Assembly: GCF_013344475.1 (NCBI RefSeq)
Contig: NZ_JABUOU010000001.1
Location: 434,001 to 498,000, forward strand
Source of the DNA: Martelella limonii
GTDB taxonomy: Bacteria > Pseudomonadota > Alphaproteobacteria > Rhizobiales > Rhizobiaceae
Length of the DNA: 64,000 nucleotides
Direction of reading: 5' to 3'
The position numbers and the translations under genes were made by a program. Under the pieces are notes generated by a model. The model worked only from the letters and a program-made list of their open reading frames with translations, searched no databases and was not told the DNA's origin. Below, in pieces: positions 1 to 64,000 of this stretch. Every line of letters begins with the position of its first letter. The stretch's first letter is position 1.

Positions 1-1935
1 ACCAATCTCGGGCTGACCACGATCGCCAGCGGCGCGGAAATCCAGGTGGGCGCCGGCGGCACCAGCGGCGCGCTCGGCGGCAATGCCGAAATCGAGGCCG
101 GTGGCGCGCTGAGCTTTGCCCGCTCCGACGACATCACGTTCCGCGGCACGCTTGCAGGCGGTGGCGTTGTGGCGCAGAAGGGGCCGGGAGAACTGAGACT
201 TGCCGCCGACAGTCCGAATTTCACGGGCTCGGTCGAGGCCATTGGCGGTTCGGTGGATATCGATGCCGATCTGCGCGGCGCAACGGCCGAGGTCGGGACC
301 GGCGCGACCCTCGGCGGCTCGGGCATGATCGGCGACACCCATGTCAGCCGCGGCGGTACGTTCCGCGCTGGCGATGACAGCGGACCCATTACCGTCGATG
401 GCGATCTCGATTTCGATCAGGGCGCGACCTATGTGGCTGTGATCAATGTCGATCAACAACCTGCCATCGTGAACGGGACGGTTGCCTTTGACGATACAAC
501 GGTCGGCCTCGAGTTCGATGAGGGCGGCACGCTGAAGCAGGACTATACGCTGCTGCTCGCCGGCGATATCACCGGTACCTTCGATGCCTCGGTCGATACG
601 CTGCCGTCTCAGTTTCGCGGCACCGTCAGCGAACAGGGCAATGCCCTGAAGCTCGATCTCGCTTATGTGGGCGGCAATTTCAGCTTTTCGGAACTCGGGC
701 GGAGCGTGAACACGCAACTCGTCAAGGCATTCAATGACGGCGTGCCGCTGCAAGGCACGCTTGCCGCAGGCATGCTGCAGAGCGGAACCGCCTATGAAGC
801 GGCGATGACGACGCTCGGGGGCGAACTGGGCGTGAATGCCACCATGAGCGCAACGCTTGGCATGGACAGTTTCCTGCGGCGCTCCTCCAATCCCAACCGG
901 CTTCTTGCCGGCTGGCGTCCGGTCGAGCAAGGGTCCAGCGATGACAGCGTCGGCAATGCGCCCTCCACGACCTCGGGGCTTGCCTATTGGGCCGTAAGCG
1001 GCCGCGATCTTTATGGCAATGCGGCGGGCGATCCGCGCTGGGACTGGTCGCAGGCCAGGCGTCAGCCGTTTTATGGACCGTTCAATCCGGCCGGCACTGC
1101 GTGGCTCGAATATAATGGCGGCGTTTCCAGCGTGAAGGGCGATGCCCAGGCCGGCAATTCCGGCGCCGATATCGACAGCAACATGGTCGAGGGCGGCTAT
1201 CTGGCGCGGCTCGACGATGCCAACGCGATCGGCATCATCTTCGGCGGCGGGATGTCCACCTACAAGCAGACAGACCAGGCCGGCAAGGCCGACACGCAGA
1301 GCTTCCATGCGGCAGTCAATGGCGTCACCCAGTCGAAGGAAGGCTTCTACGCAACCGGCGTCGTCGGCGGAGGCGTCGACAGCATCGATACGGAGCGAAC
1401 GGTGGCGTTCGGCAATGCCATCGACATGCTGCGCGGCTCCTATTCGGCAATGAGCGTTGGCGGGCGCATCGAGGCCGGTGGACGTCTGGTCCAGGGCAAC
1501 GTCGCCATCATTCCCTTCGCCGCTGCGAGCGCGGTCTATACCCATGCGCCGGATTACAGCGAGGAGGTTGCGTCAGGTCTCGGCACATCGGCGCTCGCCT
1601 ATTCGGATGTCGGGCTCTTTCGGGGAACGGTCGAGGCCGGGATCGGCTTCGATACGGCAGCCGGCGAAATCGCGCAGCGCTTCGCCGTCAACGGCCGGGT
1701 CTCCTACCTCTATCGCTATGGCGGTGGCGGCGATGCGGGGGCAAGCTTCCTGGCGCTTCCGGGGTACGGCTTCTCGATCTCCAGCAACGCGCCGACGGGA
1801 AGCGCTGTCGCCGCCAATGTCGCGGCGAAGATCCAGCTCACGCCCCAGGCCGATCTGAGCATCGGTGCCTATGGCGAATGGGGTGCGGACTACTCGGCGC
1901 TGATTGCGTCCGCCAAGCTTAGATATACCTGGTAA
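1..1935 (+). CDS. Autotransporter, C-terminal part (5' end outside window)
   Basis: The frame is open from base 1, so the true start lies upstream and 644 residues are visible. The first ~230 residues are Gly/Ala/Asp-rich and repetitive, as in a beta-helical passenger with an autotransporter-associated repeat. From about residue 330 to the end, amphipathic strands rich in Gly, Tyr and Ala look like a 12-strand outer-membrane barrel. The protein ends in R-Y-T-W; a terminal aromatic residue is the usual Bam-recognition signal. The inferred role is type V secretion of its own passenger to the cell surface, perhaps for adhesion. The passenger function cannot be told from this fragment. The family call is firm and the substrate unknown. 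Confidence 0.82.
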   Translation, partial: TNLGLTTIASGAEIQVGAGGTSGALGGNAEIEAGGALSFARSDDITFRGTLAGGGVVAQKGPGELRLAADSPNFTGSVEAIGGSVDIDADLRGATAEVGTGATLGGSGMIGDTHVSRGGTFRAGDDSGPITVDGDLDFDQGATYVAVINVDQQPAIVNGTVAFDDTTVGLEFDEGGTLKQDYTLLLAGDITGTFDASVDTLPSQFRGTVSEQGNALKLDLAYVGGNFSFSELGRSVNTQLVKAFNDGVPLQGTLAAGMLQSGTAYEAAMTTLGGELGVNATMSATLGMDSFLRRSSNPNRLLAGWRPVEQGSSDDSVGNAPSTTSGLAYWAVSGRDLYGNAAGDPRWDWSQARRQPFYGPFNPAGTAWLEYNGGVSSVKGDAQAGNSGADIDSNMVEGGYLARLDDANAIGIIFGGGMSTYKQTDQAGKADTQSFHAAVNGVTQSKEGFYATGVVGGGVDSIDTERTVAFGNAIDMLRGSYSAMSVGGRIEAGGRLVQGNVAIIPFAAASAVYTHAPDYSEEVASGLGTSALAYSDVGLFRGTVEAGIGFDTAAGEIAQRFAVNGRVSYLYRYGGGGDAGASFLALPGYGFSISSNAPTGSAVAANVAAKIQLTPQADLSIGAYGEWGADYSALIASAKLRYTW

Positions 1936-2007
1936 GCCGCACGATCGCAGCGCCTCCTTGAGGAGGGCACATTTCTGTGCCATCAAGAGCGCCGAAAAGG
2001 AGGGGCC

Positions 2008-2886
2008 ATGTCTCTTTCACTCCGTCCTCTCGACCATCTCGTTTTGCCGGTCGTTGATCTTTCGACCGCGCGGCTCAGGCTTTCAGCGCTCGGCTTCGCC
2101 GTGGCGCCGGAGGCGCGCCATCCGTTCGGCACGGCCAATGCCTGCATCTATTTCGCCGATTCGACCTATCTCGAGCCGATCGCGATCGCCGACCGGCAGC
2201 TCTATGAGCAGAGCCTTGCCACGGCCGAGTTCGTGCGGCGCGACCGGGCCTTCCGCTTCCTGAACGGCGACGACGGATTGTCGGCCTTCGTCTTCAAGAG
2301 CGCGGACGCTGCGCGTGACCATGATGAATTTGCAAGGGCTGGTCTTGCCGCCGGCGATCTTTTCAGCTTTTCGCGGCCCTTCATGAAGGCCGACGGGAGC
2401 GAGGCGACGGCGGGTTTCCGCCTTGCCTTTGCCGCCGACCTGCGCGCGCCGGACCTTTTCTTCTTTACCTGCGAACGTCTTCAGCCGCTTGCCCCCGATG
2501 CAAGCCTGATCGGGCATCAGAACGGCGTCACGGGCGTTTCGGAGCTGCTGCTTTGCGAGGACAATCCCATGGATTTCGAGCCGCTGCTGCAGATGCTGAG
2601 CGGTGCCGGCGAAGCTGTCATCCATCCGGAAGGCTTTACCGCCAGCCTGCCTTCGACCGCGCTTTCCGTTTTCACACATGCTCATCTGCAATCGCGCTAC
2701 GGCATTGAACGCAAGAGCCATCGGCGCGGGCTTTCCGCCGCCGCGATCATTTTCGAAACCGCAGATCTTTCAAATCTCTCCGATATTCTTCAGGCCAATG
2801 AGATCGCCGCGACAGAGGCGGAGGGCAGCATTGTCGTGCCGCCCGCGCCCGGCCAGGGCGTGACCTTCATATTCAGGGAAAACTAG
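2008..2886 (+). CDS. VOC-fold (glyoxalase_3-like) protein
   Basis: The protein has 292 residues. The N-terminus [11 protein letters not shown] is the typical first strand of a vicinal-oxygen-chelate module, with a metal-ligand His in LDHLVL. A second half-module follows near residue 160 ([11 protein letters not shown]). Length and motifs match the glyoxalase-like domain family PF13468. The ATG at 2008 is preceded by a strong AAAAGGAGG. The stop lies one base before kdsA, so the two are probably co-transcribed, an arrangement also known from other rhizobia. The substrate is unknown. It could be a dioxygenase, lyase or metal-binding protein; no link to Kdo synthesis can be shown from sequence. 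Confidence 0.75.
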
Positions 2887-2887
2887 C

Positions 2888-3727
2888 ATGACCGAGAAAA
2901 CCGTAACAGCCGGCGAAGGCGACAAGGCCGTCAGCTTTTCCAACAGCGGAAAACTGTCGTTGATTGCCGGACCGTGCCAGATGGAAAGCCGAGATCATGC
3001 CTTCATGATGGCGGGGAAGCTTTCCGAAATCTGCGCCGATGCCGGGATCGGCCTCGTTTACAAGTCCTCCTTCGACAAGGCCAATCGCACTTCGCTCAAG
3101 GCAGAGCGCGGCATGGGCATCGATAAGTCGCTCGAGGTGTTTGCAGACCTCAAGAAGGAATTCGGCTTCCCGGTGCTGACCGACATTCACACGGAAGAAC
3201 AATGCGCCGAAGTGGCGACGGTCGTCGATGTTCTCCAGATCCCGGCGTTCCTGTCGCGCCAGACCGACCTTCTGGTCGCCGCCGCCAAGACCGGCCGTGT
3301 CATCAATGTGAAGAAGGGCCAGTTCCTGGCGCCCTGGGACATGCGAAACGTGCTGGCAAAGCTTGTCGACAGCGGCAATGACAATGTCCTGCTCTGCGAG
3401 CGCGGCGCCTCTTTCGGCTACAATACGCTGGTCTCCGACATGCGTGCGCTGCCGATCATGGCGTCAACCGGCGCGCCGGTGATCTTCGATGCCACCCATT
3501 CCGTTCAGCAACCGGGCGGGCAGGGCGGTTCGACCGGCGGTCAGCGCGAATTCGTCGAGACGCTGGCAAGGGCTGCGGTCGCGGTCGGCGTGGCGGGCGT
3601 GTTCATCGAGACCCACGAGGATCCGGACAATGCGCCCTCCGACGGCCCCAACATGGTGCCGCTCGGCGAGATGCCGCGCCTTCTGGAAAAGCTTCTTGCT
3701 TTTGACGCGGTTGCAAAGGGAAGGTAA
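2888..3727 (+). CDS. kdsA: 3-deoxy-8-phosphooctulonate (Kdo-8-P) synthase
   Basis: Condenses phosphoenolpyruvate with arabinose 5-phosphate to Kdo-8-phosphate, the first committed step of Kdo for lipopolysaccharide, in the cytoplasm. It has 279 residues, the usual family length. The strand AGPCQMES at residues 27-34 carries Cys30. In the metal-dependent class this Cys is a metal ligand, while E. coli-type enzymes have Asn there, so this is probably the metal-dependent form. [11 protein letters not shown] and the QQPGG(Q)GGSTGGQRE region are characteristic phosphate/PEP-binding segments. It follows the VOC gene by one base and precedes eno by ~200 bases. Confidence 0.96.
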
Positions 3728-3925
3728 GCTCAATCATGGTCCGGCGGCTCGCCGATATTTAGGGGCAAGGCGTCAAAATTTCTTCATTCGTCATAGTGCT
3801 GGAACACGAACTGCATTAAGCAGAACTCCGGCGATCTGTGCCGCCCGCCCAAGGGGTGAACGGATCGCTCAGAACCAGCGCTCAGGCGTGGTCGTTTCAA
3901 TTTTTGTAGCAAGGTCGACAGGTAG

Positions 3926-5206
<1,281 letters not shown>

Positions 5207-5245
5207 TTGCGGGCCAAACTGGGTTGGCATCTTGATTGAGACCTT

Positions 5246-5275
5246 GAAAGCCCGCGGCTTGCGTCGCGGGCTTTC
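5246..5275 (+). terminator. Hairpin terminator after eno
   Basis: An 11-bp perfect inverted repeat (GAAAGCCCGCG / CGCGGGCTTTC) with an 8-base loop starts 40 bases after the eno stop. There is no clear T-tract, so termination strength is uncertain. Confidence 0.6.
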
Positions 5276-5360
5276 GGCGTTCTCGGGCCGGGGATTTAGC
5301 CTTGGTTAAGGTTCCTGAGCTAATTTGCATATAGTGTATTGCGTACCCCCGGACAGCTTC

Positions 5361-5681
5361 ATGTGGACCCGACATCATAAATCCCGGATATATGGCCGTC
5401 TGGTCGTGCCCGCGATTGCCGCCTGCTTTATGAGCTACTTCATCTATCATTCGATCCATGGGGACTACGGCCTGATCGCCGGTGAGCGCTTCGAGCAGCA
5501 CAAGGCGCTCAATGAACGCAAGCTTCAGAAGCTGGTCGCCGAGCGCGAGGAAATGGAGCGCCACGTCAAGATGCTGTCCGACGGGTCGCTCATGAAGGAT
5601 GCGATCGACGAGCAGGCGCGCTATGCCCTGAACCTGCTGCGGCCGGACGAAATCGTGATTTTCGAGCGTCACCTCCAATAA
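5361..5681 (+). CDS. ftsB: FtsB/DivIC-type septum formation initiator
   Basis: A small bitopic division protein that bridges FtsL and FtsQ in the divisome. It has 106 residues from ATG 5361. An in-frame ATG at 5325 would add 12 residues lacking family character. A short basic cytoplasmic tail (WTRHHKSRIYGR) precedes one membrane helix at residues ~13-32, then a heptad-like coiled coil (FEQHKALNERKLQKLVAEREEMERHVKML) and a conserved end with ARYALNLLRPDEIVIF. It sits between eno and pdhA, as is usual in rhizobia. Confidence 0.88.
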   Translation: MWTRHHKSRIYGRLVVPAIAACFMSYFIYHSIHGDYGLIAGERFEQHKALNERKLQKLVAEREEMERHVKMLSDGSLMKDAIDEQARYALNLLRPDEIVIFERHLQ

Positions 5682-5825
5682 ACCGAAATCTAGTTAATTC
5701 GAACTTTAGTGATATATTTCAGATAATTGTACGGCGCAAACATGCTGAAATCTAGCATTGCCGTGCCGCACAAAACTGCCTATTGTGATGTCAATTCCAC
5801 GTCTTTCCTTCCAAAGGAGGTCTTG

Positions 5826-6848
5826 ATGGCGTCGCAAGCGTCCGCTTCACGGAAATCCCCCAAAAAAGAAGATAACAGCCGGATCGTCGAGTTTGACCGC
5901 GATCAGGAAATGCATGCCCTGCGCGAAATGCTGATGATTCGCCGCTTCGAAGAGAAGGCCGGCCAGCTTTACGGCATGGGCTTCATCGGCGGTTTCTGTC
6001 ACCTTTACATCGGCCAGGAAGCTGTCGTTGTCGGCATGCAGATGGCGCTGAAGGATGGCGATCAGATCATCACCAGCTACCGCGACCACGGCCACATGCT
6101 CGCAACTGGCATGGAATCGCGCGGCGTGATGGCTGAGCTTACCGGACGCCGCTCGGGTTATTCCAAGGGCAAGGGCGGCTCGATGCACATGTTCTCCAAG
6201 GAGAAGGCGTTCTACGGCGGTCACGGCATCGTCGGCGCTCAGGTGCCGCTCGGTGCAGGTCTTGCCTTTGCCAACAAGTATCGCGGCGACGACAAGGTCT
6301 CCGTTGTCTACTTCGGCGATGGCGCTGCCAACCAGGGTCAGGTTTACGAAACCTACAACATGGCGCAGCTCTGGAAACTGCCGGTCGTTTTCGTGGTCGA
6401 GAACAACCGTTATGCCATGGGCACCTCGGTGTCGCGTTCGTCCGCCGAGACCGATTTCTCCAAGCGCGGCGCCTCGTTCGGCATTCCCGGCATGCAGGTT
6501 GACGGTATGGATGTCCGTGCCGTGATGGCGGCTGCCGAAGAAGCGGAAAACCACGCCCGCTCCGGCAATGGTCCGATCATCCTCGAAATGCAGACCTACC
6601 GCTATCGCGGTCACTCCATGTCCGACCCGGCGAAATACCGCTCGAAGGACGAAGTGCAGAAGATGCGTTCCGAGCATGATCCGATCGAACAGGTTCGCCA
6701 GCGTCTGCTCACCAAGAAGTGGGCGAGCGAGGACGATCTGAAGGCCGTGGACAAGGACGTCCGCGCCATCATCTCCGATGCCGCCGATTTCGCCCAGACC
6801 GATCCGGAGCCGGATGTTTCCGAGCTCTACACCGATATTCTGCGCTGA
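5826..6848 (+). CDS. pdhA: Pyruvate dehydrogenase E1 component, alpha subunit
   Basis: The thiamine-diphosphate-binding half of the heterotetrameric E1 that decarboxylates pyruvate and reductively acetylates lipoyl groups of E2. It has 340 residues from ATG 5826, preceded by AAAGGAGG at 5813-5820. Longer in-frame starts lack a ribosome site. The ThDP motif runs from [10 protein letters not shown] to VVENN, and the conserved loop [19 protein letters not shown] is present. The N-terminal ~25 residues are Lys/Ser-rich and variable. It begins the pdhA-pdhB-pdhC operon, with 16 bases to pdhB. Confidence 0.97.
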
Positions 6849-6864
6849 GACGGGGAGGGATAAC

Positions 6865-8259
<1,395 letters not shown>

Positions 8260-8271
8260 GGGAGCGTCAAG

Positions 8272-9684
8272 ATGCCCATCAAGATTACGATGCCGGCGCT
8301 TTCGCCGACCATGGAAGAGGGCAATCTTTCCAAGTGGCTGGTCAAGGAAGGCGACAGCGTTTCGGCCGGCGATGTGATTGCAGAGATCGAAACCGACAAG
8401 GCGACGATGGAAGTCGAAGCCGTCGATGAAGGTGTCGTCGCCAAGATCGTGGTGCCCGCCGGCACCGAAGGTGTGGCGGTCAACGCTCTGATCGCGATCC
8501 TTGCCGAGGACGGCGAAGATGCCGCCGAAGCCGCGAAGGCGGCCGAAGGCGGCGATGCGCCGGCCAAGGAAGAAAAGTCCAAGGAAGACAAACCGAAGGA
8601 CGCACCCAAGGAAGAGGCCAAGGCCGAGAAGCCGTCCTCCGACGCAACGGCTGAGAAGGTCGCCAAGGGCGGTGTGCCGTCCTCCGATACGCCGGTTCCG
8701 GACGCCAAGGCGCCCGCAGCTCCGAAAGCCGATGGCGAGCGCATCTTCGCGTCTCCGCTGGCCCGCCGCCTCGCAAAGGAGGCCGGACTCGATCTTGCAC
8801 AGCTTTCCGGTACCGGCCCCCATGGCCGCATCGTCAAGCGCGACATCGAAAAGGCCGAGAGCGAGGGCGTTGGCAAGGCAGCGCCGGCAGCCAAGCCGGA
8901 TGCTGGCCAGAAAGAAGAGGCCGCCGCCGCCCCGATGGCTAAGGCATCCTCCGAAGAGGCGATCCTCAAGCTGTTCGAGGAAGGCTCCTACGAGCTCGTG
9001 CCGCATGACGGCATGCGCAAGACGATTGCCAAGCGTCTGGTCGAATCCAAGCAGACGATCCCGCATTTCTATGTGACGGTCGATTGCGAACTCGACGCGC
9101 TTCTGGCGCTCAGGAGCCAGTTGAACAAGGCAGCGCCCGTCAAGAACGAAAAGCCTGCCTACAAGCTCTCCGTCAATGACCTGGTCATCAAGGCCATGGC
9201 GCTGGCGCTGCGCGACGTGCCGGATGCCAACGTCTCCTGGACGGACAGCAACATGGTCGTTCACAAGCATGTCGATGTCGGCGTCGCCGTATCGATCCCC
9301 GGCGGTCTGATTACCCCGATCGTGCGGCGGGCGGATGAGAAGCCGCTCTCCGTGATCTCCAACGAGATGAAGGATCTGGGCAACCGGGCGCGTGAGAAGA
9401 AGCTGAAGCCCGCCGAATACCAGGGCGGAACGACAGCCGTTTCCAACATGGGCATGATGGGCGTCAAGGACTTCGCAGCCGTCATCAACCCGCCGCATGC
9501 CTCGATCCTCGCCGTTGGCGCGGGCGAGAAGCGTCCGGTGGTCAAGAATGACGAACTGGCGATCGCGACCGTGATGTCGGTGACGCTGTCGACCGACCAT
9601 CGCTGCGTCGATGGCGCGCTCGCAGCCGAAGTGCTGGCCGCGTTCAAGGGCTATATCGAAAACCCGATGTCGATGCTGGTCTGA
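8272..9684 (+). CDS. pdhC: Pyruvate dehydrogenase E2, dihydrolipoamide acetyltransferase
   Basis: Core of the complex; transfers acetyl groups from lipoyl to CoA. It has 470 residues. The lipoyl domain covers residues 1-~78 (Lys43). A long Lys/Glu/Ala/Pro linker follows. The peripheral-subunit-binding domain is at ~157-195 ([17 protein letters not shown] ... [12 protein letters not shown]). The catalytic domain from ~240 ends with the active-site motif DHRCVDGA near residue 443. It lies 12 bases after pdhB in the same operon. The call of pyruvate rather than oxoglutarate E2 rests on the E1 partners and the [12 protein letters not shown]-terminus. Confidence 0.96.
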
Positions 9685-9694
9685 GGACGGGCGG

Positions 9695-10333
9695 ATGAAG
9701 ACGGTTCTCTGCTATGGCGATTCGCTGACGTTCGGGCACGACCCGAGCGGTCGGGGCCGCCATGCCCATGAGGACCGCTGGCCGATGGTGCTGCAGAAGG
9801 CGCTGGGGGAGGGCGTTCATGTTCTCCCCGAGGCGCTGGGTGGTCGCACCACGGCCTATGACGATCACACGGCGGCGGCTGACCGCAATGGCGCGCGGGT
9901 GCTTCCCACGCTTCTGGCCAGCCACACGCCGCTCGATCTGATCATCATCATGCTCGGCACCAATGATCTGAAGCCGTGGACCGGGGGCGGCGCGTTTTCG
10001 AGCCGCAACGGATTGAAGCGGTTGATCGAGATCGTCCGCTCGCATCCCTATCCGTTCGACCACGAGGCGCCGGAAATCCTGGTGGTGTCCCCGCCGCACG
10101 CCGTGCCCACGGCCAATGATACCGGTATGGGCTTTCTGCTCTCGACGGTCGAGCAATCTAAGATGCTCTCGACCTTCTACAGCGATGTGGCGGACGAATT
10201 CGGGTGCGGGTTCTACGATGCGGCGTCGGTTGCCAAGGCGAGCCCGCTCGACGGCGTTCACCTTGATGCCGAAAATACCCGCGCAATCGGGCGCGGTCTC
10301 GAGCCGATCGTTCGGATGATGCTTGGACTTTGA
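9695..10333 (+). CDS. SGNH/GDSL-family hydrolase (arylesterase-like)
   Basis: A 212-residue esterase of the SGNH fold. Block I is GDSLTFGHDP with the nucleophile Ser10, block III is MLGTNDL, and block V is DGVHLD with the catalytic Asp/His. The conserved Gly of block II lies in EALGGRTT. The start at ATG 9695 lies 11 bases after the pdhC stop; an upstream in-frame start would overlap pdhC heavily. No signal peptide is seen, so it is probably cytoplasmic. It is an insertion between pdhC and lpdA with no obvious link to pyruvate oxidation. The substrate is unknown; homologues hydrolyse aryl or acyl esters. Confidence 0.85.
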   Translation: MKTVLCYGDSLTFGHDPSGRGRHAHEDRWPMVLQKALGEGVHVLPEALGGRTTAYDDHTAAADRNGARVLPTLLASHTPLDLIIIMLGTNDLKPWTGGGAFSSRNGLKRLIEIVRSHPYPFDHEAPEILVVSPPHAVPTANDTGMGFLLSTVEQSKMLSTFYSDVADEFGCGFYDAASVAKASPLDGVHLDAENTRAIGRGLEPIVRMMLGL

Positions 10334-10409
10334 ACGTTTTTGATCAACATCAAGGAGTGAACACGAAGCGCGGCTAGGCTGGATATCAACCACAACAGAG
10401 GAGATATCC

Positions 10410-10646
10410 ATGTCGAACACCCCGCACGCGCTGGCCGAGGAATTCCCGGAATTCAGCGACCGGATTCACGAATTGAAGGTCGAAGATGCGCATTTTGCCA
10501 AGCTTTTCGACGACTATCATGCGGTAAACCGCGCGGTCCATCGCGCGGAGGAAAACATCGAACCGACCGATGATGCGCACATGGAAGAGATGCGCAGGCG
10601 CCGGATGGTTCTGAAGGATGAAATCTACGGGATGCTGACACGCTGA
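10410..10646 (+). CDS. YdcH family (DUF465) small protein
   Basis: A 78-residue, highly charged, all-helical protein. The pattern FPEFSDRIHELKVEDAHFAK, then a predicted coiled coil and the C-terminal MRRRRMVLKDEIYGML, matches the DUF465/YdcH family. The start is preceded by GAGGAGA. Its role is unknown; homologues are common, often single, cytoplasmic proteins. It lies alone between the esterase and lpdA. Confidence 0.85.
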   Translation: MSNTPHALAEEFPEFSDRIHELKVEDAHFAKLFDDYHAVNRAVHRAEENIEPTDDAHMEEMRRRRMVLKDEIYGMLTR

Positions 10647-10710
10647 AGGCGGGCATCCCCAAAGCGGGCCGGGCGGCATTGCCCGGCTCCCCTTAAAGGA
10701 GATGTATCCC

Positions 10711-12156
10711 GTGTCTGAGACCTACGATGTCCTCGTCATCGGCGCCGGCCCCGGCGGCTATATCGCTGCCATCCGCGCCGCCCAGCTTGGCCTGAAGACC
10801 GCCGTCGTCGAGCGTGAGCACATGGCCGGCATCTGCTCCAACTGGGGCTGCATCCCGACCAAGGCGCTGCTGCGTTCCGCCGAAGTGCTGGACAACACCA
10901 ACCACGCCAAGGAATACGGGCTCGTCATCGAAGGCCAGGTCAAGGCCGATCTCGAAGCGATCGTCAAGCGGTCGCGCGGCATTGCCGAGCGCATGAATGC
11001 CGGTGTGATCTACCTGATGAAGAAGAACAAGGTCGACATCATCTGGGGCGAGGCGACGCTGTCGAAGCCGGGTGAGGTCACTGTCTCCGAGGTCAAGAAG
11101 AAGATCGTGGAGCCGCAGGCGCCGACGCCGAAGGGTGCCAAGGGCCCGGGCACCTACAAGGCCAAGCACATTATCGTTGCCACTGGTGCCCGTCCGCGCG
11201 CTCTGCCCGGCATCGAGCCGGATGGCAAGCTGATCTGGACCTATTTTGAGGCCCTCAAGCCCGCCAAGATGCCGAAAACGCTTCTGGTGATGGGCTCCGG
11301 CGCGATCGGAATCGAGTTCGCTTCGTTCTATCGCTCACTCGGCGTCGAGGTGACGGTGGTCGAGGTGATGAAGCAGGTGATGCCGGTCGAGGATAATGAG
11401 ATCGCCACCTTCGCCCAGAAGCGTCTGGAAAAGCGCGGCATCAAGATCATGCTCGAAGCGAAGGTTGCCAAGGTCGAGAAGGGCAGCGATTCCATCACCG
11501 CCCATGTCGAGACCAAGGACGGCAAGGTCGAAAAGATCACGGCCGACCGGATGATTTCGGCTGTCGGCGTCCAGGGCAATATCGAAAACATCGGCCTCGA
11601 AAAGCTCGGGATCAAGACCGATCGCGGCTGCATCGTCATCGATGAATACTGCAAGACCAATGTCGAGGGAATCTACGCGATCGGCGATGTCGCCGGTCCG
11701 CCCATGCTCGCCCACAAGGCCGAGCACGAGGCCGTCATCTGCGTTGAAAAGCTCGCCGGCCAGAAGAATGTCCATCCCCTCGACAAGCGCAAGGTCCCGG
11801 GCTGCACCTATTGCAATCCTCAGGTCGCCTCCGTCGGCCTGACCGAAGCCAAGGCCAAGGAAGCCGGATACGACGTGCGTGTTGGCCGCTTCTCCTTCGT
11901 TGCCAACGGCAAGGCTGTGGCGCTGGGCGAGGATCAGGGCATGGTCAAGACGGTTTTCGACAAGAAGACCGGCGAACTTCTCGGCGCCCATATGGTCGGT
12001 GCTGAAGTAACCGAGCTGATCGAAGGCTTCGTGATTGCGATGAACCTGGAAACCACGGAAGAAGAATTGATGCACACCATCTTCCCGCATCCTACGCTCT
12101 CCGAAATGATGAAAGAAAGCGTGCTCGATGCATATGGACGTGTACTTAATGCATGA
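10711..12156 (+). CDS. lpdA: Dihydrolipoamide dehydrogenase (E3)
   Basis: Reoxidises dihydrolipoyl groups of the pyruvate dehydrogenase complex with NAD+. It has 481 residues. FAD-binding VIGAGPGGY is at ~9-17, the redox disulfide is Cys42-Cys47 (GICSNWGCIPTK), the NAD fold is at VMGSGAIGIEF, a second FAD segment is YAIGDVAG, and the C-terminal catalytic HPHPTLSE completes the enzyme. I chose GTG 10711 because the ribosome site AAAGGAG (10695-10701) directly abuts the alternative ATG at 10702, which would leave no spacer. Proximity to pdhABC suggests it is the pyruvate-complex E3. Confidence 0.95.
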   Translation: MSETYDVLVIGAGPGGYIAAIRAAQLGLKTAVVEREHMAGICSNWGCIPTKALLRSAEVLDNTNHAKEYGLVIEGQVKADLEAIVKRSRGIAERMNAGVIYLMKKNKVDIIWGEATLSKPGEVTVSEVKKKIVEPQAPTPKGAKGPGTYKAKHIIVATGARPRALPGIEPDGKLIWTYFEALKPAKMPKTLLVMGSGAIGIEFASFYRSLGVEVTVVEVMKQVMPVEDNEIATFAQKRLEKRGIKIMLEAKVAKVEKGSDSITAHVETKDGKVEKITADRMISAVGVQGNIENIGLEKLGIKTDRGCIVIDEYCKTNVEGIYAIGDVAGPPMLAHKAEHEAVICVEKLAGQKNVHPLDKRKVPGCTYCNPQVASVGLTEAKAKEAGYDVRVGRFSFVANGKAVALGEDQGMVKTVFDKKTGELLGAHMVGAEVTELIEGFVIAMNLETTEEELMHTIFPHPTLSEMMKESVLDAYGRVLNA

Positions 12157-12173
12157 TTCCTTTATGCTGACGT

Positions 12174-12197
12174 AGGCGGAAGCGAGAGATTCCGCCT
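12174..12197 (+). terminator. Possible hairpin terminator after lpdA
   Basis: AGGCGGAA and TTCCGCCT form an 8-bp stem 17 bases after the lpdA stop. There is no strong T-run. Confidence 0.4.
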
Positions 12198-12226
12198 TGA
12201 CGTCTAGCAAAAGGGAGACGGTTTCT

Positions 12227-12478
12227 ATGGATGAACAGGGTGTAGGCTGGATTGCCGCAATTATTATCGGCGGCATTGCTGGCTGGCTTGCAGAGAAGTT
12301 CATGAAGTCCGATATGGGCATTTTCATGAATATCATTCTCGGCATCGTCGGCGCCATCGTTGCAAACGCCATTCTCGGCGTATTCGGCATCGCGCTTGGG
12401 GGATGGCTGGGTTACCTGATCGCCGGTTTCATCGGCGCGGTGATCCTGATTTTTGTCGGACGTCTGATCCGGCGCTGA
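12227..12478 (+). CDS. GlsB/YeaQ/YmgE family small membrane protein
   Basis: An 83-residue, three-helix Gly-rich inner-membrane protein. The family core is visible as IIGGIAGWLAEKFMK, then NIILGIVGAIVANAIL and GWLGYLIAGFIGAVILIFVGR. It matches the transglycosylase-associated/GlsB stress-response family in length and in glycine spacing. The ATG at 12227 is preceded by AAAAGGGAGA with normal spacing. It stands between lpdA and lipA with its own 5' gap. Function is poorly defined in all bacteria. Confidence 0.85.
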   Translation: MDEQGVGWIAAIIIGGIAGWLAEKFMKSDMGIFMNIILGIVGAIVANAILGVFGIALGGWLGYLIAGFIGAVILIFVGRLIRR

Positions 12479-12483
12479 CGTTT

Positions 12484-12504
12484 TCTTCGGATTTTCGCCG
12501 AAGA
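12484..12504. terminator. Small hairpin between glsB-like gene and lipA
   Basis: TCTTCGG and CCGAAGA form a 7-bp stem just after the membrane-protein stop. It is preceded by TTTT on the + strand and lacks a downstream T-tract, so it is only a possible terminator. Confidence 0.35.
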
Positions 12505-12598
12505 CAGCGTTGATTCGAACAGCCGGATCGTCTCGGCGATGCGGCAGAGATAATGAAGCCGACCGGGCCCAGTGCCCGGCGGCACTAAGGACGACATG

Positions 12599-13576
12599 AT
12601 GGTTACGCTTCTCGATACGACAAGTGACGCGCCGAAACGGCCGCGCCATCCCGAAAAGGCCCACAGGCCCGATACCGAGGTTTTGCGCAAGCCGGACTGG
12701 ATCCGCGTCAAGGCGCCGGTCTCGCGTGGCTATCAGGAAACCCGCGGCATCGTGAGGGACAACAAGCTCGTCACGGTCTGCGAGGAGGCTGGCTGCCCGA
12801 ATATCGGCGAGTGCTGGGACAAGAAGCACGCCTCTTTCATGATCATGGGCGAAATCTGCACGCGCGCCTGCGCCTTCTGCAACGTCACGACCGGCAAGCC
12901 AGGCGCGCTCGATCCCAACGAGCCTGAAAATATCGGCAAGGCCGTCGCCCAGATGGGCCTGATGCATGTCGTGATCACCTCGGTCGACCGCGACGATCTG
13001 GCCGATGGCGGCGCGGAGCATTTCGAGAAGGTGATTTTCGCCATCCGCGCGGCTTCGCCGTCAACGACGATCGAGATCCTGACGCCCGATTTCCTGCGCA
13101 AGCCCGGCGCGCTGGAGCGCGTGGTGGCCGCAAAGCCCGATGTCTTCAACCACAATCTGGAGACAGTGCCGTCGAACTATCTGACTGTGCGTCCCGGCGC
13201 GCGCTATTTCCATTCGATCCGGCTTCTGCAGCGGGTCAAGGAACTCGATCCCACGATGTTCACCAAGTCGGGCATCATGGTTGGCCTCGGCGAGGAGCGC
13301 AACGAAGTGCTTCAGCTGATGGACGATCTGAGAACCGCCGACGTCGACTTCCTTACCATCGGTCAGTATCTCCAGCCGACACGCAAGCATCATCGCGTGG
13401 TGAGCTTCGTCACGCCGGAAGAATTCAAATCCTACGAGACCGTCGCCTATACCAAGGGCTTCCTGATGGTTTCGGCAAGTCCGCTGACGCGCTCTTCCCA
13501 CCACGCTGGAGACGACTTCGCGCGTCTCAGGGAAAATCGTGAGAAAAAGATAAAGGCCATGGTGGCCGCAGAGTAG
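12599..13576 (+). CDS. lipA: Lipoyl synthase
   Basis: Radical-SAM enzyme that inserts two sulfurs into protein-bound octanoyl groups, producing the lipoyl cofactor of PdhB/PdhC and other 2-oxoacid dehydrogenases. It has 325 residues. The auxiliary-cluster cysteines are in [12 protein letters not shown] and the radical-SAM cluster in CTRACAFC. The conserved C-terminal region includes the auxiliary-cluster serine ([14 protein letters not shown]). The start could be 12596 or 12599; the latter sits better spaced from TAAGGA. LipB, which provides the octanoyl substrate, is at 20262-20978. Placement beside lpdA fits lipoate-enzyme maturation. Confidence 0.97.
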
Positions 13577-13598
13577 GTGCGCCCTAAAAAAAGGGGAA

Positions 13599-13994
13599 AT
13601 GATATTGCCGCAAATGCTGTATCACGCACTGATCGTCGCCATTGGCGGCGGGCTGGGAGCGAGCTGTCGCTATCTTGTGGGCGTCTTTGCCGTCCGTGCC
13701 ATCGGCCACGGTTTTCCGTGGGGGACATTTATCGTCAATGTCGTGGGGTCGCTGCTGATCGGGCTTCTGGTTGAGGCGGTGGCGCGGCTTCTGAACCAGT
13801 CGGCGGACATGCGGATGTTTCTTGTCACCGGCTTTCTGGGCGGCTTCACGACGTTTTCCTCGTTCTCGCTTGATGCCATGAACATGATCGAGCGTGGCGA
13901 CTATGCGCCGGCGGCCATTTACGTGGGCTCAAGCGTCATTCTCGGCCTTCTCGCTGTCTTTGCGGGCCTCGCCATCGGTCGAATGGTGTTTTAG
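13599..13994 (+). CDS. crcB: Fluoride ion channel CrcB/Fluc
   Basis: A dual-topology membrane channel exporting fluoride. It has 131 residues with four hydrophobic helices. Hallmarks are GGGLGASCRY at the N-terminus, the GTFIVNVVGS segment with its conserved Asn, and the GFLGGFTTFSSFS central motif that lines the pore. It lies only 22 bases after lipA, so there is no room for a fluoride riboswitch directly upstream. The start could also be ATG 13617. It is probably co-transcribed with lipA and the following pseudouridine synthase. Confidence 0.95.
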   Translation: MILPQMLYHALIVAIGGGLGASCRYLVGVFAVRAIGHGFPWGTFIVNVVGSLLIGLLVEAVARLLNQSADMRMFLVTGFLGGFTTFSSFSLDAMNMIERGDYAPAAIYVGSSVILGLLAVFAGLAIGRMVF

Positions 13995-14055
13995 GCCATT
14001 TCATTACGATGCCCGATGCGATAGAAGCCAGCGCTTGAGAGCAAAGGTTTTTCAT

Positions 14056-15045
14056 ATGGCGGGTATCGAACATATCAAGGTAGACCATGACGAGGCGGGC
14101 ATGCGCCTCGACCGCTGGTTCAAGCTGCATTATCCGGGTCTCGGCTTCGGCGCGCTGCAGAAGCTGCTGCGCTCCGGTCAGGTGCGCGTCGATGGCGGCC
14201 GGGTGAAAAGCGATACCCGCGTTGAACCGGGTCAGACCATCCGCATTCCGCCGATGAATGTCGATCCGAAAGTGGCGGGCCCTATACCGGGCAAGGCGCT
14301 GAAACATGCCTCGGACGCTGATCTTCTGGCCCGCATGCTGCTCCATGAGGATGAGCGCGTATTCGTGCTGAACAAGCCGGCGGGGCTGGCCGTGCAGGGC
14401 GGCTCCGGCGTCGTGCGTCACATCGACAAGATGCTGGAGGCATGGACCAACAAGCGCGGCGAGAAGCCGCGTCTGGTCCACCGCCTGGACCGGGATACGT
14501 CGGGCGTTCTGGTAATCGCCCGTTCACGCCGCGCCGCGCAGTCTCTCACCGAAGCCTTTCGCGAGCGCACCACCAAGAAGACCTACTGGTCGCTGGTCAA
14601 GGGCGTGCCGCGCAAGCGCGACGACAAGATATCCACCTGGCTCGTCAAGGAACAGACGCCGGATGGCGACCGCATGCGGATCGCAAAGCATGGCGAGGCC
14701 GACGCCGATCACGCCGTTTCCTATTATCGCGTGGTGGATACGGCAGCGCACACGCTCGCCTGGCTGGAAATGGAGCCCTATACCGGGCGCACGCATCAGC
14801 TGCGCATTCATGCGCATCACATCGGCCACCCGATCATCGGCGATCCGAAATATTTCGATGATGATCCCAACTGGGAGTTCCCGGGCGGTATCCAGAAGCG
14901 GCTGCATCTCCACGCCCGCCATATCGACGTGCCCCATCCGGATGGCGGCAGGCTGCGTGTAACGGCGCCGTTGCCGCCGCACATGGTCCAGAGCTGGAAC
15001 CTGCTGGGCTTCGACGCCGACCGCGTGGATCTCGACAAGGAATGA
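14056..15045 (+). CDS. RluA-family 23S rRNA pseudouridine synthase (RluC/D-like)
   Basis: A 329-residue protein with an S4 RNA-binding domain at ~10-75 (MRLDRWFKLHYPGLGFGALQKLLR). An RluA catalytic domain follows, with the active-site motif HRLDRDTSGVLVIA containing the catalytic Asp, and YTGRTHQLRIHAHHIGHPI later. It converts specific uridines of 23S rRNA to pseudouridine; which positions cannot be read from sequence, and RluC-like is the most probable. The start at ATG 14056 is the first Met of the conserved S4 region; the longer in-frame start would overlap crcB by about 100 bases. One base separates it from the HAD gene. Confidence 0.92.
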   Translation: MAGIEHIKVDHDEAGMRLDRWFKLHYPGLGFGALQKLLRSGQVRVDGGRVKSDTRVEPGQTIRIPPMNVDPKVAGPIPGKALKHASDADLLARMLLHEDERVFVLNKPAGLAVQGGSGVVRHIDKMLEAWTNKRGEKPRLVHRLDRDTSGVLVIARSRRAAQSLTEAFRERTTKKTYWSLVKGVPRKRDDKISTWLVKEQTPDGDRMRIAKHGEADADHAVSYYRVVDTAAHTLAWLEMEPYTGRTHQLRIHAHHIGHPIIGDPKYFDDDPNWEFPGGIQKRLHLHARHIDVPHPDGGRLRVTAPLPPHMVQSWNLLGFDADRVDLDKE

Positions 15046-15046
15046 C

Positions 15047-15712
15047 ATGAGACTTGTACTGTTCGATTGCGATGGCACGCTGGTCGATACGATCGCCATC
15101 ATTCAGGAATCCATGGCGCGGACCTTCAGCCATTTCGGTTACCCCGTTCCGGCCATCGAGAAGACCCGCGCCACCGTCGGCCTGACGCTCGATATCTGCA
15201 TCGCGCAACTCCTCGGTCGCGAGGAGAGCGATGATGAGTGCCGGGAGATGATGCGCTATTACAAGTCGCTGTTCGCCGAAGTGCGCGCCGTGCCGGGTCT
15301 TGAGGAGAAGCTCTATGAGGGTATCGCGCAGATGCTCGAAAAGCTCTTCCTGCAGGATGACCTGCTGATCGGGGCCGTGACAGGCAAGTCGCGGCGCGGG
15401 CTTGATCACATGCTTGACCTGCATGGCTATACCAAGAACTTCATCGTCAGCCGCACGGCCGATGAGTGTCCGTCCAAACCGCATCCGGCTATGGTGCTGG
15501 AGTGCTGCCGCTACACCGGCATTGATCCAGCCGACGCCGTCGTCATCGGCGATTCTGTGTATGACATGCAGATGGCCCGCAATGCCGGCGCGGAGGCGAT
15601 CGGCGTGTCCTGGGGCTATGGCATGACGGCAGAGCTTGCCGCTGCCGGTGCCTCCGCCATTGCCGAGAGCCCGGAGAATATCCTGAAACTTGTCGTGAAG
15701 AACGCCCAATGA
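15047..15712 (+). CDS. HAD-superfamily phosphatase (phosphoglycolate phosphatase-like)
   Basis: A 221-residue Mg-dependent phosphatase. Motif I is FDCDGTLVDT at 4-13, motif II is the Thr/Ser in AVTGKS, motif III is the Lys in PSKPHP, and motif IV is VVIGDSVYDMQMA. A helical cap lies between residues ~20 and 90. It starts immediately after the pseudouridine synthase and overlaps the ATP12 gene by four bases (ATGA), so the three are translated as a unit. The substrate is unknown; close families act on phosphoglycolate or sugar phosphates. Confidence 0.9.
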   Translation: MRLVLFDCDGTLVDTIAIIQESMARTFSHFGYPVPAIEKTRATVGLTLDICIAQLLGREESDDECREMMRYYKSLFAEVRAVPGLEEKLYEGIAQMLEKLFLQDDLLIGAVTGKSRRGLDHMLDLHGYTKNFIVSRTADECPSKPHPAMVLECCRYTGIDPADAVVIGDSVYDMQMARNAGAEAIGVSWGYGMTAELAAAGASAIAESPENILKLVVKNAQ

Positions 15713-16458
15713 CCGAATTCGATCCGATCCGCCGCTCGCAGGAACTGATGCGGGCCGAACTGCCCAAGAAATTCTACGAGAGCGCAGACGTCGCCGAAGA
15801 GGGCGAAGGCTTCGCCATCAAGCTTGATGGTCGCGGCGTCAAGACCCCAGGTCGCAAGCCGTTGGTGTTGCCGACGGCCACCGCCGCCGAGATGGTGCGC
15901 GCCGAGTGGCACGCCCAGGAAAAGGTGATCGATCCCGCCAAGATGCCGGTTACCCGCCTCGCAAACACCGTGATCGACGGTGTTGCGGAAAACGCGGATG
16001 CGGTGTTTTCCGAAATCGTCGCCTATGCGGGCAACGACATGCTGTTCTACCGCGCCGAAGCTCCCGAAGAGCTGGTTGCGCGACAGGCCGAACGCTGGGA
16101 CCCTGTCCTTGCGTGGACGCAGCAGGTGCTGGGCGCGCAATTCATGCTCATTCAAGGCGTGATGTTTTCAGAGCAACCGACTGAAAGTATAGAGGCTTTT
16201 CAGGTCGAGCTTGCGCGCCACCGCGACCCCTTCGCACTCGGAAGCCTGCATGTGATGACGACGCTGACCGGTTCGGCGCTGGTGACGCTTGCGCTCGCGC
16301 GCAGACGTCTGACGCTCGATGAGGCGTGGGCGCTCGCCAATCTCGAAGAAGACTGGACGATCGAGCACTGGGGCGAAGATGCCGAAGCCGCCAAGCGCCG
16401 CGCCAAGCGTTTCGAGGACATGAAAGCCGCCCACGATCTGTTCGTGGCGCTTGGATAG
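15709..16458 (+). CDS. ATP12-family F1-ATPase assembly chaperone
   Basis: A 249-residue homologue of mitochondrial Atp12, which binds the F1 alpha subunit during ATP synthase assembly. The family signature is visible: KFYESADV, the FAIKLDGRGVKTPGRKPL strand region, AEWHAQEKVIDPAKMPVTRL, NDMLFYRAEAPEEL and LEEDWTIEHWGEDAEA near the C-terminus. Such proteins are restricted to alphaproteobacteria and mitochondria, which supports the taxonomic placement. It is the last gene of the pseudouridine synthase-HAD-atp12 unit and has no typical terminator directly after it. Confidence 0.93.
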   Translation: MTEFDPIRRSQELMRAELPKKFYESADVAEEGEGFAIKLDGRGVKTPGRKPLVLPTATAAEMVRAEWHAQEKVIDPAKMPVTRLANTVIDGVAENADAVFSEIVAYAGNDMLFYRAEAPEELVARQAERWDPVLAWTQQVLGAQFMLIQGVMFSEQPTESIEAFQVELARHRDPFALGSLHVMTTLTGSALVTLALARRRLTLDEAWALANLEEDWTIEHWGEDAEAAKRRAKRFEDMKAAHDLFVALG

Positions 16459-16543
16459 CGTGGCGGGCGACTGATGCTCCACGACCCGGCGGTCAGCCAG
16501 GACATCAAGCTCCGCGAGCCTCAACGCGCTCTGAGCCATATCG

Positions 16544-16576
16544 CCTGGACCCTCGGGTCAAGCCCGAGGGTGACCC
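16544..16576 (+). repeat. Palindromic intergenic repeat, copy 1
   Basis: CCCTCGGG (16550-16557) and CCCGAGGG (16563-16570) form an 8-bp stem with loop TCAAG. The type CTCGGGTCAAGCCCGAG is a common dispersed palindrome in alphaproteobacterial intergenic DNA. It may act as a terminator or mRNA-stabilising hairpin for the convergent genes. Confidence 0.65.
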
Positions 16577-16710
16577 GTGATCGTGGTTGAGACGGCAGGG
16601 TTGCAAGCTTTGGCGGAAATATCCTCGGGATCCGCCATCCCTAGGAAACCCTGTCCCTTCACCCTGACCGCACGGACCGGCCTCATGGGACGCGCCGCAT
16701 GCCTTTGATT

Positions 16711-16744
16711 TGTGTCATGCTCGGGCTTGACCCGAGCATCCAGG
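16711..16744 (-). repeat. Palindromic intergenic repeat, copy 2 (inverted)
   Basis: ATGCTCGGG (16717-16725) and CCCGAGCAT (16731-16739) form a 9-bp stem. Read on the minus strand, the sequence matches copy 1 closely (CTGGAnnCTCGGGTCAAGCCCGAG). The pair is therefore an inverted couple of the same element. Confidence 0.65.
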
Positions 16745-16808
16745 CCACCACACCGGACGCTTTGCATCACTGCTCTTCAAGACGAGGGAGCGCGCGAGTG
16801 GCGCTTGA

Positions 16809-17639
16809 TCACACCCGCTCGGCGTGCCAGCGCAGGTGGTCGTCCATGAAGGTGGAGATGAAGTAGTAGGAGTGGTCGTAGCGCTCGTGCATGCGAAGCG
16901 TCAGGCCGATATCAGTGCCCTTCACGGCCTCTTCGAACATCCACGGCTTCAGCCCGTCCTCAAGAAAGTTGTCGGCCTTACCCTGATCGATCAGGAATTC
17001 GGGAAAGCGCGCGCCGTCTTCGACAAGTGCGCAGGCGTCATGCTTGCGCCAGACGGCTTCGTCCGCGCCGAGATACTGCCTGAACGCCTTCTGCGCCCAG
17101 CCGGAGGTGGAGGGAGAGACGATCGGGGCGAAGGCGGAGCAACTCTTGTAGCGGCCGGGATTCTTGAGCGCGAGCGTCATGGCGCCATGCCCGCCCATGG
17201 AGTGACCGAAAATGCCCTGGCGCTCCATATCGACGCGGAAGCTCGACGCGATCAGCGCGGGCAGTTCCTCGGTGATATAGCTTTCCATCTTGTAGTGTTT
17301 CGACCACGGCTCTTCCGTGGCATCCACATAGAAGCCGGCGCCCTTGCCGAGCTGCCAGTCGGTCAGCGCATCGGCAACATCGGGGCCGCGCGGGCTGGTA
17401 TCGGGGCAGACGATGATCAGGCCGAGTTCGGCGGCCATCCGCCGGTATTCGCCTTTTTCCATGACATTGGCATGGCTGCAGGTGAGGCCCGAGAGATACC
17501 AGAGCACGGGGCAGGGCCGCTCGACGGCCTGAGGCGGAATGAACACCGCAAATGTCATCTCCGAGCCGCAGACTTTCGAATCATGCGCAAAAACGCCCTG
17601 CATGCCGCCAAAGGCGGTGTTTTCAGAAATGATCTTCAT
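16809..17639 (-). CDS. fghA: S-formylglutathione hydrolase
   Basis: Hydrolyses S-formylglutathione to formate and glutathione, the second step of glutathione-dependent formaldehyde detoxification. It has 276 residues, usual length. The esterase-D fold shows YLSGLTC near residue 55 (oxyanion region), the nucleophile elbow GHSMGGHGA, the Asp in LIDQGKADNFL and the catalytic His in YDHSYYFISTFM. The start at 17639 is preceded by GAAGGAAG. It is the last gene of a minus-strand run that begins with the formaldehyde-glutathione dehydrogenase, so both enzymes of the pathway are together. Confidence 0.96.
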   Translation of the reverse strand: MKIISENTAFGGMQGVFAHDSKVCGSEMTFAVFIPPQAVERPCPVLWYLSGLTCSHANVMEKGEYRRMAAELGLIIVCPDTSPRGPDVADALTDWQLGKGAGFYVDATEEPWSKHYKMESYITEELPALIASSFRVDMERQGIFGHSMGGHGAMTLALKNPGRYKSCSAFAPIVSPSTSGWAQKAFRQYLGADEAVWRKHDACALVEDGARFPEFLIDQGKADNFLEDGLKPWMFEEAVKGTDIGLTLRMHERYDHSYYFISTFMDDHLRWHAERV

Positions 17640-17653
17640 AATGCTTCCTTCAT

Positions 17654-18115
17654 TCATTCTTCGGCGGGTTTTGCCATGGCTTTTGCCTGACGGCAAAGCC
17701 TTTCCATCGTCTGCAGAAAGGCGGAGCGGTCGCGGGTCGAAAAGGCCGCGTTATAGCCCTTGCTCTCGCCGGTTTCCCTGAGGTGCTGGCCAAGGTCGCG
17801 CATCGCGCGGGCCATGCCGATATTGCGGTCGTCGAACACGCGTCCCGTCGGCCCGGTCACAAGCGCGCCGCCCAGAACGCAGCGCTCGGCAAGCGGCACA
17901 TCTGCGGTCACGACGACATCGCCAGCGCCTGCGCGCTCGGCAATCCAGTCATCGGCGGCATCGAAAGCGCCGGAGACGATGACATTGGTGATCATCGGGT
18001 CGCGCGATGGGCGCAGGCCGGTATTGGCAACGAAGGTCACGGGCAGGCCATGGCGTTCGGCGACCTTCGTGATCTCCGGCTTCACCGGACAGGCATCGGC
18101 ATCGACATAGATCAT
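17654..18115 (-). CDS. YaiI/YqxD family (DUF188) protein
   Basis: A 153-residue member of the DUF188 family. The N-terminus IYVDADACPVK and the internal NTGLRPSRDP and DVVVTADVPLAERC segments are signature regions with clustered acidic residues, as in PIN-like nucleases. Activity has not been assigned in the family as far as I know. It overlaps the acetyltransferase gene by four bases (ATGA) and is followed 14 bases later by fghA, so it is co-transcribed with formaldehyde detoxification genes without an evident functional link. Confidence 0.9.
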   Translation of the reverse strand: MIYVDADACPVKPEITKVAERHGLPVTFVANTGLRPSRDPMITNVIVSGAFDAADDWIAERAGAGDVVVTADVPLAERCVLGGALVTGPTGRVFDDRNIGMARAMRDLGQHLRETGESKGYNAAFSTRDRSAFLQTMERLCRQAKAMAKPAEE

Positions 18116-18569
18116 TCGGCGGCAACCTCGCGGGCGCGGACCATGTCGACATGGGGAATTCCGTCCTCGAGATATTCGTCAGAGGTGATGACGAAACCGA
18201 GGCTGCTATAGAACCGGGCAAGATGTGCCTGCGCCGAAATGGCGATGTCGGCCTCGGGCGACAGCTTCTCGCAAGCCGTCATCGCCTCGCGCATCAGCGT
18301 CTCGCCGAGACGCCGGCCCCGAAAATCGGATGCGACGACGACGCGGCCGATTCGCGCAGGCCCATCCGCAGCCGGAAAGAGCCGGGCATAGGCTGCAAGC
18401 TGGCCCTCGATGAAGAGCCTCAGATGCAGCGCATCGGCATCCTTGCCGTCCAGTTCCGGATACGGACAGTCCTGCTCGACGACAAAAACATCCACCCTGA
18501 GCTTCAGGATGGCGTAGAGCTCGCCCGCCGTGAGCGCATCAAGGCGGGCGATATCGACAGTATGGCTCA

Positions 18570-18570
<1 letters not shown>
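18112..18570 (-). CDS. GNAT N-acetyltransferase, ElaA type
   Basis: A 152-residue GNAT protein. The ElaA-like N-terminus LYAILKLRVDVFVVEQDCPYPELDGKD is characteristic. The acetyl-CoA pyrophosphate loop is VASDFRGRRLGETLM. The C-terminal strand ARFYSSLGFVITSDEYLEDGIPH carries the usual Tyr. The acceptor substrate is unknown. Its start shares one base with the frmA stop (TGATG), and its stop overlaps the next gene, indicating translational coupling. Confidence 0.9.
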
Positions 18571-19697
<1,127 letters not shown>

Positions 19698-19885
19698 CGG
19701 TGATACTCCCGCATTGCATTGTTTTCCGGCCGACTGTCGCATGAGCGCTCCGGCATCGGCAAGTATCGAAGCGGCCGAATCAGGCGGATTTCAGGGGAGA
19801 GATCGGTTTGTCTGGCGAAACAACGAGCAATTGGCTATGAACGAGGAAGACCGGGAAAACCGGCGACGTTCGGGAAGGACACTTG

Positions 19886-20257
19886 ATGGATGCGGAAATC
19901 TACGCTGACGACACGCTTGGCGGTCGTCTGCTGAGCGCACGCGAAGGTGCTGGTCTCAGTCTGGTCACGGTCGCAGAGCAGCTCGGCGTCGATCCCTCAT
20001 CACTTCGAAACTGGGAATGCGATCGTTCGGAGCCAAGCATCGATCGGCTTGTCCGGCTTGCGGCAATTCTCAACGTGCGACCGTTCTGGCTGATTACCGG
20101 TGACACGGAGGGCGATTGCGCCGAAAGCGAACGCAACGCCACCGACCGGGTGATGGCGATCAACAGGGTCGGCAGGTCGCGCCAGCGCGACGGTGGCGAA
20201 AGGTCGTCCGCTGACCGGCTTTCCGACATCGTGGCCTCGAACCGGACGCTGCAATAG
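19886..20257 (+). CDS. XRE-family helix-turn-helix regulator
   Basis: A 123-residue protein. Residues ~10-65 form a Cro/CI-type HTH (GGRLLSAREGAGLSLVTVAEQLGVDPSSLRNWE, then PSIDRLVRLAAILNV). The C-terminal ~50 residues are polar and look disordered. The ATG at 19886 follows GGGAAGGA; a TTG one codon earlier is less likely. It is divergent from frmA with a ~190-base shared upstream region, so it could regulate the formaldehyde operon, but position alone suggests this. Ligand and targets are unknown. Confidence 0.85.
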   Translation: MDAEIYADDTLGGRLLSAREGAGLSLVTVAEQLGVDPSSLRNWECDRSEPSIDRLVRLAAILNVRPFWLITGDTEGDCAESERNATDRVMAINRVGRSRQRDGGERSSADRLSDIVASNRTLQ

Positions 20258-20261
20258 CGAA

Positions 20262-20978
20262 TCACGCTTCCGTCTCGGTCTCTCCGAACACGTCCTCGAA
20301 TGCGCGCCGCAGCGCCACATCGACATCGCCCATCGTGACCGGCAGACCGAGATCCACGAGGCTCGTCACGCCGTAGCCGGATATCCCGCAGGGCACGATC
20401 CCGCCGAAATGGTCGAGTTCCGGCTCGACATTGATCGACAGGCCGTGAAAGCTCACCCAGCGTCTGAGCCTGATGCCGATCGCCGCGATCTTGTCTTCGG
20501 CCATAGACCCGTCGGGCAGGGGCGGGCGCTCCGGCCGGCGCACCCAGACGCCCACCCGGTCCTCGCGCCGCTCGCCGCGCACATTCATCGAATCAAGCGT
20601 CAGGATGATGGTTTCCTCGATCGCCGCCACGAAGGCGCGCACATCGCGCCGCCGGCGCTTCAGATCGAGCATCAGATAGGCGACGCGCTGTCCGGGTCCA
20701 TGATAGGTATATTCGCCACCGCGTCCTGTCTCATAAACCGGGAATCGGTCCGCCATCAGCAGATCGCTCTGATTTGCGCTGGTGCCGGCGGTATAGAGCG
20801 GTGGATGTTCGACAAGCCAGACCAGTTCATCGGCCTCGCCGGCTGCGATGCGGTCGACCTCGCGCTCCATTTCGGCAAGCGCTTCGGGGTAGGGGGTGAG
20901 CCTGTCCGACACCCGCCAGCGCACCGGCGGTGCGCCGGGCTCGGGGTGCATCAGTGTTTCGATTTCGCTTCTCTGCAT
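20262..20978 (-). CDS. lipB: Octanoyl-[ACP]:protein octanoyltransferase
   Basis: Transfers octanoyl from acyl carrier protein to lipoyl domains, feeding LipA. It has 238 residues. Signature segments are the region [21 protein letters not shown], the catalytic Lys in [18 protein letters not shown] and the catalytic Cys in [16 protein letters not shown] chose ATG 20978 ([10 protein letters not shown]); a longer frame exists but lacks support. It is convergent with the XRE gene (4-base gap). Its lipoyl targets PdhB and PdhC are in this same window. Confidence 0.95.
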
Positions 20979-21173
20979 ATCGGCCGTCCTTCGGCTTCGT
21001 CCTTGCAGATTTGGGGTCATACGGCAAGCGCCGCAAGGCCTGCCGCCGCTTTCGCCAGGGACGGTTTGAAGCTTATGACAAAGAAATGAAAAAAAACGAT
21101 CATGGGCGCTTGTGTGGCGAGTTTGCTTTTGCTAAATGCTGCGGCGCCGGCACAAACCGGCCTCTACCACGAT

Positions 21174-21258
21174 GCGGTCGTGGCGGAATTGGTAGACGCG
21201 CAGCGTTGAGGTCGCTGTGGGGCAACCCGTGGAAGTTCGAGTCTTCTCGACCGCACCA
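21174..21258 (+). tRNA. tRNA-Leu (anticodon GAG)
   Basis: An 85-nt cloverleaf. Acceptor arm GCGGTCG pairs with CGACCGC, then A and an encoded CCA. The anticodon stem CAGCG/CGCTG encloses the loop TTGAGGT, giving anticodon GAG. The long variable arm is typical of leucine tRNA. The T-arm carries GTTCGAGTC. Confidence 0.96.
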
Positions 21259-21306
21259 TCTTCTCGAACCGAGGTTCGAGCTTTCCGATTTTTGACGGAT
21301 GATGTC

Positions 21307-21339
21307 AAAGCCGTTCGCTTCGTGCGCGACGGCTTTTTT
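21307..21339 (+). terminator. Intrinsic terminator after tRNA-Leu
   Basis: AAAGCCGT (21307-21314) and ACGGCTTT (21329-21336) form an 8-bp stem whose 3' arm runs into TTTTTT. It lies ~50 bases after the tRNA 3' end. Confidence 0.8.
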
Positions 21340-21474
21340 GCTTTTCGCTGACCGTTGGAGGTCGCAAGAACCAAGCTGCCCGGTGGCGCAAGCTATTCAG
21401 GCGCAACCGGTTGACGCGCTGGCTCCAAGGGACCAGAACGGGCTGGTCTTTTTCAGGCACAAAGGGCGGTTTGC

Positions 21475-22425
21475 GTGCATATCTGGATATTGACCGACGG
21501 CAAGATCGGGGATCGGGTGCAATGCCTCGGCGTTGTTGCGCATCTCGGCGGCGAAGCCGAAGAAAAGGTGATTGCACCCGGAAAGCCGTGGGAGTGGCTG
21601 ATGCCGCGGGGCCCGGTGCCGCCCAAGCATCGCCCGGACCGCCCGGATAGCCCGATCGCGCCGCCGTTTCCCGATGTCGCGATTGCGAGCGGGCGGCGGA
21701 TGGTGCCTTACCTCAAGGCGATCAAGACCGCTTCCGGCGGCAAGACCTTTACCGTGTTCCTCAAGGATCCGCGAATCGGCAGCGCGGCCGCCGATCTGAT
21801 CTGGATGCCGCGCCATGACCGTTTCCGCGCCGACAATGTGCTGGTGACCGATACGGGCCCGCATCCGCTGACGCCCGAGGCTATCGCCGCAGCGACGGCC
21901 ACGCGGCCTGAGGCATGGAACAGCCTGCCGGGCCCGCGACTCGGTCTTCTGATCGGCAACCCTGTTTCAGCAACGCGTGATGTGGACGCTGCGGTCGGCC
22001 ATTTCATGGCCCAGATCGACCACGCCAAGGCCGAAGTCGGCAGCATCATCGTCACCCAGTCCCGCCGCACGCCGGAGCCGGTCATGGCGGCGCTCAGGGC
22101 GCGTCTCGCGGGCTTTCCGCACTGGATCTGGTCACCGGCTGAAGAGAACCCCTACCGCGCGCTGCTGGGCTTCTCCGACCTGCTGGCGGTGACGGCCGAT
22201 TCGCACAACATGGTCAGCGAAGCGCTCTCCACCGGTAAGCCGGTCTTTCCGATGCGTCCCTACCGGTTGAATCCGAAGCTTGAGGGCTTCATCGACCGGC
22301 TTGAGGAGGCCGGTCAGACGCGGCCCTTTCAGGGGGTGTTGCAGCCCTACGACTATGTGCCGGTGGATGCGACGGAAGAGATTGCGGAAGCGATACGCCA
22401 GGGGCTTGCCAAGCGCGGGCGGTGA
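21475..22425 (+). CDS. ELM1-like protein (mitochondrial-fission ELM1 family)
   Basis: A 316-residue protein starting at GTG 21475. The pattern IWILTDGKIGDRVQCLGVV at the N-terminus, RPDVAIASGRR-like FPDVAIASGRR, VFLKDPR and VTADSHNMVSEALSTGKPV near residue 245 match the ELM1 family (PF06258). The fold looks like a GT-B glycosyltransferase, and the conserved TADSxxMxSEA is a nucleotide-sugar-type motif. In plants ELM1 acts in mitochondrial fission; the bacterial role is unknown. It is monocistronic between a terminator and a convergent gene. Confidence 0.85.
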   Translation: MHIWILTDGKIGDRVQCLGVVAHLGGEAEEKVIAPGKPWEWLMPRGPVPPKHRPDRPDSPIAPPFPDVAIASGRRMVPYLKAIKTASGGKTFTVFLKDPRIGSAAADLIWMPRHDRFRADNVLVTDTGPHPLTPEAIAAATATRPEAWNSLPGPRLGLLIGNPVSATRDVDAAVGHFMAQIDHAKAEVGSIIVTQSRRTPEPVMAALRARLAGFPHWIWSPAEENPYRALLGFSDLLAVTADSHNMVSEALSTGKPVFPMRPYRLNPKLEGFIDRLEEAGQTRPFQGVLQPYDYVPVDATEEIAEAIRQGLAKRGR

Positions 22426-22483
22426 GGGCTGCGCCTGCAACCGGGCACGGAACGTTCTGTTTCTTGGCGAAGGTGGCAAAAAC

Positions 22484-22508
22484 AATCTCCCCCTCAAGGG
22501 GGGAGATT
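22484..22508. terminator. Bidirectional hairpin between convergent genes
   Basis: AATCTCCCCC and GGGGGAGATT form a 10-bp stem around a short loop between the ELM1-like gene and the oxygenase gene. It is flanked by A-rich sequence on the left (CAAAAACAATC), which gives a T-tract for the minus-strand transcript. Confidence 0.65.
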
Positions 22509-22529
22509 GAGGGCTGAAACGCCTCGCCC

Positions 22530-23192
22530 TCAGGCGACCTCTATCGTCTGATCCGGATAGGCGAGCTGTTCGCGCGCGCGCCATTCCGGCGTGACGTAGT
22601 TGATGATCAGCGACTTGCGTACACCCTCGATCGGACGCTTTTCGAAGCCGTGCCAGGTATTGTCGGCCGGAACGAAGATCATCGCGTGGTTGGGCGCGAA
22701 CGGCGAGCGGCCGACATGCTCTTCCTTGGAGGCGTAGATGTCGGTTCCGAGCTTGTCGTGACCGGGGCCATCCGAGAGATAGATCAGCAGGGTGAACATC
22801 TTCACGCCGATATCGGTGTGCGGTTCCAGCCAGAAGCCGTCCATGTCCTGCGCGAATTCGATGCGCAGGCTCGATCCTTCGATATTGGTGCCGAACGTGT
22901 CCTGAATCACAGCCGCCACTTCGGGCGACTGAAAGGCTTCGGCAACGGCCGCGCAGCAGGCATGTTTCTGGATGTTGGGCTGGTCGAAATAATGCCGGCT
23001 CTTGTTGTGGACCTCGCGCGTCCCGGAAACGCCGCCGAGATCGGGCTTCGGAAAGTCCAGCGCCTGGATGTCCTTCAGCAGAGCTGCCGGGAACATGTCC
23101 GACAGGAGCCAATGCCGATAGGGTTCGGGATTGGACTTGGCGCCCTTGAAGGCCGACTTCACATGTTCCTGAACGTTGCCGTAATCTGTCAT
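22530..23192 (-). CDS. 2-oxoglutarate/Fe(II)-type dioxygenase
   Basis: A 220-residue protein with a double-stranded beta-helix iron site: H-x-D in LEPHTDIGVKMFTLLIYLSD, the distal His in DNTWHGFEKRP and an Arg in GVRKSLIINYV for the 2-oxoglutarate carboxylate. The start at ATG 23192 (MTDYGNVQEH) is preferred to a 20-residue longer frame. No signal peptide is seen. The substrate is unknown; the combination resembles prolyl-hydroxylase-like bacterial oxygenases near cell-surface genes. It is transcribed in the same direction as uvrB, but its start lies ~80 bases from the uvrB stop. Confidence 0.82.
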   Translation of the reverse strand: MTDYGNVQEHVKSAFKGAKSNPEPYRHWLLSDMFPAALLKDIQALDFPKPDLGGVSGTREVHNKSRHYFDQPNIQKHACCAAVAEAFQSPEVAAVIQDTFGTNIEGSSLRIEFAQDMDGFWLEPHTDIGVKMFTLLIYLSDGPGHDKLGTDIYASKEEHVGRSPFAPNHAMIFVPADNTWHGFEKRPIEGVRKSLIINYVTPEWRAREQLAYPDQTIEVA

Positions 23193-23273
23193 TTCAAAAC
23201 CACATAATTGATTGATCGGTTTCACCGTAGCGCCAACGGAAGGCCCGCACAACCGAATGCCGCCGATGTGCGG

Positions 23274-26042
23274 TCATTTGCCCGGCTTGCCGGTCTTGCC
23301 GGTGCGCCGGCCCCGGCGCTTCTGCTCGCCGGGATCCTCGTAGGAGCCGACGCCGATATTGCCGCGCTTGACCGGTTTGACGTCGCTGCCAAGCGGCTTC
23401 TCGGTGCGCCCAACGGTCATTTCGTCAAGATCGTTCTTGCGGAACAGCGGCCGTGCCGTGTCCGTGCCGGGTCCCATGTCGTCGAGCGAGGGCTTGGCAA
23501 AGTAGGAGCTCTGGCCGTCAGCTGATTTCGGCGCCTGCTCGGCCTGACGCGATTCCTGCCGCTCCAGCTTGTCATCCATGCCCTGCAGCTCGGCTGCCTT
23601 CAGACGCTTGATCTCGTCGCGAACGCGGGCGGCGGTCTCGAAGTCGAGATCGGCGGCGGCATCGCGCATCTGCTTTTCGAGCGCATCGAGATGGGCCTGC
23701 AGGTTGTTGCCGACGAGATGGCCGTCTGCGGCAAAACCCTTGCCGCCCTTGGTGCCGATATCGGCGCGGACGTGGTCGCGCTCGTAGACCGAGTCGAGAA
23801 TGTCGGAAATCCTCGCCTTGACCGATTCCGGCGTAATGCCGTGCTCTTCGTTGTAGGCGATCTGCTTTTCGCGGCGGCGGCTGGTCTCTTCCATGGCCCG
23901 CTGCATCGAACCGGTCACCCGGTCGGCATAGAGCACGACCTTGCCATCGACGTTTCGCGCCGCGCGCCCGATGGTCTGGATAAGGGACGTTTCCGAGCGC
24001 AGAAAGCCTTCCTTGTCGGCATCGAGGATGGCGACGAAGCCGCATTCCGGGATATCGAGGCCTTCACGCAGAAGGTTGATGCCCACCAGCACATCGAAGG
24101 CGCCGAGACGGAGGTCGCGGATGATCTCGATCCGCTCCAGCGTATCGATGTCGGAGTGCATGTAGCGCACTCTTATGCCCTGCTCGTGCAGATATTCGGT
24201 CAGGTCCTCGGCCATGCGCTTGGTCAGCACCGTCACCAGCGTCCTGTATCCCTTCAGCGACACGTCGCGGATCTCGGACAGCACGTCGTCGACCTGGGTC
24301 TTGGCGGAGCGGATTTCCACCGGCGGATCGATCAGTCCGGTGGGGCGGATTACCTGTTCGGCGAACACGCCGCCGGCTTCTTCCATTTCCCAGTTGCCGG
24401 GCGTTGCCGAGACCGCGATCGTGTCAGGACGCATCGCATCCCATTCCTCGAAGCGCAGCGGACGGTTGTCCATGCAGGAGGGCAGGCGGAAGCCATACTC
24501 CGCAAGCGTCGCCTTGCGCCGGAAGTCGCCGCGATACATGCCGCCGATCTGGGGCACGGTCACATGACTTTCATCGATGAAGATCAGCGCATTGTCCGGA
24601 ATATATTCGAACAGGGTCGGCGGCGGCTCGCCGGGCTGGCGCCCCGTGAGGTAGCGCGAATAGTTCTCGATCCCGGGGCAGGAGCCGGTTGCCTCCATCA
24701 TCTCGATGTCGAAGCGGGTGCGTTGCTCAAGGCGTTGCGCTTCCAGAAGACGGCCAGCCTTTTCAAGCTCTTGCAGACGTCCCTTCAACTCTTCCTTGAT
24801 CGACTTGATCGCTGCGTTCAGCGTTGGTCGCGGCGTAACGTAGTGCGAATTGGCGTAGATCTTGACCGATTTCAGGTCGCCGGTCTTCTGGCCGGTGAGC
24901 GGATCGAATTCGGTGATCGCGTCGATCTCGTCGCCGAACATAGAGATACGCCAGGCGGCATCCTCAAGGTGGGCGGGGAAGATCTCGATGGTGTCGCCGC
25001 GTACCCGGAACGAGCCGCGCTGGAAATCCATGTCGCGGCGCTTGTATTGCTGGGCAACGAGGTCGGCGAGAAGCTGACGCTGGTCGAGCTGATCCCCCAC
25101 CGACATCTGGAAGGTCATGGCGGTATAGGTCTCGACCGAGCCGATACCGTAGATGCAGGAGACCGACGCTACGATGATGCAGTCGTCCCGCTCCAGGATC
25201 GCGCGGGTGGCGGCGTGGCGCATCCGGTCGATCTGTTCGTTGATCGAGCTCTCCTTCTCGATATAGGTATCGGAGCGCGGCACATAGGCCTCGGGCTGGT
25301 AATAGTCGTAGTAGGAAACGAAATACTCGACCGCGTTTTCCGGAAAGAAGTTCTTGAATTCGGAATAGAGCTGCGCGGCCAGCGTCTTGTTGGGCGCGAG
25401 AATCACCGCGGGGCGCTGCGTTTCCGCGATCACCTTCGCCATGGTGAAGGTCTTGCCCGAGCCGGTGACGCCGAGAAGAACCTGGCTGCGGTCACCCGAT
25501 TTGAGGCCTTCGACGAGGTCTGCGATGGCCGTCGGCTGGTCGCCGGAGGGCTTGTATTCCGTGACCATGCGGATCGGGATGCCGCCCTCCGATTTTTCGG
25601 GGCGTTCCGGCCGGTGGGGCGTCCAGATCTTGCCGTTCTTGAACAGCGGATTGCCGCTTTCGATCAGCTTGGAAAGGGCATCGACCGTGGCGGTCACGCC
25701 TCCGGTGGCAAGGTTCTGGGCTTCCTCCAACGAAACATCAACGCCTGATACCGGGTTCAGGCCGGCCGCGGCGCGGGTCTTCGGGTCTGAGGACGCGCCG
25801 ATCGAGACGCCGCGCGATGTGCGCACCGCCGTTGCATTTCCGCCTTCGGCGGCCTTGCGGCGATGCTTGCCCGCCTTTGAAGCGAGTTTGCGCTGGGAAT
25901 CGACTGTCTCGGCTTCAGCTTCCTGCTCCAGGTTCGCGAGCCAATCGGTCATCGAGCCTTCATAGGCACCGCCCTCGAACGGCGCCTGGGGCGCTTCTTC
26001 GAAACCGGATTTGTCGGAGGTCTTCTTGGGTGATCTGGCCAT
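23274..26042 (-). CDS. uvrB: UvrABC excinuclease subunit B, with long N-terminal extension
   Basis: Damage-verification helicase of nucleotide excision repair; loads onto DNA with UvrA and recruits UvrC. It has 922 residues. The standard UvrB core begins near residue 157 ([15 protein letters not shown]). Walker A is [11 protein letters not shown], the beta-hairpin is [12 protein letters not shown], Walker B is FIDESH, motif VI is QTIGRAARN, and the UVR domain ([22 protein letters not shown]) binds UvrC. About 155 low-complexity N-terminal and ~100 C-terminal residues are extra compared with the 673-residue E. coli protein; rhizobial UvrB proteins are known to be long. The start at 26042 (MARSPKK) is the first Met of the charged leader. 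Confidence 0.97.
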
Positions 26043-26217
26043 GGGGCGAATATGGGGCGCAAGCCTGCAAAAGAAAAGGGCGACGAAACAGAACAAAAGT
26101 AGAACGGCGTCCATGATTCGGTCAAGTTGCGGTGCTGAAAATGCAGATGCACGGTATCGTGTTCTGCGCTATGAGCCTTCGCCGGCCTAACGATCAGCCG
26201 TCTTCAGGAGAAAATTC

Positions 26218-26571
26218 ATGCCATTTTCGCTTTCGCCCTCGGCCATCTGGCCGGTTGTGTTGCTGGTCTGCTCGAATGTGTTCATGACATTTGCGTGGTA
26301 CGGCCACCTCAAGTTCAAGAGCGCGCCATTGACCTTGGTGATCATCACCGCCTGGGGCATCGCCTTCTTCGAATACTGCCTGGCGGTACCGGCCAACAGG
26401 ATGGGCGCTTCGGTGTATTCGACGGCGCAGCTGAAGACCATCCAGGAGGTGATCACGCTCCTGGTCTTTTCCGGCTTTTCGGTGTTCTGGCTGAAGGAAG
26501 CGCTCACCATCAACCACGCGATCGGCTTCGCCCTGATCGCAGTGGGTGCGTCCTTCATCTTCCGGGGCTGA
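26218..26571 (+). CDS. DMT-family membrane protein (DUF486)
   Basis: A 117-residue integral membrane protein with four hydrophobic helices. The pattern CSNVFMTFAWYGHLKF, then AWGIAFFEYCLAVPANRMG and TLLVFSGFSVFWLKEALTINHAIGFALI, is characteristic of DUF486, a small relative of drug/metabolite transporters. It probably acts as a dimer. Substrate is unknown. It stands alone, divergent from uvrB. Confidence 0.9.
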   Translation: MPFSLSPSAIWPVVLLVCSNVFMTFAWYGHLKFKSAPLTLVIITAWGIAFFEYCLAVPANRMGASVYSTAQLKTIQEVITLLVFSGFSVFWLKEALTINHAIGFALIAVGASFIFRG

Positions 26572-26745
26572 GGCCGGATTGTTGCTTCTGCCACCGCGCC
26601 GACGAAATCCTGCGACAATCTGTCCACAATTCGCGTTTATGTTGTAACTGCGAGTTGTCGGACTGACAGAGAGAAACGCGACCCAAGCGGCCGGTGTCCT
26701 CGTCCCGCTCCATTGGTTTTTCATAGAAAACGAGTGTAGAGCACG

Positions 26746-28113
26746 ATGATTACAGAGCAATCCGCCTTGTCGGCGGTGCGCTTCGGCTATGGCCTTCGCC
26801 CCGGCCAGACCGCACCGGCTGATCCGATCGGGATCGAGAATGAACTGACCGCAGCGATGGATGTCCTCCCGGCGTTTCCCGCCGAGGGCATTCCGTCACG
26901 CAGGCAGAGCGCCGTTACCTATTTCAAGGACCGGAAGTCCATCCGCGCCTCCTACGAGGGTGCCGAGCTACAGTCGGCGATGAGGACGCTGCGCCAGGAT
27001 GCGCAGGCGCGTCTCGTGCAGGATTCGGTCGCGCGCATCGCGCAGGCCGTGGACTCTCCCTTCGGTTTTGCCGAACGGCTTGCCTCGTTCTGGACGGACC
27101 ATTTTTCGGTGTCGTTCCGCAAGAATGACGACATGAAGCTGTTTACGCCGCTCTACGAGGCCGAGGCAATCCGGCCCAATATGTCGGCGCGCTACAGCGT
27201 GCTGCTAAGGGCTGCGACACTGCATCCGGCCATGATCATCTACCTCGATCAGTGGCGCTCTGTCGGCCCGCACTCTGCGCGTGCCGGAAAGAACAACGGC
27301 CTCAACGAAAATCACGGACGCGAGCTGCTGGAGCTGCACACCGTCGGGGCGGGGTCCGGCTATACCCAGGCCGATGTTCGCCAGGCCTCTTACATTCTGA
27401 CCGGTCTGACGCTGGACGGACCGCGCGCCGCGACCCGGTTTGATGACAAGCGTGCCGAGCCCGGTTCATTCTCGGTTCTCGGGAAATCCTATGGCGGCGA
27501 TCAGCGCCAGATGGCGGATGTCGATGCTTTTCTCGATGACCTGTCGGTGCGGCCGGAGACGGCCCGTTACATCAGCACAAAGCTTGCGGCCTATTTCATG
27601 AGACCAGAGCCGCCGCAGGATCTGGTAGAGGCGATGACGGCAAGCTGGGCGGCAACCGATGGCGATCTGTCAGCCGTTTACCTGACCATGCTGTCCTGGC
27701 CCGAAGCGCTGACGCTGCCGCCGCAGAACGTCAAGCAGCCTTTCGACTACATTGTCTCCTGCATGCGGGCGATGGGCGTGGAGGGAGGCCTGCTGATGTC
27801 CGATGAAAAGCTTGGCCAGTCGGTAAACGGGATGTTGCGCAATCTCGGCCAGCCGGTCTGGGATCCGCCGAGCCCCGAAGGTTTCGAGACCGGGGCTGCC
27901 AGCTGGATCAACGGCCACCAGCTTGCCGGGCGGATCGTGATCGCACGCCGTCTCATCAGCCGGTTCGGGAAGACCCTCGAACCTGCCGCCTTCGCCGTTG
28001 AGGCGCTGGGGCCTTTTCTGTCGGAGAACACCCAGACGCTCGTCAGGCGGGCGCCCAACCGCATGGCGGCGCTGACCCTTGTGCTCGCTTCACCCGAATT
28101 CAATCTGCGATAG
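26746..28113 (+). CDS. DUF1800 family protein
   Basis: A 455-residue protein. The helix-rich sequence with RFGYGLRPGQ near the start, the FWTDHFSVSFRK segment, GRELLELHTVGAGSGYTQADVRQASYILTG and the PFDYIVSCMRAMG block are hallmarks of DUF1800. DUF1800 genes are nearly always paired with DUF1501, as here (9 bases to the next start). No enzymatic role is established to my knowledge. No clear signal peptide is present, so export may depend on the Tat-targeted partner. Confidence 0.9.
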   Translation: MITEQSALSAVRFGYGLRPGQTAPADPIGIENELTAAMDVLPAFPAEGIPSRRQSAVTYFKDRKSIRASYEGAELQSAMRTLRQDAQARLVQDSVARIAQAVDSPFGFAERLASFWTDHFSVSFRKNDDMKLFTPLYEAEAIRPNMSARYSVLLRAATLHPAMIIYLDQWRSVGPHSARAGKNNGLNENHGRELLELHTVGAGSGYTQADVRQASYILTGLTLDGPRAATRFDDKRAEPGSFSVLGKSYGGDQRQMADVDAFLDDLSVRPETARYISTKLAAYFMRPEPPQDLVEAMTASWAATDGDLSAVYLTMLSWPEALTLPPQNVKQPFDYIVSCMRAMGVEGGLLMSDEKLGQSVNGMLRNLGQPVWDPPSPEGFETGAASWINGHQLAGRIVIARRLISRFGKTLEPAAFAVEALGPFLSENTQTLVRRAPNRMAALTLVLASPEFNLR

Positions 28114-28121
28114 GTGATGAC

Positions 28122-29291
28122 ATGACGCTTGCTTTCAATCCCACGCGGCGCCTGTTTCTCGGCGGTGCCTGCAGCCTGGCGGCGATGCCGCTGATGACCA
28201 GTTTCGCGCTCGCCAGAGCCGCGGGCGACAACCGCTTCGTCGCCATCATCCTCAGAGGTGCGATGGACGGGCTCGATCTGGTCCAGCCCTATGGCGACCC
28301 GGCCTACCGGCTCCTGCGTCCTGGTCTGTCGCTGACGTCCGATACCGGGCTCTACGATCTCGACGGCCGGTTCGGGCTGCATCCGGCAGCGGGCGGCCTC
28401 TATCCGCTCTGGAAGGCCGGAGAGCTGAGTTTCGTCCATGCCGTTTCGACGCCCTATCGCGATGCCCGCAGTCATTTCGATGGCCAAGACATTCTGGAGA
28501 CGGGCGGCAACGGCAGCGCCGGTCGCGATGGCTGGCTGAACCGTGCGGTCGGGCTTGCGGGCGATGGTCCCTTGCGCGCCATCGACGTCACGTCCGATTC
28601 CGACCTGATCCTGCAGGGGCCGAATGCGGCCGAAATCTGGTCGCCGCGCGATGATATTCCGATCTCAGCAGACGAAATGCTGTTTTTCGAGAAGCTCTAC
28701 AAGGATAGCCCCGACTTCGCGCGTGCCTTCGAAGAGGCCCGCAGCGCGGACGTCAGTGCCGAGATGATCTTCAACGGGCAGCAGCTTGGCGCTTCAACCG
28801 AAGGCGTGGCGCGGCTTGCAGGCGGCTTTCTGAAGAATGACTACCGGGTCGCCGCCTTTTCCATCAATGGCTGGGACACCCATGCGGAACAGAAATCGCT
28901 GTTTGCGAAATCCGCCGACAATCTGACCACTGCGATCCTGACGTTGAAATCGGAAATGGGCCCTGCGGCATGGAGCAAGACGGTGGTTCTGGCAATGACC
29001 GAATTCGGACGGACCGCACGGCAGAACGGTACGGGTGGCACCGATCACGGAACCGGCGGCTGCGCGATCCTGGCTGGCGGCGCCTTTGCGGGCGGCAGGG
29101 TGATGGGCAACTGGCCGGGGCTCAAGGATGGCGATCTTTACGAGAACCGCGACCTGATGCCGACCGGCGATATCCGCGAAGTGGCCGCCGCGATGCTCTA
29201 TCGGCAGTTCGGTATCGGTTCCGCGGCGCTCACGACAAGCGTTTTCCCGGGCCTCGATTTTTCCCCGTCCTCCGTTTTTGTGCGCGCCTGA
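28122..29291 (+). CDS. DUF1501 family protein with Tat signal
   Basis: A 389-residue protein. Residues 1-~32 are a twin-arginine signal (TRRLFLGG, then a hydrophobic stretch ending SFALARA). The body resembles the sulfatase/alkaline-phosphatase-like DUF1501 fold, with ILRGAMDGLDLVQPYGDP near the mature N-terminus, NGWDTHAEQ in the middle and EFGRTARQNGTGGTDHGTGG as the conserved metal-site-like motif. Probably a periplasmic partner of the upstream DUF1800 protein. Folding before Tat export suggests a bound cofactor or metal. The reaction is unknown. Confidence 0.9.
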   Translation: MTLAFNPTRRLFLGGACSLAAMPLMTSFALARAAGDNRFVAIILRGAMDGLDLVQPYGDPAYRLLRPGLSLTSDTGLYDLDGRFGLHPAAGGLYPLWKAGELSFVHAVSTPYRDARSHFDGQDILETGGNGSAGRDGWLNRAVGLAGDGPLRAIDVTSDSDLILQGPNAAEIWSPRDDIPISADEMLFFEKLYKDSPDFARAFEEARSADVSAEMIFNGQQLGASTEGVARLAGGFLKNDYRVAAFSINGWDTHAEQKSLFAKSADNLTTAILTLKSEMGPAAWSKTVVLAMTEFGRTARQNGTGGTDHGTGGCAILAGGAFAGGRVMGNWPGLKDGDLYENRDLMPTGDIREVAAAMLYRQFGIGSAALTTSVFPGLDFSPSSVFVRA

Positions 29292-29306
29292 GCCTCATGC
29301 GCGGCG

Positions 29307-30155
29307 TCAGTCGCGCATTATCACGGCGGTGCCCAAGAAGGCATCGTACCACGTACGGCTCCGCCAGATCATGAATGGCCATATCCACCAACCGAACAGC
29401 AGCAGCAAGGTCGTGCCGCCAAGCACGAAGGTGTGGGTGAGAATGCGCAGATCCGGGTCAAAGCTCTCAAGCATGCTGGCGGCTTCGGCGATAGAGGTGG
29501 GATTTGGCATCTGAGCGGCCAGCACGACGCTCAGGATGGCGAATATGCAGACTGGCCAGAATTTCAGGTATTCCCGCATGATTGCGGTCTTTTCCGATGG
29601 TGCTGACGATGCCGTGCGAAGGGGGCCTTCTGCGACCAGGATCCGCATCAGTCTCTTGCCAGGTGTCGCGCCGAACAGGATGCCGGCAAGCGCGAGGGCG
29701 AGAGGAAACAGCAGCATTTCTGCAGCCGAGACGACTTTCTCGATGAGCGGCGACGGGAAAATGGGGTTCCCGTCAGCGTCAAGCTGAACAGCGATCGACT
29801 TTATGTATGGCTGTCCGCTCGCCATCGTATCTTCTCCCGCAATCAACGCTACTCTCTTCTGCTGCATGAAAAGTCCGTCTATCGTGCAGAGAACGAGCGC
29901 AGGAGGGTCGTCGACGGACGATGTCCAGACGGACTCAAGCTCTCGGAAGACGGCGATATCCGTTTCAGCCGGTTCGCAGCTTTTCAGCGAGAAAACGGGT
30001 GCGCTGAGGGCAGGGCGCAAAGACGGAACGGCAAGGGTCACGGCTGCCGTCACCAGACTGGCGAGCAACAGGAAGAGAAACCCGTCCACGATCAATGCCG
30101 CAAACCGCCGCCAGAACAATCGAGGATGGCGCGCGGGCGTTGCAGCCTGCGTCAT
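29307..30155 (-). CDS. RDD-family membrane protein
   Basis: A 282-residue inner-membrane protein. The RDD signature is FWRRFAALIVDGFLFLL at residues 14-30. A second hydrophobic block around 145-165 is followed by GATPGKRLMRILV, the usual RDD loop, and two more helices occupy the C-terminal third (ILSVVLAAQ; LLLLFGWWIWPFMIW). About 90 residues between the first and second helices form a periplasmic or cytosolic insert with two cysteines. Function is unknown; some RDD proteins influence ion transport. It overlaps the thioesterase gene by four bases. Confidence 0.85.
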   Translation of the reverse strand: MTQAATPARHPRLFWRRFAALIVDGFLFLLLASLVTAAVTLAVPSLRPALSAPVFSLKSCEPAETDIAVFRELESVWTSSVDDPPALVLCTIDGLFMQQKRVALIAGEDTMASGQPYIKSIAVQLDADGNPIFPSPLIEKVVSAAEMLLFPLALALAGILFGATPGKRLMRILVAEGPLRTASSAPSEKTAIMREYLKFWPVCIFAILSVVLAAQMPNPTSIAEAASMLESFDPDLRILTHTFVLGGTTLLLLFGWWIWPFMIWRSRTWYDAFLGTAVIMRD

Positions 30156-30550
30156 GCCTCGCCGACCTGCTGGGGGACGATTGCCGGCTTTCCGGTCTCA
30201 TCCATCGCGACCATTACGAATTGCGCTTCCGTGACCTGCTGGCGATCGGGCATCTGGTGGCGGTGCACCCAGGCCTCGACATGAATCGTCATTGAGGTGC
30301 GGCCGACCCTCTCGAACGATGTGTAGACGCACAGCGTATCGCCGATCTTGACCGGCTGTTCGAACGCCATCGAGTTCACGGCCGCCGTGACCGTTCTGTT
30401 GCCCGCCCGCTCCGACGAGGCGACATAGGCCGCAAGGTCCATCTGCGACATGACCCAGCCGCCGAAGATATCGCCGGAAGGGTTGGCATTTGCCGGCATG
30501 GCGACCGTTCGCATCGTCAGAGTGCCCTTGGGGGTTGTAGCTTCGCGCAT
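30152..30550 (-). CDS. Acyl-CoA thioesterase, YciA type (hotdog fold)
   Basis: A 132-residue hotdog thioesterase. The family motif is NANPSGDIFGGWVMSQMDLA near residue 20, with the catalytic Asp in the GD..GGW region. NSMAFEQPVKIGDTLCVY and VEAWVHRH are further conserved strands. It hydrolyses acyl-CoA thioesters; YciA relatives act on a broad range of chain lengths. The start at 30550 (MREATTPKG) is chosen over a five-residue longer frame. It is co-transcribed with the RDD gene (ATGA overlap). Confidence 0.92.
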   Translation of the reverse strand: MREATTPKGTLTMRTVAMPANANPSGDIFGGWVMSQMDLAAYVASSERAGNRTVTAAVNSMAFEQPVKIGDTLCVYTSFERVGRTSMTIHVEAWVHRHQMPDRQQVTEAQFVMVAMDETGKPAIVPQQVGEA

Positions 30551-30741
30551 CGCATTCTCCTGCACGGTAACGGGTTAGGGTGCAGGCGCAGCATATTTCA
30601 CCTTCTGCCGTTTGCAATGCCGGAGCTTGCTGCGCTGCAGCAAATACCCGATTTCCGGACACAGGCGCGTTGGCAAAAGCATTTGTTTACACTTGTCTGG
30701 TCTACTTGGGCGCAGGAGTTTCAACCCAGATCCGGTACGAC

Positions 30742-31779
30742 ATGACGTTTCACCTTCGACGCGCCGTCTCTTCGCTAGCCCTTGCGGCCACGCTCACAGG
30801 TTGTTCCATCGGCGGGTTGATGACGTCCTTTTCGATCGATACCACCGACAAGAGCACACAGGTTGTGACCCGCTCGGACGAGGAGGCCCAAAAGCCGGCC
30901 CAGATCGCCGCAGCGGTTCCCGCTCCAGCGCCGGTTGCCGCGCCCGAACCCCCGGCGTCGATCGAGCAACTGATTGCCAGCACCGAAAGCGGTGCCGGCG
31001 TGCCGATCGACAGCTATCTCGGCGTGACCGCAGGCGAGAGCGACGCCGTCGTCGCTGCCAACGCAGCCATGCCTGCGCCGCCGGTAACGCCTGCGGAAAT
31101 CCGCGCGGACATGCCCTCCGATATCGACGATCCGGGGATCGATCCGATCCAGACCGCCTCGCTCCTGCCGCTCAGCAATCCGGGCGAGGGGAGCGCTCCG
31201 AAAAACGGAAGGCTACCCGGCCTGATGCCGCTTGCCGAGCGGCAGTGCCGGAGCGCTCTGACCGAACTGGGCGTCCGGTTCTCCGATGTCGCCGAAATCG
31301 CCAATGGCGCCAATTGCGGCATCGCCTATCCGGTCAAGCTCCAGTCGCTCTCCGGCAATATCGCCGTCTCGCCGAGCGTCACGGTCAATTGCCAGACGGC
31401 GCTCGCCTTTTCCGAATGGGTCAAGGACGATGTCGCGCCTTCGGTGCGGATGCGCTACCTTACCGGGCTGAAATCGGTCAACACAATGGGCGGCTATTCC
31501 TGCCGGCGCATGAACAATGGCAAGCGGAGCACGCCCTGGTCGGAACACTCCAAGGGCAATGCCATCGACGTCGGCGGTTTCACGCTGAACACAGGAAAGA
31601 CCATCGATGTCTCGGCGAAGGGCTTCTTCGCCTTCCGGGAAAAGGGCCTGCTCAAATCAGTCCGCGCCAGCGGCTGCCAGAAGTTCAACACGGTGCTCGG
31701 TCCGGGCTATCCCAAGCACGACGACCATCTGCATTTCGATCTTTCGCAGCGCTCCTCCGGCCGAAGCTACTGCAAGTAG
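30742..31779 (+). CDS. Extensin-like C-terminal domain lipoprotein/secreted protein
   Basis: A 345-residue exported protein. Residues 1-~20 form a lipoprotein-type signal ending at a lipobox-like L-T-G-C. A Pro/Ala-rich disordered stretch follows. The C-terminal ~180 residues are the extensin-like domain (PF06904), with conserved cysteines, STPWSEHSKGNAIDVGGF (zinc-peptidase-like H-x(6)-D) and PKHDDHLHFDL. The H...D and HxH pattern resembles the LAS/D-Ala-D-Ala metallopeptidase fold, so it may act on peptidoglycan; that is inference. I chose ATG 30742 because it gives the signal sequence directly. Confidence 0.85.
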   Translation: MTFHLRRAVSSLALAATLTGCSIGGLMTSFSIDTTDKSTQVVTRSDEEAQKPAQIAAAVPAPAPVAAPEPPASIEQLIASTESGAGVPIDSYLGVTAGESDAVVAANAAMPAPPVTPAEIRADMPSDIDDPGIDPIQTASLLPLSNPGEGSAPKNGRLPGLMPLAERQCRSALTELGVRFSDVAEIANGANCGIAYPVKLQSLSGNIAVSPSVTVNCQTALAFSEWVKDDVAPSVRMRYLTGLKSVNTMGGYSCRRMNNGKRSTPWSEHSKGNAIDVGGFTLNTGKTIDVSAKGFFAFREKGLLKSVRASGCQKFNTVLGPGYPKHDDHLHFDLSQRSSGRSYCK

Positions 31780-32054
31780 CCCGGTAGGGGCGAAGCATCC
31801 GGTCTTCTGAAAAGCTGCTCTCCAGGGACCGCAGGCCTTTCGGCCGATGCGGGCGCAATCATGCGCGCCTGCCGGGTTGCGTCCGCCATCAGCCCCCGTT
31901 GAAAATCACGGTATTTTGTTAATGACAAGCCCGGAACATCGGGCTTAAGATCAGCTCAGTCGAAGGGAGCTTGAAACGGACTCGGTAGATACAGATATGA
32001 ACACCAACGAGAGGCTTGGTGAACACGCCTGAAAGACTTACGGAGTTAGTGAGA

Positions 32055-32408
32055 ATGATCGCGATGTCGATCCGGATGCAGAACGATCCCTCCAAGAACG
32101 GGGACAATCCGAGCCGCGGAACGGCGGTCATCGCGCGTACCAAGCCGAAAACAAAGAAACCCAGCCTATACCGGGTTCTCCTGTTGAATGATGACTACAC
32201 ACCAATGGAATTTGTCATCCACATTCTGGAGCGTTTCTTCCAGAAGGATCGCGAAGCGGCGACCCGCATCATGCTCAACGTCCACAACAATGGCGTCGGT
32301 GAATGCGGGGTCTTTACCTTTGAAGTGGCCGAAACCAAGGTCAGCCAGGTGATGGATTTCGCGCGCCAGCACCAACATCCATTGCAATGTGTCATGGAAA
32401 AGAAGTGA
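32055..32408 (+). CDS. clpS: ATP-dependent Clp protease adaptor ClpS
   Basis: Delivers N-degron substrates to ClpAP. It has 117 residues. The core is [20 protein letters not shown] with the substrate-pocket NDD..PM residues, followed by the ClpA-contacting [18 protein letters not shown] and a C-terminal [12 protein letters not shown]. The basic N-terminal extension is typical. The start at ATG 32055 is chosen by comparison with rhizobial ClpS; an in-frame start 13 codons earlier is possible. It is 10 bases from clpA, so the adaptor and its unfoldase are one operon. Confidence 0.95.
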
Positions 32409-32418
32409 GGATCTGATC

Positions 32419-34803
32419 GTGCCAACATTCTCTCCCAGTCTTGAAAAGGCGCTGCATCAAGCTCTGACCTATGCCAATGACCGGCACCACGAATACGCAA
32501 CGCTGGAACACCTCCTGCTGGCGTTGATTGATGATGGCGATGCAGCCGCCGTCATGGGTGCCTGTAATGTCGATCTCGACGCCCTGCGCAAGATCGTAAC
32601 CGAATATGTCGATACCGAACTCGCAAACCTGATCACGGGCTATGACGAGGATTCCAAGCCGACCTCCGGCTTCCAGCGCGTCATCCAGCGCGCCGTGATC
32701 CACGTCCAGTCCTCGGGCCGCGAGGAGGTCACCGGCGCCAACGTGCTCGTCGCCATTTTCGCCGAGCGCGAGAGCCATGCCGCCTATTTCCTGCAGCAGC
32801 AGGAGATGACGCGCTATGACGCCGTGAACTACATCTCCCACGGCATCGGCAAGCGGCCGGGGTCTTCGGAAACGCGCACCCCGCGTGGCGTCAACGACAG
32901 CCAGGACAATGATGCGAGCGCACAGCGCGAGAGCGAGGACGGCAACCGCAAGCAGCCGGATGCGCTCAAGGCCTACTGCGTCAACCTCAATGAAAAGGCG
33001 ATGAACGGCAAGATCGATCCGCTGATCGGTCGCGATTCCGAGGTCAACCGCACCATTCAGGTGCTGTGCCGCCGCTCCAAGAACAACCCGCTTTATGTGG
33101 GTGATCCCGGTGTCGGCAAGACGGCGATCGCCGAAGGTCTCGCCAAGCGGATCGTCGAAGGCAAGGTTCCCGAGGCGCTGATCGATGCCACCATCTTCTC
33201 GCTCGACATGGGCACGCTGCTTGCGGGCACGCGCTATCGTGGCGATTTCGAGGAACGGCTGAAGCAGGTTGTCAAGGAGCTCGAGGAATATGAGGGCGCC
33301 GTGCTGTTCATCGACGAGATCCACACCGTCATCGGTGCGGGTGCGACGTCGGGTGGCGCCATGGATGCCTCGAATCTGCTCAAGCCGGCGCTCTCTTCCG
33401 GCGCGATCCGCTGCATCGGTTCGACCACATACAAGGAATACCGCCAGTTCTTCGAAAAGGACCGTGCGCTGGTGCGCCGGTTCCAGAAGATCGATGTCAA
33501 CGAACCGTCCGTGGACGATGCCATCGAGATCATGAAGGGGCTGAAGCCCTATTTCGAGGAATACCACAACCTCCGCTACACCAACGAGGCCATCAAGGCG
33601 GCGGTGGAACTCTCCGCGCGCTACATCACCGACCGGAAGTTGCCCGACAAGGCGATCGACGTGATCGACGAGAGCGGCGCGGCGCAGATGCTGGTGCCGG
33701 CCTCGCGCCGCCGCAAGATGATTACCGAAAGGGAGATCGAGGCCACGATCGCGACCATGGCCCGCATCCCGCCGAAGACCGTCTCCAAGGATGACGAGCA
33801 GGTGCTTGCCAATCTGGAGCAGGAGCTTCGCTCGGTGGTGTATGGCCAGGACAAGGCGATCGATGCGCTTGCGACCTCGATCAAGCTTGCCCGTGCGGGC
33901 CTGCGCGAACCGAACAAGCCGATCGGCTCCTACATCTTCTCCGGCCCGACAGGCGTCGGCAAGACCGAGGTCTCGAAGCAGCTTGCTTCTTCGCTTGGCG
34001 TCGAGCTTCTCCGCTTCGACATGTCGGAATACATGGAGCGGCATACGGTTTCGCGTCTGCTCGGTGCGCCTCCCGGCTATGTCGGCTTTGATCAGGGCGG
34101 GCTTCTGACCGACGGCGTCGACCAGCACCCGCATTGCGTCGTGCTGCTGGACGAGATCGAGAAGGCGCATCCGGACATCTACAACATCCTGTTGCAGGTG
34201 ATGGACCATGGCTCGCTGACCGACCACAACGGCAAGAAGATCGACTTCCGCAACGTGATCCTGATCATGACCACCAATGCGGGCGCGTCGGAAATGTCAA
34301 AGTCGGCAATCGGCTTCGGGTCTTCGAAGCGGACCGGCGAGGACGAGGAGGCGCTCAACCGCATCTTCACGCCGGAGTTCCGCAACCGTCTCGACGCGAT
34401 CATTCCGTTCGCGCCGCTCCCGACCGAAGTCATTCACCAGGTCGTCCAGAAGTTCGTCATGCAGCTCGAAAGCCAGCTTTCGGAACGCAATGTCACCTTC
34501 GAGCTGGAGGACCGGGCCGTCGAATGGCTCGCCGAACGCGGTTACGACGAGAAGATGGGCGCCCGGCCGCTGTCGCGCGTCATCCAGGAATACATCAAGA
34601 AGCCGCTGGCGAACGAGATCCTGTTCGGCAAGCTCAAGAAGGGCGGCGTCGTCCGCGTCGATGTGGCCGAGAAGGATGGCAAGCCGGAACTGACGCTGGA
34701 GGCGATTCCCGAGACAACGCCGATCAAGCCCAGCGAGCTGAAATCGGACGGACCCAAGGGCAAGGCCGCAAAGGCCGCGCGCAAGTCCGCTGCCGACACC
34801 TGA
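32419..34803 (+). CDS. clpA: ATP-dependent Clp protease ATP-binding subunit ClpA
   Basis: Hexameric AAA+ unfoldase feeding ClpP. It has 794 residues from GTG 32419 (protein starts M-P-T-F-S-P-S-L-E-K). The N-domain (residues ~1-145) binds ClpS. AAA-1 carries GDPGVGKTA and FIDEIHT; AAA-2 carries GPTGVGKTE and LLDEIEKAH. The ClpP-docking loop has IGFG instead of the IGL of E. coli ClpA, a common variant in alphaproteobacteria. A linker of Lys/Ala follows the D2 small domain. Confidence 0.97.
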   Translation: MPTFSPSLEKALHQALTYANDRHHEYATLEHLLLALIDDGDAAAVMGACNVDLDALRKIVTEYVDTELANLITGYDEDSKPTSGFQRVIQRAVIHVQSSGREEVTGANVLVAIFAERESHAAYFLQQQEMTRYDAVNYISHGIGKRPGSSETRTPRGVNDSQDNDASAQRESEDGNRKQPDALKAYCVNLNEKAMNGKIDPLIGRDSEVNRTIQVLCRRSKNNPLYVGDPGVGKTAIAEGLAKRIVEGKVPEALIDATIFSLDMGTLLAGTRYRGDFEERLKQVVKELEEYEGAVLFIDEIHTVIGAGATSGGAMDASNLLKPALSSGAIRCIGSTTYKEYRQFFEKDRALVRRFQKIDVNEPSVDDAIEIMKGLKPYFEEYHNLRYTNEAIKAAVELSARYITDRKLPDKAIDVIDESGAAQMLVPASRRRKMITEREIEATIATMARIPPKTVSKDDEQVLANLEQELRSVVYGQDKAIDALATSIKLARAGLREPNKPIGSYIFSGPTGVGKTEVSKQLASSLGVELLRFDMSEYMERHTVSRLLGAPPGYVGFDQGGLLTDGVDQHPHCVVLLDEIEKAHPDIYNILLQVMDHGSLTDHNGKKIDFRNVILIMTTNAGASEMSKSAIGFGSSKRTGEDEEALNRIFTPEFRNRLDAIIPFAPLPTEVIHQVVQKFVMQLESQLSERNVTFELEDRAVEWLAERGYDEKMGARPLSRVIQEYIKKPLANEILFGKLKKGGVVRVDVAEKDGKPELTLEAIPETTPIKPSELKSDGPKGKAAKAARKSAADT

Positions 34804-34811
34804 TAAAGACT

Positions 34812-34838
34812 GAAGGCCGGGGCATTGCCCCGGCCTTC
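34812..34838 (+). terminator. Intrinsic terminator after clpA
   Basis: GAAGGCCGGGGC and GCCCCGGCCTTC form a 12-bp stem with a 3-base loop, followed by ATGTTTTTG. It begins 8 bases after the clpA stop. Confidence 0.85.
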
Positions 34839-34974
34839 ATGTTTTTGCAAACCTGTTTCCCCTCAAGGGCCTCAATTCCCGGGCTCGGCCGACCGTCGAA
34901 CGGAATGCGATCGGCGACGATGGCGTCGGGCGTCGCGCCGAATGCGCGGGAGGAACTGCGCTCTTCTCCCGCCG

Positions 34975-36432
34975 TCAATCACCCCGGCTGACGCGGTTCG
35001 AGGCGGGGAGGGAGGCGTAATATTCACGCTTCTTCCGGTACATTTCTGCGTCGGCCCGCCGCGCGGCCGATTCAAGCGCCTCGCCGTGCTCGCAGATTGC
35101 CACGCCGGTGGAAATGCTGATGGGTGCGTCCGCATAGAACTGATTGTTGATGGCGAGCAGCTTGTTGATTTCCTCGAGCGCGACTTTTGTTTCCGCCGCG
35201 CGCGCGCCGGGCATGATGACGGCAAACTCGTCACCGCCGATGCGGGCGGCGCAATGGGGTGGACGGATCGCCTCGTTCAGCACTTCGCCAAGCCGGCGCA
35301 GCAGAGAGTCGCCCGCATCGTGGCCAAGCGCATCATTGGTCTCCTTCAGGCCGTTCAGATCGATGATCATGATCCCGATGGGCCGGAAAGACTTGCGCTC
35401 CAGGCGGTTGATTTCCTCGGTGTAATAGGAGCGATTGTAGAGCTTGGTCAGAACGTCGTGACGGCCGAGATATTCGAGGTAGGCTTCGGCCTTTTTGCGT
35501 GCGGTGATATCCGTCAGCGAGACGAGGACGAGCGACCAGTCGTGCTCGCGCCCGGGCAGGACCGAAAACTGCAAGAGCACGTAGCGCTCCGATCCGTCGA
35601 GCGCGTAATTCAACACCTCATGGGTGTGGAACAGCCGTCCCTCCCAGAGGTCTAGGAGCTGCTGGCGGAAATGTTCCTCGACATCATCGCGGAAGATGGC
35701 GTGCTGGTTCTGAAGCAGCGCCTGCCGGTCTGCGGCGCGAAACATGTCGAGCGTCGCCTGGTTGACGTCGATGACCTTGATCTCGTTCAGGCACTGGCGC
35801 ACGAATTCGGGATGCACATCCATGAACACCTTGAGGTTCACGATATGCCGTGATCTCAGGTCTTCCAGAAGCTTGCGGATGCGTGAAAAGTCCTCCACCC
35901 ACAGGGATACCGGGGAATGCTCGAACAGGCCGTGGGCGTAGAGCGCCTGCTGCCGCTCGCGCCGGCGTGCCGATTCGCGGGCCGATACGTCTTCGGTCGT
36001 CAGCAGGACGCGCTCGAGCGTGTCCTCATAGCCCGGCAGAACCTTGCCGCTCAGCTGGATATCGAGCCGCCGGCCGGACAGGGTGTAATTGACGGTGTTG
36101 CTGGAATAGGCGCGCTTGCCCTCGAACAGCTGGACCAGCTCGTCGATGTGGTTTTCAAGCATGTCATCGCGAAACACCGAGCCGATATTGGCGACGAGAT
36201 GGTCCAGATCGCTCGCCTCGAAAAGCTCCAGCGTCCGGGCGTTGACCTTCACCACCTTGATCGCCTTCGTGCAAGCGGCGACGCGGGAACGGTCGGCCCT
36301 GAGGAATGCCTCGATGTCGCTGACGCCGGCGGAACGCCATCGCTGAAAGATGCTCTGCACGCCGCTGAAGTCTTCGACCCACATTGCTATGGGCGCAAGT
36401 TCAAACATCTGTTCGAAGGAGCTGTCGTTCAA
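34975..36432 (-). CDS. Diguanylate cyclase with two PAS-like sensor repeats
   Basis: A 485-residue cytoplasmic signalling protein. Two tandem PAS-like modules occupy ~1-150 and ~165-310; each starts with (E/F)...P(I/V)(A/S)(M/L)WVEDFS and contains a VNAxTLELF/VNQATLDMF block. The GGDEF domain begins at ~325 (DVLTKLYNRSYYTEE) and carries RIGGDEFAV near residue 400, so it should make cyclic di-GMP. The position five residues upstream is R-P-P-H, not RxxD, so the product-inhibition I-site appears absent. No membrane segment is seen. The paired modules look like a duplication; the signal sensed is unknown. It is convergent with clpA. Confidence 0.9.
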   Translation of the reverse strand: MNDSSFEQMFELAPIAMWVEDFSGVQSIFQRWRSAGVSDIEAFLRADRSRVAACTKAIKVVKVNARTLELFEASDLDHLVANIGSVFRDDMLENHIDELVQLFEGKRAYSSNTVNYTLSGRRLDIQLSGKVLPGYEDTLERVLLTTEDVSARESARRRERQQALYAHGLFEHSPVSLWVEDFSRIRKLLEDLRSRHIVNLKVFMDVHPEFVRQCLNEIKVIDVNQATLDMFRAADRQALLQNQHAIFRDDVEEHFRQQLLDLWEGRLFHTHEVLNYALDGSERYVLLQFSVLPGREHDWSLVLVSLTDITARKKAEAYLEYLGRHDVLTKLYNRSYYTEEINRLERKSFRPIGIMIIDLNGLKETNDALGHDAGDSLLRRLGEVLNEAIRPPHCAARIGGDEFAVIMPGARAAETKVALEEINKLLAINNQFYADAPISISTGVAICEHGEALESAARRADAEMYRKKREYYASLPASNRVSRGD

Positions 36433-36912
36433 TGTTTCGCTCGTTTTCCTAGATAGTCACCGCCTGAGAGGCCGGTGCAAAAATCCATTTCCAGCGCGCA
36501 ATCCGGCAGAATGCAAGCGCAACCATGCAGCAACCAGAAACCGCACACCTGAAAAATACGAAAGGGTTGTGCGATCGATCCTGTATACTGGTGCAAACCG
36601 ACAGGGTTCTGTCCCGAAATGGATGGGCAATGCCTTCACTTACGCGGGGCAGCTGCCATCTCTCGCATGTTTTGCTGCGGATGAAGGCTGCCTCACCCCA
36701 GCAATAGCGAGATAGAGCTTTCACATCAACCCAAACCCGCGCGCAAGAGAGGCATAATGCCAGAATGGGACATGCGGGCCGCGTTTGTCGGAGGGCGGTG
36801 GCGCTTCCTGCGCGGATTGGGGCTTGATTTTTATTGCCGACACGCAAAAATCGGTTAAGAAGAGCAAAAGCCGGCGGCAGAGCCGGGAAGACACGCAAAG
36901 CGGAGCAAAACG
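36433..36912. other. Divergent intergenic region
   Basis: This 480-base region separates the GGDEF gene (-) from the NDUFS4-like gene (+) and presumably holds both promoters. I see no convincing gene. Open frames here run antisense to each other with unlike composition and no ribosome sites. Confidence 0.5.
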
Positions 36913-37218
36913 ATGTCGGCGAAGATTTACCGCCCCGCCCGATCGGCGATGCAGCAGGGCAATGCCAAGACCCATCACTGGGTGCTGGAATTCGATCAGC
37001 AGGCGCCGCGGACGATCGACCCGCTGTTCGGATACACCTCGTCCTCAGATACGCTCCAGCAGGTCAAGCTGCGCTTCGAGACGCAGCAGGATGCCGAGGA
37101 ATATGCCCGTCGCAACGGCATCGCCTACCGTGTCATCCAGCCGAAGGAAAAGACGGTCAAGGTCGTATCCTACTCCGAGAATTTCAGCCCCAACCGCACC
37201 CAGCCCTGGACCCATTGA
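36913..37218 (+). CDS. NADH dehydrogenase accessory subunit, NDUFS4-like
   Basis: A 101-residue homologue of the ETC complex I conserved-region family (PF04800), the bacterial form of the mitochondrial 18-kDa/AQDQ subunit. The match runs through AKIYRPARSAMQQG (start), the WVLEFD strand, LRFETQQDAEEYARRNGIAYRV and SENFSPNRTQPWTH at the C-terminus. It binds the peripheral arm of complex I at the NADH module in alphaproteobacteria and mitochondria. It is unlinked to nuo genes here and precedes tRNA-Arg. Confidence 0.92.
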   Translation: MSAKIYRPARSAMQQGNAKTHHWVLEFDQQAPRTIDPLFGYTSSSDTLQQVKLRFETQQDAEEYARRNGIAYRVIQPKEKTVKVVSYSENFSPNRTQPWTH

Positions 37219-37311
37219 TTCGGAAAAGCCTGGTTCGCGCCCGGCCATACCTTGTATTACCGCCCCGCATGCTTCATGGATGCGCCGGTTCTTCCACAAG
37301 GAACCCGTTTC

Positions 37312-37388
37312 GGCCCCTTAGCTCAGCTGGATAGAGCACCGGCCTTCTAAGCCGACGGTCGCAGGTTCGAATCCTGCAGGGGTCGCCA
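37312..37388 (+). tRNA. tRNA-Arg (anticodon UCU)
   Basis: A 77-nt cloverleaf with encoded CCA. Acceptor GGCCCCT pairs with AGGGGTC, then G-CCA. The anticodon loop CTTCTAA gives anticodon TCT. The T-arm is GCAGG-TTCGAAT-CCTGC. This tRNA type is a frequent integration site of genomic islands, and it marks the left edge of the AT-rich insertion here. I found no repeat of its 3' end downstream within the window. Confidence 0.96.
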
Positions 37389-37735
37389 TTATTTTCAATG
37401 ACTTGACTTCATGTGTTTGCTGCATGCTGGACCAGTTTGAAAACTGGTTTGCAGGTTTTGTTTTGCTTGCGTTCTTTCGTCCCGCTCGCAGCCCACATAT
37501 CGGGATTGCGCAAGGCCGTATGCGCAGGCATTAGCTTCCCTCTCAACTTTCCCGTCGCCAAGACAACCGTCGCAGAGCGGCTCCGAAGCTGCCTTGCTCG
37601 GTAGAAATAGTCACGCCCTCTTCCGAACCCTTGAGGGGGCGATCGGGAAGGTTTCGAATAAAAGAAGCTCTGGAAAGGCTGATGACAGCGCGGCCCGGGC
37701 TTTTCTTTAGACCGGTCAACACATAGGCTGGTGTC
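37389..37735. other. Gap after tRNA-Arg
   Basis: This 347-base stretch carries a perfect inverted repeat ACCAGTTT-GA-AAACTGGT (37431-37448) shortly after the tRNA, possibly its terminator. No gene is convincing. The sequence composition shifts away from that of the flanking core genes. Confidence 0.45.
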
Positions 37736-38164
37736 ATGACAGACACCGACTTGAGTGCGCGACGGCGCGAGATCATCCGTCAATACTTCCGCTACGTCGA
37801 TACCGGAGACGCTCGTATCCTTGACCTTTACACGGACGATGTGGAGTTGCTGTTCCCGAAGTTTGGTCGAAAACGCGGCAAGGATGCGATGCGCACCTTT
37901 GGTGCGCGCATGTCGGCAATGCTGTGGAGACTGGAACATGACATCGAGGGATTGGCCTTTGTAGAGACCGGCAATACGATTGTCGTCGAGGGTCGGGAGT
38001 GGGGCGAAATGGCGGATGGCACGCCGTTTCCTGACGGCGAAATTTCTCAGGGCCTATTTTGCAACGTCTTCGAGTTCGACGGTGAGCTTATTCAGGCGGT
38101 TCGGATTTACGTGGACCCTGATTTCACCAGCAGGGATCAACCAAGGATCAGTGCTTTGCGCTGA
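37736..38164 (+). CDS. SnoaL-like (NTF2-fold) protein
   Basis: A 142-residue protein. The pattern IIRQYFRYVDTGDARILDLYTDDVELLFPKFGRKRGKD, with a long first helix then the acidic strand, fits the SnoaL/NTF2-like superfamily. The C-terminal strand has GELIQAVRIYVDPDF. The fold forms a pocket used by isomerases, dehydratases and scaffold proteins; no catalytic assignment is possible. It may be part of the accessory region after the tRNA, but its base composition is intermediate rather than AT-rich. Confidence 0.8.
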   Translation: MTDTDLSARRREIIRQYFRYVDTGDARILDLYTDDVELLFPKFGRKRGKDAMRTFGARMSAMLWRLEHDIEGLAFVETGNTIVVEGREWGEMADGTPFPDGEISQGLFCNVFEFDGELIQAVRIYVDPDFTSRDQPRISALR

Positions 38165-38586
38165 TCTTCGGGTATCGTTCCCATTTCCCAATCGTCTTTG
38201 GAAAAGGCCGCTGCGATTGCCAATCGTTACCCGACGGCCAACTTGACCCGATAGCGGACCGGAAGCTTTGCGTCCCATTTCGGTCGTTCCCCGGTTCTCT
38301 GTCTTGGCCTGAAAGCAAGCCGTATGCGAAGGTCTATAGAGGGCAGAGATCCGCCGCTCGCTGCGTCCGGACGAACGGCAGCGATGCGCAATAGCTCTTC
38401 AGGCATGTGTAGAAGTAGCACACAATACATCCGGGACGGATCGGAAATAGCCGCCGCGTGAAGTCTCACGAAACGCGAACATCGAATAAGTCCACAATTC
38501 GCTCATGGTCGCCAAATGCCCCCCCCCCCGACTTCCTTCTCGAGAAGGATCACTCTTCCTGCATCAACCGCAATTTAAATCCTATA
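38165..38586. other. Gene-poor stretch with 11-base poly-C tract
   Basis: No gene can be supported in these 422 bases. An uninterrupted run of 11 cytosines occupies 38519-38529, just beyond the 3' end of the reverse transcriptase gene. An ~80-codon frame on the minus strand (38227-38469) has no ribosome site and no recognisable domain. Confidence 0.5.
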
Positions 38587-40200
38587 TTAAAATCTAATAT
38601 CTTTAAATATCAGATCTAACCCTTTGTGACCATAATCCACGAAAGAAACCTTCTCTTTCTTCAAACAGTTGAAAACTTTTATGTCCTCCTGCGCTGCATA
38701 GGGGTTATCAATCTCGCCATCCAAAAACATTTGGTACAGAACAACCCAGTACTGATCTAAGTCGTACTCAACGATCTGTCTGGCGGTAAGTTTTTCCTTC
38801 AATCTGTTTGCCCACTCTTTGAAGGCCCGAGTGTCAGCGCCATGAGTCTTCGTGTAAACGTAGGACATTAGTATAACCAATGGAGAATTCTCAGCTAGAG
38901 ACTTCTCTATAATATCTTTTCTAAAGGCGGGGTCCGTTCGAATTAGGAGGAAAATGCACCATGTCACATTGTCGCTATGTCCGGACTTGAATGACCTGTC
39001 AAGAATTGATAGTATTCTATCTTTTGCCTCTATCTTGACGGAGTATCTCTCAATCCATCGGTATATAAGCGGAACTAGGGATGGGTAATAGAATGAATAT
39101 CTAAGCAAAGAGTCTTCGACGTACTTTTCAGCGTCAAGCTCACTAAAGCCCATTTCTAGAATAGATGAGAAGGCATATTTCGCAACACTTCCGTCGGGGT
39201 TCTCATCGCTCAGAATGATGGCCTTTTCAATAATTAGCCTCACATCCTTGTAGCTAAGCCCATCTTTTTTCACATCTTTGTGACGGTCAGCAAGTGCGAG
39301 AACCTGATTCATTTCAACAACCCATCTCTGGGAGGTCGGCACGGGCATTTCTCGTACGTCAGTTTTCCTGGCATTGAGGTGAAGGGAGTAGTCCTCCAGC
39401 TTCCTTGATAACTCAAACAAGAAGCTATCGGCTTGGTCTCGGTCCTTTGCGAAGCATGTGTAATCGTCTATATATCTATAGAAATTGTACCCCTTGTTGC
39501 GGAGATGCTCGTCGATGGGAAAGAGAACTAATTCGCTCAGGATACTCGATGTGGCAGGTCCAATTGAAATACCCTTTGTCTCGTTTCTCTGACTTATACG
39601 CGCTGCACGGTCCAAATTATTGTACCAGCGGTCAGATCCTCTATTTCTCTTTGACTCCTCAGCGCCAACAAGAGCCCACGAGAGAGAATGCGTATAAATG
39701 CTTTTAAAGAAATTTGTAATGTCTGTTTTAACTCTGTACATGGAACCAAAATCTACGCTTGGATCAGTGCTTTCCGCGTCGTTGTTTATGTAGATTGATC
39801 CATACGAGTGAACTATAATTCTATAGTCGCTTTGAATCTCAAAATTAAGTATTGAGTTTGGGCTTTGACATCTTTTGGATATTTTTCCATCCCAGTTCTT
39901 TACTATCTCTTCAACCAAGTCGACGTGTGCCTTGGGGTGCGGAATACTTAGAGACCTCGGGATTCCAGGGTGTCGTGTTCTCTTGAAATGAACCGCATCA
40001 AACCCGGATTCTCTTCTGAACTTGCTTAACCCAAATTCGTTCAGCTTCGCTCCCACTTCGGGCGTCAACATCTCACTACCGAATATTGGCGGTAGCTCCT
40101 CTCTTTTTTCATGTGTGAACGGGAAGTAGTTGAACTGAAGCAGGCTTTTTCGGATGTTTTCCGCAGTTAGCTCTAGCGGCTCTTGATCTTCGGACTTCAT
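38587..40200 (-). CDS. Reverse transcriptase, UG/Abi/DRT-type candidate defence protein
   Basis: A 537-residue RNA-directed DNA polymerase. RT motif A is VKTDITNFFKSIYTH (Asp160), motif B is KGISIGPATSSIL, motif C is YRYIDDYTCF (YIDD at 243-246) and the thumb-side motif D-like region is LHLNARKTDV. The C-terminal ~240 residues are helical, HEAT-like in appearance, with no endonuclease, maturase or integrase motif. The segment RSLSIPHP before motif A is typical of the UG class linked to phage defence. The start at 40200 follows GAGGAAG; the stop of an upstream 119-aa gene overlaps it by four bases. The gene is markedly AT-rich, pointing to recent transfer. Subgroup cannot be fixed without a profile search. 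Confidence 0.88.
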   Translation of the reverse strand: MKSEDQEPLELTAENIRKSLLQFNYFPFTHEKREELPPIFGSEMLTPEVGAKLNEFGLSKFRRESGFDAVHFKRTRHPGIPRSLSIPHPKAHVDLVEEIVKNWDGKISKRCQSPNSILNFEIQSDYRIIVHSYGSIYINNDAESTDPSVDFGSMYRVKTDITNFFKSIYTHSLSWALVGAEESKRNRGSDRWYNNLDRAARISQRNETKGISIGPATSSILSELVLFPIDEHLRNKGYNFYRYIDDYTCFAKDRDQADSFLFELSRKLEDYSLHLNARKTDVREMPVPTSQRWVVEMNQVLALADRHKDVKKDGLSYKDVRLIIEKAIILSDENPDGSVAKYAFSSILEMGFSELDAEKYVEDSLLRYSFYYPSLVPLIYRWIERYSVKIEAKDRILSILDRSFKSGHSDNVTWCIFLLIRTDPAFRKDIIEKSLAENSPLVILMSYVYTKTHGADTRAFKEWANRLKEKLTARQIVEYDLDQYWVVLYQMFLDGEIDNPYAAQEDIKVFNCLKKEKVSFVDYGHKGLDLIFKDIRF

Positions 40201-40556
40201 TTGCAGACTTCCTCGTTTCCATAGTTTTGCGATACCTCTGCAAGCCATATCTGAAACGGTAGGGGATTCCTAAAATTGGTGTCAACGCCTCTCTCTAAGG
40301 GAGGAGTGACGACGACAATTTGGTCGAGCGCAGCGAAGAACGGCTTTCTGCAGTTGGTGTCATCCGGCGTCTTGCGCAAGTTGTCCCGGAAGGCCTCTGT
40401 CCGGTTATCCTCTGCGCCTGGCACGAAGGTCGGCTCAGGGCCGAAATCGACTATACGCCTCTCAAGCCCGAACGTCCGCTTCGCTAATTGGTGAGACCAG
40501 ACCTGCCATTCTGCATACGGCCCCAATTCCGCCTGCCAGCGTTCCATTTTTGCCAA
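40197..40556 (-). CDS. 119-residue protein of unknown function, coupled to the reverse transcriptase
   Basis: The start is TTG 40556, preceded by GGGAGAAGG; an internal ATG (40547) is possible. The stop overlaps the reverse transcriptase start (ATGA), strongly suggesting one operon. The sequence has a charged, Trp-rich N-terminal helix (MERWQAELGPYAEWQVWSHQ), basic RTFGLERR, and a later hydrophobic strand (DQIVVVTPP). I recognise no domain. The frame stays open ~110 bases upstream with protein-like composition (including AVFREKALELAK) but has no ATG, so it might be a truncated longer gene. It is less AT-rich than the reverse transcriptase. Confidence 0.6.
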   Translation of the reverse strand: MAKMERWQAELGPYAEWQVWSHQLAKRTFGLERRIVDFGPEPTFVPGAEDNRTEAFRDNLRKTPDDTNCRKPFFAALDQIVVVTPPLERGVDTNFRNPLPFQIWLAEVSQNYGNEEVCK

Positions 40557-40983
40557 TTCAAGCGCCTTCTCCCTGAAAACTGCCGATCCTTGCAGGTTGC
40601 TACAGTGTCTATCACGGGAAGGGTTGGCGGGTATTTGGGTTAGTTCTTGACTGCCCGTCGGGGTTGGTGATCAAGCGGCATGCATTTTGGGCTATACCGC
40701 GAGCGGAAACCGCGCTTGTCGCTTGACCGTGCAACTGCCGATGTTCTGCCGGTCGTCGAGGGGATCTCGTTCGTTCTGGTTGCAAGAGGGCTCGGTCCTG
40801 ATTTTCGGCGGGCATAGTCTGTCCTGGACGGATGGATCTGCTCCTCCGTGCCCATGGAGCCTGTCATGTGGAGGCGTCTCTGGTCGGGCGCTGCTCTGGA
40901 AATCCGGCATCGGCAACGCCACTTAGGTGGAGAATGGTCGAGCGCCTGCGGCCGAGCGATACGAAGGAAGCGATACGGAAAAC
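40557..40983. other. Right flank of the RT island, upstream of selO
   Basis: These 427 bases hold the upstream region of the RT operon (minus strand) and of selO (plus). Several frames of 40-70 codons exist, for example one starting with M-H-F-G-L-Y-R-E-R at 40680, without a ribosome site or known domain. They may be gene relics. Confidence 0.4.
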
Positions 40984-42459
40984 ATGACGGTACATTTCGA
41001 CTTCGACAACAGCTACGCCCGTCTCGGTACCGCCTTCCACCGGCCGACCGTGCCATCGCCCGTCGCCGCGCCGCATCTCCTGAAGGTGAACCGGAGACTG
41101 GCCGATGCGCTCGGGCTCGACGCGGATGCGTTGGGCACTGCTGAAGGGGTTGGCATCCTGGCCGGCAACCGGCTTCCGGCAGGGGCAGAGCCGATCGCGG
41201 CCGCTTACGCCGGACATCAATTCGGAAACTTCGTGCCGCAACTCGGCGATGGGCGCGCCATCCTTCTCGGTGAGGTCGTCGACCGAGAGGGCCTGCGTCG
41301 CGACGTCCAGCTGAAGGGGGCGGGCCCGACCCTATTCTCGCGCAATGGCGACGGGCGGGCAGCGCTCGGCCCGGTCCTGCGCGAGTATCTCGTAAGCGAG
41401 GCCATGGCCGCGCTCAAAATTCCGACCACGCGGGCGCTGGCCGCGGTCGCGACGGGAGAACCGGTCTACCGGGAAACGGCCCTGCCGGGCGCGGTCCTGA
41501 CCCGTGTCGCCTCCAGCCATATACGCGTCGGCACGTTCCAGTTCTTCGCGGCACGGGGCGACGACGCCGCGGTTCGAAAACTCGCCGACCATGTGATTGA
41601 CAGGCATTATCCCGAGGCCGCGGGCGCTTCCAATCCCTACCGCGCTTTTCTCGAAGGCGTCTGCGCGCGCCAGGCGGAGCTTGTCGCGCGCTGGATGCAG
41701 ATCGGCTTCGTGCACGGCGTCATGAACACCGACAATATGTCGGTTTCCGGGGAAACGATCGACTACGGCCCGTGCGCCTTCCTCGACGCCTACGATCCCG
41801 CGACCGTCTTCTCCTCGATCGATCGCAACGGGCGGTACGCCTATGCCAACCAGGCCCGCATCGCGAACTGGAACCTCGCACGTCTGGCAGAATGTCTGCT
41901 TCCCCATCTCGATCCGGAGGAAAACAAGGCCATTGAAGCCGCACAGGAGGTCCTCTCCGGATTTGCGGAGACGTTCAACGCGGCCTATGTCGACGGCTTT
42001 CGCGCGAAGATCGGCTTGCAGACACCGCAGACGGAAGATGCCGCGTTGATCGAGGATCTTCTTCTGCGCATGGCGCAGCACAATGCGGACTTTACCTTGA
42101 CCTTTCGCAATCTCGGCAAAGCGGCGGAGAGCGCGCAGGCCGATGGGCCGATCCGCGGTCTCTTTGCCGATCCAGCAGCCTACGACGGCTGGGCGGCGCG
42201 CTGGCGCCAGCGCCTCGCGGCCGAACCGAGAGAGCCGGGTGAACGGCGCGCTGCGATGGATGCGGTGAACCCCGCGATCATTCCGCGCAATCATCTCGTC
42301 GAGGAAGCGCTTGCCGCCGCGATGGCCGGCGACCTGGCACCCTTCGAACGCCTGAACGAAGCGCTCGCCGCGCCCTTCGAGGATCGGGCGGAGTTCGCCG
42401 ATTATGCCGGCCTTCCGCCGGTGCCCGAGGCGGCCTACCGGACCTTCTGCGGCACCTAA
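40984..42459 (+). CDS. selO: Protein adenylyltransferase SelO (YdiU family)
   Basis: A pseudokinase-fold enzyme that transfers AMP from ATP to Ser/Thr/Tyr of proteins, linked to redox homeostasis. It has 491 residues, family length. Signatures are [18 protein letters not shown], the ATP-binding [42 protein letters not shown] (catalytic-loop Asp/Asn and metal Asp) and the C-terminal YRTFCGT. Many bacterial SelO proteins end near a conserved Cys replacing selenocysteine, as here. I chose ATG 40984 over a 19-codon longer start. Confidence 0.95.
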
Positions 42460-42684
42460 AGGCGGAGCGTTTTCTCGCCTGAGCTTGCTGCGCGTGGTCG
42501 TCCCGATCGACAGCGCATCGGCAGGCGGGATGAGCGCAGACATGCTATCTGGGACTGAAACGATCGAACGGCTGCGTAAAGGTCGGGCTTGTCCTTGATC
42601 GCTGTCGCTCAATCGGTTTGTTTGCCCGCCAACACAGATAAGCCTAGTGTTGCAGACATGCAGCGAAACAGCTGGAGCCAGAAC

Positions 42685-43158
42685 ATGTCCGACGTGAACG
42701 ACAAGCGAATGACGGCCCATTTGGAGGGTGATTTTATCGTCTTCCTCATTGGCATGAAAATCAACAAGCCGCTCAAGCTCCACAAGTGGGTGCCCGCTGC
42801 CATGGCGATGCCGAAGATGTTGAAGGAGCTCGACGCATTGCCCGCAACGGAGACTGGTTTTCTGGGCGCAACCAGTGTCGGTTTCGGCGTAACCCTCCAG
42901 TATTGGCGGAGTTTCGACCATCTTGAGCGGTATGCCCGCTCAAATGATCATGCGCATTTTCCGGCATGGGTGGCCTTCAACAAGCGTATGAAAGCCAGCA
43001 GAGGCGACGTTGGGATCTGGCATGAAACCTATCTGGTGAAGGCTGGGCAATACGAGACTGTTTATTCGGGTATGCCGCCTTTCGGCCTGGGCAAGGCTTC
43101 GCAACTGCTGCCCGCAACCGGAAACCGGAGTGAGGCTCGAACACGGCTGGGACGGTGA
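42685..43158 (+). CDS. DUF4188 domain protein
   Basis: A 157-residue protein. The core FIVFLIGMKINKPLKLHKWVPAAMAMPKMLKEL, then GFGVTLQYWRSFDHLERYAR and a following HFPAWVAFNKRM, is the pattern of DUF4188, annotated as monooxygenase-like in some fungal relatives (dimeric alpha-beta barrel). It could be a heme- or flavin-free ABM oxygenase, but no activity is proven. The start at 42685 follows GGAG; an ATG at 42658 is also possible. No gene partner is evident. Confidence 0.8.
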   Translation: MSDVNDKRMTAHLEGDFIVFLIGMKINKPLKLHKWVPAAMAMPKMLKELDALPATETGFLGATSVGFGVTLQYWRSFDHLERYARSNDHAHFPAWVAFNKRMKASRGDVGIWHETYLVKAGQYETVYSGMPPFGLGKASQLLPATGNRSEARTRLGR

Positions 43159-43429
43159 GCCGGTCGCAAGGCATCAGCATTCGATTTTCCCGTACATGGT
43201 GAATGCGCGCAGTTTCGCATTCATTGCCGCATCGGCCCTGTATAGTGGCGGGGTCCGGTTTTGAAGATCAGAGTGTCGAAGGCCTGCGCGGTGTTCAGGA
43301 AACGGGAGGGTGGTTTTCCCTTATCCAGACCGGATCGCGAAAGCGGGCGATACGGGCGAGCCGTGCCGGTCAGAGGAACTTTCCAGTGCGCTGGCCGTTG
43401 GGGGTATAACCAGAACAGAGGAGACCCAC

Positions 43430-43930
43430 ATGGCCATGAACTCGCTCAAAGACATTTACCTCGACCAGCTGCAGGATATCTGGAGCGCCAACACCCAGTG
43501 CCTGCCCGTCGTCAACGATCTGGGCCGCGCGGCAGAGGACAAGGAACTGTCCGAGGCGCTGATCGACGGCTCCAACGGTATTGCCGACGGGATCGCCGAG
43601 ATAGAAAGGCTGTGCAACGAACATGGCATCAAGCCCAATGCCGAGCATTGCAAGGGTATGGAAGGCCTGGTGAAGGAAGCGCGCGCGCATGGCTTGTCCG
43701 ATGAGATCACGGACGCCGACGTCCGCGACGCCGCCATCATCCCGCAATACCAGCGCATGGTGCATTACGCACTGGCCGGTTACGGCACGCTGGCCGCCTT
43801 CGCCAACCGCCTTGGCCTGGACAGCGACGCGGCGATCTTGAACAAGTGCCTCGATCGTACCTATGACGGTGACCGCCGCATGACGGAGATCGCGACCAAG
43901 GGCGGCGTCAACAAGCAGGCTGCCTCCTGA
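43430..43930 (+). CDS. YciE-like ferritin-like protein (DUF892)
   Basis: A 166-residue four-helix-bundle protein. The pattern LKDIYLDQLQDIWSANTQ, the IPQYQRMVHYALAGYGTLAAFA helix and LDRTYDGDRRMTEIA match the DUF892/YciE family. Members are stress-induced and may carry a di-metal site, though the Glu/His ligands are less clear here (Gln/Asp in places). The start at 43430 is directed by a perfect AGAGGAGA at 43416-43423. It is monocistronic with its own terminator. Confidence 0.9.
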   Translation: MAMNSLKDIYLDQLQDIWSANTQCLPVVNDLGRAAEDKELSEALIDGSNGIADGIAEIERLCNEHGIKPNAEHCKGMEGLVKEARAHGLSDEITDADVRDAAIIPQYQRMVHYALAGYGTLAAFANRLGLDSDAAILNKCLDRTYDGDRRMTEIATKGGVNKQAAS

Positions 43931-43952
43931 ACCTCTGATGCAACCGTCACAT

Positions 43953-43984
43953 GGGGCCGTGCGAGAGATCGCGCGGCCCCTTTT
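43953..43984 (+). terminator. Intrinsic terminator after the YciE-like gene
   Basis: GGGGCCGTGCG and CGCGCGGCCCC form a stem with one G-T pair, followed directly by TTTT. It lies 22 bases after the stop. Confidence 0.8.
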
Positions 43985-44054
43985 CCTATCTGGATCTCTT
44001 TCTCGGCGGCCCCGTGCGCGATGGGGCTGGGCGTCCGGATCGCCATCGGGGCAG

Positions 44055-44089
44055 AAAAATGCCCCGATCAAGGCTTGCATGATCGGGGC
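44055..44089 (-). terminator. Intrinsic terminator of the TRAP operon
   Basis: On the minus strand GCCCCGATCA and TGATCGGGGC form a 10-bp stem followed by ATTTTTC. It lies ~30 bases beyond the dctP stop and closes the operon that starts with the dehydrogenase at 47854. Confidence 0.82.
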
Positions 44090-44119
44090 GGGTCCAGGCC
44101 TTTCCGAACAATCAGGCGT

Positions 44120-45127
44120 TCAGTTGGCTTTGGAGGCCTCGACCAGGCCGTGAAGCGTCTCATACTCGGCCTTCACCTCCGGCTGGCTTTCCAGCAGTTC
44201 GGACGCCAGTTGCGCGAAGCCTTCTTCCATCTGTTTCTGTTCTTCGGGCGGAAGCTGGGTAATCACGCCGCCATTTTCGGTCCAGACGGCATAGGAGCGG
44301 CCGACATTCTCGACGCCCCACGGATAGACCGCTTCCTCGGCGGCGCGGCCGGCCGCGATGATCGCCGCCTTGGTGTCTTCGCTCTGCATCTGGAACCAGT
44401 CCTCGTTCACCACGGTGAAGGAGACCACCTCGGCAAAATGCAGGTCTAGGATATATTTGCCGACGTCATAATACTTGAATGCGGTCAGGATCGGCACGCC
44501 GACCAGCATGCCGTCGAGCCCGCCGGACTGGAGCTGCGGGATGACTTCGGAAAGGGCGAGCGGCAGGGGAATGGCGCCGAGCTGTTCCATCGGCTTGATC
44601 TGGAGCGGCGATGCGAAGGTGCGGATCTTGAGGCCCTTGACGTCTTCAAGCGTCTTGACGTCCTCCATGGTGAAGAGAACGGTCGGCGAGTTGTAGAAAG
44701 CGCCGATGACGCGCAGCCCCTTGTCGAGGAACATGGTTTCGAGATGCTCGCGGTATTCCGGGTTCGAAAGCACCGCATGGACATCTTCCGGCGAGGTGAA
44801 CAGGCCCGGCACGTCGAACGCCTGGAAGCGCGGATCGACGTTCGACATGAACGAGGTCGGGGTCGTGAAGGCTTCGATCGTGCCCAGAAGCACGCCCTCG
44901 GACATTCGCGGGATCGCGCCGAGCTGCGAGGCCGGGTAGATCTCGGTCGTCACCGCGCCGGGCGCGCGCTCTGCGAGCTCGTCGGCGAAGACCTTGATCC
45001 ATTCATGCTGGACATCGTTGATGGTCGCGGTCGCGAGCTTCATCGTGCTTTGGGCCTGAGCGGTCAGAAGTGAGCTCAGCGTCAGCGCGGTGGCTAAGGC
45101 TGCGGTCTTGAGGCGTTTCGGTATCAT
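44120..45127 (-). CDS. TRAP transporter solute-binding protein (DctP family)
   Basis: A periplasmic binding protein of 335 residues with a Sec signal (MIPKRLKTAALATALTLSSLLTAQA). The DctP fold is visible in FADELAERAPGAVTTEIYPASQLGA, FDVPGLFTSPEDV and the ligand Arg in GLKIRTFASP, which usually binds a substrate carboxylate. It is the third TRAP gene (dctQ, dctM, dctP) downstream of a vitamin-B6-pathway dehydrogenase. A pyridine carboxylate such as 4-pyridoxate is a reasonable ligand, but this is inferred from neighbours only. Confidence 0.93.
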   Translation of the reverse strand: MIPKRLKTAALATALTLSSLLTAQAQSTMKLATATINDVQHEWIKVFADELAERAPGAVTTEIYPASQLGAIPRMSEGVLLGTIEAFTTPTSFMSNVDPRFQAFDVPGLFTSPEDVHAVLSNPEYREHLETMFLDKGLRVIGAFYNSPTVLFTMEDVKTLEDVKGLKIRTFASPLQIKPMEQLGAIPLPLALSEVIPQLQSGGLDGMLVGVPILTAFKYYDVGKYILDLHFAEVVSFTVVNEDWFQMQSEDTKAAIIAAGRAAEEAVYPWGVENVGRSYAVWTENGGVITQLPPEEQKQMEEGFAQLASELLESQPEVKAEYETLHGLVEASKAN

Positions 45128-45141
45128 GTCTGTGTCCTTTT

Positions 45142-46413
45142 TCAGCGAGGTTGGGCAAGGGTCAGGGAGAGGGCGGGAGCATAGGTGATGATGAGGAGCG
45201 CGATGACGAGGACGACCACGAACGGCGCGACCCCGCGATAGAGCGTATGCGCGGGCAGGCCGGTCACCTGCTGCGCCACGAAGATGTTCAGGCCAAAGGG
45301 CGGGGTGAACATGCCGATGGCGAGATTGACGGTCATGATGATCCCGAAATGGATCGGGTCGATGCCGAGCGAAATCGCGATCGGTGCGAGAAGCGGCGCG
45401 AGCACGAGGATCGCGGAGGTCGGGTCAAGAAACGCGCCGATGACGAGCAGCAGCAGGTTCACCGCCAGCAGGAAGGTCACGGGGGACAACTCCATGGCCG
45501 TGATCCAGCCGATGATCGCCTGCGGCACACCCTGCGTGGTCAAGATCCAGGTGATGACGCTTGCGGCGGCAACGAGGATCAGGATCTGGCCCGAAAGCAC
45601 CGCCGCCGTGCCGGCTGCATTGACGACGTCGCGCAGCGTCATCGTGCGGTAGACGAAGACGCCGATGATGATGGCATAGAAGCAGGCAAAACCGCCCGCC
45701 TCCGAGGGGGAGAACACGCCGAGATAGATGCCGCCGAGCACGAAGACCGGCATCAGGATCGCCCAGAACGCATCCCGGGTCGCCTTGGCGGCGGCGCTGA
45801 AGGAGAACGCGGTTTCGGAGGGAATGTCACGGCGGATGGCATCCGCGATCACGAACAGCGCCAGAAGAACTGCCATGAGGATGGCCGGCAGCACGCCTGC
45901 GAGAAAGAGCCGCGGAATGGATTGCTCGGCGGCCATGCCGTAGAGGATCATGGCGATGCTCGGCGGGATGACGATATCGATGGCGCCGGCGGATGCGAGG
46001 AGACCGCCGGCCCGGCGTTGTCCGTAGCCCGCGGCGATCAGCTTTGGATAAAGCGTCTTGCCGAGCGCGGCGACGGCCGCGACCGAGGAGCCGGAGATTG
46101 CGCCGAGCGCAGTGGAGGCGGCGACGGTGGAGACGCCGAGACTGCCCGGAACCCCTCCGACCATCGCCATCGCCCAGGCGATCAGCCGGTTGGCGATGCC
46201 GCTCGAACTCATCAGCTGCCCTGCGAAGACGAAGAACGGGATCGCCAGCAGGGCGAAATTGTCCAGCCCGCCAAACATGACCTGCTGAAGTGCCGCCGGC
46301 GGTATTTTCAGAAAGAACAGCATGGCGACGGCGACCACCGTCAGGAAGACGAGGAAGATCGGCGTGCCGATGGCGACCATCAGGACGGGCAGGACGAGAT
46401 AGGCGAAGATCAT
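45142..46413 (-). CDS. TRAP transporter large permease (DctM family)
   Basis: A 423-residue inner-membrane protein with 11-12 helices. The start at 46413 (MIFAYLVLPVLM) overlaps the dctQ stop by four bases. Conserved segments are PFFVFAGQLMSSSGIANRL, the STVAASTALGAISGSSVAAVAALG loop and PPSIAMILYGMAAEQS, followed late by TPPFGLNIFVAQ. It is driven by an ion gradient together with DctQ and DctP. It is the translocation subunit of the candidate pathway transporter. Long frames that continue upstream overlap dctQ and are artefacts. Confidence 0.95.
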   Translation of the reverse strand: MIFAYLVLPVLMVAIGTPIFLVFLTVVAVAMLFFLKIPPAALQQVMFGGLDNFALLAIPFFVFAGQLMSSSGIANRLIAWAMAMVGGVPGSLGVSTVAASTALGAISGSSVAAVAALGKTLYPKLIAAGYGQRRAGGLLASAGAIDIVIPPSIAMILYGMAAEQSIPRLFLAGVLPAILMAVLLALFVIADAIRRDIPSETAFSFSAAAKATRDAFWAILMPVFVLGGIYLGVFSPSEAGGFACFYAIIIGVFVYRTMTLRDVVNAAGTAAVLSGQILILVAAASVITWILTTQGVPQAIIGWITAMELSPVTFLLAVNLLLLVIGAFLDPTSAILVLAPLLAPIAISLGIDPIHFGIIMTVNLAIGMFTPPFGLNIFVAQQVTGLPAHTLYRGVAPFVVVLVIALLIITYAPALSLTLAQPR

Positions 46414-46937
46414 GGGCGGGTCTCCGGGGCCTTTCGGATCAGTGCCATGAGGTCGACGACGAGCATGACGGCACCTGCAATGGTCAATCCGGCAAAGCCG
46501 AAGAGCAGGGCTGCGTGCGGTATCGTCATGGGAATGCCAAGCCCCATGCTGGTCACACCGATCCGGTTGATCTTGGCGATGAAGAGCCAGGATGCATGGG
46601 TTGCGAAGGCGCAGGCGAAGATCGCGATCAGATCGTGGAGGATGTACCAGACATGGCGGGCATGTTTCGGCGTGTAGAGCGGCACCAGATCGACGCTGAT
46701 ATGGGTGCGGGTGAAAAATGACAGGACCGCAGCGATCATCGTGATCCAGATGATCAGGTAGATCATCAATTCGTCGGCGCCAACGGGCGAGATGCCGAAC
46801 AGGTAACGGCTGCCGGCGTTGAGCACATTGATGGCGACCACGACCAGAAGAATGATGCCGAGACCGGTTTGGAGCGCACGGGTAAGGCCGTTGCCCGCAC
46901 TTGCCGTTTCCGGGGCGGACTGGTCTTCCCCGCTCAT
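46410..46937 (-). CDS. TRAP transporter small permease (DctQ family)
   Basis: A 175-residue membrane protein with four helices. The LNAGSRYLFGISPVGADELMIYLIIWITM segment and the RTHISVDLV motif are DctQ signatures. Its ends overlap both neighbours by four bases (ATGA at 46410-46413 and 46934-46937), so the dehydrogenase, DctQ and DctM are translationally coupled. This tight coupling to a vitamin-B6-pathway enzyme is the main argument for a role in that pathway. Confidence 0.93.
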   Translation of the reverse strand: MSGEDQSAPETASAGNGLTRALQTGLGIILLVVVAINVLNAGSRYLFGISPVGADELMIYLIIWITMIAAVLSFFTRTHISVDLVPLYTPKHARHVWYILHDLIAIFACAFATHASWLFIAKINRIGVTSMGLGIPMTIPHAALLFGFAGLTIAGAVMLVVDLMALIRKAPETRP

Positions 46938-47854
46938 GCCCTGTCCTCCAGGATGCGGCGGATCGCGACAAGCTTTGCAGCACGGCTTTTCTGGAGCTCG
47001 GCGATCTTTTCGGGCGTATAGTCATAGATCCCGCTGCCCGATTTCAGGCCCAGCGTGCCAGCCTCGATCTTGTTGCTCACCATCTCCGGCACGTCCTTGC
47101 GGTTGGAAAGATCGGCGTTGAGGAAGCTCGAGACGGAATGGTAGATGTCGAGCCCGGCCATATCCAGCAGCGCCATCGGGCCGATCACCGCGAGCTTGTA
47201 GCCGATCCCCCAGGAAACGCAGGTGTCGATGTCCTCGGGATCGACCACGCCCTGTTCGACGAGATCGATCACCTCCCTGAGCAGGGCGTAGAGCACGCGG
47301 TTTTCGACGAAACCCGGCACGTCCTTCTTGACTGTCACAGGCAGGAGGCCGAGCGAGCGGATCAGGTCCTTGATCGCCGCGCTGGTTTCGGGCGCGGTGT
47401 GGGCGCCGGCGATCACCTCGATCATCGGAATAATGTGCGGCGGGTTCGACCAGTGCATGCCGACCATGCGGGCGGGATTGGAGATGTGCGCCTGAAGGCT
47501 GGTGATCGGAATGCCGGACGTATCGGAGGCGACGATGACGTCGGGGCCGATCAGGGCGTCGATCTGGCGGTAGACGCTCGCCTTGATCTCGGGCTTTTCG
47601 GGCACGTTCTCGATCACGAGGTCGGCGCCGGCGACGGCCTCGGCAAGATCGCTCGTCAGCGTCACGGGGTTATCCTCCGTCGCGGCGATGCCGAGCGTGT
47701 CGAGGACGGCGTTGGCGGTCGCGATCATGGCGGAGGCGCGCTCGAGCGCCGAAGGCGCGATGTCATATGCGGTGACCTTCAAGCCGCCGCGCGCCAGCCG
47801 CGCCGCCATGCCCGGTCCCATGGTTCCCAACCCGATGATTGCGATCTTCTTCAT
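46934..47854 (-). CDS. 3-Hydroxyacyl-CoA-dehydrogenase-like enzyme; probable FHMPC 5-dehydrogenase of vitamin B6 degradation
   Basis: A 306-residue NAD enzyme. Rossmann motif IIGLGTMGPGMAARLA is at ~6-21. The catalytic His134-Glu146 pair lies in MVGMHWSNPPHIIPMIEV, and the C-terminal helical domain begins at VPGFVENRVLYAL. In Mesorhizobium loti a homologue oxidises 5-formyl-3-hydroxy-2-methylpyridine-4-carboxylate (FHMPC) to the dicarboxylate. His/Glu spacing and length agree with that enzyme as I recall it, and the neighbourhood contains the enzymes before and after this step. A general hydroxyacyl-CoA dehydrogenase is the alternative. It heads the TRAP-containing operon. Confidence 0.85.
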   Translation of the reverse strand: MKKIAIIGLGTMGPGMAARLARGGLKVTAYDIAPSALERASAMIATANAVLDTLGIAATEDNPVTLTSDLAEAVAGADLVIENVPEKPEIKASVYRQIDALIGPDVIVASDTSGIPITSLQAHISNPARMVGMHWSNPPHIIPMIEVIAGAHTAPETSAAIKDLIRSLGLLPVTVKKDVPGFVENRVLYALLREVIDLVEQGVVDPEDIDTCVSWGIGYKLAVIGPMALLDMAGLDIYHSVSSFLNADLSNRKDVPEMVSNKIEAGTLGLKSGSGIYDYTPEKIAELQKSRAAKLVAIRRILEDRA

Positions 47855-48402
47855 GGTTTTCTCTTTCCTGGTTGAGGGATCAGGACCGGCAGCGCCGGTC
47901 TGGTTGTCTGCTATTGGCGGCGCGCCTCAGAAACGGAGCGTTCGCGACGAGGGCGCTCGGCGGGGCAGCGTCGATGATGGATGGTATGCCGGTCTCATCA
48001 ACGAACACCGGCGGTGTCAGATGACCGCGTACGGTGCCGGGCGCGCGTGAACATTTCGCGGCTAAGCCGCCGGGGCGGCGGTTCGGAGAAATGGTGAAGC
48101 GGACCGGAGCGGCGGCCGGGGCGCGCGTGGTCGCTTCGGCGCGGCCGCACCAAAGATCGCTCCCGCCGGCACTGGCTGCGTTCAGCCAGGCAAGCGCCAC
48201 CGCAGGCGTCAGCATCGACATCACATCGATGTGGAGGACGGGCGGCTGCGCAGGTCGCGGGCGGTCGCTGCCGAGCCCGCATAGCGCGCCTCGGGCAGCA
48301 AAATGACTGCTGAAGTCCGGAATTTCATTTTTGTTCACCTCTATGCGTTTTGACCAGACCGGCGTTTTCGCTTCTTGTCCTGTGGTCCTTATTTTCAGTG
48401 GG
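47855..48402. other. 548-base gap inside the vitamin B6 locus
   Basis: Between the two minus-strand dehydrogenase genes. A 152-codon frame (47880-48338) starts at GTG without a clear ribosome site and has no recognisable domain; its Pro/Arg/Ala bias suggests chance. The region probably holds the promoter of the FHMPC-dehydrogenase/TRAP operon. Confidence 0.5.
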
Positions 48403-50016
48403 TCATGTTTGATCGGCCTTGATGAGGTCTGCCGCCTTCTCGGCGATCATGATGACGGCGGCATTGATGTTGCCGCAGGGCAGGTCGGGCATCACCGAGG
48501 CGTCAACGACGCGCAGCCCCGTGATGCCGCGCACCTTGAGTTCGGGATCGACGACCGACGCCTCGTCCACGCCCATCCGGCAGGTGCCTGCGGGGTGGTG
48601 GACGGTGATCGAGGTCTTGCGGATATGCTCGTCGATCTCCTCGTCGCTCTGGCATCTGGCGCCGGGAAAGAACTCGGTTTCGATATAGTTGGCCATGGCT
48701 GGCTGGGCAGCGAGCGTGCGCCCGACCCGGAAGCCGGCGCGCAGCGACTTCCAATCGTTCTCGGCGGCAAGGAAATTCTGGTGAATGAGCGGTGCGGCGA
48801 GAGGATCGGCGGAGGCGAGCTTGACCGCGCCCCGGCTTTCGGGCTGGACCGCGACGATGCGGGTGGCAAAGCCGTCGCGGAAGGGCTGCTTGAACGGCTT
48901 GAACCATGGCCATGCGGCAAGCGGCGCGGCGGTGAACAGTAGCTGTATATCGGGCAGCGGGCGGTTTTCATCGCTCTTCAGAAACGCCACGACGCCGCCC
49001 GGCACATCGCCGGAAAAGCCCTTGCCGGTCAGATAGGTTCTCGCGAAATCGATCATGATCCTGTCGGCGCGCATCTTGTGGAGGAAGGGGCCGGGCGTCT
49101 TGCGGTGGTGCATGATCAGCACCGAGACGTGATCCTGAAGGTTCTTGCCGACGGCCGGAAGATTGACGCGGGTCTCTATCCCCTGCGCCTGCAACTCGTC
49201 GGCGGCGCCAAGGCCCGAGAGCATCATGAGCTGCGGCGTGTTGATGACGCCGCCCGAAAGCAGCACCTCGCGTTTTGCTGTGACGCGGCGCTCGCTGCCC
49301 TTGTGATCGAAGGTGAGACCGGTGGCGCGCGTGCCCTCGAAGGTAATGCTCCTAGCCATGGCGTGGGTCAGAACAGTGAGGTTCGGTCGCTTCATGGCGG
49401 GACGCAAATAGGCATTGGCGGTGGAGGCGCGCCGGCCGTTGCCGATGGTCATCTGCAGACGGCTGAAACCTTCCTGGGTTTCGCCATTGTAATCCTCGGT
49501 CTGGGGGTAGCCCGCCTCCCGGCTCGCCTCGGCCACGGCTTCCGTCAGCGGATCCTGGTAGCGGCAGCGCTGGGTCGATACCGGGCCCGAGCCGCCGCGA
49601 TAGGCGGTTTCGCCGCCTTCCCAGCTTTCGGTTTTCTTGAAATAGGGCAGGGTTTTCTCATAGGACCATTCCGAGAGACCAGATGCCGCCCAGCGATCGT
49701 AGTCACCACGGTTGCCGCGGACATAGGCCATGGCATTGGTGGAGGACGAGCCACCGATCACCTTGCCGCGGGCGCATTCGACGGCGCGGCCGCCGACATT
49801 TTCCTCCGGCTCGCAGAAATACATCCAGTCGTGGCGGCGCTCGGTCAATATCTTGCCCCAGCCGAGAGGGATATGGATCATCGGATCGCGGTCCCAGCCG
49901 CCGGCCTCGAGCAGAAGCACGCTCACGGACGGATCCTCGCTCAGGCGGTTGGCCAGCACGCAGCCCGCGGAGCCGGCTCCGACGATGACGTAGTCATAGG
50001 TTTCAGCGTGCGACAT
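48403..50016 (-). CDS. GMC oxidoreductase; probable 4-pyridoxate dehydrogenase
   Basis: A 537-residue FAD enzyme. The FAD motif [19 protein letters not shown] is near the N-terminus, GMC signature 1 is [19 protein letters not shown], and signature 2 is the [15 protein letters not shown] block. The catalytic pair is His in [10 protein letters not shown] and Asn in CGNINAAVI. It lies between a FHMPC-dehydrogenase-like and a decarboxylase-like gene, in the same order as the M. loti gene for FAD-dependent, membrane-associated 4-pyridoxic acid dehydrogenase, so I assign that reaction (4-pyridoxate to FHMPC). By sequence alone it is choline-dehydrogenase-like. Confidence 0.85.
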
Positions 50017-50071
50017 GGCGATCTTCCTTGCAACCAGAGCGTCCGGCCCGATCCATTTTACGAGTGCTGGT

Positions 50072-50118
50072 CGGCGGAAGGCGCTGGGCCATCAGGCCCT
50101 TGGCTGCGCCTTCCGCCG
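50072..50118. terminator. Long hairpin between decarboxylase and 4-pyridoxate dehydrogenase genes
   Basis: CGGCGGAAGGCGC (50072-50084) and GCGCCTTCCGCCG (50106-50118) pair perfectly over 13 bp, with an inner stem GGGCC/GGCCC. TATTTTT follows on the + side only. In the minus-strand transcript it sits inside the operon and may attenuate or protect mRNA. Confidence 0.6.
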
Positions 50119-50125
50119 GTATTTT

Positions 50126-50860
50126 TCAGGCGAGGTCCTGGGCCAGGCCGAGATGGCGCACGGCAGAGGACCAGTGGTCCCAGCCGCGGTTTATCTGCGC
50201 GCCGACCAGGTTGCCTGCGGCTTCGAGTTCGCCCTTCGTCATGTGCTTGATGTTTCCGATCTGAAGGCCGATCGTGTAGGCCTTGGCTTCCTGCTCCAGA
50301 TAGAAGGCGCGGAAGACGGTCTGCCGGATCGAGGTCCCGACATTCACGACCCCGTGACGGGCCATGATGACGGCGGGCGCGCTGCCGAGACTTTCGGCGA
50401 TGTCGGCGCAGACATCCGGGCTGCCGCCGAAGAGGTCGGTGTCATCGCCCTGCTTGTCGCGGATCTCGTAGACCGGCACGGATTCTCCGAGGAAGGCGCC
50501 CATATGGGTGACCGGACGCAGCGGCGTGTCGATGAAGCTGAAGGGCAGGACGGCCGGCGAATGCGTGTGAAGGACGCACATGACATCCGGGCGGGCCTTG
50601 TAGATCTCGCTATGGATATAGCGCTCCAGATAGGAGGGCCGATTGTCCGTTGTCTCGCCATCGAGCGTCAGGGTCTGGATGTCGGAGGTCGTGATCGTGT
50701 TGGGTGCAAGCTTTTGCGGCAGCAGGAACTGGTTCGGGTTTTCCGGGTCGCGGGCGCTGATATGTCCAAAGACATCCATGATGCCCTCGTTCACCAGAAT
50801 CCGTGTGGCCATCACCAGTTCCTGGATCGCGGTATCACGCGCTGTTGCTGTTTCAGACAT
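50126..50860 (-). CDS. Class II aldolase/adducin-family enzyme; probable HMPDC 4-decarboxylase
   Basis: A 244-residue metal enzyme. Metal ligands His98 and His100 are in [12 protein letters not shown] and His169 is in [10 protein letters not shown]. The N-terminal FGHISARDP is the family substrate loop. Relatives are fuculose-phosphate aldolases, but 3-hydroxy-2-methylpyridine-4,5-dicarboxylate (HMPDC) 4-decarboxylase of M. loti belongs to this family. Location next to the enzymes that make and use its substrate and product supports that role. It would form 2-methyl-3-hydroxypyridine-5-carboxylate. Activity is inferred by context and family. Confidence 0.84.
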
Positions 50861-50930
50861 TGTTCAGGTCTCCTGTGGAAGAGCGGTCGCCGCGTGACCC
50901 TGGGCGGGACCACGCCGGCGAATGCGCCGT

Positions 50931-51386
50931 TTAGTTGGAATAGAGACCGACGATCCGGTTCTGCTCAATGATATTGTCCGCATAGGTGTTGAGAAATTCT
51001 TCGCGCGTGGGCGTGCCCTCGACATTTGTATCCAGCGCATAGACCCAGAAGTAGTAGTGATGGTCGCCGTGGCCGGCCGGCGGTTGCGGTCCATAATACT
51101 GCATGTCTCCGGCGCCATTGGGTCCCACGCGGAATTTCTCCTGCGCATCCGAAAGGTCGGTGGTTCCGGGATCGATGCCATAGACCGTCCAGTGGGTGAA
51201 ACCATGTGCGAGAGGGGCATCCGGATCATGGCAGATCACAGCCAGCTCCTTCGCGCCGTCCGGCACGCCGCTTACCGAAAGCTTCGGCAGCACATTGCCC
51301 TTGTCGCCGGCGTGTTTGTCGGCAAGGCGCGCAAGCGGAGCGAAATCGGAGGAGGTGATCTTCAGGTCTTTGATTTTCAGGGGCAT
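50931..51386 (-). CDS. PEBP / YbhB-like protein
   Basis: A 151-residue phosphatidylethanolamine-binding-protein fold. Conserved motifs are VICHDPDAPLAHGFTHWTVYGI (Asp-Pro-Asp-Ala-Pro ligand pocket) and YGPQPPAGHGDHHYYFWVYAL. No signal peptide is present. The start at 51386 follows GAAGGAAAC. Its function in the degradation operon is unknown: PEBP proteins bind small anions and could bind a pathway compound. It sits between the decarboxylase and the DUF1185 gene. Confidence 0.9.
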   Translation of the reverse strand: MPLKIKDLKITSSDFAPLARLADKHAGDKGNVLPKLSVSGVPDGAKELAVICHDPDAPLAHGFTHWTVYGIDPGTTDLSDAQEKFRVGPNGAGDMQYYGPQPPAGHGDHHYYFWVYALDTNVEGTPTREEFLNTYADNIIEQNRIVGLYSN

Positions 51387-51412
51387 GTTGTTTCCTTCAA
51401 ACTTTGGTGGCG

Positions 51413-52003
51413 TCAGGCTGTGGCCTTGAGGTCTGCAGTGGTTTTTCCGCCGACGCGCTGGTGCACGCGGCCGCCGGTCGCCACTGCGACGCATATCAGG
51501 ATTTCGTCAGGACGCGGGCCGTCCGGCGCGACGAAGGTGAAGGCGTCATAGTGGGAGCGGATATAGAGCTCGTCCTTGTGGGCGAGCGGAATATCGATGG
51601 CGGTGCCTGCCGAGGCGACCTTGCTGGCGGACGATATCCAGGCAGCGCCACCGCCGACGGCCTCGCGCAGCGGATCGCCAAAAACGGTGGTGACACAGGC
51701 CACGACATGTTCCTGCTCGCCGGCAACGCCTGCGATGCCGCCCTTGCCATAGCTTTCGACAGGACGACCGCCGAGCAGGGCGACAGCGCGTTCGCCAAGC
51801 GCATAGCCGATGGATGCGGAGGGACCGGTCAACGCGGAAAGGTCTGTCACGAACTTGCCTGCATAGGGGTTCTTGATGATGACAGCCGCCACGGCCTTGA
51901 CCAGAGGCGCCGTTGCATCGCCGCCATCGTGCAGCACTTCCTGGGTCGCACCGTACCAGCCGCGGACCTCGTAGTCATTTTCGACCTGGCTAGAGTAATT
52001 CAT
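51413..52003 (-). CDS. DUF1185 (amino acid synthesis family) protein
   Basis: A 196-residue protein of PF06684, a variant of the Bacillus chorismate-mutase fold for which structures were published with a suggested role in amino-acid metabolism. Visible family features are the DLSALTGPSASIGYALGERAVALLGGRPVESYGKG region and GVAGEQEHVVAC. It occurs between the PEBP gene and the ring-opening monooxygenase gene, at minus-strand spacing typical of an operon. A step on the acyclic or ring product of vitamin B6 catabolism is conceivable; nothing in the sequence proves it. Confidence 0.85.
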   Translation of the reverse strand: MNYSSQVENDYEVRGWYGATQEVLHDGGDATAPLVKAVAAVIIKNPYAGKFVTDLSALTGPSASIGYALGERAVALLGGRPVESYGKGGIAGVAGEQEHVVACVTTVFGDPLREAVGGGAAWISSASKVASAGTAIDIPLAHKDELYIRSHYDAFTFVAPDGPRPDEILICVAVATGGRVHQRVGGKTTADLKATA

Positions 52004-52039
52004 GAATGTCTCCTGTAGAGATGATGGGGGCTGTTGCTT

Positions 52040-53179
52040 TTATTGGGGCCACGAGTAGACGCGGTTGATCGGGTCGAAGCGGGCGGCGGTCAGGGCTTCC
52101 GGGGTAAAGCCGTTGCCATAGGACATGGTGCGGTTGGCAGCATGACCCGCAGACAGCTTCTGCGTGAGGTCGGTGATCGAACGCACCGATTTTTCCCAAT
52201 CGACAATCGCATCTTCGAGCGTGTGACCCTTCTCGACGTCCTGCGCGAGGGTGAAGGCATTGACCATGCCGCAGCCGGCACCCTGCGCCAGCGCCGGGCA
52301 CATGGCGTGGGCGGCATCGCCGACGAGGGCGACCTTGCCGCGCGACCAGGTCTCGAGCTTGGTGGTCTGGTAGGTATCGTAGCGCGCGTCCTTGATCTTG
52401 GCGGCGTCGACCAGGCAGGGTTCGAGGAAGGGGAACATTTCCATCCAGACCTCAAGATCGAGCGGCACGCGCGAACCGCGCGGATCTGCGGAAGGCGCCA
52501 TCAGGCCGAGATAGAGCTCCCGGTCGTTGCAGGGGGAGTAGAGGATGCGCTGCACCCGCGGCCAGTGGTTCCACATGTCGATGGTGTTGTCCCATTCGCC
52601 ATGGCCGAGCTTGTCCTTGTGGCGCGGCACGATCAGGCGGATGATGCCGTCGGTCGCACCCCAGCGTTCCTGCTCGAAGCCGAGGGAATCGCGGACCTTG
52701 GAGCCGACGCCGTCGGCGCCCACGATCAGATCGCCTTCAAGCACCTCACCCGAGGCGAGTTTCAGCGTGCCGGAAGCCTCCGCGCCGACCGCCTCGGAAT
52801 TCGTGCGGATATCGACGCCGACCTCGCGGGCGCGGTTTGCGAGCGCATCGTGCAGATGGGCGCGGGTCATGATGCGCCACGGCAGACCGTTGAACGTCTC
52901 CTTCGACACGGTCTTGTTGTGCATCCAGGTCTCATAGGCCGGGGGCGTGAAGGAGTCTTCGAGAACCTCATTCAGGCAGCCGATGCCTTCCAGAACCCTC
53001 AGGCCATTGTGCCAGAGATAGATGCCCGCGCCAAATGCGCGCAGTTCCGGGCTTCGTTCATGAAGGACCACGTCCCAGCCGTTCTGGCGCAGGGCGATGG
53101 CGGCCGTGAGGCCGGAAAAACCGCCGCCCGCAACCTGCGCGACCCGTGTCTTGCCGGTGGTTTTGTTGATGCTGACCAT
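52040..53179 (-). CDS. FAD monooxygenase; probable 2-methyl-3-hydroxypyridine-5-carboxylate oxygenase
   Basis: A 379-residue flavoprotein of the PHBH class. The N-terminal dinucleotide fold is QVAGGGFSGLTAAIALRQ, the FAD/NADPH site has DLIVGADGVGSKVRDSL, and GDAAHAMCPALAQGAGCGM is the flavin ribityl motif. The length equals the known M. loti ring-opening oxygenase as I recall it (379 residues). It would hydroxylate and open the pyridine ring to (E)-2-(acetamidomethylene)succinate. The next gene is a fitting hydrolase. A salicylate- or hydroxybenzoate-type hydroxylase is the sequence-only alternative. Start chosen at ATG 53179 (MVSINKTTGK). Confidence 0.88.
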   Translation of the reverse strand: MVSINKTTGKTRVAQVAGGGFSGLTAAIALRQNGWDVVLHERSPELRAFGAGIYLWHNGLRVLEGIGCLNEVLEDSFTPPAYETWMHNKTVSKETFNGLPWRIMTRAHLHDALANRAREVGVDIRTNSEAVGAEASGTLKLASGEVLEGDLIVGADGVGSKVRDSLGFEQERWGATDGIIRLIVPRHKDKLGHGEWDNTIDMWNHWPRVQRILYSPCNDRELYLGLMAPSADPRGSRVPLDLEVWMEMFPFLEPCLVDAAKIKDARYDTYQTTKLETWSRGKVALVGDAAHAMCPALAQGAGCGMVNAFTLAQDVEKGHTLEDAIVDWEKSVRSITDLTQKLSAGHAANRTMSYGNGFTPEALTAARFDPINRVYSWPQ

Positions 53180-53219
53180 TTCACTGTTCCTGTTGGTTCT
53201 TATTCGGTACGGCGACAGC

Positions 53220-54050
53220 TCAGCCGTCGATGAAATTGCGGATCGCGCCAATCGTGACCTCGGCATTGGTCTCGTTCACGTAGTGATCGGCGCCAGGCAC
53301 GACGACGATCGGCAGGTCCGGGCGCAAGGCATGGGTCTTCTTAAGCGCGTCAGCGGAGACAAGCTTGCTGTTCGCGCCGCGCATGATCAGGACCGGGCGG
53401 GCCACATCGCGGTAAGCCGGGGCGAGGTCTGCGCGCAGGCCCTCGGCCGTCTGCGCCATGGCGGATGGCGAGGCGAGGGGGCGCAGGCCGTCTGCCGCTT
53501 GGGCGTAGCCGCTTTCGGCGCGAACGCGAATGGCGGGAGCCGGAATGTTCGGATAGCGATTGGCGAGATAGGCGGCGACGGCATCGGTATCGGCGAAGGC
53601 CTGGTCGCCCGCGTTCACCCGTGCGGAGAGCGAGGCGAAGACCTCATCCTCGATAAAGGGCGTAAAGTCGATGGCGACGACCGAGCGCACCAGTTCGGGA
53701 CGGCGTGCGGCGGCGGTGACGGCGTTGCGCGATCCGAGCGAGTGTCCGACCAGGATGGCGCGGCCGATGTCGAGCGTCTCGATCAGCGATGCGATGTCGT
53801 CTGCATAGTCAGCGGCGTCATAGCCGGTTTGCGGCTTGTCCGAATGCCCATGGCCGCGCTGGTCCACCGCCACCGTCGTGAACCGGTCAGAAAAGGCTGC
53901 CATCAGCGGACCGAAAACGGCCGAGTTCGCGGTGATCCCGTGGAAGAACAGCATGAGCGGGCCGCTGCCTCCGATGCGCACGTTCAGGGTGAGGCGGCCT
54001 GTGTCGATGCGGCGCACTTCATAGCGACTGAGGGTGGGGCTTTCCGCCAT
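53220..54050 (-). CDS. Alpha/beta hydrolase; probable (E)-2-(acetamidomethylene)succinate hydrolase
   Basis: A 276-residue alpha/beta hydrolase. The nucleophile elbow VGHSLGSRN puts Ser at residue 104, and the catalytic His is His256 in PGADHYVNE. The oxyanion segment is FFHGITANS. Both catalytic positions are close to the corresponding M. loti vitamin-B6 hydrolase as I remember it. The reaction yields succinic semialdehyde, acetate, ammonia and CO2, so the pathway ends in central metabolism. It is the first gene of the minus-strand operon and faces a divergent GntR gene across 195 bases. Confidence 0.87.
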   Translation of the reverse strand: MAESPTLSRYEVRRIDTGRLTLNVRIGGSGPLMLFFHGITANSAVFGPLMAAFSDRFTTVAVDQRGHGHSDKPQTGYDAADYADDIASLIETLDIGRAILVGHSLGSRNAVTAAARRPELVRSVVAIDFTPFIEDEVFASLSARVNAGDQAFADTDAVAAYLANRYPNIPAPAIRVRAESGYAQAADGLRPLASPSAMAQTAEGLRADLAPAYRDVARPVLIMRGANSKLVSADALKKTHALRPDLPIVVVPGADHYVNETNAEVTIGAIRNFIDG

Positions 54051-54055
54051 TTAGA

Positions 54056-54099
54056 GGTTCCCTTGACGTTTTTATTTGTTTGTATGGCGTCAGGGAACC
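54056..54099. promoter_or_regulatory. Inverted repeat in the hydrolase/GntR divergent promoter region
   Basis: GGTTCCCTTGACG (54056-54068) and CGTCAGGGAACC (54088-54099) are inverted copies with one extra T. The left arm overlaps the ribosome site of the hydrolase gene. It could be a regulator-binding site or an RNA hairpin. Confidence 0.4.
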
Positions 54100-54114
54100 A
54101 TGCCCGTTATTAGC

Positions 54115-54159
54115 TGTCAATAAGATTGTAAGACATTCAGCCGTTAATTATTACAGACA
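54115..54159. promoter_or_regulatory. Candidate GntR operator region
   Basis: TTGTAAGACAT at 54126-54136 has the T-x-G-T-x3-A-C-x-A/T spacing of FadR-type GntR operators. Flanking words are TGTCAATAAG on its left and ACAGACA on its right. Similar words (TTGTC, ATAAG, GACAGACAA) recur upstream of the second GntR gene at 58030-58064. Confidence 0.35.
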
Positions 54160-54245
54160 GGAACATGGCCCGTGCTATCCTCTGCGCGCCCGTTCGTGTA
54201 GAAAAAGCCAAGGGATTTGAATTTGAAGAGCCTTAAGGAAACGCG

Positions 54246-54917
54246 ATGAACTCTGGTCTGAATCTCCGGATCACGCCAAGAACCGTACAGCAGCAGACGA
54301 TTGAAAAGCTCAGGCTGGCCATCATTGCAGGGGTGTTCCCGCCAGGGAGCCGCCTGGTTGAAAGCCAGCTCTGCGCCCAGCTCGGGATCAGCCGTCCTTC
54401 CTTGCGCGAGGCGTTGCGGAGCCTACAGGCGGAGCGTCTGATCGAGATCATTCCGAACCGCGGTCCCTTCGTTCCCAAGCTTTCCTGGGAGGAAGCAACC
54501 GAGATCTACGATGTGCGCGAAATGCTGGAAGTCGTGGCGGTGGGGCGTTGCGCCGAACGGATCAAACCCGATCAGGTCAAGGAGCTGGAAAGGGCGCTGA
54601 AAGCATTCGAACGCGCCCAGAAAAGCGGTGACAGCCTCGAACTGGTGACCACGGCGGCTGAATTCTACGCGATCATTCTGGCCAATTGCGGCAACGCGAT
54701 CCTCGAGGAAGTCCATCGCGGGCTTGTGGCGCGGATCAGCTTTTTTCGCGGTCGTTCCATGTCGCTCAATGGTCGCGCGCTGGACAGCCTCCACGAGATG
54801 CGCGACATCTACAGGGCGATCGCGGCGGGTGACGAAGCGGGTGCGCGGGAGGCGGCAAAGCACCATCTGCACCGCGCCAAGGCGGCCGCCAAACATGCGA
54901 TGGAGGACGAGGCCTGA
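54246..54917 (+). CDS. GntR/FadR-type regulator, probable PyrR of vitamin B6 degradation
   Basis: A 223-residue transcription factor. A winged HTH at ~14-80 (GVFPPGSRLVESQLCAQLGISRPSLREALRSLQ) precedes an FCD ligand domain with AAEFYAIILANCGN and a metal-site His in HHLHRA near the C-terminus. It is divergent from the hydrolase and flanked on the other side by the carboxymuconolactone-decarboxylase-like and GMC oxidase genes. In M. loti a GntR-family regulator (PyrR) of the pathway occupies the same place between these enzyme genes, as I recall. It is paralogous to the GntR gene at 57278-57949. Confidence 0.88.
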   Translation: MNSGLNLRITPRTVQQQTIEKLRLAIIAGVFPPGSRLVESQLCAQLGISRPSLREALRSLQAERLIEIIPNRGPFVPKLSWEEATEIYDVREMLEVVAVGRCAERIKPDQVKELERALKAFERAQKSGDSLELVTTAAEFYAIILANCGNAILEEVHRGLVARISFFRGRSMSLNGRALDSLHEMRDIYRAIAAGDEAGAREAAKHHLHRAKAAAKHAMEDEA

Positions 54918-55018
54918 CTTTTCCGGCCTTCTGAAGCGGCCCGATCATGGCGCAAAAACGTGCGCCTTGCCTGATTTTCAGCCTCGCCTTGCCCTGTTTC
55001 GGGCGAAAATAGTGCTGC

Positions 55019-55399
55019 TCACTGGTCCTCCAGAACCTTGCGCGCCGCACGGAAGCACTCAAGCGCCTGAGGCACCCCGCAATAGATCGCGACCACATGA
55101 ATGATGGCGCGGATTTCTTCCTTGGATACGCCGTTGTTGATTGCGCCCTGGCAGTGCAGCTCCCATTCATGCATCTTGCCGAGCGCGCCGATCATGGCGA
55201 GGTTCATCATCGAGCGTGTCTTTGGGGGGATCACATCGTCCGCCCAGCCAAATCCCCAGCACCATGCCGTCATCGCCTCCTGGAATGGCCGGGTGAAATC
55301 GTCGGCAGCCGCAAGGTTCTTCTCGACATAATCGGCGCCGAGCGTGGCTTTGCGCTGCTCAAGGCCCTTCAAGAACAGGTCTTCGTCAAAAACGCTCAT
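55019..55399 (-). CDS. Carboxymuconolactone-decarboxylase-like protein
   Basis: A 126-residue all-helical protein of the CMD/AhpD fold. The pattern WADDVIPPKTRSMMNLAMIGALGKMHEWELHCQGAINNGVSKEEI, then IHVVAIYCGVPQALECFRAA, is typical of gamma-carboxymuconolactone decarboxylases. There is one Cys in the HCQGA segment rather than the CxxC of AhpD peroxidases. It lies 22 bases after the stop-to-start gap of the GMC oxidase on the same strand, so it is co-transcribed with it. Its role in vitamin B6 degradation is not known to me. Confidence 0.85.
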   Translation of the reverse strand: MSVFDEDLFLKGLEQRKATLGADYVEKNLAAADDFTRPFQEAMTAWCWGFGWADDVIPPKTRSMMNLAMIGALGKMHEWELHCQGAINNGVSKEEIRAIIHVVAIYCGVPQALECFRAARKVLEDQ

Positions 55400-55421
55400 C
55401 TGATTGTCCCTTCTTCTTCTC

Positions 55422-56963
55422 TCAGTCGGCTGAGGTTATCGCGCGGGCAAAGCTCTCGGCAATTGCAAGGACGGCGGCGTGGATCGGACCGGCCGTCAGG
55501 CTGGGTATGACGGAGGCGTCGACCACATGAAGGTTGTCGAGCGCCTTAAGCCGAAGATCCGGATCGACGACGGCATCGTCGCCGCTGCCCATCCTGCAGG
55601 TGCCGCAGGGGTGGTGATGGGTAATGGCTGCCTTCGCAATGAAAGCGTCGATCTCTTCCCTGCTTCCGAGCGGGCCGGGGAGCAATTCGTGATCGCGCCA
55701 TTCGGCAAGCCCGTCCGATTGTCCGATCGCCCGGGCCGCCGCGAGAGCCTTGCGGAACATGTCGCGGTCATGGCCGGTCTGCAGATAGGCCGGGTCGATG
55801 ATCAGCCGGTCGCTGAGGTCCGGTCCGCTGATGCTGAGGCTGCCACGGCTGGTCGGGTGGGTGACGCCGAACAGCAACGAATAGGCGGTTCCCGGGGCGG
55901 GTGCCTGAAAGCATTCGGACAGGATCGGCGCGACCCCGCAGCCGACCACGATTTCGGGCCGTCCCGTGGCGGCAAAGTCATCGGCCCGCATATAAGCCAT
56001 CGATTCGGAGTGTTGAAGGCGCGATGCGGGCAGGTGTTTACGGGTCGCATAAAGATTGCCGGCGCCCAAAAGATGATCCTGCAGGTTGCGGCCGATCCCC
56101 GGCATGTCGATCAGGCAATCGACGGACGCGGCATCGAGCACGTCCTTCGGTCCGATGCCGGAGCGCATCAGCAGGGCAGGGCTTTCCAGAGCGCCAGCGC
56201 ACAGGATGACCTGATCGGCAGATAAGGCGACCGAGCCTTGCGGTCCGGCGCATTCGATCAGGTGAACACGGCTGCCGTCCATGACCAGCCGACGAGCCCG
56301 CAATCCGGTGATGATCCTGAGGTTGTCGCGTTGGCGCACCTCCGGCGTCAGCCAGGCTTCCGCGACCGTGACGCGGCGTCCGTCGCGGATGTTCAGGGAG
56401 TTGGGCGTGACACCGACCATCCGGCCATCATTGTGGTCCGGAAGCCGCGGCAGGCCGAGCGAAACGCCGGTCTCGATGAATGCGCGGGTGAGTGGGCTTA
56501 CCTCTTCGTCCGGCATGTAGATGGGGAGGGGGCCGCCATCCTCGCTGTCAGGCCGGTCTTCGATCGCCTCGAAGACCGGTTGAAGCGCGTTCCAGCTCCA
56601 GCGGCTGTCGCCGGTCGCATCGACCCATGCCTGATAGTCTTCAGGATGCCCGCGCATGTAGCCCATGGCATGCAGGCAGCTCGATCCGCCGATCAGACGC
56701 CCTCGCGCCCAATGGTGCACCCTGCCATGCGTTCCGGATTGCGGTTCCGTGAGGTAGTCCCAGTCATAGGCGCGGCCCTGAAGCGCAGGCCAGGCCGAGG
56801 GCACCCAGATATCGGGGTCGGAGGCTTCCTCGCCGGCCTCGACCAGCAGTACGCTGCGCGCGGGATTTTCGCTCAACCGGGCAGCGAGCAGACTGCCGGC
56901 GGAACCGCCGCCGATGATGATCACGTCGGCAGACGCCCGTTCCATCGCATGATCGCCGGTCAT
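55422..56963 (-). CDS. GMC oxidoreductase; probable pyridoxine 4-oxidase
   Basis: A 513-residue FAD enzyme starting at ATG 56963 after AAAGGGCG. FAD motif VIIIGGGSAGSLLAARLS, signature RGRLIGGSSCLHAMGYMRG and catalytic THHHPCGTCRMG are present. The usual second catalytic residue (Asn or His) is replaced by Pro in LTAGPIHAAV; the other GMC enzyme here has Asn at the aligned position. Published pyridoxine 4-oxidase from M. loti has this Pro, as I recall, and the distance of 42 residues from the last His fits. It would oxidise pyridoxine to pyridoxal, with H2O2 as by-product. Generic choline-dehydrogenase-like activity is the alternative. Confidence 0.85.
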   Translation of the reverse strand: MTGDHAMERASADVIIIGGGSAGSLLAARLSENPARSVLLVEAGEEASDPDIWVPSAWPALQGRAYDWDYLTEPQSGTHGRVHHWARGRLIGGSSCLHAMGYMRGHPEDYQAWVDATGDSRWSWNALQPVFEAIEDRPDSEDGGPLPIYMPDEEVSPLTRAFIETGVSLGLPRLPDHNDGRMVGVTPNSLNIRDGRRVTVAEAWLTPEVRQRDNLRIITGLRARRLVMDGSRVHLIECAGPQGSVALSADQVILCAGALESPALLMRSGIGPKDVLDAASVDCLIDMPGIGRNLQDHLLGAGNLYATRKHLPASRLQHSESMAYMRADDFAATGRPEIVVGCGVAPILSECFQAPAPGTAYSLLFGVTHPTSRGSLSISGPDLSDRLIIDPAYLQTGHDRDMFRKALAAARAIGQSDGLAEWRDHELLPGPLGSREEIDAFIAKAAITHHHPCGTCRMGSGDDAVVDPDLRLKALDNLHVVDASVIPSLTAGPIHAAVLAIAESFARAITSAD

Positions 56964-57277
56964 TGCCACGCCCTTTCGGCGCTGGCTGCGCTGGAGCCGT
57001 CGTTGCGCGCGCGCGGCGCACCAGTGACGGATGGCGCTGGCATGCGGCCCACGCACTGTCTGGTTTCGAATGTCATGGCGATCCCCTCTTGATTGGGCCA
57101 GGGCGATGGTGCCGGAGGCGCGAACAGTTCCGGTCGCAACCGGATGACCGAAGCTGCCCTGGCTATGTGTTATTGCCTGCGTCGGACTGGAGAGACTTCG
57201 TCCTCCATCCCTTGTCCCCGAAGGCCTTCAAGCAATTCAGGACGGAAAACCGTGTTGGCACTTTCCCTTGAAATGCC
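56964..57277. other. Gap between the GMC oxidase and the second GntR gene
   Basis: This 314-base stretch contains no gene. It should hold the promoter of the oxidase/CMD pair. I see no strong inverted repeat. Confidence 0.5.
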
Positions 57278-57949
57278 TCAGCTCCCGCCATCCATGGATC
57301 TCTTCGTCGCTGCCATCGCCTCCAGGATGTGCTTTTTCGAGGCTTTCCTGGCAGCTTTTTCATCGCCTGCGACGATGGCTTCGTAGATTTCCTTCATCTC
57401 TGCGAGGCTCTTTTCAGCGCGCCCTTCCAGCGACATCGAGCGCGAGCGGAAAAGGCTGATTCTGGCGACCAGACCCCGGTGGATTTCCTCCAGGATCGGA
57501 TTTCCGCAATTTGCGAGAATGACTGAATAGAAGTCCGCGGCTGTGGTGACCCGCGCCAGGCTGTCCTTGCTCGAAGCAGCCTTTTCGAAGGCATGAAGCG
57601 CGTTCCTGAGCGCCTGCAATTGCGCCTCGGAAATCCTCTGCGAACAGCGTCCCGCCGCCTCGACTTCCAGCAATTCGCGGACCTCGTAGATGGCTGTAAC
57701 CTCTTCCCATGTCAGGGCGGGCACCGAAGGGCCCCGGTTCGGCACGATATCGATCAGGCGTTCGGCCGCCAGGCTGCGCAAGGCTTCCCGCAGGGAAGGG
57801 CGGCTGATGCCGAGCTGCACGCACAGCTGGCTCTCGATCAGACGGCTTCCCGGTTCGAAAACGCCGGAGAAAATTGCAAGCCGGAGCTTCTCGACCGTCT
57901 CCTGCTGCACCGTGCGCGGCAAGACTCGTAAATCCAGGTCTGGCGGCAT
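57278..57949 (-). CDS. Second GntR/FadR-type regulator, paralogue of the one at 54246
   Basis: A 223-residue protein, the same length as the first GntR protein and clearly similar throughout: the HTH SRLIESQLCVQLGISRPSLREALRSLA differs at few positions, and the FCD domain repeats AADFYSVILANCGNPILEEIHRGLVARIS. The start at 57949 (MPPDLDLRVLP) is chosen because the family begins near this point. The ligand is unknown; a duplicated regulator could respond to a different pathway intermediate or feed the ABC importer operon. It lies upstream of the oxidase on the same strand. Confidence 0.88.
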   Translation of the reverse strand: MPPDLDLRVLPRTVQQETVEKLRLAIFSGVFEPGSRLIESQLCVQLGISRPSLREALRSLAAERLIDIVPNRGPSVPALTWEEVTAIYEVRELLEVEAAGRCSQRISEAQLQALRNALHAFEKAASSKDSLARVTTAADFYSVILANCGNPILEEIHRGLVARISLFRSRSMSLEGRAEKSLAEMKEIYEAIVAGDEKAARKASKKHILEAMAATKRSMDGGS

Positions 57950-58411
57950 TTCTGGATACCTCGTGAAACCGGGAATTACCGGAAGCGAATTGGGCAATGA
58001 CAGGCAAATTTGATCGTGTGAATGCCTTCTTGTCAACTCATAAGAATGAAAGAATGACAGACAATCTGCTTGACGTGTTTCAGGTTTATGTCATCCTTCC
58101 CCCGATGATTGAAACCGGGGCAGGGCTTGGAAAACATGGCGGCAGTCGCCTCCAGCGAAGATATGCACAGGGGTCGTGTCGAGGCGGGTCGCACTGCTTC
58201 GGGCGTCCGTGACAGCGTGGACGGCCTGCTCCCCGCCTCTCAGGGCGTCACCGCAGGATGGGCCCTCCCGGCACCACAGTTAGCCCGCGCTGGCAACGGT
58301 GTGACGGTGTCAGGCCCAAGCGGGAGCAGTCCTCGCGGCGTACCGGACGGCTGCTGCGGATCTCATGCGTCAACGCAGCGCGCCGTGTCTCTTCGGAAAA
58401 TCGGGTCGGGC
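57950..58411. other. Upstream region of the second GntR gene
   Basis: This 462-base region contains the promoter of the minus-strand GntR gene. It has the words TTGTC (58030-58034) and GACAGACAA (58056-58064), which echo those upstream of the first GntR gene. Frames on the + strand overlap the following small exported-protein gene in antisense and are not supported. Confidence 0.5.
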
Positions 58412-58906
58412 CTATCCGTCCGTCGAAACGCAGCTCAGCCCCGAGCCGTCTTCCGTCTGGCAGGCGAAATGGAGCGTCGATGCTTTCTCGCCCGCCGTCA
58501 TCGGCAGGTCGAGGCGGGCGCGGTCCTTTTCGCCGGCGCACCAGATCGCCTCGACCGGCATGCGGTCGTCGGTGGCGTTCATCAGGTTGAGAACGCCCGT
58601 CTTCCGGTCATGCCAAAGCGTGAGCGTCAAACGGTCGCCGGGTTCGATCTGGCCCAGTTCGTCGGAATACCAGTGGGCAAGAGCCGCCCGGCAATCGAGG
58701 GAGGACCCGGTCTCATTGGCAACTGAGATATGAACCGGCTCGGCGCCTTCGGTTCCATGAATGATGCCCGAATAGGGCACATAGGCTCCACTTTCGGCCC
58801 TGGCCGGAGATGAGAAAAGCCCAGCAGACAGGGCAAGAACAACAACAAGTCTGCCAATCGCTTCCGTCTTGTGACGGGAAACCGACAACCAATCAGGGAA
58901 CAGCAT
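58412..58906 (-). CDS. Small secreted/periplasmic protein of unknown function
   Basis: A 164-residue protein with a Sec signal. Residues 1-~38 include basic residues then IGRLVVVLALSAGLFSSPARA. The mature part (ESGAYVPYSGIIHGTEGAEPVHISVANETGS...) has four cysteines, suggesting two disulfides. The domain is not recognised. The start codon overlaps the region where the importer gene starts on the other strand; a TTG at codon 6 is an alternative. It runs away from the BMP operon, so the two share the start-site region. Confidence 0.7.
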   Translation of the reverse strand: MLFPDWLSVSRHKTEAIGRLVVVLALSAGLFSSPARAESGAYVPYSGIIHGTEGAEPVHISVANETGSSLDCRAALAHWYSDELGQIEPGDRLTLTLWHDRKTGVLNLMNATDDRMPVEAIWCAGEKDRARLDLPMTAGEKASTLHFACQTEDGSGLSCVSTDG

Positions 58907-59924
58907 GATGAAAAACCTACTTGTATCTGTTGCGCTTAGCGTGGTGCTAGGAGCCCCGGCCGTATTTGCTGCGGAGGTAGATACCATAGCCATCCTCACT
59001 CCGGAACAGGGGAGTGACTACGGCTGGAACCAGCAGGGCGTCGAAGCGGCCAAGGCCGCTGCCGCGGCAACCGGTGTCGAGCTCATTGTCGCCGAAGGCC
59101 TGGGATATGGCGATGTTCGTGCGCCGATGCGTGAACTGGCGGCAGATGGCGCCGATCTCATGATCGCCCATGCAAGCGGCTACAACACCGCCGGTCCGGA
59201 AATCGCCAGGGAAACCGGCGTGCCGGTCGCAATCGTCGACAGCCCCGACGCGCTGGAGAAGGGACTTGTGGCCGACTACACGCTTTCAGGTCATGAGGGC
59301 GCCTATCTTGCCGGTCGTCTGGCCGCCAAGATGACGTCCACGGGAACCGTCGGCATCGTCGTCTCCGGTGAACCGCCATCCTGGAACTCGCAGTCGGCAG
59401 GCTTCGCCGAGGGCGTTCATGCCGAAAATCCGGATGTGAAGATCCTCTATTCGGTGATCGGCCCGGCGGCCTATTCCGACGCTGCCGGCGGCAACCGCGT
59501 GACGACATCGGTCATCGCGGCCGGCGCCGATATCATCTTCGGTCAGGGCAATGGTTCGAGCTTCGGCATGATCCAGGCCGTCGAATCCAACAAGGCCACA
59601 GACGGATCGGACGTGCTGTTCATCGACGTCATCGGCGACAAGTCCGAGCTGGACAAGGGTCACCTGTTGACCTCGGTCGTGTGGGACATGACCCCGGTCT
59701 ATACCGCGATGATCGAGGATCTCCGCGCCGACGAGTTCGGCACCCACGGCTACTCTATCAGCCTCGCGGACGATTCCGTCAAGCTGATCAAGACGCCGCA
59801 GGTCGATGAGGCCGCCTGGACCGAGGTGATGGCGCTGCGCGACCAGATCATCGCGGGCGAAATAACGGTCGAGCCGAAATTCGATGCGGCTGATGTCCGC
59901 GCTCTGGTCACCGTGACTGAGTGA
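58905..59924 (+). CDS. BMP-family (PnrA-like) ABC importer substrate-binding protein
   Basis: A 339-residue periplasmic binding protein with signal MMKNLLVSVALSVVLGAPAVFA. The BMP fold shows DTIAILTPEQGSDYGWNQQGVEAA, AGFAEGVHAENPDVK and IFGQGNGSSFGMIQAVE. Relatives bind nucleosides or other small polar compounds. It is the first gene of a four-gene ABC importer operon that ends beside 4-pyridoxolactonase, so a vitamin B6 vitamer is a plausible ligand. Ligand identity is not visible in sequence. The start is at 58905 or 58908 after AGGGAAC. Confidence 0.93.
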   Translation: MMKNLLVSVALSVVLGAPAVFAAEVDTIAILTPEQGSDYGWNQQGVEAAKAAAAATGVELIVAEGLGYGDVRAPMRELAADGADLMIAHASGYNTAGPEIARETGVPVAIVDSPDALEKGLVADYTLSGHEGAYLAGRLAAKMTSTGTVGIVVSGEPPSWNSQSAGFAEGVHAENPDVKILYSVIGPAAYSDAAGGNRVTTSVIAAGADIIFGQGNGSSFGMIQAVESNKATDGSDVLFIDVIGDKSELDKGHLLTSVVWDMTPVYTAMIEDLRADEFGTHGYSISLADDSVKLIKTPQVDEAAWTEVMALRDQIIAGEITVEPKFDAADVRALVTVTE

Positions 59925-61534
59925 GCGTGTCCGTGGCAAATGCAGTGGCAAACACGACGAACCTGTCCCCGGAAACGGGGGCAGGCGTCATCGGCGTACA
60001 CGGCGTAACCAAGCGCTTCCCCGGCGTGATTGCGGTCAACAATGTTTCGCTCACAATTCATCCCGGCGAGGTGCACGTCCTTCTGGGGGAGAATGGCGCC
60101 GGTAAATCGACGCTGGTCGGCATTCTCTCCGGTTTGCAGCAGCCGGACGAGGGCTATTTGTCGCTCAATGGCGAGAAGACCCGGCTGACCAGTCCCTCGG
60201 CCAGTCTCAGTGCCGGTATTAGTACGGTCTTCCAGCATTCCATGCTGGTGCCGACGCTGACGGTTCTGGAAAACCTGACGCTGGGTGCGCCGTGGTATGA
60301 GCGTCCGCCCCGTGCGCGGATCGCGGCGCGCATGGAGGAACTGAAGCGGCAATTCGCGCTGTCCCTTCCTCTTGACGCCATTACCGGCGAGCTTTCGCTC
60401 GGCCAGCAGCAACAAATCGAGATCGCCCGTGCGCTTCTGCGCGACAGCAAGGTGCTGATCCTCGACGAGGCGACGTCCATGCTCACCCCGCAGGGCGCGC
60501 AGGAGCTTGGCGAACGGATGCAGCAACTCGTCAGGAGCGGGCTCGCGGTGATCTTCATCACCCACAAGCTTGCCGAGGCCTATCGGTATGGCAACCGCAT
60601 CTCCGTGCTGAAACAGGGCGCGCTTGCCGGTGAAATGGGTCCGGAACAGTTGCAATCCATGTCGGAGGACGAGGCTGTCGACGAGATCGTGCGCCTGATG
60701 TTCGGCCGCGAGGCCGGCGCCACCTCCACCGAGCACAGGCAGAGCACGGCCCGCGGCGATGTCGCTCTCAAGGTCGAGAACCTGTCGACCGAGGGCGATG
60801 CCGACGTCATGGGCCTTCATGATATTTCATTGAGCCTGCGGGCCGGCGAGATCGTCGGCGTCGCCGGCATTGACGGTAACGGGCAAAAGCAGCTCGCCGA
60901 GGCGCTCGCGGGCCAGCGGCCGTTGAAGTCCGGTCGCGTCGCGCTCGACGGCGAGGACATCACCCGCGTCTCGATCGCGCAACGCCGCCGCAAGGGGCTG
61001 CGCTACCTGACCGACGACCGTCTGTCCGAAGGTTCGGTCGCCGCCTTCCCTGTCGCCGAAAACACCGTGCTGAAGGATATCGGCCAGCCGCCCTTCTGGG
61101 TGAACGGCGTGGAGCGTCCGAACCGGATCGCCGAACATGCGCGCGATCTGATCGCGAAATTCTCGGTGCGCACGCCGAGCGAGACGACCCCGATCGGGCG
61201 GCTTTCGGGCGGCAATATCCAGAAGGTGCTGCTCGGGCGCGAACTCTTCGGCGAGGCGCGCGTGGTGGTGTTCAACAAGCCGACCTATGGGCTCGACCTC
61301 CAGAACATCGACGCCTCGCGCCAGCGCATCGCCGACATCGCCGGACGCGGCCTTGGCGTGCTGCTCATCTCCACCGACCTCGACGAGCTGATGGCCCTGT
61401 CGGACCGGATCGCGGTGATGGAAGGCGGCCGGATCCGCGGCATCGTCGAAAACGACGGCAGCGGCGAGGCCCTGCGCCTGCGCATCGGCCGGATGATGGC
61501 CGGCGAGGAAGAACACAAACAGGCGACGGCATGA
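59921..61534 (+). CDS. ABC importer ATPase (two fused nucleotide-binding domains)
   Basis: A 537-residue protein from GTG 59921 (overlapping the BMP stop by four bases). Domain 1 has Walker A LLGENGAGKSTLVGIL and ABC signature LSLGQQQQIEIARALL. Domain 2 has a degenerate P-loop (GIDGNGQKQLAEAL) and LSGGNIQKVLLGREL, with KPTYGLDLQN in place of the canonical Walker B. One consensus and one degenerate site is typical of BMP/sugar-type importers. It forms the energising part of the operon. Confidence 0.95.
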   Translation: MSVSVANAVANTTNLSPETGAGVIGVHGVTKRFPGVIAVNNVSLTIHPGEVHVLLGENGAGKSTLVGILSGLQQPDEGYLSLNGEKTRLTSPSASLSAGISTVFQHSMLVPTLTVLENLTLGAPWYERPPRARIAARMEELKRQFALSLPLDAITGELSLGQQQQIEIARALLRDSKVLILDEATSMLTPQGAQELGERMQQLVRSGLAVIFITHKLAEAYRYGNRISVLKQGALAGEMGPEQLQSMSEDEAVDEIVRLMFGREAGATSTEHRQSTARGDVALKVENLSTEGDADVMGLHDISLSLRAGEIVGVAGIDGNGQKQLAEALAGQRPLKSGRVALDGEDITRVSIAQRRRKGLRYLTDDRLSEGSVAAFPVAENTVLKDIGQPPFWVNGVERPNRIAEHARDLIAKFSVRTPSETTPIGRLSGGNIQKVLLGRELFGEARVVVFNKPTYGLDLQNIDASRQRIADIAGRGLGVLLISTDLDELMALSDRIAVMEGGRIRGIVENDGSGEALRLRIGRMMAGEEEHKQATA

Positions 61535-62640
61535 CCATGCAAGACGACATCAAAATCGCATCTGCGGACACGGAGACCGCCGCCCCCGCCGGGGCGCGGC
61601 CGGTGAACGAGCGCAGCGCGGTCCAGCGCATCCTGACCTTGACGGTCGGGCCGATCATCGCGGCCTTCCTGCTGTCGGCGATCATCCTGACGATGGTCGG
61701 CGTCAATCCGCTGACCTATTACGGCTACATCCTCGAGCGTTCGCTGTTTTCAGGCCTCGGCCTGCAGCAGACGGCGACCCGCATGGCACCGCTGCTGTTT
61801 CTCTGCGCGAGCCTCATCGTCGCCTTCCGCGCGGGGATCTGGAATCTGGGAACCGACGGGCAGTTCCTGCTTGGCGCTGTCGCCTCCGCTGCGACCGCGC
61901 CGCTTCTGGTCGGCGTTCTGCCCGGCTGGGCCGTGCTTCTGGTCGGCTTCCTGCTGGCCGGCATCGTCGGTGCCCTGTGGTCGATCGTCCCGGCGTTGCT
62001 GAAGGCCTATCAGGGCGTGAACGAGATCATCACCACGCTGATGATGTCCTTTCTGGGCGTGCTTCTGGCCTCCACCCTGGTCAAGCTGGTGTTCCGGGAC
62101 CCGGCAACCACTGTGCCGCAGACCCGCACGCTTCCGGTCGACGACCGGCTGCCGCGCCTGTTCGACACCTCGATTTCGAGCGGGCTGATCTGGGGCCTGA
62201 TCGCCGTGCTCGCCGTCCATCTGATGATGACCCGCACGGCCTTCGGGCTGCGGTTGCGGATGGTCGGCGCGAACCCCGTCGCCGCCACCCATGCGGGCCT
62301 CTCCGTGCCGCTCCTGACCATGGCCACCTTCGCACTTTCGGCGGGCCTTGCCGGGCTTGCGGGCGCCTCGGAAATTCTCGGCGTTGCCGGCAACGTGCCC
62401 GCCAACTGGAACCCGGCCTACGGGCTGATGGTCATCCCGCTGGTGTTTCTCGCCCGCTTCAACGGCATCGGCGCGATCGTGCTCGTGTTCTTCTACTCGG
62501 CTCTGATGATCGGCAGCGAGAGCGCCGCGCGCCGTCTCGGCGTGCCCCAGAACTTCACCCTCGTCCTGGTCGCGAGCCTGCTGATCTGCCTCGGGCTCGG
62601 CGAATATATCGACCAGCACAAACGCAAGAAGGAGCGTTGA
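61531..62640 (+). CDS. ABC importer permease 1 (BMP-type)
   Basis: A 369-residue inner-membrane protein. About eight to ten hydrophobic helices are seen, preceded by a ~35-residue polar N-terminus. The type-2 permease motifs are YGYILERSLFSG, GIWNLGTDGQF, NEIITTLMMSFLG and ATHAGLSVPLLTMATFALSAGLAGLAGASEI. The start overlaps the ATPase stop by four bases. It pairs with the next gene as a heterodimeric channel. Confidence 0.94.
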   Translation: MTMQDDIKIASADTETAAPAGARPVNERSAVQRILTLTVGPIIAAFLLSAIILTMVGVNPLTYYGYILERSLFSGLGLQQTATRMAPLLFLCASLIVAFRAGIWNLGTDGQFLLGAVASAATAPLLVGVLPGWAVLLVGFLLAGIVGALWSIVPALLKAYQGVNEIITTLMMSFLGVLLASTLVKLVFRDPATTVPQTRTLPVDDRLPRLFDTSISSGLIWGLIAVLAVHLMMTRTAFGLRLRMVGANPVAATHAGLSVPLLTMATFALSAGLAGLAGASEILGVAGNVPANWNPAYGLMVIPLVFLARFNGIGAIVLVFFYSALMIGSESAARRLGVPQNFTLVLVASLLICLGLGEYIDQHKRKKER

Positions 62641-62641
62641 G

Positions 62642-63577
62642 ATGAGCGGATTGCTGACCGAGGCGTTTCTGTCGTCTCTGTTCACGGGCGCGATCGTCGC
62701 CGCCATCCCGATGCTTCTCGCCGGTCTCGGCGAGCAGATGTCGGAAAAGGCGGGCGTGCTCAATATCGGCATCGAAGGCATGATGCTGATGGGCGCCTAT
62801 CTGGGCTTTCTCATTGCCTTCAAAACCGAGTCCCTCTGGCTCGGCTTTCTCGGCGGCATGCTCGGCGGCGTGCTTGTCGCCATCGTCATGGCCGTGCTCT
62901 GCGTGCGTCTCGGCCTCAACCAGATCGTGATCGGCATCGGCCTGACGCTCGGCGTGGAGGGACTGACGGCGCTGCTCCATCATTTCCAGTTCTCGCGAAC
63001 CTATCCGCGGCTGCCCGCGCCTGAGCGGGTGAACATTCCCGGACTGACCGACCTGCCGGTGATCGGGCCATCGCTCTTCGGCCGTCATCTGATCGTCTAT
63101 TTCGCGCTGCTGGCGGTCGCGGTGCTGGCGTACCTTTACCGGCGCACCAATCTCGGTATGACGCTTCGCGCGGCCGGCGAACGACCTGCGGCCCTCGACG
63201 TCGCCGGCGGCAACGTGCTCGGCATTCGCGTTTTCGCGGTCCTGTTCACCGGCGCCATGGCAGGCCTCGGCGGTGCCTATCTCGCCAATATCGGCGCCGG
63301 CCTGTTTCTCCCCTTCATGACCGGCGGCGCCGGCTTCATCGGCATCGTGCTGGCCATGCTGGCGCGGGGACGGCCGCTCTGGGTGCTGATCGGCTCGCTG
63401 ATCTTCGGCGCGGCCCTGTCGCTGACCACCGCCCTGCAGGTCGCGGGCTCCAACATTCCGACCGACGTCATCCAGATGCTGCCCTTCGCGGCGGTGATGC
63501 TGGTTCTCGTGCTGTTCGGACGCCGGGCCAAACTGCCGGCGGCGCTCGGCGCGGCTTACGAACGCGGCGCCCGCTGA
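62642..63577 (+). CDS. ABC importer permease 2 (BMP-type)
   Basis: A 311-residue inner-membrane permease with about eight helices. Conserved parts are PMLLAGLGEQMSEKAGVLNIGIEGMML near the start, the QIVIGIGLTLGVEGLTALL helix and FTGAMAGLGGAYLANIGAG. It lies one base after permease 1. Together they form the usual BMP importer: binding protein, ATPase and two permeases. Confidence 0.94.
   Translation: MSGLLTEAFLSSLFTGAIVAAIPMLLAGLGEQMSEKAGVLNIGIEGMMLMGAYLGFLIAFKTESLWLGFLGGMLGGVLVAIVMAVLCVRLGLNQIVIGIGLTLGVEGLTALLHHFQFSRTYPRLPAPERVNIPGLTDLPVIGPSLFGRHLIVYFALLAVAVLAYLYRRTNLGMTLRAAGERPAALDVAGGNVLGIRVFAVLFTGAMAGLGGAYLANIGAGLFLPFMTGGAGFIGIVLAMLARGRPLWVLIGSLIFGAALSLTTALQVAGSNIPTDVIQMLPFAAVMLVLVLFGRRAKLPAALGAAYERGAR

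Positions 63578-64000
<423 letters not shown>

Follow-up and report, generated by a model that had tools for sequence, protein, structure and literature searches.

The 64,000-nt stretch of Martelella limonii DNA analysed here (the window) contains on its reverse strand, at 38587–40200 with the stop codon included, a gene (drt4) for a 537-AA reverse transcriptase (RT). Very probably, this RT forms a single-gene anti-phage system of the DRT4 (UG15) type that was acquired horizontally, and the 119-AA open frame overlapping its start is fortuitous. Observed in the sequences are the family membership of the RT with its near-full-length match to solved DRT4, its intact catalytic residues, its patchy occurrence among kin, the low G+C content of its gene (43.3% vs. 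61.4% for the whole window) and the lack of any conserved partner in the searches made.

Family assignment of the reverse transcriptase

The RT frame starts with the ATG at 40200 (reverse strand) and continues to 38587, encoding the 537-AA product with the YIDD motif that had been recognized in a preliminary description of this DNA. The protein scored 585.7 bits against the NCBIfam Drt4 equivalog model NF041749, the cut-off of which is 450, and its residues 15–520 were aligned with profile positions 2–489 of 489. PADLOC ranked Drt4 first (549 bits), followed by Drt6 (286), AbiK (137) and AbiP2 (106), and DRT6 was rejected as the family of the RT on the difference between the first two scores. 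The phmmer search aligned residues 16–520 with the chains of solved UG15/DRT4 structures (PDB 9vdo, 9l9s, 21ou, 9ltm) at an E-value of about 1e-73, and the identity to solved DRT4 is about 32%. Judged by its sequence, the RT is thus a divergent member of the DRT4 (UG15) family of already described anti-virus enzymes. The earlier suggestion of an RT of the UG/Abi/DRT type was correct in its outline, but the statement that no named DRT type fits has to be replaced by Drt4, assigned with a curated cut-off.

A structure model of the RT was built from six sequences and is of middling confidence (mean pLDDT of 62). It predicts helices in the C-terminal part from residue 291 on, in agreement with the helical C-terminus proposed previously. 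In a Foldseek comparison of the model with the PDB, UG15 and DRT4 gave the best matches, followed by DRT6, AbiK and Abi-P2. Yet, the superposition on the DRT4 entries was poor (TM-score 0.35–0.39, rmsd about 26 Å), and the sequence match is therefore the stronger evidence for DRT4.

The YIDD catalytic motif (Y243-I244-D245-D246) is encoded at 39463–39474 of the reverse strand. Residues D160, D245 and D246, together with Y169, Y247, Y342 and Y489, are invariant across seven aligned DRT4/DRT6 proteins. The catalytic pair had been pointed out before as D244/D245; the pair stands, but counted from the ATG at 40200 the numbering becomes D245/D246. D160 is probably the motif-A aspartate. When seven proteins classified as Drt4 by PADLOC were compared, the invariant tyrosines were Y133, Y169, Y247 and Y489; the P0001 row of this comparison was read with its alignment gaps, and the residue numbers match those of the DRT4/DRT6 alignment.

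The 119-AA frame and the repeat beneath it

The small frame, which we judge to be spurious, extends on the reverse strand from a TTG at 40556 to 40197 and shares the ATGA with the start of the RT gene; its end in TGA and the overlap arise because the RT begins with ATGA. By eye, a purine-rich stretch is seen before the TTG. The G+C content of the frame (54.4%) is nearer to that of the DNA upstream (58.6%) than to that of the RT gene. Counted from stop to stop, the region is open for 157 codons. Of 5000 dinucleotide shuffles of 40200–40926, 110 have an open run of 119 or more codons up to this point and 33 one of 156 or more; when any of the three frames is allowed, 335 reach 119. The length is therefore uncommon, but not beyond chance. 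The 119-AA product is without a match in NCBIfam, PADLOC and the PDB up to an E-value of 1 and in PHROGs up to 0.01, and its only two matches in Pfam were both under the cut-off (E 0.14 and 0.2). Protein-level searches of a class sample gave a match in one of its 384 other genomes, at an E-value of 0.0097 and interrupted by a stop, and a further match lies on a plasmid, where no gene is listed and the frame has two stops; a short-pattern search of viral contigs returned none. The last two thirds of the frame gave no match to anything searched, so for this part the judgement that it is spurious comes from the absence of relatives and not from the repeat described below. Most likely, the 119-AA frame crosses non-coding DNA and is open by chance. 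The position of the frame and its ATGA overlap had been described correctly, but it matches no known gene.

The preliminary description had proposed a two-component system of the RT and the 119-AA protein, to be examined by looking for the small gene beside orthologues of the RT. Results of this comparison came out against such coupling: tblastn with the stop-to-stop frame gave a hit at none of 42 loci with related RTs at an E-value of 1e-3, the best E-value being 0.89. These loci comprise eight with Drt4 by PADLOC (L013, L038, L083 via the same gene on L080, L088–L091 and the first piece of L014), three that are DRT6-like (L084–L086, assigned through L002, L081 and L082) and 31 outside the PADLOC scan. 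The upstream side is visible at seven of the eight Drt4 loci, as L091 starts at the locus edge; L090 is cut and L014 has a broken frame. The locus thus looks like the single-gene DRT4, with no relative of the small frame at the 42 loci and only a tRNA among Rfam families. The DRT4 genes at L038 and L083 also overlap the gene upstream by four bases; at L038 this gene encodes a 704-AA protein, at L083 a type I specificity subunit (assigned on L080, where the same gene is cut shorter). As these overlaps are with other genes, the ATGA overlap does not mark the 119-AA frame as a partner. A false lead is thereby removed: four shared bases do not by themselves make a short domainless frame a partner gene. 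This DRT4 may nevertheless have a young partner or an undescribed non-coding RNA.

Some neighbours of the related RTs were recorded in their own right. On the Pseudoalteromonas piscicida plasmid NZ_CP074588.1 (L038:1845–3959, forward strand) the 704-AA protein is encoded before a strong Drt4 (751 bits). Nothing was found for it in PADLOC at E-values up to 1e-10, in NCBIfam up to 5 or in the PDB up to 0.1, and Pfam gave only a weak match to HSDR_N (E 0.043). Its N-terminus, viewed by eye, presumably resembles a GHKL-type ATPase. The protein may be a true partner of DRT4, or its gene may serve defence separately. In genome G454 (L083/L080) the DRT4 gene lies directly behind that of the type I restriction specificity subunit, with the four-base overlap, and in G042 (L084:5776–6786, forward strand) a DRT6-like RT is located 66 bases behind an AbiH gene.

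Under the first third of the small frame lies a repeat, with about 60–120 bp aligned (40403–40541, reverse strand), for which 11 further places with 78–91% identity were found in eight of 12 congeners; a second copy was not found in the own genome. Three of these places (two in G004, one in G002) have no locus and were left out of the frame comparison, and the ten copies examined were the eight remaining congener copies (L062, L065, L066, L067, L069, L072, L073 and L074), L040 and the plasmid copy L037. The frame is open in seven copies and interrupted by stops or an indel in three, and the open frames at the ten copies vary from 21 to 170 AA with ends that are not shared. No RT was seen in the stretches examined around them (best E 0.87). 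Substitutions were counted in the nine ungapped copies and the window, leaving out L067 with its one gap. Counted once per site and base, the distinct changes occupy 46 of 223 non-synonymous, 19 of 71 synonymous and four of 12 stop-making possibilities, which gives no clear sign of coding constraint. Differences pooled by codon position show a third-position excess, both against the window (27/34/55) and over all copy pairs (161/173/264), the pairs not being independent. The excess shrinks when only variable columns are counted (18/17/22 of 34 each) or each distinct change once (20/22/27).

In a family sample of about one genome per genus the repeat was detected in one of 120 other genomes, a congener, so that outside the genus it is known from plasmids only. 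The plasmids that match it belong to other Alphaproteobacteria. With the window's copy as the query one plasmid record matched, and with the congener copy L062 seven did. Six of the seven are without a listed gene, which says little given the gaps in the PLSDB gene tables, and one is in an unannotated record; six of the seven cover the 3′ part of L062 only (24–35% of the query). No copy was found by a repeat-pattern search of the viral contigs, and when folded as RNA the repeat does not exceed shuffles in stability (z 0.84). The repeat may be tied to known Rhizobium mosaic elements.

Surroundings and origin of the locus

The RT was previously placed in an AT-rich island beside a tRNA-Arg gene. 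The low G+C content of the RT gene is evident, but the extent and adjacency of such an island are not: some 1.2 kb separate the tRNA-Arg (37312–37388) from the RT stop, with a SnoaL-like gene (37736–38164) of 55.2% G+C in between, which leaves little but the RT gene as the AT-rich part. Within 37312–42464 the tRNA-Arg and selO are neighbours, with the RT and the SnoaL-like gene standing between them; in the nine congener stretches compared the two were not found together.

The NDUS4/tRNA-Arg region is matched in all 12 congeners, and in the six such loci compared the match stops at or before about 37478. In 11 of the 12 selO is present, and the nine congener selO stretches match the window over selO and up to 500 bases upstream, but not on the tRNA side; no RT was seen in them. 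In one congener, G006, about 0.37 Mb separate the tRNA region from selO. Its alignment with the window reaches to about 40421, a point within the small frame, and contains gaps that break the frame. G006 has no RT match over the Drt4 cut-off, its only match to this model being one of 19.5 bits at another place. The segment 40421–40926 (no strand assigned), which is alignable with the DNA upstream of selO in G006, therefore appears to be the ancestral upstream region of selO, its left end lying approximately at the presumed right edge of the RT-bearing segment. It would seem that the AT-rich RT gene is located where a rearrangement joined two regions and that the small frame spans this junction, running from the old selO upstream region across the repeat into the 5′ region of the RT gene.

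A promoter scan of 38400–40950 yielded one promoter-like site, located within the RT gene (mean of 3.0 in shuffles), and none in the RT leader; by eye only, a TTGACA is seen near 40278–40283. In 37250–41000 there are no inverted repeats and no direct repeats flanking the RT, the direct repeats of this region being four short two-copy families. Of the Rfam families, only tRNA reached the gathering score in 37300–41000, and no retron RNA was found there at an E-value of 1.

Distribution, alternative readings and proposed mechanism

The Drt4 cut-off was passed in one of 61 genomes of relatives and in one of 398 genomes of the phylum, in both cases the own genome, which is part of either sample. 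The RT of G454 reached 419 bits, just under the NCBIfam cut-off of 450, yet is Drt4 by PADLOC, so the cut-off understates the spread of DRT4. Further DRT4 relatives were found in Thalassospira, a Janthinobacterium metagenome assembly, the Pseudoalteromonas plasmid and viral contigs. For the viral contigs, an alignment search found 35 RT loci, and single-protein searches found no relative. In the PADLOC scan, other complete DRT4 proteins had best Drt4 scores of 608–753 vs. 549 for the window RT.

That the 119-AA protein is a lineage-specific partner (an activator, inhibitor or antitoxin) translationally coupled to the RT appears quite improbable to us. The ATGA overlap, the 157-codon open frame, the pooled third-position excess and the presence of a single repeat copy in the own genome would all suit such a protein, but it has no relative at the 42 related RT loci and none over threshold in five libraries, the repeat that makes up its first third has copies elsewhere without an RT, the distinct changes reveal no clear coding constraint, and its G+C content is unlike that of the RT. 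Lower still do we rate the chance that the repeat was recruited with the RT leader to form a 119-AA frame whose translation, through coupling, sets that of the RT; if true, this would be a young, lineage-specific two-component DRT4. It is also quite improbable that the RT is a protein of the DRT4 clade that no longer defends the cell or makes a different product (e.g., patterned instead of random ssDNA). The identity of about 32% to solved DRT4 and the PADLOC score under those of the other complete proteins are consistent with such a change, as is the variation in product among class 1 UG RTs described in excerpts of a preprint (PMC13174585). Against it stand the intact frame, the invariant catalytic residues and a score over the equivalog cut-off.

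A retron, group II intron or other mobile-element RT, which would share the general RT fold, is hardly conceivable here. The RT is far under the cut-offs of the retron model St85 (42 vs. 235 bits) and of the maturase-type group II model (47.1 vs. 300 bits), and neither an msr-msd-type RNA nor repeats flanking the RT were found in the regions scanned. Both candidates were rejected, as the preliminary description had anticipated.

For the RT as a single-gene DRT4, a mode of action can be transferred by homology. Excerpts of two reviews (PMC13213688, PMC13314766) and of a preprint (PMC13174585) describe DRT4 as a single-gene hexameric polymerase that is primed on tyrosine and makes random ssDNA without a template. 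We infer that the window RT would likewise form a hexamer, prime on its own tyrosine and then add nucleotides without a template. On infection, the 3′ end of the ssDNA would be shielded from exonucleases by a DNA-binding protein of the phage (in the published case, ORF55); the ssDNA would build up, growth would stop and the spread of the phage would be aborted.

Among known systems, AbiK and Abi-P2 have in common with the window RT a polymerase followed by a helical domain, and excerpts of PMC13174585 and PMC11077055 report untemplated, protein-primed synthesis for AbiK; the window RT, however, scored 137 bits (AbiK) and 106 bits (AbiP2) vs. 549 for Drt4. DRT6 (PDB 9wy8) is a related RT with a fold match ranked below UG15/DRT4, but the Drt6 score of the window RT is about half its Drt4 score, and the DRT6-like relatives L002, L081 and L082 are only 22–23% identical to it. 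With DRT4/UG15 itself the RT shares near-full-length homology, the catalytic motif, the predicted helical C-terminus, a score over the curated cut-off and the lack of a conserved partner. It differs from the solved members, to which it is about 32% identical, in its first 15 residues, which are outside the match, and in its host. One divergent DRT4 is thus added to a family that occurs patchily in the samples of 61 relatives and 398 phylum genomes.
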